From Planctomyces sp. (GTDB taxonomy: Bacteria; Planctomycetota; Planctomycetia; Planctomycetales; Planctomycetaceae): a stretch of DNA of 59,267 nt. A program made the position numbers and the translations under genes. The stretch is taken from NCBI GenBank assembly GCA_005798445.1, contig SYJG01000043.1, forward strand, positions 1 through 59,267, read 5' to 3'. Of this stretch, positions 1 through 59,267 are shown piece by piece (position 1 is the stretch's first letter; the number at the start of each line of letters is the position of its first letter). Below the pieces are notes generated by a model. The model made no database searches, was not told where the DNA came from, and was given only the letters and a program-made list of their open reading frames with translations.

Positions 1-2
1 CC

Positions 3-101
3 GTCACCTGGGCCGAGCTAGAACGCGTCGCAAATCTTCTGAATAACCGCCCGCGCCGCTGCCTCGGCTACAGAACCCCCAACGAAGTCTTCCTCAAATA
101 A
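3..101 (+). pseudogene. IS30-family transposase, C-terminal end only
   Basis: An open frame runs in from the left edge of the window and stops at a TAA at 99-101. Its 32 codons end in a LNNRPRRCLGYRTPNEVF segment, which is the typical C-terminus of IS30-family DDE transposases. Only this tail is visible, so whether the rest of the element is intact cannot be judged here. The right end of the insertion sequence should lie within a few tens of bases downstream (about 102-135), but the partner inverted repeat is outside the window. Confidence 0.8.
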
Positions 102-203
102 TCTGCAACCTCAAATTGCATTTGAGATGACGCAGCGCCGGCTCGAACCAAGAACTCGCGCTGTGTTAGGCGTGTCGGCATCTGATGACAGAGGGTGGAT
201 GCT

Positions 204-515
204 TTACTGGCAGGAAACTCGCAATTGGGATTTCAGAACTTGCCGAGCTCGCGACTTCAACAGCGAAAGCGTGTTTCCCACGCGGCAGAAGTTGTCGAGT
301 TCTTCTTCCTCACCTACCGCGAGGGCACCAGCTCGATTGCGTTCGGCAAGCTCGTGCATTCGCTGCCGTTCTTCTGCCGAGAACTCCAACTTGCCAATTC
401 GCTTGGCCTCTTCACGAGACATCGAGCCTTGAGGGTGAATGATCCGTTCCCAAATCGCGGCTTCGGTGCGGGGGGCTGGCTTCGACGGTTTCGACACGAG
501 TTGTTCTCCAGTCAT
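204..515 (-). CDS. Conserved small hypothetical protein (103 aa)
   Basis: This is a soluble 103-residue protein with no signal peptide or membrane segment. A central IWERIIHPQG segment is followed by a highly charged, probably helical region (SREEAKRIGKLEF, ERQRMHELAER) and a KSRARQVLK tail. Short proteins of this pattern are common in planctomycetes, and I know of no assigned function. The start was set at the Met at 515. The frame stays open to a Met at 608, but those extra residues look non-native. It sits alone between the IS30 remnant and a repeat-rich gap. Confidence 0.6.
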   Translation of the reverse strand: MTGEQLVSKPSKPAPRTEAAIWERIIHPQGSMSREEAKRIGKLEFSAEERQRMHELAERNRAGALAVGEEEELDNFCRVGNTLSLLKSRARQVLKSQLRVSCQ

Positions 516-981
516 CAAAGGGCGACGGACGGGCACCAATCTATCGCTGCCTCGTGGGAACGGGAACTGGATATCGCGGGTTGCGTAACTCCAGCGTCCG
601 TTGACCAAGCTTTTGAAGTTGTGTTTCTTTCAGCCACGGAGTGGCGATGGAATTTAGCCGGGGGCGAAAGCCCCCGGTTTGGTGAGGATTGAGTACCTCA
701 AGCCCCGGAGGGGCGACGTTGGTGTTCCAGTGTCGCCCCTCCGGGGCTTGACGATTCACGGGACACATTTCCGGGGGCTTTCGCCCCCGGCTTTATTCCG
801 TCGCCGCTTCGCGGCGAAGAAATGCACGGGTGGCTCAGGCTGCTTCAGCCTGTGTGCGTAGCATTGGAAACTTGAATTGGACGATCATTTCACCGCTCGA
901 TGCTCAATGAGGAGCAACGCGGATTCCAGGTTTCCGATGCCTGCGGCACACAGGTTTTTCAAACCTGTGCCACCCTTGAAC
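516..981. repeat. Gene-free gap filled with nested palindromes
   Basis: I see no gene here. A nested palindrome spans 642-805. The outer arms (642-677 and 771-805) each contain a self-complementary GCCGGGGGCGAAAGCCCCCGG-type core. The inner arms (699-717 and about 731-750) are built on CAAGCCCCGGAGGGGCGAC. Two further hairpins follow, at 835-853 (CTCAGGCTGcttCAGCCTG) and at 949-969 (CACAGGTTT/AAACCTGTG, 3-nt loop). The last one lies 12 bases past the end of the Ldh-family gene and could act as a terminator-like structure for it. Confidence 0.7.
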
Positions 982-2055
982 TCAGGCGATCGGTGCGGCG
1001 ATCTTCAGGGACTCGCCGAGGGTTTTGAGGGCGGTGGCGTGGTCGCGGTGGATGGGGATGCCTTCGGTTTTCCAGCGGGCGGCGCGTTCCCATTCGAGTT
1101 CGCCGGGGAGGCGGACTTTGTCGAAGCCCTCCGCCGGAGCGAGGGCGCGGATGTCGGACGACGCGCTGCCGAGGCGGGTGTGAAATTTCTCGATGTCGCC
1201 GAACTTCGTGGGGTCGATCGCGTAGAAGAAGTGCTCGGAGCCTTCGAGGTACGGGTCTCGTTTTTTGTGGATCGGCATGCGGCTGCCGACCAGTGGGCCG
1301 GCCAGCACCGAGCACATGAACGCGAGGCCGAAGCCGCGTGCTCCGGCGGCGGGGAGCAGCGTCTTCGCCACTTTCGGATCGGTCGTCGGTTGGCCCTGCT
1401 CGTCGAGCGCCCAGCCGTCGGGCATCGGCAGGCCGTACAGTTTTCGAGACTCGACTTTGCCCCACGAGGCTTCGGCACACGCCATGTCGAGCACGAACGG
1501 TGGAGTTTCTTGACTGGGCACGCCCCAGGCCAGGGCGTTGTTCGCGACGGCGGCTTGCTGGCTGCCGTAGGCGGCGACCGTCGGGTACGCCGTGCTCGTC
1601 GTGCTGTAGCCGATGCAACCTTCATTGACGGCCAACAGAACATAGACCGACGCAGCTCCGTAATGCTGACTGCGAGAGACGGCGACGGTGCCGGTGCCGA
1701 CTTCCTTGGCCTTCTTGATCGCCAGCAGCATCGCCTTGGTCGAGACGACGTGCCCCATCCCTTTGTTGCCATCGAGCACCGCCATCGCGGGCGTGTCACA
1801 GACGGTCGTGATGCTGGCTCGTGGATCGATGTTGCCGTCGTCCATCGCCTTGATGTACCGAGGCAACGCGCGGCTGCCGTGCGAATGAATGCCACGCAGG
1901 TCCGCTTCGACCAGCCGATCGGCACAGGTCTCGGCCTCGACGGCGAACATCCCCTTCTTGACCAGCAGCTTCACGATCCAGGCGCGTAGCTCGGCGGCTT
2001 GCACGACGACTTCTTGGCTGGCATCACGCGGAATGTCGGGAGTGGTGGCGGTCAT
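982..2055 (-). CDS. Ldh family oxidoreductase (malate/L-lactate/ureidoglycolate dehydrogenase type)
   Basis: This is a 357-residue cytosolic NAD(P)-dependent 2-hydroxyacid dehydrogenase of the Ldh_2 family. It has the diagnostic N-terminal RGIHSHGSRALPRYI segment with the catalytic His, followed by GTVAVSRSQHYGAA, VANNALAWGVP and the C-terminal ARGFGLAFMCSVLAGPL block. Family members reduce or oxidise malate, lactate or related 2-oxo acids, and the substrate cannot be told from sequence. The start at 2055 is preceded by GGAG at a good distance. The frame remains open to 2115, but that stretch runs towards a repeat. It lies downstream of the ExbD-like gene on the same strand. Confidence 0.9.
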   Translation of the reverse strand: MTATTPDIPRDASQEVVVQAAELRAWIVKLLVKKGMFAVEAETCADRLVEADLRGIHSHGSRALPRYIKAMDDGNIDPRASITTVCDTPAMAVLDGNKGMGHVVSTKAMLLAIKKAKEVGTGTVAVSRSQHYGAASVYVLLAVNEGCIGYSTTSTAYPTVAAYGSQQAAVANNALAWGVPSQETPPFVLDMACAEASWGKVESRKLYGLPMPDGWALDEQGQPTTDPKVAKTLLPAAGARGFGLAFMCSVLAGPLVGSRMPIHKKRDPYLEGSEHFFYAIDPTKFGDIEKFHTRLGSASSDIRALAPAEGFDKVRLPGELEWERAARWKTEGIPIHRDHATALKTLGESLKIAAPIA

Positions 2056-2115
2056 GGTGGCTCCGGAAGTGAGTGGGTGGTGCGGATTATTGAGCGCGCG
2101 GAGCGGTTCGTTCAA

Positions 2116-2195
2116 TGACAGGGTGACAAGGTGAAGGAAGAAATGCGGTCCATCACCTTGTCACCGTGTCACCCCCTCACCTTGTCACCCTGTCA
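2116..2195. repeat. Family F palindrome (TGACAGGGTGACAAGGTGA)
   Basis: Perfect 19-bp arms at 2116-2134 and 2177-2195 enclose a further partial copy (CATCACCTTGTCACCGTGTCA). On the minus strand the outer right arm begins with the TGA that is the stop codon of the ExbD-like gene. A second copy of the family is at 4787-4861. Confidence 0.9.
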
Positions 2196-2927
2196 TCGCT
2201 CACTCGACCGCTTCGGCTCGATGCCGAGCACGCCGTACTCGAAGCGCGTCCGCCCGGCGGCTTCAAGCTGCATTCGCTCGATGGCCAGCGGCAGGCCGGT
2301 CAGAGCGGCTTCGTAGATCGGGGCGGTGACATCGCCGTAGGTCAGCAGCACCAGCACGAGGTTCTTGGACTCCTTGCGAGTCCGAAAGTTGGCCAGCTTC
2401 ATCGCGAAGGCGGCGGGGGTCTCGGCGCGGAATTCGGTTTGCTCGCCGGGTGTCTTGAGCGTCGTGAGGCCGGAATCGGCGACGTGCAGCTCCCAGACTT
2501 CGCAGCGTTTGCGGATCTCGTTGAACGTCATCAGATGCTTGATGATCTCCTGCCCGCGCCGGCCCTTGAGCCTGCGGAACTCTTCCTGGATCTCGGCAAT
2601 CTCTTCGGCAGTCGGCGGGGCGTCGTCCGTGAAACGTTGTCGCAGAAGTTTCGCGACGGTCTCGTCGGGAAGGTTGAATAACTCGGAAGCGAGCTGTCCC
2701 ACCAAGTCACGCTGGTTGAGTGCCTTATCGGCGATCAACTCGGCTTCGCGGCGTTCCTCCGCGAGAGCAGCTCGTGTCTTTTCCACCTCGGAGATGGCCT
2801 GCGACGCACGAGCCTCTTCGTGTTGCGACTGATCGCGCATCGCCAAAAACTGCGCGAAGATGACGATGAGCATCAGGTCGAGCATCGGCATGAGATTCAA
2901 CGTGACTTTGCGGCGAGCGGTCTTCAT
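2193..2927 (-). CDS. ExbD/TolR-like membrane protein
   Basis: This 244-residue protein has an N-terminal LNLMPMLDLMLIVIFAQFLAM segment. It resembles the single transmembrane helix of ExbD/TolR, with a membrane-embedded Asp at residue 17. A long charged helical stretch follows (about 30-140), then a C-terminal globular part (about 145-240). ExbD/TolR proteins use the proton gradient together with an ExbB/TolQ partner to drive outer-membrane processes. No ExbB-like partner is adjacent, and the protein is longer than classical ExbD (about 140 aa). It is therefore a divergent member, and its exact role is unknown. The stop codon lies in a family F repeat. Confidence 0.65.
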   Translation of the reverse strand: MKTARRKVTLNLMPMLDLMLIVIFAQFLAMRDQSQHEEARASQAISEVEKTRAALAEERREAELIADKALNQRDLVGQLASELFNLPDETVAKLLRQRFTDDAPPTAEEIAEIQEEFRRLKGRRGQEIIKHLMTFNEIRKRCEVWELHVADSGLTTLKTPGEQTEFRAETPAAFAMKLANFRTRKESKNLVLVLLTYGDVTAPIYEAALTGLPLAIERMQLEAAGRTRFEYGVLGIEPKRSSER

Positions 2928-2988
2928 CGCAGACTCCGATTTGGTCGGGGAGTTTGCCGCGATTGCTCACGTCAGGGCAAGATCAACG

Positions 2989-3097
2989 TCGCTGCCTCGC
3001 TCCCGCGAGGCAGAGCAACACTGAGCGGTACGGCGCTAGCCGCCGGTGATTGTGAAATCGGCCTCGCTGTCACCGGCCGCTAGCGCCGTGCCGCTCA
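2989..3097. repeat. Family C hairpin followed by family D palindrome
   Basis: Family C: CTGCCTCGCtcccGCGAGGCAG at about 2992-3013. Family D: 28-nt arms at 3022-3049 and 3070-3097 around TGAGCGGYACGGCGCTAGCC, with two mismatches. The right arm ends directly at the stop codon of the aldehyde dehydrogenase, giving TGATGA on the minus strand. Other copies are at 33566-33694 (C) and 36560-36634 (D). Confidence 0.9.
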
Positions 3098-4702
3098 TCA
3101 CCCCACGCTTGCCTGCGTCCATTGTCCGTCGATGCTGCGCCACAGGCCGGGGCGCGGATTTTTGTCTTGCAGATCGGCAGGCAGTCGAGGCTGGCGGACG
3201 CCGTCGTAGCATTGCAACATGGCGAAGCGTCGCATCGACGCCGGAATCCCGACCGCTGTGAAGCCGGGATGTCCGGTGGCCGGAAACGGGCCGCCGTGAT
3301 TCATCGCCGGGCTGACGGCGACGCCGGTCGGCATCTTGTCATTGATCAGCCGGCCGACACGGACTCGCAGAGCCGGTTCGATGCGCGAGTACAGCGCGTC
3401 GTCTTCGCCGGCCGTCGAGCTGTAGATCGCTCCGGTCAGATTCCCTTCGAGCGATTCGAGGATCGTCAACAATTGAGCCTCGTCCTTCGCGATGACGAAC
3501 AGCGAGCTGTTGCCGAAGGCTTCGGTCTGCATCGCGTGCGTGTTTGCCAGGAACTTGTCGCCCGAAACTTTGAGCAGCGTGTTGCGGAACGAGAACCCGT
3601 TGCCGCCTCCCGCTTGACCACCAGCGAGCACTTCGGCACCCGCCGCCACGATCGACTGAATCCCCGCCTCGAAGTTGCGCAGCACTCCTTCGCTGAGCAT
3701 CGTGCCGATCGGAGCGGACTCGAACTTCGCTCGCACCGCGTTCACGAACGCATCAGTTTGCGGACCCGCCAGCAGCAGCACGAGGCCAGGATTCGTGCAG
3801 AACTGTCCGGTCCCCATCAGGCAACTGGTGGTGAACTCGGCCGCGAGTTCATCCGAGCGTTCCGTCAGCGCGCCGGGCAGCACGCAGATCGGATTGATGC
3901 TGGAGAGTTCCAGATAGATCGGCTTGCCGACGCGGTCCGCCGCCTCCTTCAGCACAAGTCCCGTTGCGCGAGCACCGGTGTAGCCGCAGGCTCCGATCGC
4001 CGGATGCGAGACCAACCGGCAACCATCCTCGTGGCTCGTGCGATAGATCAACTGCACGAACGCTGGTGGCAGTCCGGATTCTTTGACGGCCTCGAACGCC
4101 TCTTCGGCGAATAACCGCGTCGTACTCGGATGCGACGAGTGCCCCTTGGCAATCACCGGATTTCCGGCAGCGACGGCCGCCGCGAAATCCCCGCCCGCCG
4201 CGCTGTTGAACGCGAATGGAAAATTGTTCGGCCCGAAAACGACGACCGGTCCGATCGCCGCCAGCCGACTGCGGATGTTGTTCTTCGTGTCGATCGTCGG
4301 CATCGACCAGCCGCCATCGCGAGCTGCCGCCGCCGCTTGTCGAAGCTGATTCGTTGTGCGCGGCAACTCAGCGATTTTCAATCGCGGCTCGACCGGCAGT
4401 CCCGTCTCTTGGTTGGCGGTCGCGATGAACTCACCCGACCGAGCATCGATGCGCTCGGCGAAGCGCTCCAAAAACTTCGCGAAGACTTCTCCCGGAACAT
4501 CGCGAACTTCTCTCGCAGCGCGTGCGGCTGCGAGGATCGCTTGTTCGACCTCAGCCCACGGGCTGACCGGATACTCGCGCGGCAACGGCAATCGCGTCGC
4601 CGGATTGACCGACTGGAAAATCTGCGAGCCAGACGACACTCGCCACTTACCGTCGATCAACACTCGTTCGACGCTCATCAAAGACGACTTTTGGGGATTC
4701 AT
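3098..4702 (-). CDS. Aldehyde dehydrogenase (NADP+), 2,5-dioxovalerate/ketoglutarate-semialdehyde type
   Basis: This is a full-length 534-residue aldehyde dehydrogenase of the subgroup that oxidises alpha-ketoglutaric semialdehyde in uronate, pentose or hydroxyproline breakdown. Visible family features are FGPNNFPFAF (Asn160), Lys186 in the cofactor pocket, the general base Glu265 in IYLELSSINP, and the nucleophile Cys302 in GTGQFCTNPG. The C-terminal FPATGHPGFTAVG segment is characteristic of this subgroup. The start at 4702 was chosen over the internal Met at 4678 because a GAGG lies upstream. The substrate assignment is by family resemblance only, and no sugar-acid genes are adjacent. Confidence 0.88.
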   Translation of the reverse strand: MNPQKSSLMSVERVLIDGKWRVSSGSQIFQSVNPATRLPLPREYPVSPWAEVEQAILAAARAAREVRDVPGEVFAKFLERFAERIDARSGEFIATANQETGLPVEPRLKIAELPRTTNQLRQAAAAARDGGWSMPTIDTKNNIRSRLAAIGPVVVFGPNNFPFAFNSAAGGDFAAAVAAGNPVIAKGHSSHPSTTRLFAEEAFEAVKESGLPPAFVQLIYRTSHEDGCRLVSHPAIGACGYTGARATGLVLKEAADRVGKPIYLELSSINPICVLPGALTERSDELAAEFTTSCLMGTGQFCTNPGLVLLLAGPQTDAFVNAVRAKFESAPIGTMLSEGVLRNFEAGIQSIVAAGAEVLAGGQAGGGNGFSFRNTLLKVSGDKFLANTHAMQTEAFGNSSLFVIAKDEAQLLTILESLEGNLTGAIYSSTAGEDDALYSRIEPALRVRVGRLINDKMPTGVAVSPAMNHGGPFPATGHPGFTAVGIPASMRRFAMLQCYDGVRQPRLPADLQDKNPRPGLWRSIDGQWTQASVG

Positions 4703-4786
4703 TGCAAGCAGACCTCATGGGATGGAGACGACAACTCGGCGGAGTCTAGTGGCGGCTCGTGAATTGAGGGAGCGAGGGCGTTGGGA

Positions 4787-4861
4787 GTGACAAGGTGAGG
4801 GGCTGACACGGTGACAAGGTGAAGAGAAAGCAAATCACCTTGTCACCCCCTCACCTTGTCA
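4787..4861. repeat. Family F palindrome, second copy
   Basis: GTGACAAGGTGA-type units occur twice on the left (4787-4798 and 4811-4822) and are answered by TCACCTTGTCA units up to 4861. The structure separates the aldehyde dehydrogenase from yidD, and the outer arm ends 10 bases from the yidD stop codon. Confidence 0.85.
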
Positions 4862-4870
4862 TCGGCCGCC

Positions 4871-5107
4871 TCACGGCCAATCCACTCCACCAGGATTCCA
4901 CGGATGGCAGCGGGCGATGCGACCGATCCCGCGCCACGAGCCACGCACCGCTCCGTATTTGCGGACGGCGAGAATGAAATACTCGCTGCAAGTCGGATGG
5001 AAGCGGCACTGGCGGCCGATGATGTGACTCAGTGTGAGCTGATACAGCCGCACGAACACGATCAGCAGCCAGCTTGGAATCAACGTCAGGCGGCGCAGCC
5101 AAATCAT
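4871..5107 (-). CDS. yidD: Membrane protein insertion efficiency factor YidD
   Basis: This is a 78-residue protein of the YidD/DUF37 family, which helps the YidC insertase place proteins in the inner membrane. The signature CRFHPTCSEY is present and is followed by the usual GSWRGIGRIARCHPWNPGG ending. An N-terminal amphipathic/hydrophobic helix (LIPSWLLIVFVRLYQLTLS) should attach it to the membrane. Its ATG overlaps the TGA of rnpA (ATGA at 5104-5107), so the two are translationally coupled. In many bacteria yidC follows, but here the next gene on this strand is the Ldh-family gene set, so yidC is elsewhere. Confidence 0.95.
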   Translation of the reverse strand: MIWLRRLTLIPSWLLIVFVRLYQLTLSHIIGRQCRFHPTCSEYFILAVRKYGAVRGSWRGIGRIARCHPWNPGGVDWP

Positions 5108-5532
5108 GACGCACCTCCGACGATCGAATCCCCGCCAGCAGCCGACTCCGGTTGCGGTTCGCGGCTGCGTGCCGCCAACTTCCTCGTGGTACGCTTCGCC
5201 AGCGAGATCAACGACTGTCGCAGAACCTCCAGCTTGAGCGGCGTGTCCGCTCGCGGTTGCACGACGAGGTCCAAGCCTGTCGGCAGGTCCGCTCGCGACT
5301 GGCGAAAGACTTCGCGCAGCCGACGCTTGAGCCGGTTGCGACGTACCGCATTGCCGCAGCGCTTCGAGACCGCGAGTCCCAACCGCGACGTAGGACGATC
5401 ATTCGGCAGCACGATCAACGTCAAGCACCCGTCGCTGATCCGCACACCACGTTCGTAGACGGCGGCAAAATCCAGACGGCTGCGGACGCGCACCATCGGG
5501 GGAAACTTCAGCGGATGTCGAGACGATGTCAT
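5104..5532 (-). CDS. rnpA: Ribonuclease P protein component
   Basis: This is a 142-residue basic protein that binds the RNase P RNA and helps mature the 5' ends of tRNAs. It has the family motif in AVRRNRLKRRLREVFR (the RNR box) and the DLVVQPR strand. The C-terminus is extended by a Ser/Pro/Ala-rich tail of about 30 residues. The start at 5532 was chosen because its ATG overlaps the stop of the upstream membrane gene (ATGA at 5529-5532). A longer reading to 5715 would overlap that gene completely. The usual upstream partner rpmH is absent from this locus. Confidence 0.93.
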   Translation of the reverse strand: MTSSRHPLKFPPMVRVRSRLDFAAVYERGVRISDGCLTLIVLPNDRPTSRLGLAVSKRCGNAVRRNRLKRRLREVFRQSRADLPTGLDLVVQPRADTPLKLEVLRQSLISLAKRTTRKLAARSREPQPESAAGGDSIVGGAS

Positions 5533-5969
5533 CGGCGTTTCTCGCGGCTCGCCGGGGGAGGCGTGTCGATACCCTCGACCTCGCGACGGTACTTCTCGCG
5601 AAGCAATTCGAGTTCGTCGTATTTCGACTTCAGCAGCGGTGATCGAGTCATTCGTCGCATGCGACGTGCCCCGACCACGATCACGGCCAACAGCGCGACG
5701 ACTCCCAGGACGCACACGACCATCGTAAAGATGGTCAGATTCGTCAGCTTGTCGACTTCCGAAAACTTGTCGGGAGCGATCCTCTTGCCACCCGCTTTGT
5801 CATCGGTGATTGCCGTCGGCGACGAATTCTCGGATGTGAGCTGTGTGTCTCGTGGGACTGACGTCCCTCGCTCGCCTTCATCCACGACCTGACCGTTGCT
5901 GATCGACAGGCCAAGCAACAACAGGCTCACCAAAATCGCGAAGCAGCGAGTTCGTCGATGTTCGAGCAT
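5529..5969 (-). CDS. Single-pass membrane protein of unknown function, coupled to rnpA
   Basis: This 146-residue protein has an N-terminal signal peptide (hydrophobic CFAILVSLLLLGLSIS, cleavage expected near residue 26) and a Ser/Thr-rich exported linker. One transmembrane helix follows (about 81-103, TIFTMVVCVLGVVALLAVIVV), then a positively charged cytosolic helical tail rich in Arg, Lys and Glu. I recognise no family. It is the first gene of an ATGA-coupled triplet with rnpA and yidD, which suggests a link to membrane-protein biogenesis or simply co-expression. Upstream lies a composite repeat (5985-6135). Confidence 0.75.
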   Translation of the reverse strand: MLEHRRTRCFAILVSLLLLGLSISNGQVVDEGERGTSVPRDTQLTSENSSPTAITDDKAGGKRIAPDKFSEVDKLTNLTIFTMVVCVLGVVALLAVIVVGARRMRRMTRSPLLKSKYDELELLREKYRREVEGIDTPPPASREKRR

Positions 5970-5984
5970 GGGACAACATCCAAC

Positions 5985-6135
5985 GTAGGTCAGGCTTTCC
6001 AGCCGTGATGATTCATAACCCGAAGCGTCAGCGAGGGCGAACGCTTCAAGAGACTCTGCTTTCCAAGTGTTCTGGAGCGCTCGCCCTCGCTGACGCTTCG
6101 GGTTACGACCGGTCAGCCTGGAAAGGCTGACCTAC
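5985..6135. repeat. Composite repeat: family A palindrome nested inside a family B pair
   Basis: Family A has perfect 25-bp arms at 6016-6040 and 6081-6105 (TAACCCGAAGCGTCAGCGAG and onward). Outside them lie family B copies at 5985-6004 and 6111-6135, built on GTAGGTCAGCCTTTCCAGGC. The right B copy encodes the last residues and the stop codon of the DnaJ-like gene. Confidence 0.92.
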
Positions 6136-7081
6136 GGACTGCTCCCCACAGGCTGGCTCGTGGATTGTACGGTGCGGCGACCGCGATCTGCTCGAACAAT
6201 CCGCGTGTGGCGTCATCAAGCTTGGGCGGCAGCACCAATTTGATCACGACATAAAGGTCACCGCGAGCACGAGTCTTCTGGTCCGGCACCCCTTTGCCTC
6301 GCAACCGCAACTTCGCGCCGCTTGACGTACCTGCCGGGATCGTCACGACCATCGGCCCCTCGGCCAACGTCGGGACTTCGACCTTCGTGCCGAGTGCCGC
6401 CTCGCTGACAGTGATTGGCATCTCGATCAGCAAGTCTGATCCCTCGCGACGAAAATAAGAGTGCGGAGCGACCTTGATCGTGACCAACAAATCTCCCGCC
6501 GGCCCGCCACCGCGTCCCGCTTCGCCCTGCGCCGCGAGACGGATCACGCTACCTGTCGAGACGCCCGGCGGAATCTTCACACTTAGCCGTTCGTGTTTGC
6601 CAGCGCGATCCAATTGCAAATCCTGAGTGCCTCCTTCAGCCGCGACCACGAACGGAATTTCGATCTCCGCCTCAATGTTCGCCCCTTGTGCAGCTCGGCC
6701 ACGACGTCCCGCTTGCGACCCAAAAGGCGAACCGCCCGCACCGCCACCAAACATGCCGCCAAGCAAGTCGCTCAGATCGACGTTACCACCAAACATCTGT
6801 TGGAAGTCAACCGGCCCCGCGCCACCGCGCCCTCGACCTTGTTGGAACTGCGGCCCGTTCGGTCCGAAGGCCGACCCGAACTGATCGTACTGCTGCCGCT
6901 TCGTCGCATCGCCGAGCACGTCCCACGCCTCTTGAACCTGTTTGAACTTCTCGGACGCGGCAACATCGTTCGGTTTTCGATCAGGATGATTCTCGCGAGA
7001 GAGTTTTTTGTACGCCTTGCGAAGCTCGTCCGCCGAAGCGTTCTTCTTCACTCCCAAAACCGCGTAGTAGTCCAAGGCCAT
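6113..7081 (-). CDS. DnaJ/CbpA-type co-chaperone
   Basis: This is a 322-residue J-domain protein. Residues 1-68 form the J domain with the catalytic HPD at 32-34, which stimulates the ATPase of DnaK. A Gly/Phe-rich linker follows (about 75-130), and then two beta-barrel substrate-binding domains of the DnaJ C-terminal type (about 135-310). The cysteine-rich zinc finger is missing, so it belongs to the CbpA-like class rather than true DnaJ. The final eight residues and the stop are encoded by a family B repeat, which means the native C-terminus has been replaced or extended by the repeat. Confidence 0.9.
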   Translation of the reverse strand: MALDYYAVLGVKKNASADELRKAYKKLSRENHPDRKPNDVAASEKFKQVQEAWDVLGDATKRQQYDQFGSAFGPNGPQFQQGRGRGGAGPVDFQQMFGGNVDLSDLLGGMFGGGAGGSPFGSQAGRRGRAAQGANIEAEIEIPFVVAAEGGTQDLQLDRAGKHERLSVKIPPGVSTGSVIRLAAQGEAGRGGGPAGDLLVTIKVAPHSYFRREGSDLLIEMPITVSEAALGTKVEVPTLAEGPMVVTIPAGTSSGAKLRLRGKGVPDQKTRARGDLYVVIKLVLPPKLDDATRGLFEQIAVAAPYNPRASLWGAVRRSAFPG

Positions 7082-7237
7082 CGCTGCTTGTTCCTTCGTT
7101 GCTCTGCACGGATCTGGTGCCGAGACGACATGCAGATGTGTGTCGAGACACGATGTTATCCGACTCGATCACGGGTTTCGACGGACGCCAACCGCCGCTT
7201 GACAAGCTCATTCGCCGAGCTAACGTACCCGACACCT

Positions 7238-7309
7238 GCGGGCGTAACTCAGTGGTAGAGTGACAGCTTCCCAAGCTGTACGTCGCGAGTTCGAATCTCG
7301 TCGCCCGCT
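7238..7309 (+). tRNA. tRNA-Gly (anticodon CCC)
   Basis: A complete cloverleaf can be drawn. The acceptor stem is GCGGGCG/CGCCCGC, the D arm ACTC-AGTGGTA-GAGT, the anticodon stem ACAGC/GCTGT with loop TTCCCAA, and the T arm GCGAG-TTCGAAT-CTCGT. The discriminator base is T, and the 3' CCA is not encoded. The CCC anticodon reads GGG codons. Confidence 0.96.
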
Positions 7310-7359
7310 CTGGAATGATGTTTGAGTCGGAAGGAATCGCGGCTCTCGACGCTCCGGCG

Positions 7360-10300
7360 TTAGTTGTTGTCGGCGATGACGGCGGTGGCCACTCGCGCGG
7401 CAAGGTCGGCATTCAGGTTGTAGATGCGACTCGACGACAACGTCAGCACAACCGACTTGGGCACCGACGTCTTTTTGTCGTTGAGCGGCATCACGACAAC
7501 ATCCACGAACGACTGGCCTGCCTGAATCTTGACCGATGAGCCGGTCAAACGGACGCCGTTCACGAAAAACTGGTAGTTCGAGTTCAAGCTGGCAGTTCCA
7601 CTGCGATTGAAGTGGACCGTCAAGGAACTCTCCAGGCTTCCGGTTCGGCTGATTCGGAAAGTTGCCGTGTCCGTAAGGACTCCCGTGGTTGGTTCGACCG
7701 CCGAGTTGTCGAGCGCGGTGATCGAAACGATCGGCTCATTGTCCGCGAGGTTGATCGTCGCGGAGTTGTTGCCGGGAATCGGGTCCAGGAGATAATTCAC
7801 GGCCATTCCCAGTGCGAGCGAAATCGTCTCACTTAGTTCGGCAGTGGCGTCAGCCTTCGGGATCACCACGACGTCGAATGACGATTGCCCAGCGGGGATC
7901 ACGACCGTCCGACTCTTGAACATGTCTCCGTTCACGGTCAGCATGTAATCGCGGTTGATCGTCGCGGTGCCGGTTCGAGTGAGATTGACTGTCAGCGGTT
8001 CGGTTGTGGCTCCAGTTCGCGTGATGCGGAAGGTTCCCGTGTTCGCCGGTTGGCCGGACACAGTCTCCGAAGCCAAGTCATCGACGGGGGCAATGGAAAC
8101 GACGGCGGTGCCACCGATCATGGGATTGGAAATACCCAGGCCTCCGCTAACGGGAGGATCGAAGTTGCCGACCATCGGAACGGAGACGTTGCTCCCGAAC
8201 TGAGCGTAGAGATCGACTCCCAGCGGCTTCGGCGAGAACTGATGGTTCAGTGCCGCGGCGGTGCCGGGAACGGCAGCGGTCGCGATGGATTGGAAGATGA
8301 AGTACTCGGCGGTAGACGTGTTGGGGGCGGCTCCGTTGCGGTTCGGGACCATCAGGCCGATGTCCGTGATCCCGTCGAGATTGAAGTCGCCCGCGAACGG
8401 TCGTTCCAAGCGTCCGGGGAACAACAGCGTCTGAGACATCGGGACGTCGCGATTGCTGAAGTTGATCGTGTCGTCTGAATTGCCATCCAGCACTCCGGGG
8501 GTGCCGTCGGCTGCGGTGGTGAGATCGAAGTAGAACAAATCCAGTTGCGCGTTGTGGACGGCGAGATCGACGAGGCCGTCTCCATCGAAGTCTCCGGCGA
8601 TTGGCACGCCACGCATGTTGCCAAGAAACGTGCCGTCGCCGACGTCGATGTTGTTGTTGGCGTTCGTGTCGAGATACCACCTCTTGCCGTCGAACAGACC
8701 GATCTCGTCACCGACGTGAGCCGAATTGAAGTTGCCGGAAATTGGCGTGGCATTGATTTGCAGACCGCTGAGCACCGAGTAATCCGGGCGGCCGTCGTTG
8801 TTGAAGTCGAGCAACCAACGGTACTGACGATTCAGCAATCCGTAACCGCCGATGCGGTCGAAGCCGTCTTGTGTGACGGCGGCAGCCGGATTGAACTTAC
8901 CGGCGAAGTAGCGGTCGGTGTTGAGCCCAAACTCGAATGCGAGGTCGCGATTGACGAAGTCGGTGTTGGCCGGATCAAAGTGCATGTTGCCGTTGATATC
9001 GACGGTGATGCCTCCTTGACCGACGGCTCCGATTTCCGCACGGCTGTCGATGGTGAACCGGGCGACAAACTCTCCGCCGGGCACGTCGTCGCCGCTGGGG
9101 AAGTTCTGGTCATCCTGCGGTTCTTTCGCGTTCGATTCGCCGTCCAGTTTGTTGCCGGCGAGATCGAAGATCGAATCGTTGATCGTCAAAGTGAAACGGT
9201 CATCGGGCAGCGGACTGGAGAACGTCAGCTCGGCGGTCGCAAGCCCCGCTTCGCCATTCACAGCAGGTTCGAGGGTGATGGTCACGGACTCGATCGGAAT
9301 GACGCCGTTGGCATCACCTTTCAGAACGAAGTGCCCCGGTTCGGCGGCACCGGCACCGAGCGCTGTCAGCAGTGCCACATAGCCAGGGAATGCGGCCGTG
9401 CTGCGGTTGGGCAAGTCCTGGAATGTGATCGTCAAGCCGTCCGTGCGCGGAGTGGGACCGTCCACAGGCTTCGGATCAAACAGGTCGTAGTCCGACTCAC
9501 CGGTGATTTCGACGTCGAAGACTTGCGGGCCTTGCGTGTCGATGAAGGTATTCAACGTGATCGGAGTGCTGACATTACCGGCCAAGTCTTCAAACGTGGC
9601 CGAGATGACTCGCAGCCCGTCCTTCGTGAAGCCGGCCACCGCACTGTTCAAGTCCACGTTCGACGTGAGCGACCAGTGGCCGAGGTTCGGCGACAAGCCG
9701 AACTGGTTCGTGCTGTCGGTCGGCGACACGACGGTCTGTCCGATCTGCACCAGAGTGCTCGACGCATTCGTCGCGTACAGCCGCACGATCGAGTTCGCTT
9801 CCGCGTAGCCGGAGAACGTCGGCGTCGTGTCGTTCGTCATCTGGTCGGTGAATGTTGCGGGAAATCCGTGGACTCCCGAATCGCTGGTCGCATCGAGATC
9901 CAGATTCAAATGATTGACGGCGGTCTGAACAGTCGGCGGGTCGAGCGTATCGACGACAATCTCCAGCGATTGGCTGAACACCCCGAAGCCGCTTTGAGCC
10001 GGAGTGGCCGGGTCGATCATTTGGACCCGCGCCGTGAGGAAGTGACTGCCGTCGGTCAGCGCGGTTCCGAATGTGAAGCTGTAGACGCCAGGTTGTCCGC
10101 CAACCGCCTGAGCAAATCCGGCTGCAACAGGCGTGTGTTGGTTGTTTTCGTCGAAGATCGCGACTCGGAAACCGGCCGGCGTGCTGGCTGCGGTCGTCGC
10201 CGAGTTAAATACGATCGGGATGACCTGATCCGGCGGCGATCCGGGCGTGGCGTTGCCGGGCAAATCGTTGAGCAGCCCCGCATCGGACAAACGCAGGAAA

Positions 10301-12900
10301 ATCGTCGGGGTGTTGTCGGCCGTGACGTTGTCGAACTGCGAGCGGCCCGTATCGCCATTGGTCAACGACGGCGGAGTCGTCTGCGCATCGTCCAGTTCGA
10401 TGCCGAATGGCACGGGTGCGGGCGTGTTGATGACGCTCAATTCGTAGGTGTTGATCTCGACGCCGGTCGCTCCGAAGACCTTGAGGAAATAAATCTGCCC
10501 CTGCACCGCTGCAATGCGGACACGCTCGTTGTCGTCGGTCGAGAGGCTGGAGCCGATGACGTTGCCGCTGTTGTCCAGCACTTGGATGTCGAGGTTGCCA
10601 TCTCCCGGAAGGCCGATATTCTCTTCAAAGTAAACTTGGAAATCCATCGTCCCCGTTTCCGAGGCGACGAACTGATAGAAATCGACATCGCCCGCTGGCG
10701 TGATCGTGGGATCGAGATTGATCGCCGCTCCGGTACCGAGATGCGTGGCGAAGACACGCGTGTCGTTGTCCAACGCGCCGTTGACCTCGAACGGGTCGGG
10801 AGCGAACACGACCAGCCGTGCGGTGCCATCGGCACGAGTCAGCGGCCCATCCAACGGCGTCACTTCTTCGATGCCGTCAAACGTGATGTACGGAGCATTC
10901 GCGCCGACTCGGATGAGTCCCGATGTGCCGTCCGTTCCCTTGAAGAACAGCACGGCGTCGTTTGCACCGAGTCCCGCGTCGCTGATGATGAGCCGGTCGT
11001 TGCCCACGCCACCGCGGATGTGCAGTTGCTCGACGTCATCCGACGCAATCTGGAAAGCCATGACCGTGCCGTTCACGTCGATCAGCACCTCGTTCGGCGC
11101 AGCGGAGTCGATCGTCAGCGTGACGATGTCGTCGCCTTCTGAGCCGACCACGAACAGTTCGTCGAAACCCGCGCCACCAACCAAAATATCCGTCGAGGCA
11201 GACGAGGTGTTGACGAGGAACTGATCGCTGCCGTCACCGCCATCCAGCGAGTCGTCGCCCGCGCCGCCCGTGATCGTGTCGTCACCCGCATCGCCGGTGA
11301 TCGTGTCGTCGCCCGCGCCGCCGATCGCCACGTCAAAGCCGTCCCCCAGACTGATCGTGTCGTCGCCACCGCCACTGAGAATTGTGTCGTCGTCCGTTCC
11401 GCCAAGCAGTGTCATCGTGGAGTTGAACGCGCTGACATTGACGCTGTCGTTACGGTCTCCCAAATCGACGCGTATCCCGGACAGAAAATCGGCGAGGGCA
11501 TAAAGGTCGATGCCACCCTTGTCGAACGTGTCGCTCAAGTCCGAGAGAGTTGAGGAACTCACGCCGGGTGGCCCGCTGTTGTCGTCGGACGCGATGACCG
11601 TCGTACCGTCGTTGGCCAAGACCGTCAGTCTGGAGTCCTTGTTCTTCGTGGAGTTGTTCGTGTCCACATAGGAATAGACGACGTCGGTCGTGCTCGCCCC
11701 CGTCGTCTTCCAGAAATCGACTTCGCCGGCGGGGTTAATTTTTCCCGTGCCAAATTGGCCGTCCGCAAGTGTCCCCGCGCCCGTCGTGGAGTCGTTGGAC
11801 GGGACTGGGCTGAGCTTCAGCGACCAACTGTTGAGCGTGCCCGTGTCGTTGGCCGCGTTGTCACTGACCGTCAGCGTCCAGACTCCGTTGGGGTCTTCGC
11901 CGTTGAACGCCGAAAGTGCTTCATCCGGGGCAAAAGTGGAACTGAATGGCGCGCTGCCTCCGCTGATCGGATTGAAAAAGAAATCGTCGTCCAGCGTCGT
12001 GTTCGTGAAGTTGTCGCCGCCGCCGCCGCGTCGATTGATCAACGTTATTTCAGTTCCAACGGGGCTTTTGAGTTTGACGCTGAGATCGCCGTCGAAGGCG
12101 TGCGTGATATCCAGTGTCGCGTTCAAATCGGTCAGCGTGCCGCTGAAAACGCTGACCGTCAACGTCGAGGTGACGACGCCCGGATTGCCTGCTGAAAAAT
12201 CGGGGATCGCTTGTGGGGCATCGGTCGAAGCAACGATCCCGGACGCTTCGGACACAATGTCGGTAGTCGGATCGACTTCCAAAACGACGTACCGATAGCT
12301 GGTGTCAGCGCCGAAGCCAGTGTTCCCGACTTGCACAAAATGCCGCCCGGTCGTTGTGACGTCGATGGCTCCGACCGCGTTGAAGCCGCTGGCACTCAAG
12401 TTTCTTTGGAGCGGTGTGCTGAGAAGAAAGCCGCCGAAGTCGGCGATACTCAAGTCCGTGCTGGTCAATTTGCCGTCCCGTTCCGGATCAGCATCCAACA
12501 TGACCACATAGCGTTTGCCCGCCGTCGCACTGAAGACGAACGAGTCGATTTCATTCTGAGCGACGGTCCCTGTGACCGACATGCCGGGTGTCGCCGAATG
12601 GAAGACCGCCGAGTCGATGTCGGTAATGCCGGTTCCCTCAGCGAGCGTCAGTGTCGGATCCGCGACGACTTGGTAAAGCTCGTAGTCATCAATGATGTCG
12701 CGTGACGAGCCGGTGACTTTGAAGAAGACGTCGCCCGCTTGTGACACATCCGCCCCGGCCACGACCGAGGAGGCCGCGCTCGACACGGACGAGGCGATGG
12801 TTCCGGCAAAGTTCGTCGAGCTAAACCGCGCCAAACGACATTGCGAACCGAAGTACTTCGCTCGGCGGCAATCGCAAATAGAAACCCCGCCGCAGCTCAT
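7360..12900 (-). CDS. Giant RTX / P-domain / Calx-beta secreted protein, probably 5'-truncated
   Basis: An open frame of more than 1840 codons encodes a modular extracellular protein. From the N-terminus (high coordinates) the visible modules are: a pre-peptidase-like region (about 12.6-12.3 kb); a proprotein-convertase P-domain (about 12.2-11.8 kb, ending GVWTLTVSDNAANDTGTL); RTX nonapeptides of GGXGDD type (about 11.4-11.2 kb); a second PPC-like domain (about 10.8-10.4 kb); Ig-like regions; FG-GAP-like repeats (about 8.9-8.2 kb, SGNFNSAHVGDEIGLFDG and similar); and two Calx-beta domains (8.05-7.36 kb). Such proteins bind calcium and act as adhesins or surface proteins. There is no signal peptide, and the frame upstream runs through a terminator and a repeat. 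The start shown is therefore only the nearest Met, and the true 5' end may be lost. Confidence 0.75.
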   Translation of the reverse strand: MSCGGVSICDCRRAKYFGSQCRLARFSSTNFAGTIASSVSSAASSVVAGADVSQAGDVFFKVTGSSRDIIDDYELYQVVADPTLTLAEGTGITDIDSAVFHSATPGMSVTGTVAQNEIDSFVFSATAGKRYVVMLDADPERDGKLTSTDLSIADFGGFLLSTPLQRNLSASGFNAVGAIDVTTTGRHFVQVGNTGFGADTSYRYVVLEVDPTTDIVSEASGIVASTDAPQAIPDFSAGNPGVVTSTLTVSVFSGTLTDLNATLDITHAFDGDLSVKLKSPVGTEITLINRRGGGGDNFTNTTLDDDFFFNPISGGSAPFSSTFAPDEALSAFNGEDPNGVWTLTVSDNAANDTGTLNSWSLKLSPVPSNDSTTGAGTLADGQFGTGKINPAGEVDFWKTTGASTTDVVYSYVDTNNSTKNKDSRLTVLANDGTTVIASDDNSGPPGVSSSTLSDLSDTFDKGGIDLYALADFLSGIRVDLGDRNDSVNVSAFNSTMTLLGGTDDDTILSGGGDDTISLGDGFDVAIGGAGDDTITGDAGDDTITGGAGDDSLDGGDGSDQFLVNTSSASTDILVGGAGFDELFVVGSEGDDIVTLTIDSAAPNEVLIDVNGTVMAFQIASDDVEQLHIRGGVGNDRLIISDAGLGANDAVLFFKGTDGTSGLIRVGANAPYITFDGIEEVTPLDGPLTRADGTARLVVFAPDPFEVNGALDNDTRVFATHLGTGAAINLDPTITPAGDVDFYQFVASETGTMDFQVYFEENIGLPGDGNLDIQVLDNSGNVIGSSLSTDDNERVRIAAVQGQIYFLKVFGATGVEINTYELSVINTPAPVPFGIELDDAQTTPPSLTNGDTGRSQFDNVTADNTPTIFLRLSDAGLLNDLPGNATPGSPPDQVIPIVFNSATTAASTPAGFRVAIFDENNQHTPVAAGFAQAVGGQPGVYSFTFGTALTDGSHFLTARVQMIDPATPAQSGFGVFSQSLEIVVDTLDPPTVQTAVNHLNLDLDATSDSGVHGFPATFTDQMTNDTTPTFSGYAEANSIVRLYATNASSTLVQIGQTVVSPTDSTNQFGLSPNLGHWSLTSNVDLNSAVAGFTKDGLRVISATFEDLAGNVSTPITLNTFIDTQGPQVFDVEITGESDYDLFDPKPVDGPTPRTDGLTITFQDLPNRSTAAFPGYVALLTALGAGAAEPGHFVLKGDANGVIPIESVTITLEPAVNGEAGLATAELTFSSPLPDDRFTLTINDSIFDLAGNKLDGESNAKEPQDDQNFPSGDDVPGGEFVARFTIDSRAEIGAVGQGGITVDINGNMHFDPANTDFVNRDLAFEFGLNTDRYFAGKFNPAAAVTQDGFDRIGGYGLLNRQYRWLLDFNNDGRPDYSVLSGLQINATPISGNFNSAHVGDEIGLFDGKRWYLDTNANNNIDVGDGTFLGNMRGVPIAGDFDGDGLVDLAVHNAQLDLFYFDLTTAADGTPGVLDGNSDDTINFSNRDVPMSQTLLFPGRLERPFAGDFNLDGITDIGLMVPNRNGAAPNTSTAEYFIFQSIATAAVPGTAAALNHQFSPKPLGVDLYAQFGSNVSVPMVGNFDPPVSGGLGISNPMIGGTAVVSIAPVDDLASETVSGQPANTGTFRITRTGATTEPLTVNLTRTGTATINRDYMLTVNGDMFKSRTVVIPAGQSSFDVVVIPKADATAELSETISLALGMAVNYLLDPIPGNNSATINLADNEPIVSITALDNSAVEPTTGVLTDTATFRISRTGSLESSLTVHFNRSGTASLNSNYQFFVNGVRLTGSSVKIQAGQSFVDVVVMPLNDKKTSVPKSVVLTLSSSRIYNLNADLAARVATAVIADNN

Positions 12901-12985
12901 TGGCTGCGGCGGGGCTTGAATTCTGGAGGATGGGCGCTCTTGCCCGTCTGCATCGGAATTGGGGACGGGCAAGAGTGCCCATCCT
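12876..12985 (-). terminator. Terminator hairpin of the DUF1598 gene, plus an adjacent palindrome
   Basis: Perfect 11-bp arms at 12885-12895 and 12904-12914 (CCCCGCCGCAG/CTGCGGCGGGG, 8-nt loop) are followed on the minus strand by TTTCTATTT. This fits a Rho-independent terminator for the gene ending at 12993. Between the two, 12927-12948 pairs with 12964-12985 (AGGATGGGCRCTCTTGCCCG, one mismatch in 22). That is another member of the genome's palindromic repeats. Confidence 0.8.
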
Positions 12986-12992
12986 ACGGCGA

Positions 12993-14747
12993 CTACTTCG
13001 CGTCCCACCACCAGCGGCCTTGCGGCAAGTTGTTGGGGGCAGCGTGAGCGGTCATGTCCTTCAACGTCGTGGACGATTTCATTACGTCACGATCGCGGAC
13101 GACCGACATCAGGTCGCCTCGGACACCGCCGGCCACTTGCACGACGATGTCTTTGCCGCGATAGACGCGATGGTTCGCGACCGATTCGACTTCACTCGGT
13201 GCAGCGTAGACCGCTGGCTCGTACATGCCGTGCGAGGCGAACGAACCGAATTCCCAGCCGATGCGATTGGCAACACCCTCGTTCTTCAAGAGTGCGGCAA
13301 CCAGTGCAAGGTCGAAGACGTTTTGCAGATCGGCGAATGCGATGTCGCGCTGAGCCAACTCGGCGTAATGCTGTGTGAAGTTCGCGGCGAATGTGCGATT
13401 AGTCGCGTCGGCCTGGCCGGTCCCAACTCGCTCGCCCTTTTCGGTGAGGTACTGGTTCTCGGAAAGGCACTGCACCGACGGGCCTTGGATTTCAAAGACG
13501 TTGTGATCCGGGCTGTGCAGGATCGCGTCGTACTTCATCGTCAGCCACCAACGCAGAGCGTCCAGCTTGCTCGATTTTTGCTCTTCGACGGTCATCAACT
13601 CAAAGATACTTGGAACGTGCGCCCCGCCTTCGAGTTTGCCGATGCCAATCATTTTCAATCGGTAATCGGCCTCGGTCACGACGCGAGCGACGCGAGAATC
13701 ACGCGGCACGCCCCACAACTCGATGTCTTGCGGGCCGAGCTTGCTCTGAAGTTGATTGACCCAGCCCTTCACGGCACCAGCATCCAATGGGCCGCGAGAA
13801 TTCGACTTCTCGACGAACGTTTGCAGTTGTTGCAGCCCTTCCTGACGCGGATTGAACGAGCAACCAAAGTTCTGCTGACCATCGTTCGAGAAGGTTCGCA
13901 GCACGGTGACCAGATCGTCCAGTTGCAACGTCGGCCGGCCGCTCTTCACGCCAACCGGATTGCCGTTGCTGTCGTATTTCCAGGCTTCGGAGGGTCCGCC
14001 GATCAACACGTCGCGAGACTTCGGGTCTACGACGACGTACTTGAGTTGCGTGATGCCAGCGAGATTCTTCATCGTTTCGACGATCGGACGGCCCTCGGTC
14101 AGACGCTTCGAGGCTTCTCGTTCCAATTGCGTCAGCGACACAAATCGCAGATCGGATCGCTGAGCGACTTCGGCATTGAGGTCGGCATTGCGAGCGACGA
14201 CTCCCAACGCCTTCAAGCGGCCGGTGTGCTCCTCTTTTTTGAGCATCGCCAGCAAGCCGTTCGGGCTGACCGCGACACCGTTGGGATATTCGGTCTGGGT
14301 TCCACCTTCACCACCACTGTCAAGCCACGGGCCGCTGGTCTCCGTTTCGATCAGCCTTTTCAACGTTTCAAAGTCCGCCATTGCACCGCCGCTGAGGGCC
14401 TGCTGCCGAGCTTGTTGACCGGCTGCTTGCGGTCGCTGCGATTGATCCATCTGTCGCGTGGTACCGCGCGCGGCCGAAGCATCGCCGGCGTTCAATTGGG
14501 CGTTCGCGATCATGCCCAGCAGAGTTGCTCGTTCTTTCGGATCATCAACGGCACCTGCCGCATTGATCGCCGCAGCGAACTCACCGAACGCCACCTGCCG
14601 TTCGATCATTCGCTGAACGTCAACGGCTCGCGGAGCATCGGCGGTCGCAAAAAACGTCATGCCAATCGATGCCACAGCCGTCACTGCGACCAAGCCGAGT
14701 CGCTTCTGACCTTGCCGACCAAACCAACCGTGAATGTGCCACGCCAT
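12993..14747 (-). CDS. DUF1598 domain-containing protein
   Basis: This is a 584-residue protein of a planctomycete-restricted family without known function. A membrane/signal segment near the N-terminus (RLGLVAVTAVASIGMTFFA, about 17-35) directs it to the envelope. A helical region follows (about 45-120) with Gln/Ala-rich stretches, then the long DUF1598 domain (about 130-560), containing TQTEYPNGVAVSPNG and IELWGVPRDSRVARVV. The start at 14747 is supported by AAGGAG eight bases upstream. The gene ends 79 bases before a clear terminator, so it is probably a single transcription unit. Confidence 0.85.
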   Translation of the reverse strand: MAWHIHGWFGRQGQKRLGLVAVTAVASIGMTFFATADAPRAVDVQRMIERQVAFGEFAAAINAAGAVDDPKERATLLGMIANAQLNAGDASAARGTTRQMDQSQRPQAAGQQARQQALSGGAMADFETLKRLIETETSGPWLDSGGEGGTQTEYPNGVAVSPNGLLAMLKKEEHTGRLKALGVVARNADLNAEVAQRSDLRFVSLTQLEREASKRLTEGRPIVETMKNLAGITQLKYVVVDPKSRDVLIGGPSEAWKYDSNGNPVGVKSGRPTLQLDDLVTVLRTFSNDGQQNFGCSFNPRQEGLQQLQTFVEKSNSRGPLDAGAVKGWVNQLQSKLGPQDIELWGVPRDSRVARVVTEADYRLKMIGIGKLEGGAHVPSIFELMTVEEQKSSKLDALRWWLTMKYDAILHSPDHNVFEIQGPSVQCLSENQYLTEKGERVGTGQADATNRTFAANFTQHYAELAQRDIAFADLQNVFDLALVAALLKNEGVANRIGWEFGSFASHGMYEPAVYAAPSEVESVANHRVYRGKDIVVQVAGGVRGDLMSVVRDRDVMKSSTTLKDMTAHAAPNNLPQGRWWWDAK

Positions 14748-15168
14748 GAGGAAACTCCTTGCCGCCACCCGTGCGGCTGGTCTGCGATGCGGCATCCTGC
14801 CTCAACTCTCGCCGGCGCTCCGCCGACACGCTTCGACATTAGATCGTCCCTGATCCTGGAAGCGTCAAGAACAATGTGACGGATTCTTGCCGCCGCGCAC
14901 GTCCGCCGCGAGTCGCTCCAGACAACACAAAAAACCGGCAGATCGTGCCGCCGCACGCTCGGAGAGGTTCGTCGAGTCCCTTCGACCGGCTAATCTTCGC
15001 CGACCCAATCGTCCGGCACGAACGGCAAGGTGGACAGACGAAGGACGAACGTGCCAATGATCAAGCAGCGGCAAATTCGCACAAGAATTCGGTTCCGTCC
15101 GTATCCCAAGAACCGTTGCCGGCTGAGCCTTCTCGGCTTGTTCGGAATCCGTCATTCTCCACTCCATC
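14748..15168. other. Divergent intergenic region, no gene seen
   Basis: 421 bases separate the divergent DUF1598 and DapA-like genes. I find no tRNA, no convincing ORF and no member of the repeat families here. Promoters for both flanking genes must lie in it, but I cannot place them with confidence. Confidence 0.6.
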
Positions 15169-16095
15169 ATGCCTACACACCTCGCCGGTGTTCTTCCCGT
15201 TTTTCAGACGCCGTTTCACGACGACGAATCCATCGACTTCGACACACTTCGCCGGGAGATCGACTGGCTGTTCGATCGCGGAGCCGACGGCATCGTGATG
15301 GCGATGGTCTCGGAAACGCTGCGGCTTTCGACCGACGAACGGCAAACACTGGCCGCGCATGCTTGCCGATCCGCAGGCTCTCGCGGCTCGGTCGTCATCA
15401 GCGTCGGAGCGGAAAGTTCACACACCGCCGAACGTCTCGCGCAACACGCGGCTGATGCCGGTGCCACCGCGCTCATGGCAATCCCGCCAGTCTCCGTCTC
15501 AGTCGGTGAAGACGAACAACTTCGCTACTTCGAACGGCTGTTGCGGGCGGTCTCGATCCCGTTGATCGTGCAAGACGCCAGCGGCTACGTTGGCCGCCCG
15601 ATGTCGATTGCATTGCAGGCCCGGTTGTGGCGTGAGTTTCACCCGCGAGTCCTGTTTAAACCCGAAGCGGTACCGATCGGCCAACGCCTCTCGGAGCTTC
15701 GTGACGCGACCAACGGCCAAGCCGCCGTTTTCGAGGGGAGCGGCGGCATCGCGCTGGTCGATAGTTTCCGCCGAGGCATCGTCGGCACGATGCCCGGTGC
15801 CGACTTGATCGACACGCTCGTCGCCTTGTGGCGAGCCTTGCAAGCCGGCGACGACCGCCGAGCCTACGAACTTTCGCTGCCACTCTCCGCACTCGTCGCA
15901 CTACAAACCGGACTCGATGGATTCCTGGCCGTCGAGAAATATCTGCTGCACAAACAAGGCATCTTCCCGAACACACTCATTCGCGGCCCAGTCGCATTCC
16001 GACTCGACGAAGAAACTCGTCGCGAAGTCGATCGGCTGTTCGCTAGACTTTGCGAACTGACCAAGTCATCGCCTTCCGTAACCCATGACCCCTAG
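15169..16095 (+). CDS. Dihydrodipicolinate synthase family aldolase/lyase
   Basis: This is a 308-residue class I aldolase with the DapA/NanA TIM-barrel pattern. Lys164 in VLFKPEAVP is the expected Schiff-base lysine. The active-site GTTGE loop of real DapA is replaced by MVSETLRLS (about 46-54). The conserved tyrosine region reads QDASGYVG instead of LYNVPGR. These changes make lysine biosynthesis unlikely and point to a lyase or dehydratase for another 2-oxo acid or sugar acid. The gene stands alone, between the divergent DUF1598 gene and a perfect 22-bp hairpin. Confidence 0.85.
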
Positions 16096-16111
16096 AGACC
16101 GTTTCAAAACC

Positions 16112-16174
16112 AGCACGACGCGCGAGCGAGTGGTTATTTTCCGACGTTTTGGCCACTCGCTCGCGCGTCGTGCT
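16112..16174. repeat. Perfect 22-bp palindrome after the DapA-like gene
   Basis: Arms at 16112-16133 and 16153-16174 (AGCACGACGCGCGAGCGAGT and complement) pair without mismatch around a 19-nt AT-rich loop. It lies 16 bases past the DapA-like stop codon. It may serve as a bidirectional transcription-stop structure, although no U-tract follows. Confidence 0.85.
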
Positions 16175-16216
16175 AGGTTCTACAACCGCTTCTAGCCCCC
16201 AACCCCAGCATCTACC

Positions 16217-16489
16217 ATGACTCAAGCCATTGTCGATCCCGGTGAACTGCGGCTCTTCGCGCAGATGCTCAAGCAGTTCAACCAAGACTTGACCGACCGG
16301 ACGACGGCGTTGTCCGCTCAATTGCACTCGCTCAGCAGCACCTGGCGCGATCAGGAAAACTTGAAGTTCACCGAACAATTCGAGCAGCACCTGCGCTACC
16401 TGCAACGCTTCATCGACGCCAACAACTCGCACATCCCGTATCTGACCCGCAAGGCCGAGCGGATCGAGGAATACTTGCAGCAGAAGTAG
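16217..16489 (+). CDS. WXG100-like small helical protein
   Basis: This 90-residue, almost entirely helical protein has a central SSTWRDQENLKF turn. The W-x-(D/G)-like kink between two helices of about 40 residues resembles the WXG100 (ESAT-6/YukE) fold. In actinobacteria and firmicutes such proteins are exported by type VII secretion. Planctomycetes carry similar proteins, often without a recognisable ESX apparatus nearby, and none is visible in this window. No signal peptide is present. The TAG stop codon is contributed by the first unit of a family B repeat array. Confidence 0.7.
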   Translation: MTQAIVDPGELRLFAQMLKQFNQDLTDRTTALSAQLHSLSSTWRDQENLKFTEQFEQHLRYLQRFIDANNSHIPYLTRKAERIEEYLQQK

Positions 16490-16631
16490 GTCAGCCTTTC
16501 AAGGCTGACCCGATTGAGTAGGTCAGCCTTTCTAGGCTGACCCGTTTGAGTAGGTCGGCCTTTCTAGGCTGACCCGTTTGAGGGTAGGCGACCATTTCGC
16601 CGTTCGGGTCAGGCTAGAAAGCCTGACCTAC
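16486..16631. repeat. Family B array: three direct copies and one inverted copy
   Basis: Direct copies start at 16486, 16518 and 16550 (period 32, GTAGGTCAGCCTTTCTAGGC type). An inverted copy lies at 16607-16631. The first copy supplies the TAG stop of the WXG100-like gene, and the inverted copy supplies the TAG stop of thyX on the other strand. Confidence 0.95.
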
Positions 16632-17563
16632 GTCGCGACCAATCCCAATCCCTGCAGCTTCGCGAGACACTCATCTCGCTCGCGACTGCGAGTCAGATCG
16701 CGCCAGGTCGGGTCTTGCGACGCGAGGAAGTCTTCGACCGACAGCGGCGGGACTCGTCCATTCACAGCGGCGTGCTGCATCAGCCGTTGGATGCAACCGA
16801 TCTCCAGCCGAGACAACCCCGACGCTTGCAGGCGATAGTCCTCGAACGCTTCCCAAACCATCGGCAGCAGCGGCTGCACGATCTTGCGGCCGATCGTCGC
16901 CGAATACTCCCGGATTTCGAGCTGTGCATGCGAGTCCATCCGCAGCGCGAGGAAGTGCAGCAAGTTGTGCAGATCAACTTTCCAATACGCTTCCGTGTAC
17001 GTCGAGAGTGGCAAGTCCTTGCGAGCCTGCTCGCGCGCAACACCGAGATCGAGCCGTTCCTGGTAGACCCGACGAGTGTGCTCTTGCAGTTCTCGTTCGG
17101 TCGCGGTCAACCGCTCGCCGATGTCGGCTGGCAGGTACGATTCGCTTCCTTGCCGATTCGTCTGCGATTGACTCCGCCACTGATCGACGGGAGTCGTCTG
17201 CGTCGAATCAATGGCGATCGAATACCGCGTGCTGTACTCGTTGACGTTGGCCGTGCGATGCCGAATCCACTGCCGCCAGCAGTCCATCGGCACACGGACG
17301 AGAAATTTCAATTCAACCATTTCGAATGGCGTTGTGTGCCGATGCCGCAGCAGATACCGAATCAGAGTACGATCGTCGGAGCCTTTTTTCGTCCCCTCGC
17401 CGTAGCTGACTCGCGCCGCCTGCACGATCGAACTGTCGTCTCCCATGATGTCCACCAGACAGACAAATCCGTCGTCGAGCACCGGAAATTTCTTCCAACG
17501 CAGCTCATTGAGCAGGGTTTGGCGATCCATCGGCGGGGGGGCGATTTCAGCGGTTTCGAGCAT
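16628..17563 (-). CDS. thyX: Flavin-dependent thymidylate synthase
   Basis: This 311-residue ThyX converts dUMP to dTMP using methylenetetrahydrofolate, NADPH and FAD. The class signature RHR-x7-S is present at residues 101-111 (RHRTANVNEYS), followed by TRYS. HRHTTPFEMVELKF (74-87) forms part of the FAD/dUMP site. A C-terminal extension after about residue 260 is longer than in minimal ThyX proteins (about 220-250 aa). The start could also be the Met at 17530, because the first 11 residues are not conserved. The stop codon TAG belongs to the inverted family B repeat. Confidence 0.93.
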   Translation of the reverse strand: MLETAEIAPPPMDRQTLLNELRWKKFPVLDDGFVCLVDIMGDDSSIVQAARVSYGEGTKKGSDDRTLIRYLLRHRHTTPFEMVELKFLVRVPMDCWRQWIRHRTANVNEYSTRYSIAIDSTQTTPVDQWRSQSQTNRQGSESYLPADIGERLTATERELQEHTRRVYQERLDLGVAREQARKDLPLSTYTEAYWKVDLHNLLHFLALRMDSHAQLEIREYSATIGRKIVQPLLPMVWEAFEDYRLQASGLSRLEIGCIQRLMQHAAVNGRVPPLSVEDFLASQDPTWRDLTRSRERDECLAKLQGLGLVAT

Positions 17564-17826
17564 GAGCAGTCGTTCGAGTCAGAGAATCTTTGGAAATCAA
17601 ACCAATTTCGGGCGGGAATTTAGGGGCTGAGTTAGACAAAATCCACGACCTGACAGATCTACGACAACAGCCACACGCTCGCATCCCAAGCCTTCTCCCT
17701 GTGGGAGAAGGTGGCCGAAGGCCGGATGAGGGTTTCGATCGCCAAAAGACGTCGTTCGTAAACCGGCTCCCGCACCCCAGCCCTCTCCCCACGGGAGAGG
17801 GAGCGAACCACGTTTCGAGTTCGCCG
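17564..17826. repeat. Intergenic hairpins upstream of the sigma factor gene
   Basis: Two short hairpins stand out. CCTTCTCCC/GGGAGAAGG is at 17691-17711 and CCCTCTCCC/GGGAGAGGG is at 17781-17801, each with a 3-nt loop. They are the two halves of a dispersed repeat that reads SPLPTGEG-like when translated. The frame is open upstream of the sigma gene, but these residues are repeat-derived and not taken as coding. Confidence 0.7.
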
Positions 17827-18399
17827 ATGCCCGATCACTCCGAATCGCTGGCGACGCAAGTTTCGCAGTTGTGCGTACAACTGGCCGAAGGGGATGTCGC
17901 CGCGCTCGGACAACTGTTCGACCTCACCGCCGCTCGGCTGGTGCGGTACGCCGAGGCAATCTCCGGCCGGCGCGAGGATGCCGAGGACGCTCTGCAAGCC
18001 GCCATGATCAAATTGGCTCAGCATCCCGAACGTCTTGCGCAGGCCGAGCTGCCCTGGACGTATTTCGTGAAGATGGTCCGCAACGAAACTTTGAAACTGG
18101 CCGAGTCGCGCCGCAGCCGCTCGCGCGTCGTCGAGCTTTTGCGAACGTGGATCTCGCGTCCGCGCTTCTGGTCTCTGCCCGATGATGACTGGCGCGAGCA
18201 AATCCAAACCGCCGTCAAACGATTGCCTCCCGAACAAGCCGAAGTCGTCGTCCTGAAAATCTGGGAGGAGTTGACCTTCGCCGAGATCGCCGACATCCTG
18301 GGCGAATCGCCGAACACGACTGCCAGCCGATATCGCTATGCCCTCGAAAAACTACAACGCACGTTGCAGCCGCTGGCCGAGGAGGTGCGAAATGGCTGA
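17827..18399 (+). CDS. ECF-type RNA polymerase sigma factor
   Basis: This is a 190-residue sigma-70-family factor of the extracytoplasmic-function class. The region-2 core is at about 35-100 (DLTAARLVRYAEAISGRREDAEDALQ, and AELPWTYFVKMVRNETLK). Region 4 is at about 135-180 (RLPPEQAEVVVLKIWEELTF, then AEIADILGESPNTTASRYRYAL as the promoter -35-binding helix-turn-helix). The start at 17827 excludes a repeat-derived N-terminal extension. Its last codons overlap the next gene by 8 bases, and the redox gene follows. It probably controls its own operon, with a redox or envelope signal being an inference. Confidence 0.9.
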   Translation: MPDHSESLATQVSQLCVQLAEGDVAALGQLFDLTAARLVRYAEAISGRREDAEDALQAAMIKLAQHPERLAQAELPWTYFVKMVRNETLKLAESRRSRSRVVELLRTWISRPRFWSLPDDDWREQIQTAVKRLPPEQAEVVVLKIWEELTFAEIADILGESPNTTASRYRYALEKLQRTLQPLAEEVRNG

Positions 18400-18985
18400 G
18401 TACTTGCCGCCTGTTGGAGTCCCGCCTTTAGGCGGCTCAACGGATGACCGCCTGAAGGCGGAACTCCAACACTTCGCTGACGAAACCGAACTGCTGCGCG
18501 GAGCGAACATGCTACCGACGTTGACGAGCCGCTTGCGTGAGCGCGTCTTGGACGCCGCGACCGCCGCTTATCGACAAGCTCGCCGCTGGGCCCAAGCTCG
18601 GCAAGCCGCATCGTTCCTGAGCGTCTGCCTGGTGGCGTCATTCGTACTCTCGCCGGTGGCAAACATTTCTTTGCCGAACTTCGCCGCATCGGTCGATCTC
18701 GCCTCACAAGAAATCTTTTCGTCCCCACAACAACCGAACTCCGCCTGGAACCTGCGTCACGACCGCGAATTCCTCGGCCTCCCCCAAGATCACGCTCCTC
18801 CAAAAATCAAAAATCAAAAATCAGAAATCAACAATCTCTTCGTCGCTCGTTCTGAATCATTACCTCCGCGCGACAAGCTGCTAACCGCACTGCACAGCAG
18901 CGACGGCTGGGCCACCGTCCAAGCCTTCCAAGCCGTCCGCTCCCGCAGCCAGTCCAAGCTGCAACGAGCCTTCGCAGCGAATTGA
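18392..18985 (+). CDS. Small membrane protein coupled to the ECF sigma factor
   Basis: This 197-residue protein has one likely transmembrane helix (about 73-92, SFLSVCLVASFVLSPVANI) between a short cytosolic part and an exported C-terminal part. Overlapping the sigma gene by 8 bases and preceded by GAGGAGG, it is translated with it. That position is usual for an anti-sigma factor or sensor, although no zinc-binding anti-sigma motif is visible. Two stretches look inserted. Residues about 8-26 are encoded by a palindrome (18414-18469), and a KIKNQKSEIN stretch is encoded by an AT-rich tandem repeat (18801-18833). Function unknown. Confidence 0.75.
   Translation: MAEYLPPVGVPPLGGSTDDRLKAELQHFADETELLRGANMLPTLTSRLRERVLDAATAAYRQARRWAQARQAASFLSVCLVASFVLSPVANISLPNFAASVDLASQEIFSSPQQPNSAWNLRHDREFLGLPQDHAPPKIKNQKSEINNLFVARSESLPPRDKLLTALHSSDGWATVQAFQAVRSRSQSKLQRAFAAN
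18414..18469. repeat. In-frame palindrome inside the sigma-linked gene
   Basis: 22-nt arms at 18414-18435 and 18448-18469 (TTGGAGTCCCGCCTTTAGGC and complement, two mismatches, 12-nt loop) lie entirely within the coding sequence. They translate to a PVGVPPLGG...RLKAELQ stretch. No stop or frameshift results. Confidence 0.85.
18801..18833. repeat. AT-rich tandem repeat (AAAAATC units) inside a coding gene
   Basis: Four to five CAAAAAT-type units stand out from the GC-rich surroundings and encode KIKNQKSEIN in frame. The same unit in the other orientation occurs inside rnr at 20421-20454. Confidence 0.85.
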
Positions 18986-19004
18986 GACCGGAAGGGAGCC
19001 GCCG

Positions 19005-19559
19005 ATGGCACCGCGCAAAACGACGTTGGCTCTCATCTTCGCCGCCGTGTGTGTTGCGGTCGCAGCAGCCCAAGAGCGCGAGGTTCGACGCAAGAACTTG
19101 ATCGGAAAAGCTCCGCGGGAACTGGTCGGCGAGAAGACCGATTGGCTCGGCAAATCGCCGCCACGGGTGCTGGCGGAGCTGAAGGGCCAAGTCCTCTGGT
19201 TGCAGTTCAATTTCTGAGAAAACTGCAACTCCTTCCGCCCCCACCTGGTCAGATGGGAACAAGAGTTCGCGGAAAAAGGATTGGTCATCGTAGAAATCTC
19301 CGGCGGCGAATTCGCCACCCGCGACGAATCGCAGGCACGCGTGGACGCCCAAGACATTCGGCACTCTGTGATGTGGGATGAAGAGAACCGGAACCACAAG
19401 AATTACGGAATTACGAGCTGGCCCGCCGCCTGTCTGATCGGTGCCGATCGCAAAGTCTTCTGGCAAGGCAACCCAGCCCGCATGCAGGCCCGCCCATCAG
19501 AGGCCGAAGAATTCAGGAGACTCCTGGAAAGCCATTTGCAAGCGGCGAAGAAGAAATAG
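19005..19559 (+). CDS. Thioredoxin-like selenoprotein (in-frame UGA read as selenocysteine)
   Basis: Read through the TGA at 19215-19217, this is one 184-residue protein. It begins with a signal peptide (TTLALIFAAVCVAVAAA, cleavage near residue 22). A thioredoxin-type strand follows (GQVLWLQFNF, 61-70), then Sec71 in a U-E-N-C motif exactly where thioredoxins have CxxC. Next come a helix and strand (GLVIVEISGG), and a TSWPAACLIG segment (about 141-150) matching the cis-Pro strand of TlpA-like proteins. Downstream of the UGA the same frame stays open for 113 sense codons and is clearly coding. A hairpin begins nine bases after the UGA, and selB is 2.6 kb away. It probably acts as an exported disulfide or peroxide reductase, which is inferred. 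AAGGGAG precedes the start, and it lies 19 bases after the sigma-linked gene, so it is the third gene of that operon. The alternative is a nonsense-mutated pseudogene. Confidence 0.85.
19215..19217 (+). other. Recoded UGA (selenocysteine codon)
   Basis: The in-frame TGA falls at codon 71 of the thioredoxin-like gene. It is flanked by FNF and ENC, so decoding as Sec gives the redox motif UxxC. UGA serves as a normal stop in many neighbouring genes (for example rnpA and the sigma factor), so this is local recoding and not a genetic-code change. Confidence 0.85.
19227..19267 (+). promoter_or_regulatory. Candidate bacterial SECIS element
   Basis: A stem-loop starts nine bases after the UGA. The outer stem pairs AACTC (19227-19231) with GAGTT (19263-19267). 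An inner stem pairs CCCA (19240-19243) with TGGG (19254-19257). The top pairs CT (19245-19246) with AG (19251-19252) around a GGTC loop at 19247-19250. A loop with leading G residues about 30 bases from the UGA matches the known geometry of bacterial SECIS hairpins that SelB recognises. The pairing was worked out by eye, and no folding energy was computed. Confidence 0.7.
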
Positions 19560-19661
19560 TTGCGTTCGATGCACCGGCTCGTTGAAGAGTCCGCTCGGTT
19601 CAACGGAATTCCTGTTCGACAGGCACGCCGACGTGCCGTTTCATCCTCCGCCCAGATCGCG

Positions 19662-22127
19662 TCACCGGCGCTTTGATCTTCGCGGCTCCCGGACTTTCTT
19701 CGGCGGTAGTGGCTTCCCGCGCGGCGGGCTGGGGGCGGCCTTCTGTTCTCCGCGAGCACGACGGCCGGGCGAGCGGTCGAGGACCAAACGGAAATCGAGT
19801 TCTCGGCGGTCGACGTTCACGAAGGCGACTTGTACGCGGACTTTGTCACCCAACCGTAACTGCTTGCCGGTTCGGCGGCCGACCAGACTGACGCTCGCAG
19901 CGTCGAAGTCGAAATAGTCTTTCTCGGCCAGCGTGCTGATGTGGACGAAGCCGTCGACAGGCATTTCCACCCCTTTGCAGAACATGCCGAAGCGTTCGAC
20001 GCCGGTGATGATCGCGTCGAATTCGTCGCCGACTCGCGTGGACATGAACGCTAGCAGCTTGATCTTCGTCAGTTCGCGTTCCGCCTGAGCCGCTCGGCGT
20101 TCGGTGTCCGAACAGTGCGTGCCGAGGATTTCGAGTTCGACGTCGCTCGGCCCGCGCGGTGATTTTCCACTGGCGAACTCGTCGAACAAGCGATGAATTG
20201 TCAGATCCGGATAACGGCGGATCGGGCTGGTGAAGTGACAGTACTCGGTGACCGCCAGCGCGTAGTGTCCGATCGGGACGCCGGAGTATTCCGCTTGCCG
20301 AAGACTGCGGAGCAAGGCGTAGTTGACGCCGTGCTCGGCCGGCGTTCCGGAGACGTCCTTGAGCAGCTTTTGCAACGCGGCTTTTGACAGGATCACCGGG
20401 CTGTCGAACGGCGACGGTCGGGATTTTTGATTTTTGATTTTTGATTTTCGATTGGCGGGACGCGACTGTGGCTGCGGTTCGCCGACGTTGAAGCCAAGCG
20501 TCGCGACGAATTTTGCGAACGCTTGCAGCTTGACGGAGTCCGGCTCGGCGTGAACGCGCCGCAGAAAGCCAACATCAAGGTTGTTCAGCTTCGTCGCCAC
20601 GGCGATGTTCGCAGCCAGCATGAATTCTTCAATGAGCTGATGGCTCTCGTCGTGCTCAACTTCGTGAGCACCGATGACTCGGCCCTCATTGTCGAAGTCG
20701 AGCTTCACCTCCGGAAGATTCAGATCGAGCGAGCCTTTTGCAAATCGGCGTCGCCGCAACGTCATCGCCAGCGAATGCAGGTCGTGAAGTAGTTGAACGA
20801 CGTTCGGCGCGACGGCGTGCGCTGGTCCAGGCGAGCGGGGTGGCGTCAGCCCCCCGGTTTGTGGGTGAACGTCGCGACTCACCGGGGGGCTGACGCCACC
20901 CCGCTCACCAGAATGCGCGGCGATCAGCGGCATCACTTCTTCGTAGGCAAATCGCTGGGTGACTTTGATTGCCGATTTCACGAATTCGGTGTGGACCGGG
21001 ACGCCTTCGGGAGTGAACTCGATGAAAGCCGAGTTCGTGTACCGCACGCGGCCTTGTTGCAGGCTGGCCAGGCCGTTCGAGATCACCTCCGGCAACATCG
21101 GCAGCACGCGAGTCGGCAGATAGACGCTGGTGCCACGTTTCCGCGCCTCGCGGTCGAGCACACTTCCGCGCTTCACGAAATGGGAGACGTCGGCAATGTG
21201 AACTCCCAGCACCCAATGCCCGGCTTCGTTCCGTTTCAGCGAGATCGCATCGTCGAAGTCGCGAGCATCGAACGGGTCGATGGTCACGATCGTTTCATTC
21301 GTCAGATCGAGCCGGCCGCGCAGGTCGGCTTCATCGAAGAGTTCCGCTTGCCGAGCCGCTTCGCGCAGTACTTCGGGCGGGAACTCGTCGGGCAGATTGA
21401 ACTCGTGAATGATCGACAGCAGATCGACACCCGGCTCCCCTTTCGCGCCAAGCACCCGCGTCAGCACTGCTTCGCCGGAATGTACATGCGACGGGAACCG
21501 CAGCATCTCGATGACGACCTTGTCCCCGGGAGCCGCTCCCTTCGCGCCGGGATCGCCGACGGTGATCGGGTCTTCAAAGTTGCGGCCGTCGATCTTCACA
21601 TAGCCCTGGCCATCGAACTCGTCGTAGGTGCCAACGAAGGAATTGGTCGCTCGCTCGATGACCTCGACGACTCTGCCGTAGGCCCGCTCTCCTTCGCGTG
21701 GCCGTCCGACCAATTGCACGACGACGTTGTCGCCGACTTGAGCGTCCTTCAAATCGCGAGTCGTGATCGAGACCTCCAGCGGCTTCATTCCCGCGCGATG
21801 CCCCGCCGCGTCGGCCGTCGCGATGAACAGCCCGCCGCGCACGCCGATCTTCTTGATGACGCCCGACAACGAACCCGGTTTCAGTTTTGTCTTCTCCGTT
21901 CGATCACTGTCGCGTGATTCCGATTCCCTGCCCGGTTCGCTGGGAGACGGATCCAGTTCGAGGCTCGCCACGCCCCGCTGAAAGATCGCTCGCCATGCAA
22001 TCAGAAACTCCTCAAAGTCCCGTTTTCGAACCCCCAATCGCTTGGCGACATGCTTCGGGTCCAGCTTCCTGGCATTTGGCCGCGAGTGGACGTATTCGGT
22101 GATGAGGGCTTGAAACAAATCAGACAT
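19662..22127 (-). CDS. rnr: Ribonuclease R (RNase II/R family exoribonuclease)
   Basis: This 821-residue processive 3'-5' exoribonuclease degrades structured RNA. An N-terminal helix-turn-helix-like part (about 1-50) is followed by cold-shock domains (about 85-250) and the catalytic RNB domain. The metal-binding aspartates are D284, D290, D292 and D293 in IDPFDARDFDDAISL. Then come HFTSPIRRYPDLTIHR and a C-terminal S1 domain (about 690-780), with a basic Lys/Arg tail. Two insertions interrupt the RNB domain in frame: residues about 404-436 come from a perfect palindrome, and residues about 557-569 (RKSKIKNQKSR) come from an AT-rich tandem repeat. It lies 69 bases downstream of selB, probably in one transcript. 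Confidence 0.93.
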   Translation of the reverse strand: MSDLFQALITEYVHSRPNARKLDPKHVAKRLGVRKRDFEEFLIAWRAIFQRGVASLELDPSPSEPGRESESRDSDRTEKTKLKPGSLSGVIKKIGVRGGLFIATADAAGHRAGMKPLEVSITTRDLKDAQVGDNVVVQLVGRPREGERAYGRVVEVIERATNSFVGTYDEFDGQGYVKIDGRNFEDPITVGDPGAKGAAPGDKVVIEMLRFPSHVHSGEAVLTRVLGAKGEPGVDLLSIIHEFNLPDEFPPEVLREAARQAELFDEADLRGRLDLTNETIVTIDPFDARDFDDAISLKRNEAGHWVLGVHIADVSHFVKRGSVLDREARKRGTSVYLPTRVLPMLPEVISNGLASLQQGRVRYTNSAFIEFTPEGVPVHTEFVKSAIKVTQRFAYEEVMPLIAAHSGERGGVSPPVSRDVHPQTGGLTPPRSPGPAHAVAPNVVQLLHDLHSLAMTLRRRRFAKGSLDLNLPEVKLDFDNEGRVIGAHEVEHDESHQLIEEFMLAANIAVATKLNNLDVGFLRRVHAEPDSVKLQAFAKFVATLGFNVGEPQPQSRPANRKSKIKNQKSRPSPFDSPVILSKAALQKLLKDVSGTPAEHGVNYALLRSLRQAEYSGVPIGHYALAVTEYCHFTSPIRRYPDLTIHRLFDEFASGKSPRGPSDVELEILGTHCSDTERRAAQAERELTKIKLLAFMSTRVGDEFDAIITGVERFGMFCKGVEMPVDGFVHISTLAEKDYFDFDAASVSLVGRRTGKQLRLGDKVRVQVAFVNVDRRELDFRLVLDRSPGRRARGEQKAAPSPPRGKPLPPKKVREPRRSKRR
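20421..20454. repeat. AT-rich tandem repeat (TTTTTGA units) inside rnr
   Basis: Four TTTTTGAT-type units in a row are read in frame as a Lys/Ser/Asn-rich stretch. The same repeat, inverted, occurs in the sigma-linked gene at 18801-18833. Confidence 0.85.
20833..20906. repeat. Family E palindrome inserted in frame in rnr
   Basis: The 26-bp arms at 20833-20858 and 20881-20906 (GAGCGGGGTGGCGTCAGCCC and onward) are perfectly complementary and enclose a 22-nt spacer. Intergenic copies occur at 52611-52693 and 59200-59267. Here the element is translated as a roughly 30-residue Pro/Gly/Ser-rich loop. Confidence 0.95.
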
Positions 22128-22196
22128 TGCAATTCTCGCGGAGGTTGAAGCCTCGCGATCTTCGGAGCCCTCAGCTCCAAGAGCAATGGACTCGGC

Positions 22197-24140
22197 TCAT
22201 GTCCAAGATTGACTCAACTTCGATCCGGGAATGCGCAGATCCCCGTTGCGGACGGTTAGGCCGTTCGCGTCGAAGAACTCGCACAGCGGAACGGAGAACT
22301 TACGGCTGACGTTCCAGGCATCGCGAAGCTGAGCCATCGACGCCGGGCCGTTCTTGTCGAGGAATTCGGCGCAGAGTCCTCGTGCGCGTTCGATCGCTTC
22401 GGGAGCAAAGTACAAGTCCTCGGCGACCTTCACGAGCAGGCCGTCTTCGCAACTGACGTGCAGCAGCGGCTCGATTTGATCGAGCTTCTGGCCGACGGTG
22501 GTGGCGAGCTCTTTCATCGTCGGCGGAGTCAGTCCGGCGGCCGTGATTTCTTCGAGCAGCTTCGCTCGCGCGGCTTGCTGATTCTTCGTGAGCTTCACTT
22601 GCGCGTCAGCCGGGCCGATGTGCGGGCCGACTTTGACCAGTTCGCCTTTGACCAACAGATGGTTGAAGACGGCGTCGAGCAGCGCGGCGTGAGTGATCTC
22701 GCGACAGCCCGACAGGAACAGCTCTCGCGGCAATGCTCGTCGCGGCTGCTGCTTGGCGAGCACCTCGCGAATCGTCTTCATCACCGACGCCGACAGCGCG
22801 ATGAGTCGATCTTTGTGGACGAGCAGTCCACGCTCGGCGCTGCCCAGCCGAATCAATTGGCCGGACGTTCGCAGCTCGTCGAGCAGTTGCCGATAGCGTG
22901 GCGGAGCGATGCCGGCTCGGCGAGCGGCTTCGAGCGGCGAGTCGTCGATGCTGTCCTTCTGTGCGATCAACGCCGACAGCCGCGCGACGTCGCTGGACGA
23001 TGACCACTTCGTGCCGAGCGACACAAGATCCTTGATTCGCTTGCCAACGGGCAAGTAGGGATCGAGCACTCGGCCGCCGGCGATCGTGACGCTGGGCGAA
23101 ATGCGACGCAGGATGAATCGCTGGCCGTGCACAGCGACGATCGGCTCCTTCGTGCGGAGTTCGGCGAAGCCCCGTTCTCCCGGCGGAAGCGGCGTCCCTT
23201 TGAGATTGATTCGCGCGAGCACCTCGCGTGTGCCGAGATGCAGGTTGAAAACTTGCCGATCCTTCAGCAACAAGGGCGACGACGAGAGATGTTTCAGTTC
23301 GACGAGGATTCGCCGAGTTGGCAGCAGATATCCGGGTGAGGCGAGTTCCATGCCGCGCTCGACTTCGTCCGTCTTCACACCGGCGAGGTTGATCGCCGTC
23401 CTCTGCCGAGCACTCGCGTCGTCCGCCTGTGAGCCGTGATGCTGCACGCCGCGAACTCGCACCTCGCGCTGCTCAGGCATCATTTCCAGCGTCTCGCCGG
23501 CGCGAGCCGAACCGCTCGCTACCGAACCGGTGACGACCGTACCATGCCCCGCAACGCTGAAGACGCGGTCGATCGGCATTCGGAACAGCGGCAACGCTTC
23601 GGGGATGACGACTTCGTTGGCCAGCTTCGCCAGCGCCACTCGCAATTCGTCGAGTCCCTCGCCCGTCTGCGACGAGACTGGCACGATCGGACAGCCTTCG
23701 AGAAACGTCCCGCGAGTCAGGTCGGCAATGTCCGCCGCGACCAGTTCGACGAAGTCTCGCTCGACGAGATCAATCTTCGTCAACGCCACCAAGCCAGCCG
23801 GGATGCCGAGCAACTCCATGATTTCCAGATGCTCACGCGTCTGCGGCATGACGCTGTCATCCGCCGCGATGACCAGCATCGCGAGATTCACGCCAGTCGC
23901 TCCCGCAACCATGTTCTTCACGAAACGCTCATGCCCCGGCACATCAACGACACCAAACTGAATGCCATCCTGCTCAAAGTGCGCGAAGCCGAGCTCAATC
24001 GAAATCCCGCGAGCCTGTTCCTCTGGCAGCCGATCGGTGTTGATTCCGGTCAACTTGCCGACGAGCCGCGTCTTGCCGTGGTCAATATGCCCGGCCGTGC
24101 CAATGAGAATGTGTCGCGCAACGGAGGGTTCAACGGACAT
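22197..24140 (-). CDS. selB: Selenocysteine-specific translation elongation factor SelB
   Basis: This 647-residue GTPase delivers selenocysteinyl-tRNA to UGA codons. The G1 motif [11 protein letters not shown] (14-24), the SelB-typical [19 protein letters not shown] (35-53), DVPGH (66-70) and TKID (121-124) are all present. EF-Tu would have a quite different G1 and switch region. Domains II and III reach about residue 350. The rest is four winged-helix domains that bind the SECIS hairpin ([41 protein letters not shown] and others). It is probably co-transcribed with rnr, downstream. selA, selD and the Sec tRNA are not in the window. Its presence supports Sec decoding at 19215. Confidence 0.95.
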
Positions 24141-24181
24141 CGAATCTGGTTCCCATTCATGACGACATCAAAACCGGAGGA

Positions 24182-24256
24182 AAGAGTACGACGAATTGAG
24201 GGAGACGACGAATCGGACTGACTGATTCGTCGTCTCCCCCAATTCGTCGTACTCTT
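24182..24256. repeat. Family G palindrome upstream of selB
   Basis: Arms of 33 bases at 24182-24214 and 24224-24256 (AAGAGTACGACGAATTGAGG and onward) pair with one mismatch around a 9-nt loop. A related copy is at 51024-51099. It sits between the sulfatase stop and the selB start, and could end sulfatase transcription or stabilise the selB leader. Confidence 0.92.
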
Positions 24257-24265
24257 CACTCTTCC

Positions 24266-25771
24266 CTATTCGTACTCCCACTTCGACACCCAAGGGTCTC
24301 GGGTTTGCTTCTGCCAGGCTTTGAGTTTGTCTTTGAGTTCGCCGATCAGCTTGGCGTGCTGCGGGGCATCGGCGAGGTTCTTGAGTTCGTCAGGGTCGGC
24401 TTCGAGGTCGTACAACTCAAAACGAGGGCGATGAATGTAGGCCGACGTCGATCGCAATCCGTAAACCGGCAGCTTCGCTTTCAACGCCATTTGCCACGTC
24501 GGCGAGGCGTACAAGTCGGAGGCGAATGGGTACGGCAGCTCGTGAGCGATGTTGAAGATCAGCTTGTACCGGCCACTGATGACCGAGCGCATCGGGTAGT
24601 ACATCGTGACCTCGTGAAATGTGTGCGAGCCGAAGATTTCGCCGAAACCGTTCTTCGCGGCGTGCTCGTCGCTCAGTGCTTTCACGAATGAGCGGCCATG
24701 AAATGTAACCGGCTGCGCCTTCGCATTCTTGGCGGGGCGAGCTCCTTCAGGGCCGCCACCATTTTCGCGCGGAGCGACGGGCGGAGCGGGCTTTGGCGTG
24801 ACTCCGCACCAGTCGAGAATCGTCGGCGTGATGTCCGTCCAGGCGACGAGCGCATCGGTGGTGCCACGCCGCGGTTGCGTCGGGTCGCGAACGATCAGCG
24901 GCAGACGAGCGCCGGGATCGTACAGCGTTGTCTTCGCTCCGGGAAACGGCGGGCCGTTGTCGGCGAGGAACAGCACCAGCGTGTCGTCCGAGTGGCCTGT
25001 CTCTTCCAGTGCCTGCATCAGAGCGCCGATACCTTGATCGAGCCGGTTGATCGCTTCGTAATACTCGGCCCACTCCTGCCGGACTTCGGGCGCGTTCGGC
25101 AGCCAGGACGGGACGCACATGTCGTCGGCCTTGAAGCGAGCGGGCATCACGCCCGGATAATAATCGTCTTTCAGTGAGTTCGCGTACCCTTGAGCCGCTC
25201 GATGCGGATCGGTGCTGCACCAGTAGAGGAAGAACGGCCGGTCATCCTTTTCGGCGATCCAAGACTTCGCGTTCTCGGCCATACGGACGGAGTTTCGCGA
25301 GCCTTGAATGCCGTCGTTGCGGTATGTCTCGAAGTGGTACGTCGCCTCCGGCGCGAGGTGATACTTGCCGATCGAGCAGGTGCGATAACCCGCCTCGGTC
25401 ATCATGACCGGCAGCGTCCGCACCGAGTCGTACGTCGAGAAATGGCCGTCGCCGTGAGCGTGACCGTAGTGCCCGGTCGCGTGGTTGAACTGACCGGTCA
25501 TCAGCACCGAGCGACTCGCGCTGCAACTGGCGGTCGTGCAGTACGCTCGCGTGAAGCGGACCCCTTCGGCCGCGAGCTTGTCGATGTTCGGAGTCTTCGC
25601 TTGCTTGTCGCCGTAACAGCCGAGCTGCCAGCCAAGGTCGTCGGCGACAATCACGACGACGTTCTTCGCTGGTCGCTTCGGCTTGGTCGCTTCGTCGGCC
25701 TCCGCATACGGTGTGATCACCAGCAAGAGCCAACTCATCACAACCCCAATCGACAGCACGTTGCGATTCAT
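24266..25771 (-). CDS. Sulfatase (formylglycine-dependent, secreted)
   Basis: This is a 501-residue type I sulfatase. A signal peptide covers about residues 1-25 ([21 protein letters not shown]). Metal-binding VADD lies at 42-45. The formylglycine motif C83-S-A-S-R87 would be converted by a maturase not seen here. Further metal and substrate motifs are GKYHLAPE and [13 protein letters not shown] Pro/Gly/Ala-rich stretch in the middle ([21 protein letters not shown]) looks like a linker or insertion. Planctomycetes use many such enzymes to desulfate algal or animal polysaccharides, and the substrate here is unknown. It stands alone, between a glycosyltransferase gene and selB. Confidence 0.93.
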
Positions 25772-25860
25772 GGCAGAAATCCCAAAGACTCAGGACAGAG
25801 ACCGAATGCCTACGTCCGGTCGATGGTTCGGACGCAGGCGTTCCAACTGTGAGTTCCAAG

Positions 25861-26949
25861 CTACTCTCCTGCTCTCACTGCTTCCAGGCAGGCGATGAGT
25901 CGTGGCAGTTGCGATTGGACGGAATAGTGATCCGCTACAGTCGTTCGCGCCGCAGTAACAACGGAATCGCGGCGGCTTGGATCCGACAAGAGTTTCCGCA
26001 AGACGAACAGCCATTCGTCGGGCGTTGTGGCCAGCCAGCCGTTGACTCCGTGATGGATGATCTCGGAATTGATGCCGACGGGCGACGCAACTGCGGGAAC
26101 TCCAGCGGCCATGTACTGCAGAATCTTGAGTCCGCATTTGTACCGCGTCCAATCCGTATCGGGCATCGGCATCAGGCCAATGTTGAACGCTTGGAGTTCG
26201 ACGACTTCGGTCGCTTCTGACCAGCGGACGAAACGAGTTTGAATCCCGTCGCGTTCCAAATTCAAACTCCGCAGCGGTCGATCCGACTCGGCAATGATCC
26301 GAAGCTCGACAGGAACCTCGCCAGAAAGTTGCTTCAGCGGCTCACGCAGGATTTCAAGATACGGGATGTTCGCCGCCGTTCCAGTCCAGCCGAGGACGAG
26401 GGGCGAGGGGTTAGGGGTGAGGGGTGAGTCGGCCTGGCTGAACCCTCGCCCCTCACCCCTCGCCCCTCGCCCCTGCCACTTCTCGACATCCACGCATGTT
26501 GGGATGACGGTCACTCGCGAATTGATCGTCCGCACGCGAGTCGCCAGCAGTTCGTTGCCGGCAATGACGTGGTCACTCAGACCGCAAAGCACCTCGAACT
26601 TGTGGCGGTTGAGCACGAACAGGCCGTCGTCGATATCGAGTACCAATCGACGGGAGATCTGTCGCAGTGTTTGTTCGACATCGAATGTCGCATCGCTGAA
26701 GAGCTCGCGTTCAAGGACGACGACGTCGGGCGACCAGCGTTCCAGTGACTTCAAGTCCGCCTGGCGATTCCAGCGTTTGAAGACTCCGCTCAATCGGAAT
26801 CCGAGCATCGGCAAAGAGGCGTACTTCTCCGGACAACTCGGCAGCACCAGACATTCGTGTCCAAGCCGTTGCAGGTGTGGCACAAACTGCAACACCCGAA
26901 AGCGACTACTGGGAACAAACCGACCCGATGTGAGAAAGGCAACACGCAT
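25861..26949 (-). CDS. Glycosyltransferase (GT4-like)
   Basis: This is a 362-residue cytosolic glycosyltransferase with a GT-B fold. It starts with a nucleotide-sugar transferase N-domain (MRVAFLTSGRFVPSSRFRVLQ) and has LVLGWTGTAANIPYL at the domain boundary. The C-domain GLKILQYMAAGVPAVASPVG with the following NGW is the typical donor-binding block of family 4. The gene is preceded by no related sugar genes, so the acceptor is unknown. Residues about 168-192 (GARGEGRG...SPLTPNPSPL) are encoded by a palindrome (26399-26474) lying between the two domains. Confidence 0.9.
   Translation of the reverse strand: MRVAFLTSGRFVPSSRFRVLQFVPHLQRLGHECLVLPSCPEKYASLPMLGFRLSGVFKRWNRQADLKSLERWSPDVVVLERELFSDATFDVEQTLRQISRRLVLDIDDGLFVLNRHKFEVLCGLSDHVIAGNELLATRVRTINSRVTVIPTCVDVEKWQGRGARGEGRGFSQADSPLTPNPSPLVLGWTGTAANIPYLEILREPLKQLSGEVPVELRIIAESDRPLRSLNLERDGIQTRFVRWSEATEVVELQAFNIGLMPMPDTDWTRYKCGLKILQYMAAGVPAVASPVGINSEIIHHGVNGWLATTPDEWLFVLRKLLSDPSRRDSVVTAARTTVADHYSVQSQLPRLIACLEAVRAGE
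26399..26474. repeat. In-frame palindrome inside the glycosyltransferase gene
   Basis: The left arm, made of GAGGGGYGAGGGG-type units (26399-26428), is complementary to the right arm of CCCTCGCCCCTCACCCCTCG type (26443-26474). It is read through without a stop and adds about 25 residues at the interdomain hinge. Related GEG/SPLP-type sequence lies upstream of the sigma gene (17691-17801). Confidence 0.85.
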
Positions 26950-27143
26950 CTGTGAAATGACTCCCAGAGCCGGATGAAACGATTGTGCGGGATGTAGTAC
27001 CGGATCAGCGTCAAATCATCGCTTTTGATGGAAGTCAAATACTCTTGATTGAAATCACGTCTGATTTCAGTAGGCTGCTAACCGTTGTATCGGTTACGTC
27101 AACCGATTCAGTTGCAACAGATAGGCAAAATAGGAATACAACC

Positions 27144-28127
27144 ATGATTATGCGGGCCTGGCAAAGGTGGTTGAAGGACATCAATCCTGAAGAACGACGC
27201 GCACGGCGGCGCACGTTGATTTCTGGTGCGGAATCATTGGAAAAACGGATCGTCCCAGCGATTTCGGGCACTTCGACTTCAAGCACCGCGACAGCGATTT
27301 CCCTGTCGCTGACGAATGGCGAAGACGTCAGCATTGGTTTCGATGGAACACGGCTCACCTACGACACTGGCTCAGGGGCGGTGCCTTTCGGTGGCGACTT
27401 GGGGGCGTTGAGTTCTCCGAGACTCACGATCAATTGCTCCAACAATTTGGTCAATGACATCCTCATCGATTCGAGTTTGAATAGCTCCTCCGGGCTGACT
27501 CGAATCACCATGAATTTGAACGGAGGCGGAGACTCAGCGGATGCCGCCGCAACGGATATTCCCGTTTCGATCAACGGCGGCTCTGGCAACGACAATCTCA
27601 TTGGCGGCAGCGGCAATGACACAATTGATGGTTCATCAGGCAAAGATGAAATCTCCGGAGAAGATGGCGACGACACATTAAGAGGTTCCGCGGATGACGA
27701 TGTGCTCACGGGCGGGTTCGGAGAGGACGATTTGGACGGCGGGGCCGGTGCGGACGACCTGTCGGGGAACGAAGACGATGATTACTGCTTAGGTGGCACC
27801 GGCAACGATTCGATTTACGGTGGTGACGGAAACGATGTCGTCAATGGCCAAGGGGACGACGACAAAGTCTACGGCGATGCGGGCAACGATTACGTCTACG
27901 GTGGCGCGGGCAGAGATTTTGTGGATGGAGGTACCGACTACGACATCGTCAAAGGACAAGGAGGGCAAGACACCATCGCAGGAAGCCTTGATGACGCGAT
28001 CGCTGAATGGCAAGTCTTCAGAACCTTTGAATCATTGGATGCCTTCAGAAGTGCATCGACTCCTACTGCGGTCAAACGTCCCGATCTCGTGGATGGGGCG
28101 CGTGATAAGTTCGACTACGAGAATTGA
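27144..28127 (+). CDS. RTX-type calcium-binding protein with planctomycete N-terminal motif
   Basis: This 327-residue acidic protein has an N-terminal basic stretch followed by ESLEKRIVPAIS (about 30-41), a variant of the LEPR-type motif that opens many exported planctomycete proteins. After a beta-rich region (about 50-130) there are some 13 to 15 GGxGxD nonapeptide repeats (about 145-280; GGSGNDNLI, GGDGNDVVN, YGDAGNDYV) that fold into a calcium-binding beta-roll. No catalytic domain is seen, and it probably works as a surface or matrix protein. The start at 27144 has AGGAA upstream. A strong terminator follows at 28175. Confidence 0.85.
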   Translation: MIMRAWQRWLKDINPEERRARRRTLISGAESLEKRIVPAISGTSTSSTATAISLSLTNGEDVSIGFDGTRLTYDTGSGAVPFGGDLGALSSPRLTINCSNNLVNDILIDSSLNSSSGLTRITMNLNGGGDSADAAATDIPVSINGGSGNDNLIGGSGNDTIDGSSGKDEISGEDGDDTLRGSADDDVLTGGFGEDDLDGGAGADDLSGNEDDDYCLGGTGNDSIYGGDGNDVVNGQGDDDKVYGDAGNDYVYGGAGRDFVDGGTDYDIVKGQGGQDTIAGSLDDAIAEWQVFRTFESLDAFRSASTPTAVKRPDLVDGARDKFDYEN

Positions 28128-28174
28128 TCCGGATTCGTCCGACTGTTGACGAATTTCCATCGAAGAAACGGAAT

Positions 28175-28210
28175 GGCGGCCGCGCTCTCCCAAGTGCGGC
28201 CGCCCTTTTT
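28175..28210 (+). terminator. Rho-independent terminator after the RTX gene
   Basis: A perfect 9-bp stem GGCGGCCGC (28175-28183) / GCGGCCGCC (28196-28204) with a 12-nt loop is followed by CTTTTT. It lies 48 bases past the stop codon and is the clearest intrinsic terminator in the window. Confidence 0.9.
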
Positions 28211-28396
28211 GTTGCCAACCCACCGGAAACGCCAGCCAATTGCGTGGACTGGTCGGCGTAGAGAGTCGGGGCATCAATGTTTCTCGGTGGAATCGTCGGT
28301 GGATCGAGAGAACTCCTCTTGGGGTAATTGCCCCAAACGAAGTATCGTCCCATCCCCTTCACGGACCTTCGTCCGCCATGCTCGGGAGCCACCGCC

Positions 28397-29122
28397 ATGT
28401 CTGTCTTCGTCAGTCGCGAGAGCATGCACTTTCTGACGTGTCCTCTCCTCTGGCTGCTGGCTTGTGTCAGCCCAAGTTCCTGGGGATTGGCCGATGAACC
28501 TCGCGACGAACCGGCCGTGGTGGAGAAGCACTCGCGTATGTTCAAAATCTCGATTGACGGCACCGAACGTGGCACGTTGACGATGCTGCTGACCAAGCGC
28601 AACGACGGTACAGAAACCATGCGAGGGCAAGCCGAGCTCTCATTCAATTTCGTCGTTTACAAGTACCGCTACTCTTCTTCCGGGACCGAAGTTTGGAAGT
28701 CCGGACGTTTGCTCCGCTTGGCCAATGAAGCCGACTACAACGGCGACAAGTACGTCGTGCAGGCATCGGCCCAGCAGCAAGAATTGACCATCGAGGTCAA
28801 CGGCGAATCACAGCGCACCACGGCGGACGTTTGGGTCACTTCGTACTGGCGAGAACCAGAACCGCACAAAGTCGGCCAGAAGCTGGCGTTGTTCGATGCG
28901 GACAAGGGCCGCAAGCTTTCTGGAACTTTGCAGCGTGTCGGAAAAGAGCAGCTCACCCTCGAAAAGAAAATGGTGAATGCGACGCGCTATCAAATCCGAG
29001 GCGATGTCGAAGTCGATCTGTGGTACGACGAAGATCAGCGGCTGATGCGTCAGCATTCTGTGGAATCCGGACACCGTGCGTTGCTCGAACTGATGCAGAT
29101 CAATCGACGAGAGATTCCGTGA
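28397..29122 (+). CDS. Exported DUF6134-like protein
   Basis: This is a 241-residue secreted protein. The signal peptide is HFLTCPLLWLLACVSPSSWGLA (about 11-32). The mature part is beta-rich, with FKISIDGTERGTLTM, FVVYKYRYSSSGTEVWKSGRL and VDLWYDEDQRLMRQHSVESG. That matches the pattern of DUF6134 proteins, whose function is unknown. I recall this family with moderate certainty only. The start at 28397 gives the best signal peptide with a GGAG upstream, and a Met at 28424 is possible. The next gene begins 114 bases downstream on the same strand. Confidence 0.7.
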   Translation: MSVFVSRESMHFLTCPLLWLLACVSPSSWGLADEPRDEPAVVEKHSRMFKISIDGTERGTLTMLLTKRNDGTETMRGQAELSFNFVVYKYRYSSSGTEVWKSGRLLRLANEADYNGDKYVVQASAQQQELTIEVNGESQRTTADVWVTSYWREPEPHKVGQKLALFDADKGRKLSGTLQRVGKEQLTLEKKMVNATRYQIRGDVEVDLWYDEDQRLMRQHSVESGHRALLELMQINRREIP

Positions 29123-29236
29123 TGCGTGAAGTCTCACAGAACCAGAGCTAGACTCTGTTCGTTTGGCGGCTCGCCCGGCGTGGTGGAACCGTCCGCTCTG
29201 TTTTCACGCGCGCCTGATCGCACAGGAACGAGACGA

Positions 29237-29785
29237 ATGGAACTCAAAGCGGTGGCCTGCGGAAACTGTGGAGCGCCATTACAGGTGCCGGACGCGGTGC
29301 GGTTTCTCAACTGCAATCACTGCGCCAGTTCGCTGGAGATCAAACACACGGAGAGCGTCACCTATTCGGAGCAGATTGCGCAGATCGACGAACGCACCGA
29401 ACGCATCGAGCAGAAGCTGGAAGTTCTGGAATTGCAGAGTGAGTTGGCCCGCCTCGACAGCGCGTGGCAGGTCACTCGCGAGAAGTTGATGGTGACCAAC
29501 AAGCGCGGTCACAAGAGCATTCCGAGTAAAGTCGGTGCGGTGATCGGCGGGGTGATCGCAGTGCTGTTTGGTATTCTCTTCACGTCTGTTGCCAGCCAAA
29601 GTCCGGTGGGGCTGGGCGGTCTCGTGTTCATCGCTCTGGGCCTGTTTGGTGCCGCGACCGGTTACTCGAAAGCAAACGCCTACGAGCTTGCTGAGTGGGA
29701 GTATCAAGACAATCGCCGGCAAATTCAGGATCGCTTGTCGAGCGCACGCGGCGAGCAACCGGCGTTGCCCTGGACGAACTCGTAA
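29237..29785 (+). CDS. Zinc-ribbon, coiled-coil membrane protein
   Basis: This 182-residue protein starts with a zinc ribbon (CGNCGAPLQVPDAVRFLNCNHC, four cysteines in CxxC...CxxC spacing, residues about 8-31). A coiled coil follows (about 45-85, YSEQIAQIDERTERIEQKLEVLELQSEL). Two adjacent transmembrane helices come next (about 105-145, VGAVIGGVIAVLFGILFTSVA and LGGLVFIALGLFGAATGY), then a short charged tail. It is a likely inner-membrane protein with a cytosolic metal-binding head. No function is assigned. AGGAA precedes the start. Confidence 0.8.
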   Translation: MELKAVACGNCGAPLQVPDAVRFLNCNHCASSLEIKHTESVTYSEQIAQIDERTERIEQKLEVLELQSELARLDSAWQVTREKLMVTNKRGHKSIPSKVGAVIGGVIAVLFGILFTSVASQSPVGLGGLVFIALGLFGAATGYSKANAYELAEWEYQDNRRQIQDRLSSARGEQPALPWTNS

Positions 29786-29803
29786 CCGCAGAGAATCGGG
29801 CTT

Positions 29804-31180
29804 TCATCCGAATAGTCCAGACACGGGCGAGCCTTCGCAAACTCGGTGAATGCGTCCGGCTTGATCGCGGAGATCGAGATCGGGATCGACTCCGAGCAAA
29901 TGCAGAATCGTCGCGGCCAGATCGGAGGGAGTGACTGCTCGATCGGCCGGGTATGCTCCCAAACGATCCGACGCACCGTAGATCGCTCCGGCGCGGACGC
30001 CGGCTCCGGCCAGGATGAGCGTGGCGACTTGCGGCCAATGGTCTCGGCCGGCGTTCGCGTTGATCTTCGGAGTGCGGCCGAACTCGCCCATCGCGAGGAA
30101 CAACGTGTCGTCGAGCATCCCGCGCTCGACGAGATCATCCAGCAGTGCCGACATCGCGACGTCCGTCGGAGGTGCGAGTCGGTTCCGCATGTGCGCGAAG
30201 TTGTTGGCGTGCGTGTCCCACACCGGCGAGTCGCGTGGCCCTTCGTAATGCCAATAGACCGTGACGAGCGCGACTCCCGCCTCCAAAAGTCGCCGAGCCA
30301 TCAAGCAGCCTTGCCCGAACAGGTGCGAGCCGTATTGCTGGCGAGTCGCCGCCGATTCACGATCCAAATCAAATGCCGTCTGTACCGCGCTGGACGACAT
30401 CAGCGAGAAGACTCGCTCACGCTGCGATTCGACAATCGCCGCACGCGATGAGAGTCGCTCGCCTCGCAAACGCTGATCGAATTCCGTCAGCAGCCTTCGT
30501 CTCTCGTTGAGCCGCGCAGCGGACACCCCCTCGGCCAGTGCGAGCGGCGGCGCTGCAAATTGATTCGTCTTCGCCGAGCCTTCGATCAACAGCGGCGAGT
30601 GCCGCTCGCCCAAGAATCCGCCGGTCAGGCCGGGGAACTCGTTGACCGCGTCGTCGCGAATGATTTCCGGAAGCGACACAAACGTCGGTGGACCTTGCTG
30701 CGGACGAACCAGCGACAGGATCGAACCGACATGCGGATGATCCGTCGGCTGCGGTTTGATGTCTTGAGCTGTCTTCGCGTTCGCCTGCGGATGCCGCCGT
30801 CCCGTCAGCATCGTGTAGCCCGCCGACGTGTGAACCGTGTCGTCGTGAGTCACCGACCGCAACAACGTCACACGCTCCACTCGCCGAGCAAATTGCGGGA
30901 ACAGCTCACTGACTTGCACGCCCGGCATGCTGGTCGCGATCGGCGAGAACTCGCCGCGCACGTTCGCCGGAGCGTCCGGCTTCGGATCCCACGAGTCATG
31001 CTGCGGAACTCCGCCCGTCAGAAACAGCATCACGCAGCGTTTGGCTCGGCCGAACGAGCCGCGATTCTCACCTTCGACGGACATCGCGCGAGCCGCCAAC
31101 AAATTCGACAACGACAAGCCGGTCAGCCCCAGCGTTCCCGCTCGCAGCCACCGCCGCCGCGAGCAACTTGACGCTTTCAT
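29804..31180 (-). CDS. DUF1501 domain-containing protein
   Basis: This 458-residue protein has a Tat-like N-terminus (SRRRWLRAGTLGLTGLSLSNLL) and the full DUF1501 domain. The alkaline-phosphatase-like motifs are MLFLTGGVPQHDSWDPKPDAP, GEFGRTPKIN and GRDHWP. DUF1501 proteins are abundant exported planctomycete proteins of the phosphatase/sulfatase superfamily, often paired with DUF1549/DUF1553 proteins. This copy has no such partner next to it. The start at 31180 was chosen because it begins directly before the twin-arginine segment. The frame is open to 31291. It is the last gene after the M50/HlyD pair on this strand. Confidence 0.9.
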   Translation of the reverse strand: MKASSCSRRRWLRAGTLGLTGLSLSNLLAARAMSVEGENRGSFGRAKRCVMLFLTGGVPQHDSWDPKPDAPANVRGEFSPIATSMPGVQVSELFPQFARRVERVTLLRSVTHDDTVHTSAGYTMLTGRRHPQANAKTAQDIKPQPTDHPHVGSILSLVRPQQGPPTFVSLPEIIRDDAVNEFPGLTGGFLGERHSPLLIEGSAKTNQFAAPPLALAEGVSAARLNERRRLLTEFDQRLRGERLSSRAAIVESQRERVFSLMSSSAVQTAFDLDRESAATRQQYGSHLFGQGCLMARRLLEAGVALVTVYWHYEGPRDSPVWDTHANNFAHMRNRLAPPTDVAMSALLDDLVERGMLDDTLFLAMGEFGRTPKINANAGRDHWPQVATLILAGAGVRAGAIYGASDRLGAYPADRAVTPSDLAATILHLLGVDPDLDLRDQAGRIHRVCEGSPVSGLFG

Positions 31181-31312
31181 TTTGTCAGCCGCCAGTCCGA
31201 ACATCACCAACCTCAGCCGCTTCGAAACGCCCACCGGACTTCCGGGAACAGTTTGCCGCGCAATCAGCTCGCCGACCAGACAAAACGACAACTCGCCTAA
31301 CGGGACCGACCC

Positions 31313-33541
31313 TCAGTTCGCAGACGATAACTCGGCCGAGAACGTATTCCGCAGCAACCGCCAAAAACGAGCGGCGAGCGATTGAGTACCGCAAGCGATA
31401 CGAGCTTTGCCGGGCGAGTACAACGCTGCGTCAGACGTTTGACGGGCGGTTTCCTCCAGCAAGCGGACTCGAACTTCATACGAGACCTCGGCAGGTGCCG
31501 ACCCCGAACTCGTCTGCCGCACGGGAACGAGTTGAGCGACCGTCAGCTCGCGCGGCACGACTTCGGATCGTGAGGACGCGATCTCTTCGACTTGACCTTC
31601 GCGGAGCCTACCGGGAGCGGAGAGAAATCTCAGTTGGACTCGTTGGCCGGGCCGTACGAACTCGACCGCGTTTTGATCGACGAACAGCAGCGCATCTTGT
31701 CGTGCCGGGTTGCCGACGTAGCAGTACAACGTCTGCTCACTCAGAGTCGCGCCGAGGTTGTCGGTATCGAGCGGCGTGCCGTGCCAGTCCGGCAAAGAAT
31801 CATCGGCCGTTCGCGATCGGGCGACATTCGGCGGCGGCAAGACCGTTCCGTCCGAAGGGCTGTTCAACCGCAAGCGTTGCACTTCGCTCGACAATTGATC
31901 GAGCCGTCGCCGAGCACCTGCCAGTTCGTCGCGCGTGGCCGGCAGACGCATCGCGGCCGATTCGTTGTTGCCGCGTTGAGCTTCCAAATTCTTCAACCGT
32001 GCGTTCAGGCGAGCGACCTCGGCGACTCGCTGCTCGTTCTGTAGCAACAACTCGTGATTGACCAATTCGCCGAGCGACTCGCCGGCGCGAACTCGTGAAC
32101 CCGCCGGCACCGCCGATTCGATGCGACCGCCAACCGTCACGAACACCGGCTGAGCGTCTCCCGGAAACACGACAAACGGAGCACTCACCGAATACGGCAG
32201 CGGCATCACCACCACCACCACGAGCAGTGCTCCGGCAATCGCTAATCCTTTTCGCAGCCGCTGCGGTGACGATGTCGGACTTTGAGATCGCTGACGAATT
32301 CGCATGACCAGCTCTCGCACGGGAGTCACGACCGCTCCAAAAACTAGCATCGCGGAAATCGCTGTCGCGAAGATTCCCAATCCCCGACCAAAGAAGTGAT
32401 GCAGAAACCACACGATGCCAACCGTGACCGACAACCGATAGGCCGCCGACAGCACTCCGTAAATCACCAGCGTCCACCAGCGGCGAGAATCAAGCTCGAT
32501 GTCGTCGTCGCTGACTCCCGTGAGAACCCGTTCCCACAGCGACATCACCGTTTGCCGAGCCTGGATCGCCAAGTTCGGCAGACGCAGCCAATCGGCCAAG
32601 ACGTAGTAGCCGTCGTATCGCAGCAGCGGATTGCCGTTGAACAGCAACGTGTTGACCGAGCAGACCAGCATCACGTTCAAGAAGACCGAGTTCAGCAGTC
32701 CCGGCACGCTCGACCACCAGAGCAGTGTCGCGACGGAAGCCAGCACCAGCTCGACGAAGATACCCGCCGCCGAGATCGCGATCCTCGGCCAGCGCCGCGA
32801 GATCATCCAGGCATCGGTCACGTCGCCGTAAAACAGCGGCACGAACATCAGGACTTGAATCCCCAACTCGTGGCACTCGCCTCCGAAGTGCCGACAGGTC
32901 AGCACATGCCCCAGCTCGTGCAACAGCTTGATGCCGATGAAGACGGCCACCAGCGGCACGAGGTTTCCCAATCCGAACAGCGCCGCCGCATCGGGCAGTC
33001 GCCGCGCGAGCGTTTCCCATCGCAGAGTCACCAGCAACATCGCCAGCGCGATCAGCGACGTGCAGGCCACAAGCGTGACCGAGCTGAAGAGCCAACGAGT
33101 CGAGGGTTCGACGCGTCGCAACATCGGCTCCGGGTCGATGCCACGCCAGCGGAAGGAGAGCAAATTGGAAAACAGTCCAAGCCAGGCACGCTGACTCGAA
33201 ACTTCTCGCTGCTTCGCGATCGAACGCCCCTGTCCTGGCAGCAGCGAGGTCAATAACCCCGATTGCACGAGCGATCCGACGAACGCCCTTAGATTCTCCA
33301 GCGACCAGCCTTCTGCGGGAAACTGCCGACACAACGCTTCGAGAACTTCACCGTACGTCTTCTTACCGTCGAGCCGGCTGAACACCGCGAACTCCGCCTC
33401 GCGCAAGTGAAAGTACGCCAGCGACAACGGGTCTTTCAGCGTCCAGCCCGCCTCACCTCCGCCGGCCGACGCGAGTGCGATCACGTCACGCCGCATCCGC
33501 CACGGAATGATCGCATTGACGTTCTGAGCGGAAGGAGGCAT
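31313..33541 (-). CDS. PqqD-like / M50 metalloprotease / HlyD fusion membrane protein
   Basis: This is a 742-residue multi-domain membrane protein. Residues about 30-100 resemble PqqD, a peptide-binding domain (WTLKDPLSLAYFHLREAEFAVFSRLDG). Transmembrane helices follow, with the site-2-protease zinc motif HELGH at 208-212 and the second zinc region NPLLRYDGYYVLADWL at about 304-319. After further helices (about 350-470) comes a HlyD-type part with a biotinyl-lipoyl-like hairpin (about 480-660). This architecture is typical of exporters or processors of ribosomally made peptides. The adjacent upstream gene encodes a second HlyD-like protein. No precursor peptide or ABC ATPase is visible. Confidence 0.88.
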   Translation of the reverse strand: MPPSAQNVNAIIPWRMRRDVIALASAGGGEAGWTLKDPLSLAYFHLREAEFAVFSRLDGKKTYGEVLEALCRQFPAEGWSLENLRAFVGSLVQSGLLTSLLPGQGRSIAKQREVSSQRAWLGLFSNLLSFRWRGIDPEPMLRRVEPSTRWLFSSVTLVACTSLIALAMLLVTLRWETLARRLPDAAALFGLGNLVPLVAVFIGIKLLHELGHVLTCRHFGGECHELGIQVLMFVPLFYGDVTDAWMISRRWPRIAISAAGIFVELVLASVATLLWWSSVPGLLNSVFLNVMLVCSVNTLLFNGNPLLRYDGYYVLADWLRLPNLAIQARQTVMSLWERVLTGVSDDDIELDSRRWWTLVIYGVLSAAYRLSVTVGIVWFLHHFFGRGLGIFATAISAMLVFGAVVTPVRELVMRIRQRSQSPTSSPQRLRKGLAIAGALLVVVVVMPLPYSVSAPFVVFPGDAQPVFVTVGGRIESAVPAGSRVRAGESLGELVNHELLLQNEQRVAEVARLNARLKNLEAQRGNNESAAMRLPATRDELAGARRRLDQLSSEVQRLRLNSPSDGTVLPPPNVARSRTADDSLPDWHGTPLDTDNLGATLSEQTLYCYVGNPARQDALLFVDQNAVEFVRPGQRVQLRFLSAPGRLREGQVEEIASSRSEVVPRELTVAQLVPVRQTSSGSAPAEVSYEVRVRLLEETARQTSDAALYSPGKARIACGTQSLAARFWRLLRNTFSAELSSAN

Positions 33542-33565
33542 TCCAGAGATCCCTGCGACGCCGCG

Positions 33566-33694
33566 AACGTAGCCGCCTCGCTCCCGCGAGGCGGAGCCTA
33601 CACCCAGTGATCACTCACATTTCACAGAGTCTCGTTCAGATTGAGACCAACTTGACATTAGCTCTGCCTCGCGGGAGCGAGGCAGCTACGTTCA
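33566..33694. repeat. Inverted pair of family C hairpins
   Basis: Copies at 33566-33597 and 33661-33693 (GAACGTAGCYGCCTCGCTCC, each also self-complementary through CCTCGC/GCGAGG) face each other between the HlyD and M50 genes. The second copy overlaps the TGA stop codon of the HlyD gene. Confidence 0.9.
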
Positions 33695-34822
33695 ACGCTC
33701 CCGGCTCGTCTTGGTCGGCGATGTGGTATTCGTCGCGGCGCGAATCGTCGAGTCGATGACCATCTCGGCCGGCAACCCGGGACGCAGTCGCAGGTCGGGA
33801 TTCTCGACTTCCGCCCAAACGCGGACCTGAGCATTCACCGGGTCAATTTCCGAACTGATGAAGACGACTCGGCCTTTGACCGTGACTGGCTTCTCATCGT
33901 CACTGAGAGAGACCAGCACTCGGACGGCGGCACCGCGGAGCGAACTGGTAATCGCACGGCTGTCCACGAAGCCTTCCACTTTGAGACGATCCAGTCGCAC
34001 GATGCGCATCACGCGCTGTCCCGGTTCGAGCCACTCGCCGCGATGCCGGAACACTTCAGCCACTTCCCCGTCCAGCGGCGAACGCAACCCGCGCCGCGCC
34101 AGTTGGAGTTTCGCCTGATCGAGAGCACGAGCTTTCACGTCGCGAGTCAGCGAATCGACCTCTTTCTGCAACTGAGCCTGCTCGACGCTGAGCTTCAGAC
34201 GCTCGACGATTTGGTCCTGCTCAACGATCGACGAGTCTTCAATCTTCTGCTGCAACTCGGCGAGGTCTTTCTCGAACTTTGCTTTCTCGATTTCCAAGTC
34301 GTTGCGTTCAAACACCAGCTTCAAGCGATCGAGTTCTGTTTGCGAGATGCTCTTCTCGAACGATTTGCGGGCTTGCACCGCTCGGTCGTACTCCGCCTTC
34401 GAGGCGTCACGCGACTTCACGGCGTGCCGGACGGCGACGTCGTTCTCCGCTTTCATCGCCGCGATCCGCTGCGACAGCTTCGCCTGTGCCTGATCCTGTT
34501 CGGCTTCCTTCAGCAACGCCGCAGCAGTGCGAATCGGCACCGAGTTCTTCGCTTGTCGCTCGGCAATCGACAGATCGAGTTCTGCGCGAGCCACCGCCAG
34601 CTTGGCGTCGTCGTCATCCAACCGGCTGAGGACTTGCCCGGCCTTGACGATGTCCCCCTCGCGGACTTCCAGCGTCGCCAGCACGCCGATTTCCCGCGCG
34701 GGGATGTCGGCCTCTTCGAGGACTCGCACGAACGCCGATTGGACTTTGATCGGCTCGCCGGGAATCGCCACACGTCCGACAGCGAAGGCTGCTAAAAGAG
34801 ACACGAACATTCGGAACTTCAT
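33692..34822 (-). CDS. HlyD-family membrane fusion / periplasmic adaptor protein
   Basis: This 376-residue protein has a signal or membrane segment at the N-terminus (MFVSLLAAFAVGRVAI). A lipoyl-like half follows (IGVLATLEVREGDIVKAGQVLSRL, about 45-70), then a long alpha-helical coiled-coil hairpin (about 75-235) and the second lipoyl half plus beta-barrel (LRSPLDGEVAEVFRHRGEWLEPGQRVMRIV, about 243-275). This is the layout of adaptor subunits that bridge inner-membrane exporters to the outer envelope. It lies upstream of the PqqD-M50-HlyD gene on the same strand and probably works with it. The start at 34822 has GGAG upstream. Confidence 0.88.
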   Translation of the reverse strand: MKFRMFVSLLAAFAVGRVAIPGEPIKVQSAFVRVLEEADIPAREIGVLATLEVREGDIVKAGQVLSRLDDDDAKLAVARAELDLSIAERQAKNSVPIRTAAALLKEAEQDQAQAKLSQRIAAMKAENDVAVRHAVKSRDASKAEYDRAVQARKSFEKSISQTELDRLKLVFERNDLEIEKAKFEKDLAELQQKIEDSSIVEQDQIVERLKLSVEQAQLQKEVDSLTRDVKARALDQAKLQLARRGLRSPLDGEVAEVFRHRGEWLEPGQRVMRIVRLDRLKVEGFVDSRAITSSLRGAAVRVLVSLSDDEKPVTVKGRVVFISSEIDPVNAQVRVWAEVENPDLRLRPGLPAEMVIDSTIRAATNTTSPTKTSRER

Positions 34823-35167
34823 GGCATGACTCCGGCACACTAACTCGAAGCGTCAGCGAGGGCGGGCGCTTCAGAAAACGACGATCTGACCGACAAGACT
34901 CCGTGAAGCGTTCGCCCTCGCTGACGCTTTTTGAAGTTGCGCTATTTTCAGCCCCGAAGGGGGCGGAACTCGACAGCCCAGGGCGAAGCCCTGGGATTTG
35001 AGCAATTCGGATTCAAAAAGCCCTGAAGGGGCGCGACTCTTTGTGTCGCGCCCCTTCGGGGCTGATGGGCTTGAAAACTGCCCGTTTCCCAGGGCTGCGC
35101 CCTGGGCTTTCAAGTCTCGCCCCCTTCGGGGCTAAGAACTGCACAACTTCAAAACTGACGCTGCGGG
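34823..35167. repeat. Gene-free gap with family A and GCCCCGAAGGGGC-type hairpins
   Basis: A family A pair (left arm 34841-34864, right arm 34913-34929) has lost the outer CGGGTTA part on one side. The rest (34935-35150) consists of nested hairpins of CAGCCCCGAAGGGG, CCCAGGGCGAAGCCCTGGG and GCCCTGAAGGGGCGCGAC type. Each is answered by its complement further right. I see no gene. Confidence 0.8.
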
Positions 35168-36529
<1,362 letters not shown>

Positions 36530-36559
36530 GTTTCCTTCGCTTGGTGGCAAACAAACCTC

Positions 36560-36634
36560 TGAGCGGCACGGCGCTAGCCGCCGGTGTCGCGTTTCGGCGT
36601 CGAGTAAAACCGGCGGCTAGCGCCGTTCCGCTCA
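36560..36634. repeat. Family D palindrome, second copy
   Basis: 26-nt arms at 36560-36585 and 36609-36634 (TGAGCGGCACGGCGCTAGCC and onward) have one mismatch and a 23-nt loop. It sits between the lutB start and the SGNH hydrolase stop. Confidence 0.92.
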
Positions 36635-36637
36635 CAG

Positions 36638-37339
36638 TCAATACGGCGTCAGTGTCTTGAGCATCGTGTCGGCCACGAACTGATTGCCGGCCAGATTCAG
36701 ATGCACTCGGTCGGAGGTCAGGATTCCCTTGTCGGCGTTGTCCTTGTTGTTGGCCTTGAGATGATCGAGGAACGCCTTGCGGAGATCGCACAGCGGCAGC
36801 TTGAGTTCCTTCGCCAGTTTGCGGCTCAGATCGGAATACTGATCGAGTTTCGCATCGAGCGAATTCGCACCATCGAGTTTCTCTCCGATAACACTCGGCG
36901 TACACAGTACGACAGTCGCTCCGGCGTCGCGGCACTTGCCAATCACTTCTTTCAGGCCGGTCACAAAAGCCTCCGGCATTGTCCCTTTCGCCGGGTCTTT
37001 TTCGCCGTGCCAGACGTCGTTGATGCCGATGTAGATGACAACGATGGTCGGCTTTTTGGCGATGACGTCTTTATCGACTCGGCGTTGCAGGTCGGGAACT
37101 TTGTTGCCGCTGATCCCCGCTCCGATGACTTCGAGCTTGAGGTCCGCGTGCTTCTTGTCGAGTGCCTGCCGAATCATCGTGACATAACCGTTCGCCCTGG
37201 CTCCGGCCTCAGTGATCGAATCACCCAGAAAGACGATGCGGTCACCCGCCTTCAGTTTCACGGCCGGCTCCTCGGCCAAGCTGATGACCGGGACCAAGAG
37301 AAGCCAACTCCACAACAGCAAACTCAGACGGTGTGACAT
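36638..37339 (-). CDS. Secreted SGNH/GDSL-type esterase
   Basis: This is a 233-residue exported hydrolase. The signal peptide is LSLLLWSWLLLVPVISLAE (about 5-23). Block I FLGDSITEAG carries the nucleophile Ser41. Block III is IYIGINDVWHG, and block V DRVHLNLAGNQ carries the catalytic Asp-x-x-His. Such enzymes remove acyl groups from lipids or polysaccharides, and the substrate is unknown. The gene is transcribed towards lutB and separated from it by a family D palindrome. Confidence 0.9.
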   Translation of the reverse strand: MSHRLSLLLWSWLLLVPVISLAEEPAVKLKAGDRIVFLGDSITEAGARANGYVTMIRQALDKKHADLKLEVIGAGISGNKVPDLQRRVDKDVIAKKPTIVVIYIGINDVWHGEKDPAKGTMPEAFVTGLKEVIGKCRDAGATVVLCTPSVIGEKLDGANSLDAKLDQYSDLSRKLAKELKLPLCDLRKAFLDHLKANNKDNADKGILTSDRVHLNLAGNQFVADTMLKTLTPY

Positions 37340-37375
37340 CTCAGAAAGTCTCCTTGAGTGAATGATGTGCCCAAA

Positions 37376-37467
37376 CTAACCCGAAGCGCCAGCGAGGGCG
37401 AACGCTTCACACGCGCTGACGATCCCGCGTCTTTGAAGCGCCCGCCCTCGCTGGCGCTTCGGGTTAG
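37376..37467. repeat. Family A palindrome between divergent genes
   Basis: Perfect 25-bp arms at 37376-37400 and 37443-37467 (CTAACCCGAAGCGCCAGCGA and onward) enclose a 42-nt spacer. It occupies most of the 149-base region between the divergent SGNH and alpha/beta hydrolase genes, so it lies within or close to their promoters. Confidence 0.93.
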
Positions 37468-37488
37468 TCTGACAGAGAGGCAGGCAGT

Positions 37489-38391
37489 ATGATCGCCGCA
37501 CCTACAAAACGCACGTTCTCCAAAATGCACAGCCACACGATTTCTCTGCCCGGTCAAACGCTGGCCGCCATCTCCGCGAATGAGTCCGCTCCTGGGCCTC
37601 CCGTCGTCTTCATTCATGGAATCACCGCGAGCGTGAATCTGTGGCTGCCGTCGATGCCTCCCGAGATTCGGAACGGTCGTCGCTGGATTTCGCTGAGCCT
37701 GCCGGGGCATCACCCCGCGAAGCTTGAACGCTCGACGATCGCCTCCTGGGACGCCGTCACTTCCGAAATGTGGGCCGGTTGGTACGAGACCGCTCTGCAA
37801 CAACTGATCGGCGACGAGCCGGCCGATTTCGTCGGCTGGTCCACGGGAGGCTTCTCCGCGCTGGCGATGGGAGTCCATTTCCCGCAGCGAGTTCGCAGCA
37901 TTTTGAGCATCTCTGGTTTCGCGATCGGCAAATGGTTGGGCTTCATCGGGCGGTTGCAACGGATGAGCTTGAGCACGTTCACGCGCTGGATGGTGCGATT
38001 GGGATTTGGCTCAGTGGGCGGCCAACGACGGCTGTTCGATCTGGTGATCGGATCGGGTGTCGGAGACTTCCCAGCGTTTCACTCATCGCCAGTTTACGAC
38101 GAATCCATGCGAGATTGGTTCGCCGCGTTCGGTCAGCACGACACGGTCATCATGGCGGAGCTGTTTCGCAAGATCTCACGAGTGGACCTATCGGATTGCA
38201 TCAGTCGCATCAATTGCCCGACGCTGATTGCTGGCGGACAGTCGGACCCTTACATTCCTGAGTCCCACACGCGCTGGATTGCCGATCAAGTGCGAAGTGC
38301 GGAATTAGTGCTGTGGCCCGGAGCCGGTCACATGTTTTTCGCCGAGCGAACTCAGGAGTACCAGGATGTGCTCGTTCGCTGGCTGAAGTAG
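37489..38391 (+). CDS. Alpha/beta hydrolase
   Basis: This is a 300-residue cytosolic alpha/beta-hydrolase-fold enzyme. The oxyanion strand motif VFIHGITAS (41-49) precedes the nucleophile elbow GWSTGG with Ser118. Late acidic and His residues of the triad are visible in GGQSDPYIP and GAGHMFFAE. The lid region (about 145-210) is helical. A start at 37525 (MHSHTISL) is also possible, because the first twelve residues are poorly typical. Substrate unknown. The TAG stop codon lies within a family B repeat, and the FMO gene follows after the repeat. Confidence 0.88.
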   Translation: MIAAPTKRTFSKMHSHTISLPGQTLAAISANESAPGPPVVFIHGITASVNLWLPSMPPEIRNGRRWISLSLPGHHPAKLERSTIASWDAVTSEMWAGWYETALQQLIGDEPADFVGWSTGGFSALAMGVHFPQRVRSILSISGFAIGKWLGFIGRLQRMSLSTFTRWMVRLGFGSVGGQRRLFDLVIGSGVGDFPAFHSSPVYDESMRDWFAAFGQHDTVIMAELFRKISRVDLSDCISRINCPTLIAGGQSDPYIPESHTRWIADQVRSAELVLWPGAGHMFFAERTQEYQDVLVRWLK

Positions 38392-38463
38392 GTCAGCCTT
38401 TCCAGGCTGACCTTTGCCCGGAAATCGAACGCCGGACGGGTCAGGCTGGAAAGCCTGACCTAC
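38388..38463. repeat. Family B inverted pair
   Basis: Copies at 38388-38412 (direct) and 38439-38463 (inverted) are each self-complementary (GTAGGTCAGCCTTTCCAGGC). The first contains the stop codon of the alpha/beta hydrolase, and the second ends 14 bases before the FMO start. Confidence 0.95.
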
Positions 38464-38476
38464 TTGAGATCGCAGC

Positions 38477-39829
38477 ATGATTGACCACTCATCGTCCAAC
38501 GGATCGCCGCGCAAAGCGTGCATCATCGGAGCCGGTTCGTCCGGTATCGCCGCCGCCAAAACACTGCGCGAGCGAGGCATTCCCTACGACTGCTTCGAAA
38601 TGGGGAGCGGCATCGGCGGCATGTGGCGCTACGACAACGACAACGGCCGCAGCTCGGCCTACAAGTCGCTGCACATCAACACGTCGCGCGACACGATGGC
38701 CTATTCCGACTTCCCGCTGCCGCGCGACTGGGTACCGTTTCCCGATCACTCGCATGTGCTCAAATACTTCGAGAGCTACGTCGATCACTTCGGATTCCGC
38801 GACACGATCACCTTCCGCACGAAGGTCGAGAAAGTCGAACCAGCCGGCAACGGCGAGTGGAACGTCACAGTCGTCGGCCCCGACGGTCAGCCGCGCACGA
38901 ACCGATACGGAGCGGTGCTCGTCGCGAACGGACACCACTGGAACCCGCGGATGGTGACGTATCCCGGCGAGTTCCACGGCCAGCAGATGCACTCGCACCA
39001 CTACCGCACGCCGGACCTCGTTGTTGGCAAGCGAGTGCTGGTCGTCGGCTTCGGCAACTCGTCGTGCGACATCGCCTGCGAGTCCTCACGCATCGCCGAC
39101 GCGACGTTCATGTCGATTCGGCGAGGTGCTCACGTCATCCCGAAATACATGTTCGGCTGGGCGATGGACACGATCCTGCCGAAGTGGCTTTGGAGCTACC
39201 TCCCCTGGTGGATGATCCGCCCGATCTTCGCCGCCGGGTTGTGGTGGGCGAGAGGCAAGATGTCCTGGTACGGACTCCCCGAACCCGAGCACCGCGTGCT
39301 GCAAGAGCACCCGACGATCTCCGCCGACCTCTTCAACGTGATCGGGCACGGCTATTTGAAGATCAAGCCGAACGTCCAAGAGTTGTGCGGCGACAGCGTC
39401 AAGTTCGTCGACGGCAGCGTCGAGAAGATCGACCTGATCGTCTGGTGTACCGGCTACAACATCACGTTTCCGTTCTTCGACAACAGCATCATCGACCCGC
39501 TCAACAACGAGGTCCGCCTGTATCACCAGGTCGTGCATCCCGATCAACCGGGCCTGTACTTCATCGGCCTCGTGCAACCGTGGGGCGCGATCATGCCGCT
39601 GGCCGAAGCCCAAGCTAAATGGGTCGCCGATCTGCTGGCCGGCACGTCGGGTCTGCCTCCGCGAGAGAAGATGCTGGCCGAGATCCAACAACACCGAGCC
39701 GAGATCGAGAGACGCTACACAAAGAGCACGCGGCACACGATCCAAGTCGACTTCTACCCGTACCAAAACCAACTCACGAAGGTCGCCAAGCGCGGCCACA
39801 ACTGGCCGAAGCAACCGCTGAACCCGTAG
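38477..39829 (+). CDS. Flavin-containing monooxygenase (FMO/BVMO-like)
   Basis: This is a 450-residue FAD- and NADPH-dependent oxygenase. The FAD motif is IIGAGSSG (16-23). The FMO fingerprint FHGQQMHSHHY matches FxGxxxHxxxY. A second Rossmann motif VVGFGNSS binds NADPH. WCTGYNITFPFF is the ATG-like motif of the family. Members oxidise soft nucleophiles such as amines or sulfides, or carry out Baeyer-Villiger reactions, and which applies here cannot be told. An SDR-type gene follows on the same strand after 73 bases, and the two may be cotranscribed. Confidence 0.92.
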   Translation: MIDHSSSNGSPRKACIIGAGSSGIAAAKTLRERGIPYDCFEMGSGIGGMWRYDNDNGRSSAYKSLHINTSRDTMAYSDFPLPRDWVPFPDHSHVLKYFESYVDHFGFRDTITFRTKVEKVEPAGNGEWNVTVVGPDGQPRTNRYGAVLVANGHHWNPRMVTYPGEFHGQQMHSHHYRTPDLVVGKRVLVVGFGNSSCDIACESSRIADATFMSIRRGAHVIPKYMFGWAMDTILPKWLWSYLPWWMIRPIFAAGLWWARGKMSWYGLPEPEHRVLQEHPTISADLFNVIGHGYLKIKPNVQELCGDSVKFVDGSVEKIDLIVWCTGYNITFPFFDNSIIDPLNNEVRLYHQVVHPDQPGLYFIGLVQPWGAIMPLAEAQAKWVADLLAGTSGLPPREKMLAEIQQHRAEIERRYTKSTRHTIQVDFYPYQNQLTKVAKRGHNWPKQPLNP

Positions 39830-39902
39830 GGTGGGTCGAGTCATCGAGACCCACCAGATTGAAGATGACTACGAATCTCGAACCGATTAAGCATCCAAGA
39901 TC

Positions 39903-40865
39903 ATGCAACGCATCGCGATCACTGGCAGTTCCGGCTACTACGGCCGCAAGCTCGTCGAGCACATCCGCCGCGAGTCTCCTGCAACTCAGTTGCTAGGCAT
40001 CGACGTCATCCCACCGAAGGACACCGCTCCGCACGAGTTCTTCCAAGCCGACGTTCGCAGCCCCGACGTCCGCACCGCGCTCGCCAACTTTCAGCCGGAC
40101 ACGATCGTGCATCTGGCGTTCGTCGTGAATCCGATCCGCGACACGAAGTTGATGCACGACATCAACGTCAACGGCACGAAGAACGTCTTCGAGGCCGTCC
40201 GAGCAATCCGGCCGCAACGATTCCTGATGGCCTCCAGCGCGACCGCCTACGGCGCGTGGCCGGACAATCCGCTCCCCATTCCTGAAGACTGGCCGATCCG
40301 CGCCTGTACCGAGTTTCAATACTCCGCCGACAAGGCCGCCCTCGAAGGCGAAATCAAATCGCTGCACGATGAACTGTCCGACGTCGCCGTTGCCTGGACT
40401 CGTCCCGTCATCATCGGCGGCAAGGGAGTCAGCAATTATCTGAGCCGGTATGTGTTGAACCTCCCGTTCATGGTGCTCCCCGAAGGACGCGACGTGTCGC
40501 TGCACTTCGTGCATGAGGACGATTGCGTCGCGGCGACCTGGGCCATTCTGCGAGGCAACGCGCGCGGCCCGTTCAACGTCGGCCCGCCCGACTGTCTGCC
40601 GCTGACAAAACTCGCAAAGCTGACGAATCGCCGAGCCGTCAGCTTGCCCTACTGGTCAATGAAATTGGCCACGACGATTTGGTGGGGACTCCGCCTGCCA
40701 ATCTTCGACTTCCCACCGAGCCTCCACCACTTCGCCCGCTATCCGTGGGTCGTCTCCCCTGCCCGCTTGCAGAACGAGTTGGGCTTCCAGTTCCAGCACT
40801 CCTGCGAAGAAACGCTGCTGGAGATGTGGGCCGAGCACCAGCGGCGGAAGGGGAAGGGAATGTAG
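39903..40865 (+). CDS. NAD-dependent epimerase/dehydratase family protein (extended SDR)
   Basis: This is a 320-residue extended short-chain dehydrogenase. The nucleotide-binding motif GSSGYYG is at 8-14. The active site has ASSATAYGAW (Ser) and YSADK (Tyr-x3-Lys). VIIGGKGVSNYLSRYVL and FVHEDDCVAA are typical of the nucleoside-sugar epimerase group. The true substrate could be a nucleotide sugar, a steroid-like compound or a dihydroflavonol-type compound. The stop codon TAG at 40863 lies at the edge of an AT-rich palindrome shared with the convergent hemD gene. Confidence 0.88.
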   Translation: MQRIAITGSSGYYGRKLVEHIRRESPATQLLGIDVIPPKDTAPHEFFQADVRSPDVRTALANFQPDTIVHLAFVVNPIRDTKLMHDINVNGTKNVFEAVRAIRPQRFLMASSATAYGAWPDNPLPIPEDWPIRACTEFQYSADKAALEGEIKSLHDELSDVAVAWTRPVIIGGKGVSNYLSRYVLNLPFMVLPEGRDVSLHFVHEDDCVAATWAILRGNARGPFNVGPPDCLPLTKLAKLTNRRAVSLPYWSMKLATTIWWGLRLPIFDFPPSLHHFARYPWVVSPARLQNELGFQFQHSCEETLLEMWAEHQRRKGKGM

Positions 40866-40920
40866 AATTGAGAATGACGAATGCTCTTCAAATTCGTAAT
40901 TCTCAATTCGTAATTCCCAG
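40860..40920. repeat. AT-rich palindrome between convergent genes
   Basis: GAATTGAGAATGACGAATG (40865-40883) faces CGTAATTCTCAATTCGTAATTC (about 40895-40916). The SDR stop lies at its left edge. The last codons and the TGA stop of hemD (40903-40905) are inside it. Confidence 0.75.
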
Positions 40921-41748
40921 CGTTTCCCGTACGAGGTGCCCCATGTGCGGGTGCGACGGCTCCAGATCGACGTGCAATCCCGCCTCGCGCATTGCCTCTG
41001 AGCAAGTCGGGCCGATCGAGCCGATGCGACAGCGTTGAGTCGCGGTCAAGAATGACTCGCACAAGCCGAGTTGCTCGGCAATCTCCAGCACGTTGCGGAT
41101 TTGCTGCGCGCTGGTGAAGAGCAGTACGTCGAACTCGCTCGCGACGACCGAGCGGATCGCCGCTTCGAGTGGAGCGGTGTCGGTTGGCAACTCCCAGCGA
41201 TACACCGGGACCGGGAAGACGCTGGCCCCGCGTTCGATTAGTCCCGCTTGCAGTTCAGTGCTCGGCAGACCGTACTCTTGAATGGCGATCTTCGGGCTAC
41301 ACGTCTTGCGGCCGGTCGGCGGAAACGTCAGCCCGTCGTCGGTGAGGCTCAGCAGCTCTCGCCAAGTGTTCGGCTCAGGAGCACGATGGTCGATGCGCAC
41401 GCCCCACTCGCGCAGCACGGCGGTCGGCTTCGGTCCTCGGACGATGATGCAGCAGCGTTGCAGAGCCTCGAAGAATTTTTCGCGCGGCAGTTTTGTCTCG
41501 ACCACGTCCAGTAGAGCCTTCGCTCCGACGCCGGTCATGAAGATTACAACGTCGAATTCGTCGGCGAACAGCCGATCGAGAAACTCGAACACCGCCGTGT
41601 TGTTCTCCAGCGGCACTTCGCGGAGCGACGCGGCAATCGTGGCGCGGCCGCCATTGCGCTCGATCAGCGAACGCATCTCGTCCTGCTTGCGGCTTTCAAA
41701 GCTGCACACGCGCAGCGGCGAGTCACTTGATTCGAAAGAGGTGGTCAT
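40903..41748 (-). CDS. hemD: Uroporphyrinogen-III synthase
   Basis: This is a 281-residue enzyme of tetrapyrrole biosynthesis that cyclises hydroxymethylbilane to uroporphyrinogen III with inversion of ring D. It shows the two-domain HemD pattern. The first domain has SFESRKQDEMRSLIERNGG and VVIFMTGVGAKALL. The second has IAIQEYGLPSTELQAGL, VLLFTSAQQIRNVLEIA and IGSIGPTCSEAMREAGL. Sequence conservation in this family is low, but the order of motifs is convincing. No other heme genes are adjacent. The gene end is embedded in an AT-rich repeat. Confidence 0.9.
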   Translation of the reverse strand: MTTSFESSDSPLRVCSFESRKQDEMRSLIERNGGRATIAASLREVPLENNTAVFEFLDRLFADEFDVVIFMTGVGAKALLDVVETKLPREKFFEALQRCCIIVRGPKPTAVLREWGVRIDHRAPEPNTWRELLSLTDDGLTFPPTGRKTCSPKIAIQEYGLPSTELQAGLIERGASVFPVPVYRWELPTDTAPLEAAIRSVVASEFDVLLFTSAQQIRNVLEIAEQLGLCESFLTATQRCRIGSIGPTCSEAMREAGLHVDLEPSHPHMGHLVRETLGITN

Positions 41749-42414
41749 GCCCGCGAAGATAGTCGTCGCGCGCCAAATCCGCGATGAGTCGGTCGGCTGG
41801 GGATCGTAGGCGCTCGTCCAGAATCCCTCCGACGCGGAGAAACCCCAGCTACGCCCCCAGCCGACCCACTCATCGCGGATCAGCAGCCATCAAATTCGAA
41901 CAACCTCACGGCCAAAGCCGATCACTCCCTGCGGGGGCGCTCCGCAAGGAAACACAGCTTCGCCAACAGTCTGTTCAAACTTCGAGACACCTCTTGGCAA
42001 ACGACGTGCCGCGTTTCCCGTCGGGCCGAAACTCCCGACTTCTCCGCAAGTTGTGTCCTTTCGACATCCAGCCCCACAACGCCCGCTGCCACCTCGCGCA
42101 GCAGCGATGTCCAAAGTCGAGGCGGCATTCGTCATCTCGGCCTTCATTCGCCTGTCCCCAATTCGTCTGTCATCTCCAGAAGGCAACGGTTGAAGACAGT
42201 CGAATGGGGGACAGGCGAATGAAGACAGGGCGAAAACGGGGAACTCGCTGAACGGGTGCAAAATGCATCGTGCGTTCGACTCTTTGGTTCTCCACCTTCC
42301 AGGCTCCCACGAAAATCGCAGGCGATGACAGAGGAACGCGAGCAGCGGAATGTTTACAAGACGCATGCCTGAGAAGGCTGACCCATTGATGCTGGAGGAC
42401 AGGAGACGAGGCTC
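41749..42414. repeat. Gene-free gap with two large palindromes
   Basis: Palindrome 1 pairs 41780-41803 with 41856-41879 (CCGCGATGAGTCGGTCGGCT and onward, one mismatch in 24). Palindrome 2 pairs 42142-42171 with 42195-42224 (CTTCATTCGCCTGTCCCCAA and onward, two mismatches in 30). A long open frame on the minus strand crosses this gap but shows no protein-like features. I see no gene. Confidence 0.75.
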
Positions 42415-43212
42415 ATGAGGCGGTTTGCATTGCTGTTGGTGGTGGGTTGGTTGTTGGCGATCGCGGAGACTCATGCACAGGAGGCTGATTCGCAGCGTGA
42501 TGCGGCCAAACTCCCTCCGATCAAGATTGCGATGATCGGGGATTCGACGATGTCGTCGTATGCGAATCCTCCGAAGGAAAAGCCGACGTTGACGGGGTGG
42601 GAGCAGGTGTTTGGGGAGTGCTTCAACGAGCGGGTGACGGTGCTCAATCACGCACAGTCGGGACGCAGCTCGAAGAGTTTTCTTCGCGAGGGACGTTGGG
42701 AGCCGGTGCTGCGGGAGAAGCCGGACTTTGTTTTCATTCAGTTTGGGCACAACGATCAGCCGGGCAAAGGGGATCGCGCGACCGATCCGAACGGCGACTT
42801 CCAGGACAACTTGCGGAAGTACATCGACGAGTCGCGGGCGGCGGGAGCGACACCGATCCTCGTGACATCGGTGGCTCGGCGCATCTTTGAAAACGGAAAG
42901 GCGGCAACGACGCTGACTCCGTATGCCGACGCGATGAAGACCGTCGCAGCCGAGAGGAAAGCTCCGTTGGTCGATCTGCACGCCGCGAGCTTCCAACTCT
43001 TCGACGAACTGAGGGACGCTGCGAGTGCCGACTTCAGCGCGTCCGCCAGCACTTCTCGAACAAGTGGGCACGCGCGATTGCGAAGCTCGTGGCCCAGCAG
43101 TTGCAAGAACGAGTCCCGGCGTTGCGAAGTTATACTTCGCACGGCACGGAATGCGTCAAATCATCTCCGAGCCGCGCCCATCAGAAAGAGGTTTTTTCAG
43201 ACCGCTTCCTGA
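42415..43212 (+). pseudogene. SGNH hydrolase (rhamnogalacturonan acetylesterase-like), frameshifted near the end
   Basis: The first 200 or so residues form a good exported SGNH esterase. The signal peptide is FALLLVVGWLLAIAETHAQ. GDSTMSSY carries the nucleophile Ser44. FVFIQFGHNDQPGKGDRATDP and GATPILVTSVARR are typical of rhamnogalacturonan acetylesterase-like enzymes. At about 43038-43050 the frame is lost. The expected C-terminal segment with the catalytic His (RQHFSNKWARAIAKLVAQQL) is encoded in the frame one base earlier (about 43041-43120). A small deletion, either real or an assembly error, explains this. The open frame as written ends at 43212 with unrelated residues. Any real C-terminus would run into repeat sequence. 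Confidence 0.75.
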
Positions 43213-43291
43213 CGGGCGCGGCTCGGTCAAACGTCTCACTCAGGACCGCGCGAGGTATAAACCGCTCGCCCTCGCTGACGTTTCGGGTTAC
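43167..43291. repeat. Family J palindrome and a family A half
   Basis: Arms at 43167-43184 and 43209-43226 (CCGAGCCGCGCCCATCAG, one mismatch in 18) form a hairpin. A single family A arm (CGCCCTCGCTGACGTTTCGG) follows at 43262-43291. Both lie between the frameshifted esterase and the DUF1549 gene. Confidence 0.85.
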
Positions 43292-43336
43292 ATTTCTCAC
43301 CGATTTCACTCTTGGACTCGGGCGGGAACCTCCACG

Positions 43337-45778
43337 ATGCGAAGTGATCATCGGAGACATCGAAACTGCCGAGGATTCTGGTTGCTCGTCTGCATCGGCT
43401 TTTTGTCGGCCGGCTCTGCGAAAGCGTCCGATTCGTCTGTCGAATCGTTGATCGTTGAGCCAATGGAAATCGTGCTGCACGGCACGAGTCCTCAGCAGAT
43501 CCTCGTCTCCGCCAAAGGTCAAGATGGGAGGCTGACCGACGTGACGCGCGATGCGGAGCTCTCCCTCGTTGACGCAACCGTCGCGAATGCGACGGGGACG
43601 AAGCTGAAAGGAACCCGAGACGGTGAGACGATCCTGACGGTGCGGTTCGGCGGCCGTGAGGCTCGTGCGCCGGTGCGTGTCAAAGGAGTTTCCGACGTCT
43701 CGCCGGTCCATTTCGTCAATGACATTGTGCCGATCCTGTCTAAGCTCGGCTGCAACAGCGGCGGATGCCACGGCAAAGCGTCGGGACAAAATGGATTCAA
43801 GCTCTCGGTCTTCGGCTTCGACCCGGAAGCCGATCATGCGGCGATCCAAAAAGAAGGCCGTGGCCGGCGCGTGCAACCGGCAAGCCCCGAACGGAGTTTG
43901 ATTCTGCTCAAGCCGACCGCGCAGGTGCCGCACGGCGGGGGACGGCGCATGCCGGTCGATTCGCCCGACCATCAATTGCTGCTGCAATGGGTGAAACAAG
44001 GGATGCCGCTAGGGGGTGACGATGCTCCGCGAGTCGTCGCGTTGCGAGCGAGCCCCGTCGAACGTGTGCTGGGGCTGCAATCGTCGCAGCAGATTCTTGC
44101 GACCGCCGAGTTCTCCGATGGCAGCTTCCGCGACGTGACCGATGCGGCGGCGTACACGAGCAATTCCGGAATCGCCGCCGAAGTCGATCCGCACGGTCTC
44201 GTGCGTACCGGCCGAGTCCCGGGCGAGACGGCGATCACGGTGCAGTACATGGGTCAGGTCGCGGTCGCGCGAGTACTCGTCCCTCGGCCGACGACGACGC
44301 TCGCGAAGCCGGCCGAGTGGCCAGCCAACAACGACGTCGATCGGCTCGTCTGGGCGAAGCTTCAGAAGATGCAGATCGAGCCGTCCGGTCTCTCCGATGA
44401 CGCGACGTTTTTCCGGCGGCTGTTTCTCGACACGATTGGCACGCTGCCCAAGCCGGACGAAGTGCGAGCGTTTCTGTCAGACACTCGCGCCGACAAACGG
44501 AGCCGAGCGATCGACGCGGTCCTCGCGCGCGACGAGTACGCCGATTATTGGTCGTTGCAATGGGCCGACGTGTTGCTGCTCAACCGCGACAAGCTGGGAG
44601 ACCGCGGGGCGTTCGAGTTTCATCGCTGGCTGCGCGAGCAATTCGCTCGCAACCGACCGTACAACGAATGGGTCCGCGAGCTGATCATCGCCTCGGGCCG
44701 CTCGGACGAGCATGGGCCGGTCAACTTTTATCGAGCGGTAAGGACCCCTGAACAACTCGCCGAATCGGTCAGCCAGGCGTTTCTCGGCGTTCGCGTGCAG
44801 TGTGCTCAGTGCCATCACCACCCGTTCGAGAAATGGTCGCAGTCAGATTTTTATGGCATGGCCGGATTCTTCAACGGCCTCGAACGCAAGCCGGCGCGAA
44901 CGGCCTCTGAGGCGAAGGTCGAAGTCGTTTTCCATGCTGGCTACCGCGAGACTCGAATGCCGCTGACCGACGTGGTGGTGCCGACACGGCCGCTCGCCGA
45001 CGACCCTCGTGTGCCACTCGCTGACTGGCTAACCGCTCCAAGCAATCCGTGGTTCGCAAAGCTGGTCGCGAATCGCTTGTGGAAACATTTTCTCGGCCGA
45101 GGTCTCGTCGAACCGGAAGATGACCTCCGCTCGACGAACCCCGCGACGAACGAACCGCTGCTGGATTGGCTCGCGCAGCAAGTCGTCGCCAATCGGTACG
45201 ACCTCAAACAGGTCATGCGGCTGATCCTCAACTCGCGTGTCTATCAACTGACCGCCGATCCGAACGACACGAACCGGGACGACGAGCAGAACTTTTCGCA
45301 TCACCACGTCCGCCGTATCCCCGCCGAGGTGCTGCTCGACGCGATCAGCGAAGTGACCGACTCCCCCGAACCGTTCCCCGGCCGACCGCGCGGCACGCGA
45401 GCAATCGAACTGTGGGACAACCGCCTGCCGTCCTATTTTCTCGACACGTTCGGCCGCTCCGAACGGACTAGCCCCTGCGAATGCGGACGCTCCGGAGAAC
45501 CGACGATGGCCCAGGCTCTGCACCTGATGAACGCCCCCGAAGTCTCGGCCAAGATCGCGAATTCCACCGGCCGAGTCGCACGATTGCTGCGAACTTCACC
45601 GCCCGTCGCGGACGCCGCCCTGATCGAGGAACTGACTCTTGTGACGCTCGGTCGGCTGCCGACAGAAAAGGAACGGAGCGTCGCCCAAGGCTTGTTCGTG
45701 AATGTGGCCCGCCGCGACGCGGCCGAAGATTATCTCTGGACTCTGCTGAACTCTTACGATTTCTTGTTCGTGCGATGA
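43337..45778 (+). CDS. DUF1549/DUF1553 domain protein with Ig-like repeats (PSCyt type)
   Basis: This is an 813-residue exported planctomycete protein. The signal peptide is FWLLVCIGFLSAGSAKA (about 14-30). Two bacterial Ig-like (BIG2) domains (about 35-130 and 250-345) flank a cytochrome-like segment with LGCNSGGCHGKASG. DUF1549 follows (about 360-560, FFRRLFLDTIGTLPKPDEVRAFL), with the CAQCHHHPFEKW heme-like motif. Then comes DUF1553 (about 580-810, ANRLWKHFLGRGLVEPEDD). The start at 43337 excludes a repeat-derived frame extension. It is followed after 72 bases by a DUF1501 gene, the standard pairing of these families. The biochemical role is unknown. Confidence 0.92.
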   Translation: MRSDHRRHRNCRGFWLLVCIGFLSAGSAKASDSSVESLIVEPMEIVLHGTSPQQILVSAKGQDGRLTDVTRDAELSLVDATVANATGTKLKGTRDGETILTVRFGGREARAPVRVKGVSDVSPVHFVNDIVPILSKLGCNSGGCHGKASGQNGFKLSVFGFDPEADHAAIQKEGRGRRVQPASPERSLILLKPTAQVPHGGGRRMPVDSPDHQLLLQWVKQGMPLGGDDAPRVVALRASPVERVLGLQSSQQILATAEFSDGSFRDVTDAAAYTSNSGIAAEVDPHGLVRTGRVPGETAITVQYMGQVAVARVLVPRPTTTLAKPAEWPANNDVDRLVWAKLQKMQIEPSGLSDDATFFRRLFLDTIGTLPKPDEVRAFLSDTRADKRSRAIDAVLARDEYADYWSLQWADVLLLNRDKLGDRGAFEFHRWLREQFARNRPYNEWVRELIIASGRSDEHGPVNFYRAVRTPEQLAESVSQAFLGVRVQCAQCHHHPFEKWSQSDFYGMAGFFNGLERKPARTASEAKVEVVFHAGYRETRMPLTDVVVPTRPLADDPRVPLADWLTAPSNPWFAKLVANRLWKHFLGRGLVEPEDDLRSTNPATNEPLLDWLAQQVVANRYDLKQVMRLILNSRVYQLTADPNDTNRDDEQNFSHHHVRRIPAEVLLDAISEVTDSPEPFPGRPRGTRAIELWDNRLPSYFLDTFGRSERTSPCECGRSGEPTMAQALHLMNAPEVSAKIANSTGRVARLLRTSPPVADAALIEELTLVTLGRLPTEKERSVAQGLFVNVARRDAAEDYLWTLLNSYDFLFVR

Positions 45779-45786
45779 ATGAAGTC

Positions 45787-45837
45787 GTTCGGACGCCTAC
45801 GTCCGAACAATTCGACCGGACGTAGGAGTCCGGTCTA
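45787..45837. repeat. Small hairpins between DUF1553 and DUF1501 genes
   Basis: GTTCGGAC (45787-45794) pairs with GTCCGAAC (45801-45808). Next to it, CCGGAC and GTCCGG (45816-45832) form a second small hairpin. A related TGCCTACGTCCGG-type sequence lies upstream of the glycosyltransferase stop, at about 25806-25850. Confidence 0.6.
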
Positions 45838-45850
45838 CGGAGACAGTTCG

Positions 45851-47158
45851 ATGCCTTCAAACTTTTGTGACGGCCTGAATCGACGCGAGTTCGTGCGAGT
45901 CGGCACCGTCGGAGGACTGAGTCTCGCGAGTCTGTTGCGAGCACAAGCGGCAGACTCGAAACCGAAGCGGGATGTGAATTGCATTTTCATCTTCACGCTC
46001 GGCGGAATGCCTCAGCATGACATGTGGGATTTCAAGCCGGACGCGCCAGCGGAGATTCGCGGCGACTTCCAGTCGATCCCAACAAACGTACCCGGCTTGC
46101 AACTCACCGACTTGCTGCCGCGAACAGCTCAAGTCGCCGACAAGCTGGCGATCCTGCGCGGCATGACGCACGGTGATTCGGATCACGGTCGAGGCTACCA
46201 CATCATGATGACCGGGATGACTCCGGGGCCGGGGGATTTCAATTCGACGAAAAACAACAACGTGCATCCGTCGATCGGCTCGATGGTCGCCCGTATGACC
46301 TCCGGCGGCGGAGCGTTGCCGCCGTACATCTCGGCCCCGTGTTTCCTGAGAAGCGGCGGCCCAGCGTTTCTCGGTGCGAGCTACGCGCCGTTCGTGATCG
46401 ACGCGGACCCGGCGTCGCCGGAGTTCACGGTGCAGGACATCGTTCTACCGACTGGCATCACCGACGTACGAAGCCTGCGCCGCCAAGAGGCTCTGCGAGC
46501 GATCAATCGGTTTGAACGGAAAGTCGAAGACCTCGGCAAGGATGTGCAGTCGCTCGACACGTTTTATCAGAAGGCGTACAGCCTGATGACCTCGGCGAAG
46601 GCGAAAGAAGCCTTCGACATCCGCCGCGAAAAAGAATCGCTGCGAAACGAGTACGGCATGACGAGTCTCGGCCAGTGCTGCCTGCTGTCGCGACGACTGG
46701 TCGAAGCCGGCTGCCGATTCGTGTCAATCGAGAACGGTCACTGGGACACGCACCGCGAGAACACGAAGAGCCTCCGCGATCTGCTGGTGCCGAGCGTCGA
46801 TCGTGCAATCCCCGCACTACTCCGCGATCTCGAAGCACGCGGCCTGCTGGATTCGACGCTGGTGGTCATCGCCACCGAGTTCGGCCGGACGCCGCGGATC
46901 AACGTCATGGCCGGCCGCGATCACTGGCCGAATGCGTTCTCGATCGTCATGGCCGGCGGAGGGATCAAAGTCGGCGGGGCGATCGGAGCGACTGACAAGA
47001 TCGGCGCGGCGGTGACTGACCGCCCCGTCACGCCGCCGGACATGGCCGCCACGATTCTGTCGGTGCTCGGTATCGATCCTGAGATTGTGCTGCACACGCC
47101 CCTTGGTCGCCCGGTGCCGCTCGCGTTGGGTGGCAAGCCGGTGACGGAGTTGATTTGA
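45851..47158 (+). CDS. DUF1501 domain-containing protein
   Basis: This is a 435-residue protein with a Tat-like leader (NRREFVRVGTVGGLSLASLLRAQAA) and the complete DUF1501 domain. The superfamily motifs are FTLGGMPQHDMWDFKPDAP, ATEFGRTPRINVMAGRDHW and PPDMAATILSVLGID. It follows the DUF1549/DUF1553 gene by 72 bases and precedes a PPC-domain protein on the same strand. The three probably form one expression unit or a functional set at the cell envelope. The start at 45851 excludes a repeat-derived extension. Confidence 0.92.
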   Translation: MPSNFCDGLNRREFVRVGTVGGLSLASLLRAQAADSKPKRDVNCIFIFTLGGMPQHDMWDFKPDAPAEIRGDFQSIPTNVPGLQLTDLLPRTAQVADKLAILRGMTHGDSDHGRGYHIMMTGMTPGPGDFNSTKNNNVHPSIGSMVARMTSGGGALPPYISAPCFLRSGGPAFLGASYAPFVIDADPASPEFTVQDIVLPTGITDVRSLRRQEALRAINRFERKVEDLGKDVQSLDTFYQKAYSLMTSAKAKEAFDIRREKESLRNEYGMTSLGQCCLLSRRLVEAGCRFVSIENGHWDTHRENTKSLRDLLVPSVDRAIPALLRDLEARGLLDSTLVVIATEFGRTPRINVMAGRDHWPNAFSIVMAGGGIKVGGAIGATDKIGAAVTDRPVTPPDMAATILSVLGIDPEIVLHTPLGRPVPLALGGKPVTELI

Positions 47159-47165
47159 CGTTGCG

Positions 47166-47254
47166 AAAAAACGGTATCACGGCTGTCGGCGATCGGCTCA
47201 CAGCAATCGGCCGGTCGCCGTGAGCCGATCGCCGACAGCCGTTGTACCGTTTTT
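47166..47254 (+). repeat. Family I palindrome with terminal T-tract
   Basis: 35-nt arms (47167-47201 and 47220-47254; AAAAACGGTATCACGGCTGT and onward) pair with two mismatches around an 18-nt loop. They end in TTTTT, so the element could stop transcription after the DUF1501 gene. A half copy (ATCACGGCTGTCGG) is at about 59095-59108. Confidence 0.9.
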
Positions 47255-47272
47255 CCCAACAGGAGCAGAACG

Positions 47273-49483
47273 ATGTCCCTGAGCCGAATTCTTTGGTCCG
47301 CCATTGCGACGCTGACCATTTTCGTTTCGGCTCAGCCGCTGTCGGCGCAGGCCGTCCCCTCGAAGGAGCCGTCGAGCACGCACATCTTCCCGGCTGGCGG
47401 TCGGCGCGGAACGGTCGTGCCCGTTCGCATCGGGACCGAAGCGATGCCACCCAGTGCGAACCTGCGATTGTGGGGCGACGGAGTTCGTGTGGCGGAGTTG
47501 CTCGGTGATCGAATGAAGCCGCGTTACGAACAGTCGGCTCGTCGTCCACCGCGCGACGCGGACGGGGTTGGAGCGAACATGAGCTACCCGACCGAGTGGG
47601 CATCGGAGTTCGCGATCGCCGCCGATGCACCGCTCGGCGCGGTCGCGTGGCGAGTCACCTGCGGTTGGGGCGGGACGCGCGTCCGGCCATTTGTAATCGG
47701 CGACTTGCCGGAGTTCATCGAAGGCGAATCGAATTCGACGGCCGATCGGGCGGAGCGGGTCACATTGCCGGTGACGATCAACGGACAAATCGCCGGTGAG
47801 CGGGACATCGACTGTTTCGTGTTCTCGGCCACTTCGGGACAAGTTGTTGTCGCGGATGTGCTCGCTTCGCGGATTGGCTCGCCGCTTGATCCAGTGGTGG
47901 AGTTATCTTCGACCAATGGTCGGCGAGTCCGCTCGGAGATTCGCCGAATCGACAACGACAACGTGCTGTCGTTTCGCGTGCCGGAGGCGGGGGATTACGT
48001 CCTGCAAATCGCGAACGTCAGTTTTCGAGGGGGGCCGGAGTTCGTCTATCGAGCGACCCTGTCCGACGTGGAGCACGTTTCCAACGTGCTCGCTGCAGAT
48101 GGGCACGTTGAAAACGTGCCCCACGACAAGCCGCTCGCGTTGCCGGCGGCGGTTGATGGGCGATTCCTCAAAGCGGACAGCGAAGACTCATTCCGCATCG
48201 CCGCCAAGAAGGACGAATTGATCGCCATCGAATGCCGTCCCGCATCGGCCTCATCGATCGCAATGCCGATCATCGTCGTCGCGGATGCCGCCGGCCAAAC
48301 GCTCGCGAAGGCTTCGAGCGTTGAGTCTTCCGATCGCGAGTGCTCTCTCGAATGGCGTGCTCCCGCCGATGGCGAGTACCGGTTGCGAGTCCGCGACCTC
48401 CAACACGGCACACGCGGCGGTCCGGAGTTCGCGTATCGGCTGTCGGCTCGACAGGCTCAACCAGATTTCAAGTTCAGCATCGCGACGGACTACGTCAACG
48501 TAACTCAAGGAAGCCGTTCTGATCTCGACCTCACCGTCAAACGCTTCGGCGGTTTCACTGGGCCGATTGATCTTTCGATCGCCGGACTGCCAGAGGGTGT
48601 GACGTTCGAGCCGCCGCGCATCGCCGACAATCAAACGAGCCTCAAGTTGGCGCTCAAGTCCATCGACGACACCCGGCCGACCGACGCGACGCTGCGAATC
48701 ACTGGCAAAGCCATGATCGCGGACAAGCCGGTCGAACGCTTGGCCGAAGTCTTCAGCGTCAGCGACGTCCCCGCTACGATCGCGAACACCGTACAACTCA
48801 CCGTGCAGCACAAACCGATCTTCAAGCTCACCTGCAATGAGGCGTACCAGTACGGACATCGCGGCACGGTCTATCCCTACGCGATGCAGATCGAACGCCT
48901 CGGCGGATTCGACGGCGAGATTCATGTGCAACTCTGCGAGCGGCAGGTGCAGGATCTCGATGGCATCGAAGTGGTCGAGACGCTGATCCCGCCGGGCGTC
49001 ACCGAGTTCAAGAACCTCGTCTACTTACCGGAGACCATGCACGCGAGCGTGCAACATCACTGCCGGCCGTACTCGCAAGCTTGGGCAACGTTCACCGACA
49101 AATGGGGACAGCGGCAAACGATGCTGTCGATCTGCGACAAGCGGAATATGATCCGCACGATGCCAACAGTCGTGAAACTCAAGTCGCTGGACGACCACGT
49201 CGCCGCGCGGCCGGGGACGACCGTGCGTTGCCAACTGGAACTGGACCGCACGCCGAACTTCAACGGCTCAATGGAACTCGAATTGATCGAACCAGCCGCT
49301 CGTTCCGGATTCACCGCCGAGCGGGTGTGGATCGAAGCGGGACAAACGCGTGCGGAGGTTTCCGTTCGCATCGACGACTCGGCGAGCTGCCCACCCGACT
49401 TGCCATTGCGATTCCGCGCGGTCGGGCAACTCCGCGAAGGGGTGACGGTGATCTCCGAGGCGATCGTGCCGGTGCGTGACTAA
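47273..49483 (+). CDS. Exported pre-peptidase C-terminal (PPC) domain protein
   Basis: This is a 736-residue secreted beta-rich protein. The signal peptide is RILWSAIATLTIFVSAQPLSAQA (about 5-26). PPC-type domains are at about 155-270 (RDIDCFVFSATSGQVVVADVLASRIGSPLDPVVELSS) and 295-395. Further Ig-like parts follow (FGGFTGPIDLSIAGLPEGVTFEPP). Such proteins are common next to DUF1501/DUF1553 genes in planctomycetes and probably act on the cell surface. Residues about 268-283 are encoded by two tandem hairpins (48071-48121). The TAA stop codon is the first triplet of a family A repeat arm. Confidence 0.85.
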   Translation: MSLSRILWSAIATLTIFVSAQPLSAQAVPSKEPSSTHIFPAGGRRGTVVPVRIGTEAMPPSANLRLWGDGVRVAELLGDRMKPRYEQSARRPPRDADGVGANMSYPTEWASEFAIAADAPLGAVAWRVTCGWGGTRVRPFVIGDLPEFIEGESNSTADRAERVTLPVTINGQIAGERDIDCFVFSATSGQVVVADVLASRIGSPLDPVVELSSTNGRRVRSEIRRIDNDNVLSFRVPEAGDYVLQIANVSFRGGPEFVYRATLSDVEHVSNVLAADGHVENVPHDKPLALPAAVDGRFLKADSEDSFRIAAKKDELIAIECRPASASSIAMPIIVVADAAGQTLAKASSVESSDRECSLEWRAPADGEYRLRVRDLQHGTRGGPEFAYRLSARQAQPDFKFSIATDYVNVTQGSRSDLDLTVKRFGGFTGPIDLSIAGLPEGVTFEPPRIADNQTSLKLALKSIDDTRPTDATLRITGKAMIADKPVERLAEVFSVSDVPATIANTVQLTVQHKPIFKLTCNEAYQYGHRGTVYPYAMQIERLGGFDGEIHVQLCERQVQDLDGIEVVETLIPPGVTEFKNLVYLPETMHASVQHHCRPYSQAWATFTDKWGQRQTMLSICDKRNMIRTMPTVVKLKSLDDHVAARPGTTVRCQLELDRTPNFNGSMELELIEPAARSGFTAERVWIEAGQTRAEVSVRIDDSASCPPDLPLRFRAVGQLREGVTVISEAIVPVRD
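48071..48121. repeat. Two tandem in-frame hairpins inside the PPC gene
   Basis: GAGCACGTT/AACGTGCTC (48071-48091) and GGGCACGTT/AACGTGCCC (48101-48121), each with a 3-nt loop, lie one after the other in the coding sequence. They are translated as EHVSNVLAADGHVENVP. Confidence 0.85.
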
Positions 49484-49752
49484 CCCGAAGCGCCAGCGAG
49501 GGCGTCGTCGCCGCGCTCGCCCGACCCGTGCAGGAACATCATCACCGGCCACTTGCGGTTGTCCTTGCCGTAGTTCTTTGGCAGGAACAACAGGTAGCCA
49601 AAGTTCTGCTCTGGCAACGCGGCGCTGACGAAATGCTGCGTCACTTGCTTGCCCGGCGTCGGCTCGTCGGCGGCGAATAGGACGCTGGTGCAGAAAACAC
49701 AGGCGACCATCACTGGTGAAAGCAGCCATCTCGGCGAGCAAATCCGTTTCAT
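49480..49752 (-). pseudogene. Truncated esterase/phospholipase (dienelactone-hydrolase-like), N-terminal remnant
   Basis: A 90-codon frame starts with a good signal peptide (WLLSPVMVACVFCTSVLFA). It continues as the opening of a secreted alpha/beta-hydrolase (FGYLLFLPKNYG, WPVMMFLHGSGERGDD), the oxyanion-hole region of PHB-depolymerase- or phospholipase-like esterases. Intact relatives need 150 or more further residues with the Ser, Asp and His of the triad. Here the frame ends in ALAGASG plus a stop, all encoded by a family A repeat arm. The gene has therefore been cut by the repeat or by a deletion that ends in it. Confidence 0.8.
49481..49504. repeat. Family A single arm at a gene junction
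   Basis: TAACCCGAAGCGCCAGCGAG and onward is one arm without a partner. Its TAA is the stop of the PPC gene. On the other strand it encodes the final residues and TAG stop of the esterase remnant. Confidence 0.9.
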
Positions 49753-49786
49753 CGCTCTTGTCCCTTCCAGTGTTTTGAAAGCCGAT

Positions 49787-49867
49787 GTAGGTCAGCCTTT
49801 CCAGACTGACTCGATCAGCGATCGAGGTGTTTTGCCAATTCGGGTCAGGCTGGAAAGCCTGACCTAC
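49787..49867. repeat. Family B inverted pair
   Basis: Copies at 49787-49811 and 49843-49867 face each other upstream of the esterase remnant. The right copy provides the TAG stop codon of the PhoD-like gene. Confidence 0.93.
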
Positions 49868-50931
49868 TGCAAGTCGCTGAGCTTCACCCGCTGCTGCAAC
49901 ACGACTCCCCCTTTTTCGTCGCGGACTTGCAGGTGGAGTAGCGGCGAGGGCTGCGACCAGTCGATGTCGATGGCTCCGAAGTTCGTGTCGAAGTACGTCA
50001 GGCCAACGCGGTACGAATTGATCTCGTTGGCGAAGCGAATTCCGGCTTTCGTGAAGTTGCCGCTGGGAGCATTGAGACTACTCGACGTGACCTCGTAGAT
50101 CGGGTAGCCAATGCCAGCCACATCGGGAGCGAGCCGCATCACCTCGGCGAGATGTCGGTCGCCGCTGATGACGACGACACCTTTGGCCTTCATGTCGCGA
50201 ATCAGGTTCAACAGCCGCTTTCGTTCGAGCGGAAAGTTGCCCCACGCTTCCGAGCCGTGCTCGTCGGGCAGCAGTTGGTAGCTGGAACAGATCACCCGCA
50301 CTTCTGCCGGCGTCTGGAGTTGTGTTTCCAGCCACTTCCACTGGACATCGCCGAGCACCGTCGCCGACGGATCGGTGTTCGGCGCGTACTTGCCTCGGAA
50401 GCCGTCCCCTGGCTCGCCCGGTTGGAAGCCCGACTTCAAGTGGCTGCGAAAGTATCGAGCATCCAGCAGGATGATCTGCACTCGCTTACCAGGCGGGCCG
50501 AAGACCTCGGCGTGATAGACACCCTCCTGCTCGCGCCGCGGACTGTCTTTCGGCACGTCGAAGAAGTCTTGGAACAACTGCTGGGATTCACGTTTCTTCG
50601 GGTACTCGGTCCCGGCGTCGTTGGCTCCGTAGTCGTGATCGTCCCACGTCGCGAGCACCGGACAGGTCTGTTTGAGCTTCTGGTATCCCGGCTGAGCACC
50701 TAGCAAATCCCACTTCTGCTTGAGCAATGCCATGTCCTCGGTGTCGCCGGAGATGTTGTCGCCGATGAATAAGAAGAGCTGCGGCTTGGTTTCGATGACC
50801 GCGTCCCAGATCGGCTGTGGCTTGTCTTGCTTCGCGCACGATCCAAACGCGATCCGCTGCAACGGCTCTTGCGCGTCACTCGTCAGCGGGACACCGATCA
50901 GTAATCCGATGACCAAACCGAGTCGCAGCAT
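49864..50931 (-). CDS. PhoD-like alkaline phosphatase/phosphodiesterase
   Basis: This is a 355-residue exported metallophosphoesterase of the alkaline phosphatase D family. The signal peptide is RLGLVIGLLIGVPLTSDAQ. The metal-binding motifs are FGSCAK, LFIGDNISGD, ATWDDHDYGANDAG and VVISGDRHLAEV. The family hydrolyses phosphodiesters or phosphomonoesters outside the cell, often to scavenge phosphate. The start at 50931 was chosen because everything upstream in the open frame (to 51162) is repeat-derived, including the family G palindrome. The stop comes from a family B repeat. Confidence 0.9.
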   Translation of the reverse strand: MLRLGLVIGLLIGVPLTSDAQEPLQRIAFGSCAKQDKPQPIWDAVIETKPQLFLFIGDNISGDTEDMALLKQKWDLLGAQPGYQKLKQTCPVLATWDDHDYGANDAGTEYPKKRESQQLFQDFFDVPKDSPRREQEGVYHAEVFGPPGKRVQIILLDARYFRSHLKSGFQPGEPGDGFRGKYAPNTDPSATVLGDVQWKWLETQLQTPAEVRVICSSYQLLPDEHGSEAWGNFPLERKRLLNLIRDMKAKGVVVISGDRHLAEVMRLAPDVAGIGYPIYEVTSSSLNAPSGNFTKAGIRFANEINSYRVGLTYFDTNFGAIDIDWSQPSPLLHLQVRDEKGGVVLQQRVKLSDLQ

Positions 50932-51023
50932 TGTTGGCTCCGTGTCGCATGAGGATTGAGGCGGGTCAATATGACGGCTCATCGGTGGAGAACAACCCAA
51001 CCGGACCTCATGAGAGGAAGAGC

Positions 51024-51099
51024 AAGGGTACGACGAATTGAGGGAGGCGACGAATGGGAAGTTCCGATTCGTCGTCTCCCTCAATTCGTCGTACCCTTT
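51024..51099. repeat. Family G palindrome, second copy
   Basis: Arms at 51024-51055 and about 51065-51099 (AAGGGTACGACGAATTGAGG and onward) occupy the region between the divergent PhoD and PQQ-propeller genes. The first copy is upstream of selB at 24182. Confidence 0.9.
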
Positions 51100-51197
51100 C
51101 CCTCCCCACGACCGACTCGCCAACTTGCCGGTGTGCGAGATATTCTCCTTCGAGTCAGCCACCTACGGAACAGAGTCCAAACTCAGGAGAAGTCACG

Positions 51198-52463
51198 ATG
51201 AGGAGATTGACTCAAACCCTCGTTTCGTTCGTCGTTGCCTTGGCTTTCACTTCGACAGCTCGCACCGAGAACTGGCCGGCCTGGCGCGGCCCTCGCGGCG
51301 ACGGCACCAGCATCGAGAAAGGACTGCCGACGACCTGGAGCACGTCCGCAAACGTCGCTTGGAAAGTGAAGTTGCCGGAGCGCGGCAACTCGACGCCGGT
51401 CGTGTGGGGCAACCGAGTCTTCGTCACGCAGGCGGTCGAGAAGGAGGGCCGTCGAACGCTGATGTGCTTCGACCGCGCCAACGGCACACTCCTTTGGCAA
51501 AAAGGAACCGAGTGGACAGAGAAGGAGCCAACTCATGGCACGAATCCGTACTGCGCCTCGTCGCCGGTCACCGACGGTGAGCGAGTCATCGCCTGGTACG
51601 GTTCGGCGGGAATGTTCTGCTACGACTTCGACGGCAACGAACTGTGGAAGCGCGACCTCGGCATCCAGAAACACATTTGGGGCTACGGAGCGTCGCCGAC
51701 GCTGCACGGCGATCTGTGTTATCTCAACTTCGGGCCCGGCGAACGATCGTTTCTGATGGCGGTCCACAAACAAACCGGAGACACCGTTTGGAATCACGAT
51801 GAGCCGTACAATCCGAAAGGGACCGACGAGGCGAAATCGGGGAATCCCGACTACACCGGCTCGTGGAGTTCGCCGATCTTTCGCGAGATCAACGGCCGCA
51901 GCGAACTGCTGATCAGCTTTCCGTTCCGCGTCTGTGGCATGGACCCGGGCACCGGCAAGGAATTCTGGACCTGCACCGGCACCAACGCACTGGCCTACAC
52001 CTCGCCGATTTTTGCCGATGGCGTTGTGGTCGGCATGGGTGGCTACAACGGCATGTCCATCGCGCTCAAGGCTGGCGGCAGCGGTGATGTGACAAAGGAG
52101 CAACGACTTTGGCGACACCCGAAGACCAAGCAACGGATCGGTTCCGGCGTGATCCACAACGGGCACATCTACATTCACAACGACCCCGGGATTGCCGAGT
52201 GCTTTGATTTGAAGACGGGCGAAACGGTCTGGGAGCAGCGTCTGGACGGCGGCACCAACTGGTCGTCGGTGATGCTCGCCGATGGCTTGTGCTACACGAT
52301 CACACAAAAAGGAGACTGCTTCGTCTTCAATGCGGACCCCAAGTTTGAGCTCGTGGCCACCAACTCACTCGGCGAGCAATCCAACTCGTCAATCGTCCCC
52401 AGCGAAGGCCAGCTCTTCATTCGCACCTACCAGAACCTGTGGTGCATCGGCCCGCGAAAGTGA
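51198..52463 (+). CDS. PQQ-like beta-propeller repeat protein
   Basis: This is a 421-residue exported protein. The signal peptide is QTLVSFVVALAFTSTARTE. The rest consists of repeated WD-like PQQ blades, such as NWPAWRGPRGDGTS, LMCFDRANGTLLWQK, FLMAVHKQTGDTVWN and FDLKTGETVWEQRL. These form a beta-propeller like that of BamB or quinoprotein dehydrogenases. The metal/PQQ catalytic residues of true dehydrogenases are not evident, so a binding or scaffold role in the periplasm is more likely. AGGAG lies six bases before the start at 51198. Confidence 0.9.
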   Translation: MRRLTQTLVSFVVALAFTSTARTENWPAWRGPRGDGTSIEKGLPTTWSTSANVAWKVKLPERGNSTPVVWGNRVFVTQAVEKEGRRTLMCFDRANGTLLWQKGTEWTEKEPTHGTNPYCASSPVTDGERVIAWYGSAGMFCYDFDGNELWKRDLGIQKHIWGYGASPTLHGDLCYLNFGPGERSFLMAVHKQTGDTVWNHDEPYNPKGTDEAKSGNPDYTGSWSSPIFREINGRSELLISFPFRVCGMDPGTGKEFWTCTGTNALAYTSPIFADGVVVGMGGYNGMSIALKAGGSGDVTKEQRLWRHPKTKQRIGSGVIHNGHIYIHNDPGIAECFDLKTGETVWEQRLDGGTNWSSVMLADGLCYTITQKGDCFVFNADPKFELVATNSLGEQSNSSIVPSEGQLFIRTYQNLWCIGPRK

Positions 52464-52815
52464 ATGACACGGCTGCCCAGTGTTTTGAAACGACTGCGCA
52501 CTTTCACGCCATCGGGCTTGCCCCGGTGGTTTAACGGCTTTTGCGCTTCTCGCATCGCAACGGATTAGCGCACAGGCCATAACTGATCCTCAGATTGATC
52601 TTCGCGCCGGCGAGCCGGGCGGCGTTAGCCCCCCGGCTCATGAAAACGTGAACAGCCTCGGAACAACCGGGGGGCTTACGCCACCCCACTCACCTGAACC
52701 ACGCGCGAATATCAATCTGAGGATCAATCAACCACCGGGGCAGGCCCGGTGGCGGAGAAAAAGGGCGATGAAAGTGCGCTGTAGGATTAGTTTGTCGGCT
52801 TGAAGGGGACATGAG
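52464..52815. repeat. Gene-free gap with a 284-bp nested palindrome around a family E element
   Basis: Three pairs of arms are nested. The pairs are 52496-52506 with 52769-52779 (GCGCACTTTCA), 52513-52531 with 52730-52748 (CGGGCTTGCCCCGGTGGTT, one mismatch) and 52585-52599 with 52711-52725 (GATCCTCAGATTGAT, perfect). The centre (52611-52693) is an imperfect family E palindrome. The stretches between arms are unequal. No gene is seen. Confidence 0.88.
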
Positions 52816-54297
52816 ATGGCCACGATCCCGACGACGCGCAGACAAATATTGGGCGGTCTGAGTCTCGGTATGTTGGGACTGGGGTTGCCCGATCTGCTGC
52901 GGCTCCGGGGCCAAGCCGCGCCGCAACGCTCAGCGCGGGCGAAATCCACCATCCTGATTTTTCTGAATGGCGGCGCTAGTCACGTCGATATGTGGGACAT
53001 GAAGCCGGACGCGCCGATTGAGGTGCGCGGCGAGTTCCAACCGATCGACACGTCGGTGCCGGGAATCCAAATCACGGAGCATCTGCCGCTCACGGCGCAG
53101 CTCATGCATCATTTCGCGCTGGTGCGGTCGGTCCAAATGCCGGGTGTCGAGAACAGTCACCCGTGGGGCTATTACTACATGCTCACGGGCCATCCCCCGG
53201 ATCCGTCACGCTACCCGGGCGGGCAACTCGAACCGCGGTCGAGCGACTGGCCGTTTCTGGGCTCCGTGGTCGCGGCCAAGCTGCGACGCGAATCCAATCG
53301 CTCGGCGGAAGCGTCCGGCGACAAGACCGATGTCGCTCGCCTACTGCCGGCGGCCGTGCAATTGCCGTGGATCTGGGACCAGATGGCCAAGACCGACTAC
53401 TTGGGTGGCTTCGCCGGTCGGCTGGGCCGCGTGTTCGATCCGTTTCTGATTCCGTTCGATCCCAAGTTGCGATCGTTCGCCTCATCCAGCGAACCGTTGC
53501 TCGAAGCGCCGCCGACCAGCGTGCGTTGGGACTCGCTGGCCGTGACCGATCTGATGCTCCCGGCCGAGATGAATGCCGCGCGGTTTCAGAATCGCAGTTC
53601 ACTGCTGGAACGAGTCGATGACTTCCAGCGATCGCAAGAACGTCGCGCGAACATCGCGGGCTACGACCGGTATCAGCAGCAAGCCATGACGCTGCTGACT
53701 TCACCCGCAGCGAAGCGGGCCTTGGCCATCGAAGAGGAACCCGATGCCGTGCGCGATCGCTACGGCCGGTCGATCAATGGGCAGTCTGCGTTGATGTGTC
53801 GCCGTCTGGTCGAAGCGGGCGTGCCGTTCGTCAACCTGCAATGGATGGCTCCGCGCGGCTACTACTACAACTGGGACTGCCATGTCGAAAACTTCCGCGC
53901 GTTGAAAAACCTGCTGCTGCCGGACTTGGATCAGGCGCTCTCGGCTTTGATGACCGATCTGGTCGATCGCCGACTGCTGGACGAGACGCTGGTCGTGATT
54001 GCCTCCGACATGGGCCGCACGCCGCGCGTCGGGGACGCGCTCAGCCCCAGCGGCCGTAACCATTGGAACTTCTGCCAGACGGTGCTCTTCGCGGGTGGAG
54101 GCGTGCGCGGCGGCCGGCATTATGGCTCGTCCGACAAGATCGCCGCGTATCCCACCGACAACCCCGTGCGTCCCGAACACATCGCCGCCACCATGTACGA
54201 GGCCCTCGGCATCTCCGAAAACCTCTGGGCCACCGATGCCCTCGGCAGACCGTACCATCTGCTCGAAGACGGGCACTCGTTGCCATTGTTCGGATAG
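52816..54297 (+). CDS. DUF1501 domain-containing protein
   Basis: This is a 493-residue protein with a twin-arginine-like leader (TTRRQILGGLSLGMLGLGLPDLL). The DUF1501 domain is longer than in the other two copies of this window. Its motifs are ILIFLNGGASHVDMWDMKPDAP, NSHPWGYYYMLTGHPPD and IASDMGRTPRVGD, with the metal-ligand region altered to SPSGRNHWNFCQ. It has no DUF1549/DUF1553 partner next to it and stands after a large nested palindrome. The start at 52816 gives the complete leader, and AAGGGGAC precedes it. Confidence 0.9.
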   Translation: MATIPTTRRQILGGLSLGMLGLGLPDLLRLRGQAAPQRSARAKSTILIFLNGGASHVDMWDMKPDAPIEVRGEFQPIDTSVPGIQITEHLPLTAQLMHHFALVRSVQMPGVENSHPWGYYYMLTGHPPDPSRYPGGQLEPRSSDWPFLGSVVAAKLRRESNRSAEASGDKTDVARLLPAAVQLPWIWDQMAKTDYLGGFAGRLGRVFDPFLIPFDPKLRSFASSSEPLLEAPPTSVRWDSLAVTDLMLPAEMNAARFQNRSSLLERVDDFQRSQERRANIAGYDRYQQQAMTLLTSPAAKRALAIEEEPDAVRDRYGRSINGQSALMCRRLVEAGVPFVNLQWMAPRGYYYNWDCHVENFRALKNLLLPDLDQALSALMTDLVDRRLLDETLVVIASDMGRTPRVGDALSPSGRNHWNFCQTVLFAGGGVRGGRHYGSSDKIAAYPTDNPVRPEHIAATMYEALGISENLWATDALGRPYHLLEDGHSLPLFG

Positions 54298-54327
54298 ACC
54301 ACACAGCGACCGGACAGTGCTTCCGGC

Positions 54328-55017
54328 TTATTGCGACGCCGATTGTTGCTCGTCCTGCGGCTCCAGTTCACCACGCTTCTCCAAGACTTTGTAAAGATAC
54401 AACGAGTAGCCGACAGGGAAGAGAGCGGCCAACATGATGCCGCTAAACATGACGACGAATGACGGCAGTTGGGGCAGGCCGCTCACGGTCACGAGTAAAC
54501 CCAACACGCCAGCTCCCACAAAAAGCTTCGCCGACAAGCGATGCGTCGCGTTCCAGACTCGATCGCTGGCGATCGTCCACGGGGTCCGCACGCCAACCCA
54601 GAAATTACGACGAACTTTCCCCAAAACATTGCCGAGCGTGACGAATAGCAAACACACGCCGCCGACGATCACACGACTCGCATCAAATTGACCTTTGATC
54701 GCCGCCCACAGCGTCACACCCTGCATGTAGGCGCAAAACACCAAAAAGATCAGGACAATGAAGTCGAACGTCGATCGAAACGAATCCAGTGTAAATTGTT
54801 TCGGTGACAACCACGGCAACGCTCGGAACATCAGAAATAATCCAATCATCAGCAACGGCACGAACGAGGCTCCCCACGGCTTGGACGCCCACCCGTCGAT
54901 CTCGCCTTTGATGTTCCAGTGCATCGGAATTCTCTCAGGCAGCGACCCATACATGGCCGCCGTCACCGCGATCACGGCGACGATCAATCCGATCGAAATC
55001 CACTGTGTACGGTTCAT
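54328..55017 (-). CDS. sdpI: SdpI-family membrane protein
   Basis: This 229-residue protein has about six transmembrane helices. The N-terminus is a DUF1648 domain (LPERIPMHWNIKGEIDGWASK, about 28-48), and the C-terminal half is the SdpI-type segment (NFWVGVRTPWTIASDRVWNATHR, about 138-160). In Bacillus, SdpI gives immunity to the SdpC toxin and senses it, sequestering the repressor SdpR at the membrane. The gene overlaps an SdpR-like regulator by ATGA (55014-55017), the same operon structure. No toxin gene is visible nearby. AGGAG precedes the start. Confidence 0.9.
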   Translation of the reverse strand: MNRTQWISIGLIVAVIAVTAAMYGSLPERIPMHWNIKGEIDGWASKPWGASFVPLLMIGLFLMFRALPWLSPKQFTLDSFRSTFDFIVLIFLVFCAYMQGVTLWAAIKGQFDASRVIVGGVCLLFVTLGNVLGKVRRNFWVGVRTPWTIASDRVWNATHRLSAKLFVGAGVLGLLVTVSGLPQLPSFVVMFSGIMLAALFPVGYSLYLYKVLEKRGELEPQDEQQSASQ

Positions 55018-55301
55018 GATTTCTTTCTCCTCTTGCGATCGGAGTTGAAGAAGTCCATCAGCCAAGCCAGCATGTCTTGCACGACCGTCGTGTTCAGCGA
55101 GTAGATGATTTGCTGTCCTTCGCGGCGACTGGCAATCAGGTCGGCATCTTTCAGCACCGAAAAATGATGCGACATCGACGGCTTTGTCATGTCAAACTTC
55201 TCGGCGAGATTTCCCGCCGACATCTCGCCGCGTCCCAAAAGCGACAGGATCTCGCGGCGAGTCGGATCGGACAGAGCTTTGAAGATCTCGTTGCTCGGCA
55301 T
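55014..55301 (-). CDS. sdpR: SdpR-type ArsR-family repressor
   Basis: This 95-residue winged-helix regulator opens with IFKALSDPTRREILSLL. The recognition helix region is MTKPSMSHHFSVLKDADLI, and the wing is SRREGQQIIYSLN. This pattern matches autorepressors of the SdpR subgroup and lacks metal-binding cysteines of the ArsR type. It probably represses the hydrolase-sdpR-sdpI operon and is inactivated when SdpI binds it at the membrane, as known for Bacillus. It begins 5 bases after the upstream hydrolase stop and overlaps sdpI. Confidence 0.92.
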   Translation of the reverse strand: MPSNEIFKALSDPTRREILSLLGRGEMSAGNLAEKFDMTKPSMSHHFSVLKDADLIASRREGQQIIYSLNTTVVQDMLAWLMDFFNSDRKRRKKS

Positions 55302-55305
55302 GGTT

Positions 55306-56757
55306 TCACTTCTTGGCCGAATACTTGGCGACCCAATTGCCGATCGCGGTCAATACTTCGGGGCTGATCGTCTCTTCGATGGTTCCATATTCGCTGAGCG
55401 ATCCGGTCTGGCACGTTTGAAACAGATGATTGAGCGACGGAAACTCGCGCACCTCATGATGCTGATGGCCACTGGCCTTCAAGGCCACTTCAAGCGGTGG
55501 GCGATTTTGGCTGGGCGCGACTTGCAAGTCGCGCTCGCCAAACAAGACCAGCATCGGACAGCGCACCTTTTCAAGGTCCGCCCGTGGATCGTGTCGCAGG
55601 AATCGGCGAAACCAAGGGGAGAGGACTCGCTTTGCTTCGGCTTTCAATGCGGCATCGCTGACCGCAGCCGAGAGAGCCGCATCGGCGGGCAGCTTTTTTT
55701 TCCAATCGGCAAGGAACTGTCCAGTCTTCGCTTCGGCCGCGGCACGGTCCGAATTTTCTTTGGCGGCGGCAAACAACCCCGCCTGCAACTCACGATTGAG
55801 CTGAATGGCCGCATCCGTCGCGCCTGCCGCGCGAGAAATCAATTCCGCCTGTTTGAACAGCAATTCGTCACCCGGCACTGCCGTCGTGGCCATCAACACG
55901 ATGAATGCCACGCGATCGGATTTCGCAGCAACCTCGACCGCAATGTTGGCTCCTTCGCTGTGCCCCAACAAACCGATCCGCGTGCGGTCGATCTCGGTGC
56001 GCGTTCGAAGGAACTCCACTCCCGCCAACGCGTCTCCCACAAAGTCGTCGGTCGTTGCATCGGCAACCTCCCCCGCAGAGCCGCCAACGCCGCGATCATC
56101 CACTCGCAACACGGCGATTCCACGGCGAGTCAGATAATCCGCCAACAACAAGAACGGCTTGTGGCCAAAGAGTTCTTCATCTCGGTTCTGCGATCCAGAG
56201 CCTGAGATCAGCAACATGGCAGGATGCGGCCCGACCGTGCGTGGCAACGTCAGTGTGCCCACAAATTTCGCGCGGCCCGCCAAGTTCTCATAGCTGACCT
56301 CGACCTCGTCATACGGAAATGGCCTCTTGGGTTCCTGCGGTCGTTTTGGTGGTGCTGATTTGGTGCCAGGCTTCAAGATCAATCGAAAAGACTGACCGCC
56401 TTGTTTCCATTGGCCAGCAATCTCTTTGCCGTCGTCGCTGAACTTTCCCTCGAAAATCCCCCCCAGTCGTTTCAACTCGAGCACGACCGAATTTTTCTCC
56501 GTCGTGACTCTGTCAATCTTCAATCCCAGGGCGTTCTGATCGGGACTGTCCATTGTCGCCGCCCAGGTCGCGTCTGGGTTCTTCTTCAGATCAAACACCA
56601 GCCGCAACTTGATCGCGCCGACATCCAACGTCCCGGCCCACGTTCCCTCTAGCGTCGGTTCTTTCGATGGCTCAGCACCAACGGCGCTCAGACACAGCAA
56701 CGCCAACCACATTGCGCCGAGAATTTGCCGAGCACCAACATGAAAACTCGCAGACAT
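55306..56757 (-). CDS. Exported alpha/beta hydrolase (esterase) of the Sdp operon
   Basis: This 483-residue protein has a signal peptide (LGAMWLALLCLSAVGAE). A beta-sandwich N-domain is at about 35-130 (LEGTWAGTLDVGAIKLRLVFDL). The alpha/beta-hydrolase domain is at about 150-480. The nucleophile is Ser267 in LLGHSEGA. DDRGVGGSAG, LVLFGERDLQV and the late His in FPSLNHLFQ complete the picture. Related enzymes hydrolyse short-chain esters or peptides. Its end is only 4 bases from the sdpR start, so it is the first gene of a three-gene operon with sdpR and sdpI. Confidence 0.9.
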   Translation of the reverse strand: MSASFHVGARQILGAMWLALLCLSAVGAEPSKEPTLEGTWAGTLDVGAIKLRLVFDLKKNPDATWAATMDSPDQNALGLKIDRVTTEKNSVVLELKRLGGIFEGKFSDDGKEIAGQWKQGGQSFRLILKPGTKSAPPKRPQEPKRPFPYDEVEVSYENLAGRAKFVGTLTLPRTVGPHPAMLLISGSGSQNRDEELFGHKPFLLLADYLTRRGIAVLRVDDRGVGGSAGEVADATTDDFVGDALAGVEFLRTRTEIDRTRIGLLGHSEGANIAVEVAAKSDRVAFIVLMATTAVPGDELLFKQAELISRAAGATDAAIQLNRELQAGLFAAAKENSDRAAAEAKTGQFLADWKKKLPADAALSAAVSDAALKAEAKRVLSPWFRRFLRHDPRADLEKVRCPMLVLFGERDLQVAPSQNRPPLEVALKASGHQHHEVREFPSLNHLFQTCQTGSLSEYGTIEETISPEVLTAIGNWVAKYSAKK

Positions 56758-56871
56758 GAAATTGACTCCAATGCGAATCAGGATTGTTAGCCATCTCTCT
56801 AAATATCTGGTTCGTCACAAACAGTCATTTCTTGCCACAGTCTTCTCAGAATTATCTGGCTCGGTCACGGC

Positions 56872-59049
56872 CTACAGCCGGCGCAGACGCTTCGCGTCGT
56901 TCAACTCGCGGTAGCAATCCGGGAGATCAAATCGCGACAGGACTCCCGGCACAAATGAGGAGAGCGGCCATTTGTAGTCTTCGTCTCCCGCGATGGAGGC
57001 ATACGAGTCGGGCGACTCTTTGAGCGTGACTTGTGTGACCGTCTTCGCGAGCACGGCGGCGAAGAGTGCCGGCAACGTTCCCCAACCTTTGGCGGCGAGA
57101 TGGACTTCCCGTTGACCGAACGACGACAGCCAGTCGAGAACTCGCAGCACGTCGATCGTCTTCTGGCCGACGTACGGGCGGTCGAGCATGATCGAATGTG
57201 CCGAATAGAAAAAGTCGCTGCCGTACGGCCGAGCAAATTGGTCGGACCCGCAGGTGTCGGGACGGGACTCGCCGATGCCGCGCACGTCGAGGGCATAGAA
57301 CGCGGCTCCCGGTTCGGCGGCGAGCAACTCGCGGATCAGCGGTTCGTCGGTCAGTTCGGCGTCGGCCGAGTGATGAGCGACGTACAACACGGCTCGGCCG
57401 ACTTTGTTTGGCGGCCGCGAATAATGTGGCTTGTCGCTCAGCATTGTGGCGACTGCAAGCATGTTCGGTTCGGTCTCGATGGCGTAGTGCGTGGCGTGCG
57501 GTTTGGGGTAGTTCCGTTTGATCGCCCGCAAGATGCGGTATTCGGGTGGTTGATCGCTGTCTACCGGGCCTCTCCGATTTGGACTGCGACGACCTGAGTC
57601 GTCGCTTTTTACATCGCGCTGATCGGGCGAGTCTGCTGGTTTTTCGCGGTCTCGGACGTTTTGAAAAGCTGTGACTTGGGTCACCGCAGTCCAAGGGAGC
57701 CGCAGTTCGTCACGAATCGCGGTCTTCAACTCGTCGCCGACCAGCGGATCTCGACCCTTGGCCAACTCGCACGATTTTTGATGTGTGAATGAGAAGACGG
57801 AGCGCGACTTCAATTCGGCAACTTGCCCATTCGGAGTACATCGCAGCGTTTCGTCTTTCTCGATGACCGGCTCCGGTTCGGATTCGATCGGGGGCAGACC
57901 AACCGCGCGGTTGAAGAACCGGTACATCGCCTCGCGGTTTTCGACCGAATAACCATGCTCGGTTGGTCCGACCTGCAACTGCACGTTGTCCGGTTGGCCG
58001 AGCAACGTGTAAATCCGCTTGAGCCGCAGGTACGCCTCGGTCGCGCCGCGCACGTCGAAGTAGTCACGCTCTTTCGCCAGAATGATGACCGGCTTCGGGG
58101 CCATCGCGGCGAGAAAATCGCTGTGATCGAGTCCTTCGGCGAGGGCTCGCGGCGGGCATTGCTCCGTGTCGGCGGGGAGTTCGTTTTCGAGATTGCGGCG
58201 GAACGTCGTGACGAAGCAGCCGGGTGCTCCCATCGTCCAGCGGCGTTCGAGGCCACAAAGCCACGTCGTCATCGTGCCGCCGCCGGAGTTGCCCGTGATG
58301 CCCACATGCCTGGGATCAACGTCGTCGCGCGACAGCAAATAATCGAGTGCCCGAATGCCATCCCACGCCCGCCAAGCTCCGAAGAACTCGCCGACCAGGA
58401 ATTGCTGATTCCCCGCGTGCAGATGTTCGGCAACACCGATCCCACGCTTCGGCTTCCATTGCTCATCGACATACTGCAATCGTTCGCCCTGCCCAATCGG
58501 ATCGAAGATCACGCAGACGTAGCCGAGCTTCGCCAAAGTCTGTGCGAATGGCTGATACGCATCTCCCGCCTTACCGTTTGCCGAATGCCCGCACGAGCCG
58601 ACCACGCCGGGAAACGGACCTTTGCGATTCTTCGGAACGTACACGTTCGCTGTAACGAGGAACCCCGGCCGGCTCTCGAAAATCACGTTCTCGATGCGGT
58701 ACTGCTCCCGTTCGACGACCTTCGTCACGCGCGGGTTCAGCGGAGTTCGCTCTGGCTCAGGCCCGAAGCAGCGGCGGATTTTTTCCTGAACCTTTCGGAC
58801 ATAGGACTCCGCATCCGCTCTCGTCTTGAGCGCGGCTTGTTCGGCGAGGATTCGCTCTTCAATCGTTCGGACTTGATCGACGAACCAGTCTTGAACGACT
58901 CGCGAAAAGCGATTGAGCGGCGGCGAGTTGGCAGGCTTCGGGTCTTGTGCAATGCCCAGTGATGGCCAAGTGAATGACATTACTCCGGCGGTCCAGGCAC
59001 CGTGGCCAATCGCTTGGAGACACTCGCGACGAGAAAAGTCATGGGACAT
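56872..59049 (-). CDS. Two-domain secreted alpha/beta hydrolase (acetyl xylan esterase-like)
   Basis: This 725-residue protein has a Tat-like N-terminus (SRRECLQAIGHGAWTAGVMSF). The first hydrolase domain (about 90-400) has YVPKNRKGPFPGVV, the nucleophile Ser255 in ITGNSGGG, and Asp/His in ILAKERDYFDV and GPTEHGYS. A second, degenerate domain (about 530-710) has YALDVRGIGESRPD, but LAAKGWGTLPALF stands where a Ser nucleophile would be, so it is probably not catalytic. The linker (about 480-510) is interrupted by an in-frame hairpin (57586-57605). Substrate unknown. The start at 59049 follows AAGGAA. Confidence 0.88.
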   Translation of the reverse strand: MSHDFSRRECLQAIGHGAWTAGVMSFTWPSLGIAQDPKPANSPPLNRFSRVVQDWFVDQVRTIEERILAEQAALKTRADAESYVRKVQEKIRRCFGPEPERTPLNPRVTKVVEREQYRIENVIFESRPGFLVTANVYVPKNRKGPFPGVVGSCGHSANGKAGDAYQPFAQTLAKLGYVCVIFDPIGQGERLQYVDEQWKPKRGIGVAEHLHAGNQQFLVGEFFGAWRAWDGIRALDYLLSRDDVDPRHVGITGNSGGGTMTTWLCGLERRWTMGAPGCFVTTFRRNLENELPADTEQCPPRALAEGLDHSDFLAAMAPKPVIILAKERDYFDVRGATEAYLRLKRIYTLLGQPDNVQLQVGPTEHGYSVENREAMYRFFNRAVGLPPIESEPEPVIEKDETLRCTPNGQVAELKSRSVFSFTHQKSCELAKGRDPLVGDELKTAIRDELRLPWTAVTQVTAFQNVRDREKPADSPDQRDVKSDDSGRRSPNRRGPVDSDQPPEYRILRAIKRNYPKPHATHYAIETEPNMLAVATMLSDKPHYSRPPNKVGRAVLYVAHHSADAELTDEPLIRELLAAEPGAAFYALDVRGIGESRPDTCGSDQFARPYGSDFFYSAHSIMLDRPYVGQKTIDVLRVLDWLSSFGQREVHLAAKGWGTLPALFAAVLAKTVTQVTLKESPDSYASIAGDEDYKWPLSSFVPGVLSRFDLPDCYRELNDAKRLRRL
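57586..57605. repeat. In-frame hairpin in the two-domain hydrolase gene
   Basis: GCGACGAC (57586-57593) pairs with GTCGTCGC (57598-57605) around CTGA, followed by TTTTT on the plus strand. This is antisense to the gene, so it would not terminate its own transcript. It falls in the linker between the two domains. Confidence 0.7.
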
Positions 59050-59092
59050 TTCGTGGTTCCTTGGCGAGCACTGTGAAGCGGAAAAGTAACCA

Positions 59093-59267
59093 GTATCACG
59101 GCTGTCGGTCATCGGCTGACGTCGTTGGCAGTGTCCTGATCGCGATGTTGCCTCGCAACCGCGACCACTCCGAGCCTGTGAAACAATTGACGCGCAGGCG
59201 AGCGGGGGGGCGTCAGCCCCCCTGTTTTTTGCTGAGATCGTGGCCACCGGGGGGCTGACGCCACCCC
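59093..59267. repeat. Family I half copy and family E palindrome at the window edge
   Basis: ATCACGGCTGTCGG at about 59095-59108 is the left end of family I without its right arm. From about 59200 a family E element (GCGAGCGGGGGGGCGTCAGC, with right arm ACCGGGGGGCTGACGCCACC) runs to the last base and is cut by the window edge. Confidence 0.85.

Follow-up and report, generated by a model that had tools for sequence, protein, structure and literature searches.

A probable U-x-x-C selenoprotein of the ResA/TlpA type in Planctomycetota and the conserved SECIS hairpin behind its UGA codon

Described thioredoxin-fold oxidoreductases and the window protein

Thiol-disulfide oxidoreductases of the ResA/TlpA/DsbE type (PF13905, PF00578, NF002854) have a thioredoxin fold, a signal-like N-terminus and a CxxC active site. 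The fold, the N-terminus and the position of the active site are shared by the protein described here, which is encoded on a Planctomyces sp. contig of 59,267 nt (SYJG01000043.1; the whole stretch is called the window hereafter). The conserved Pro before the last strands of these proteins is also present in the window protein, whereas the first Cys is replaced by a predicted selenocysteine (Sec) and the active site is followed by PHLVRW. Selenoproteins with a UxxC thioredoxin fold have been listed before, in the tables of PMC1088965 (Sargasso Sea), PMC9312934 and PMC13188914, and going by these table entries the thiol-disulfide isomerase-like and Prx-like UxxC selenoproteins have the same PF13905 and PF00578 domains and the same motif as ours. 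The score of the window protein against the NCBIfam ResA model (NF002854) is 35.6 bits, far below the curated cut-off of 170. A second model, NF041054 (WAxxUGC_long), is by its name a ResA-like family with an active-site Sec, but its motif differs from that of the window protein, which scores 15.3 bits (cut-off 300); in a scan of ten members the model gave weak matches to three (best E 0.0013). No NCBIfam model reached its cut-off for the window protein, and our literature search returned no title or abstract start describing its subfamily. One Planctomycetota study with a selenoprotein section did turn up (PMC4807772), and its supplementary selenoprotein table might hold a member. Because UxxC selenoproteins are already listed and no NCBIfam model matches at its cut-off, the window protein is of a known general kind, in a subfamily that is unnamed in the models searched. 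The original prediction had called it undescribed, which can hold for the subfamily but not for UxxC thioredoxin-fold selenoproteins as a kind, given the tables cited above. Going by its sequence and that of its relatives, the locus very probably encodes a ResA/TlpA-like oxidoreductase, likely to be exported, in which UGA is read as Sec within U-x-x-C. Under the standard bacterial table 11 the same gene is split in two and appears to be broken by a stop codon.

Table 1. Features of the candidate selenoprotein locus and of selB in the window
Feature	Coordinates	Strand	Basis
Predicted selenoprotein gene, 184 residues, Sec at position 71, stop TAG	19005..19559	+	Frame, PF13905 and PF00578 above cut-off, homologues
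Shine-Dalgarno-like GGAAGGGAG 5' of the ATG	18990..18998	+	By eye
Probable signal peptide, residues 1-23	19005..19073	+	By eye; helix 12-24 in the structure model at low pLDDT
In-frame TGA, codon 71; predicted Sec71, first residue of U-E-N-C	19215..19217	+	Same-column TGA in relatives
Bacterial SECIS hairpin, stem 19240-19246 / 19251-19257, loop GGUC 19247-19250	19240..19257	+	Conserved sequence in Sec-type relatives, phylum scan
selB, selenocysteine-specific elongation factor	22197..24140	-	TIGR00475, 341 bits (cut-off 242); SelB winged-helix and beta-barrel domains

Reading frame, fold and the UGA column in relatives

Counted from the ATG, 70 codons precede the in-frame TGA, after which 113 sense codons run without any other stop, as had been predicted, to the TAG at 19557-19559. 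Read with table 11, the frame leaves two fragments only, 19005-19217 (70 aa) and 19281-19559 (92 aa), and these are the two short ORFs that automatic annotation had been expected to report. The chance of 113 open codons at this base composition is about 0.03, and taken alone the length of the open frame is weak evidence. Before and after the TGA alike, codon usage in this frame fits that of the genes in the window, with log-likelihoods per codon of 0.256 and 0.173; the values are negative for the other two forward frames and 0.084 and 0.139 for the best reverse frame. The joined product also scores narrowly above the Pfam cut-offs for Thioredoxin_8 (PF13905, 29 bits against 27) and AhpC-TSA (PF00578, 26.7 against 26). 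This confirms a single coding frame interrupted by one TGA, and we regard the frame as settled because homologues in distant genomes have TGA in the same column.

A structure model was built from eight alignment rows and has a mean pLDDT of 80.1 and a pTM of 0.75; of the five models, two are near 80 and three at 55, 47 and 41. The top Foldseek chains for the model are DipZ, ResA and DsbE (E 7e-10 to 4e-9), which agrees with the thioredoxin fold claimed for the joined halves. Among the solved ResA, DipZ and thioredoxin chains listed, the residue that the family profile sets against the Sec column is the first Cys of CxxC, and codon 71 therefore stands at the first redox Cys position, where the original prediction had placed it. 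The window protein thus has a ResA/TlpA-like thioredoxin fold with the Sec codon at the active-site position.

The read-through protein was searched against 392 genomes of the phylum Planctomycetota at E 1e-8, which gave matches in 98 genomes, many of them long open frames without TGA that look like ordinary CxxC proteins. Among the best 10 matches besides the window protein, 8 have exactly one TGA, placed in the column of U71; in the remaining two this column holds Cys in L005 and Ser in L011. Hence homologues of this subfamily carry UGA or Cys (one Ser) at codon 71 and not random residues, the latter having been named as an outcome that would speak against a selenoprotein. When genome contigs were scanned with the part of the protein after Sec, nine loci were obtained, all from Planctomycetota; four belong to genomes already in the 392-genome set, and each of the other five has UGA in the U71 column, two of them (L051 and L052) in the form U-x-x-U. 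Judged by this kinship, the window is itself planctomycete. Of the 17 columns that are invariant across the other nine alignment rows, the window protein keeps 16, and the two residues just before Sec that are present in all nine of these rows are absent from it. Relatives were also found in 51 plasmid records, all below 60% identity and none covering 80% of the query.

The two fragments of the table 11 reading would also be explained by a true stop, with either two separate short genes or a pseudogene that arose from a mutated Cys or Trp codon, but homologues in distant genomes with TGA in the same column and a conserved hairpin after it contradict this, and we consider it highly improbable; the plain pseudogene was rejected on these grounds. 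A sequencing error as the source of the TGA is likewise very unlikely because other genomes carry the same TGA followed by the same hairpin. The selenoprotein interpretation given in the original prediction, of one gene split by an in-frame TGA, is supported by the codon usage on both sides and by the TGA of the relatives.

The U-x-x-U loci deserve separate mention. In L051 (4001-4294) and L052 (4001-4249) two in-frame TGA codons stand three apart (U-D-T-U) with the same hairpin, and these are likely double-Sec active sites. TGA also occupies the first redox position of other thioredoxin-like frames (L019, L020, L026, L058, L070, L083, L092 and others), which have UGPC and UINC motifs and in which a different sequence stands where the window-type hairpin would be. 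Planctomycetota thus seem to be rich in thioredoxin-like selenoproteins.

The SECIS hairpin

Conservation of the hairpin was counted over 13 rows scoring at least 130 bits (window included), of which 10 are Sec-type and 3 have Cys or Ser. The 13-nt sequence CCTGGTCAGRTGG, which forms the GGUC-loop hairpin, lies 26 nt after the TGA in 9 of the 10 Sec-type rows, the tenth (L012) having GGAC in the loop, and it is found in none of the 3 Cys/Ser rows. In L011, the Ser form, the HLVRW peptide is the same but is written with other codons (CATCTCGTGCGATGG), and in one genome (G188) a Cys form that lacks the hairpin (L005) occurs beside a Sec form that has it (L069). On adding by hand five lower-scoring Sec rows, which were partly chosen for their LVRW context, CCTGGTCAGRTGG is present in 14 of 15. 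The Arg codon of LVRW is AGR in 14 of these 15 rows, whereas elsewhere in these stretches AGR makes up 8 of 107 Arg codons; the small binomial value for this excess is not a true probability, because the sequences are related. As a test independent of protein similarity, the 392 genomes were scanned for TGA-N26-CCTGGTCAGRTGG with the reversed pattern as control. The pattern matched 21 times in 20 genomes, and when all 21 frames were read, 19 looked thioredoxin-like with U-x-x-C or U-x-x-U; the frames of the other 2 (L127 and L138) are short, and these matches probably arose by chance. For the reversed pattern there was no match among the matches listed in the same scan. With this yield, the exact pattern is usable for finding further members.

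The published bSECIS model calls for a 3-9 nt loop that has G in its first two positions and lies 16-37 nt after the UGA, an upper stem of 4-16 bp and a minimum free energy of -7.5 kcal/mol or lower (as given in PMC13188914). With GGUC as its loop and 29 nt between UGA and loop, the window hairpin agrees with this model in loop and spacing. It has one C.A mismatch within its core (19244 against 19253), and the 24-nt hairpin reaches -5.8 kcal/mol, short of the limit of -7.5, whereas the other 14 hairpins range from -7.2 to -15.6. Taken over the 57 nt that follow the UGA, the fold reaches -13.6 kcal/mol and still contains the hairpin. Shuffled sequences fold just as stably (z 0.02 for 60 nt and +1.45 for 51 nt), and since folding energy gives no signal, the case for the hairpin rests on its conservation. 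Many bacterial SECIS elements are unlike each other according to the same source (PMC13188914), with which a SECIS fixed in both sequence and spacing across diverged proteins stands in contrast, and we regard this near-invariance as the most notable part of the finding. One explanation, which we put forward tentatively and would rate somewhat below an even chance, is that CCTGGTCAGRTGG at one fixed distance from Sec is a sequence-fixed SECIS module, common to far-diverged thioredoxin-fold subfamilies of Planctomycetota (UxxC and UxxU). If so, Leu-Val-Arg-Trp would be kept mainly for the RNA and SelB and not for the enzyme, and the C.A pair in the window copy would mark the extent to which such a module can drift.

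Sec machinery, proposed mechanism and history of the gene

The selB gene of the window lies 2.6 kb from the selenoprotein gene; selA and selD are elsewhere in the same genome, and SelA, SelB and SelD all score over their curated cut-offs. The genome is a 553-contig draft (90% complete), in which tRNA-Sec (selC) was not found with the Rfam model, with two patterns or with a model built on 8 tRNA-Sec sequences from planctomycetes. In each of the two model-based searches 150 candidates were scored, out of 1481 and 950. Ten Rfam candidates and two from the planctomycete model were discarded because ARAGORN calls a tRNA for Ser, Leu, Cys or Phe at the same place, and the 36 matches of one pattern (13 in its control) were read by eye with none judged to be tRNA-Sec. 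An Rfam search of 11 genomes (that of the window and 10 with relatives) gave 8 matches over the cut-off, which ARAGORN also calls tRNA-SeC; the three genomes without a match are that of the window and two that are 77% and 80% complete. We tentatively take selC to be missing from the draft assembly rather than from the organism. The expectation that the genome would hold the Sec genes was thus borne out for selA and selD, with selB in addition, but not for selC in this draft.

The frame would also stay open if a changed code or readthrough placed one of the ordinary amino acids, Trp or Cys, at the UGA. This reading is, however, at odds with the TGA that ends 5 of the 12 window ORFs taken as genes, with the Cys or Ser (and not Trp) at this codon in relatives without UGA, and with the presence of the Sec machinery, so that we see almost no likelihood in it. 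The genes ended by TGA include selB and an RNase R-like gene. TGA is not generally reassigned, and a changed code was rejected.

On the selenoprotein reading, the protein would be a ResA/TlpA-like thiol-disulfide oxidoreductase with Sec at the attacking position of U-x-x-C. The GGUC-loop hairpin would recruit SelB bound to GTP and Sec-tRNA-Sec, and the ribosome would insert Sec at the UGA in place of termination. The signal-like N-terminus seen by eye suggests that the protein is probably exported and works outside the cytoplasmic membrane, where the selenolate of Sec71 may attack the disulfide (or sulfenic acid) of a target and Cys74 may resolve the Sec71-target intermediate, after which a membrane thiol reductase would recharge the protein. 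A reducing role is inferred from the analogy with ResA, and the target and the recharging reductase are putative partners.

In a 28-row tree the window protein groups with L129 and with L005, a Cys form (support 86/94, below the star of the tool), and its branch is long (1.23). Throughout this tree Sec forms are intermixed with Cys/Ser forms, which fits a repeated exchange of Sec against Cys/Ser. Among the 27 further sampled genomes from the window's family, the exact pattern was not found in any thioredoxin frame, and the single exact-pattern match in this family (G227) has a stop directly after it. The window gene has either come in from outside or disappeared from related genomes. A different history would be that of a former selenoprotein gene decaying in this lineage, whose hairpin is weak, which has lost two residues and whose UGA now acts mostly as a stop. 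The C.A mismatch in the core of the weak hairpin, the gap before Sec, the long branch and the tRNA-Sec not found in the draft would all be expected from such decay, while the in-frame codon signal on both sides of the TGA, the lack of a further stop in the frame, the 16 of 17 invariant columns kept, the presence of selA, selB and selD and the exact GGUC loop and spacing argue against it. We therefore consider decay improbable, and early decay retains its small share because of the two missing residues and the branch length.

No conserved gene neighbourhood was apparent by eye among 12 loci. In the window, the selenoprotein gene is the last of three consecutive genes on one strand (17674-19559), after that of an ECF sigma factor (17674-18399) and an ORF at 18338-18985, and the three are possibly one operon. 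The ORF is without a Pfam match, has one hydrophobic stretch and ends 19 nt before the selenoprotein gene. In G203 a frame resembling an ECF sigma factor by eye (L116, about 8300-9530) is divergent from the gene of the relative; the window gene likewise has an ECF sigma factor upstream.
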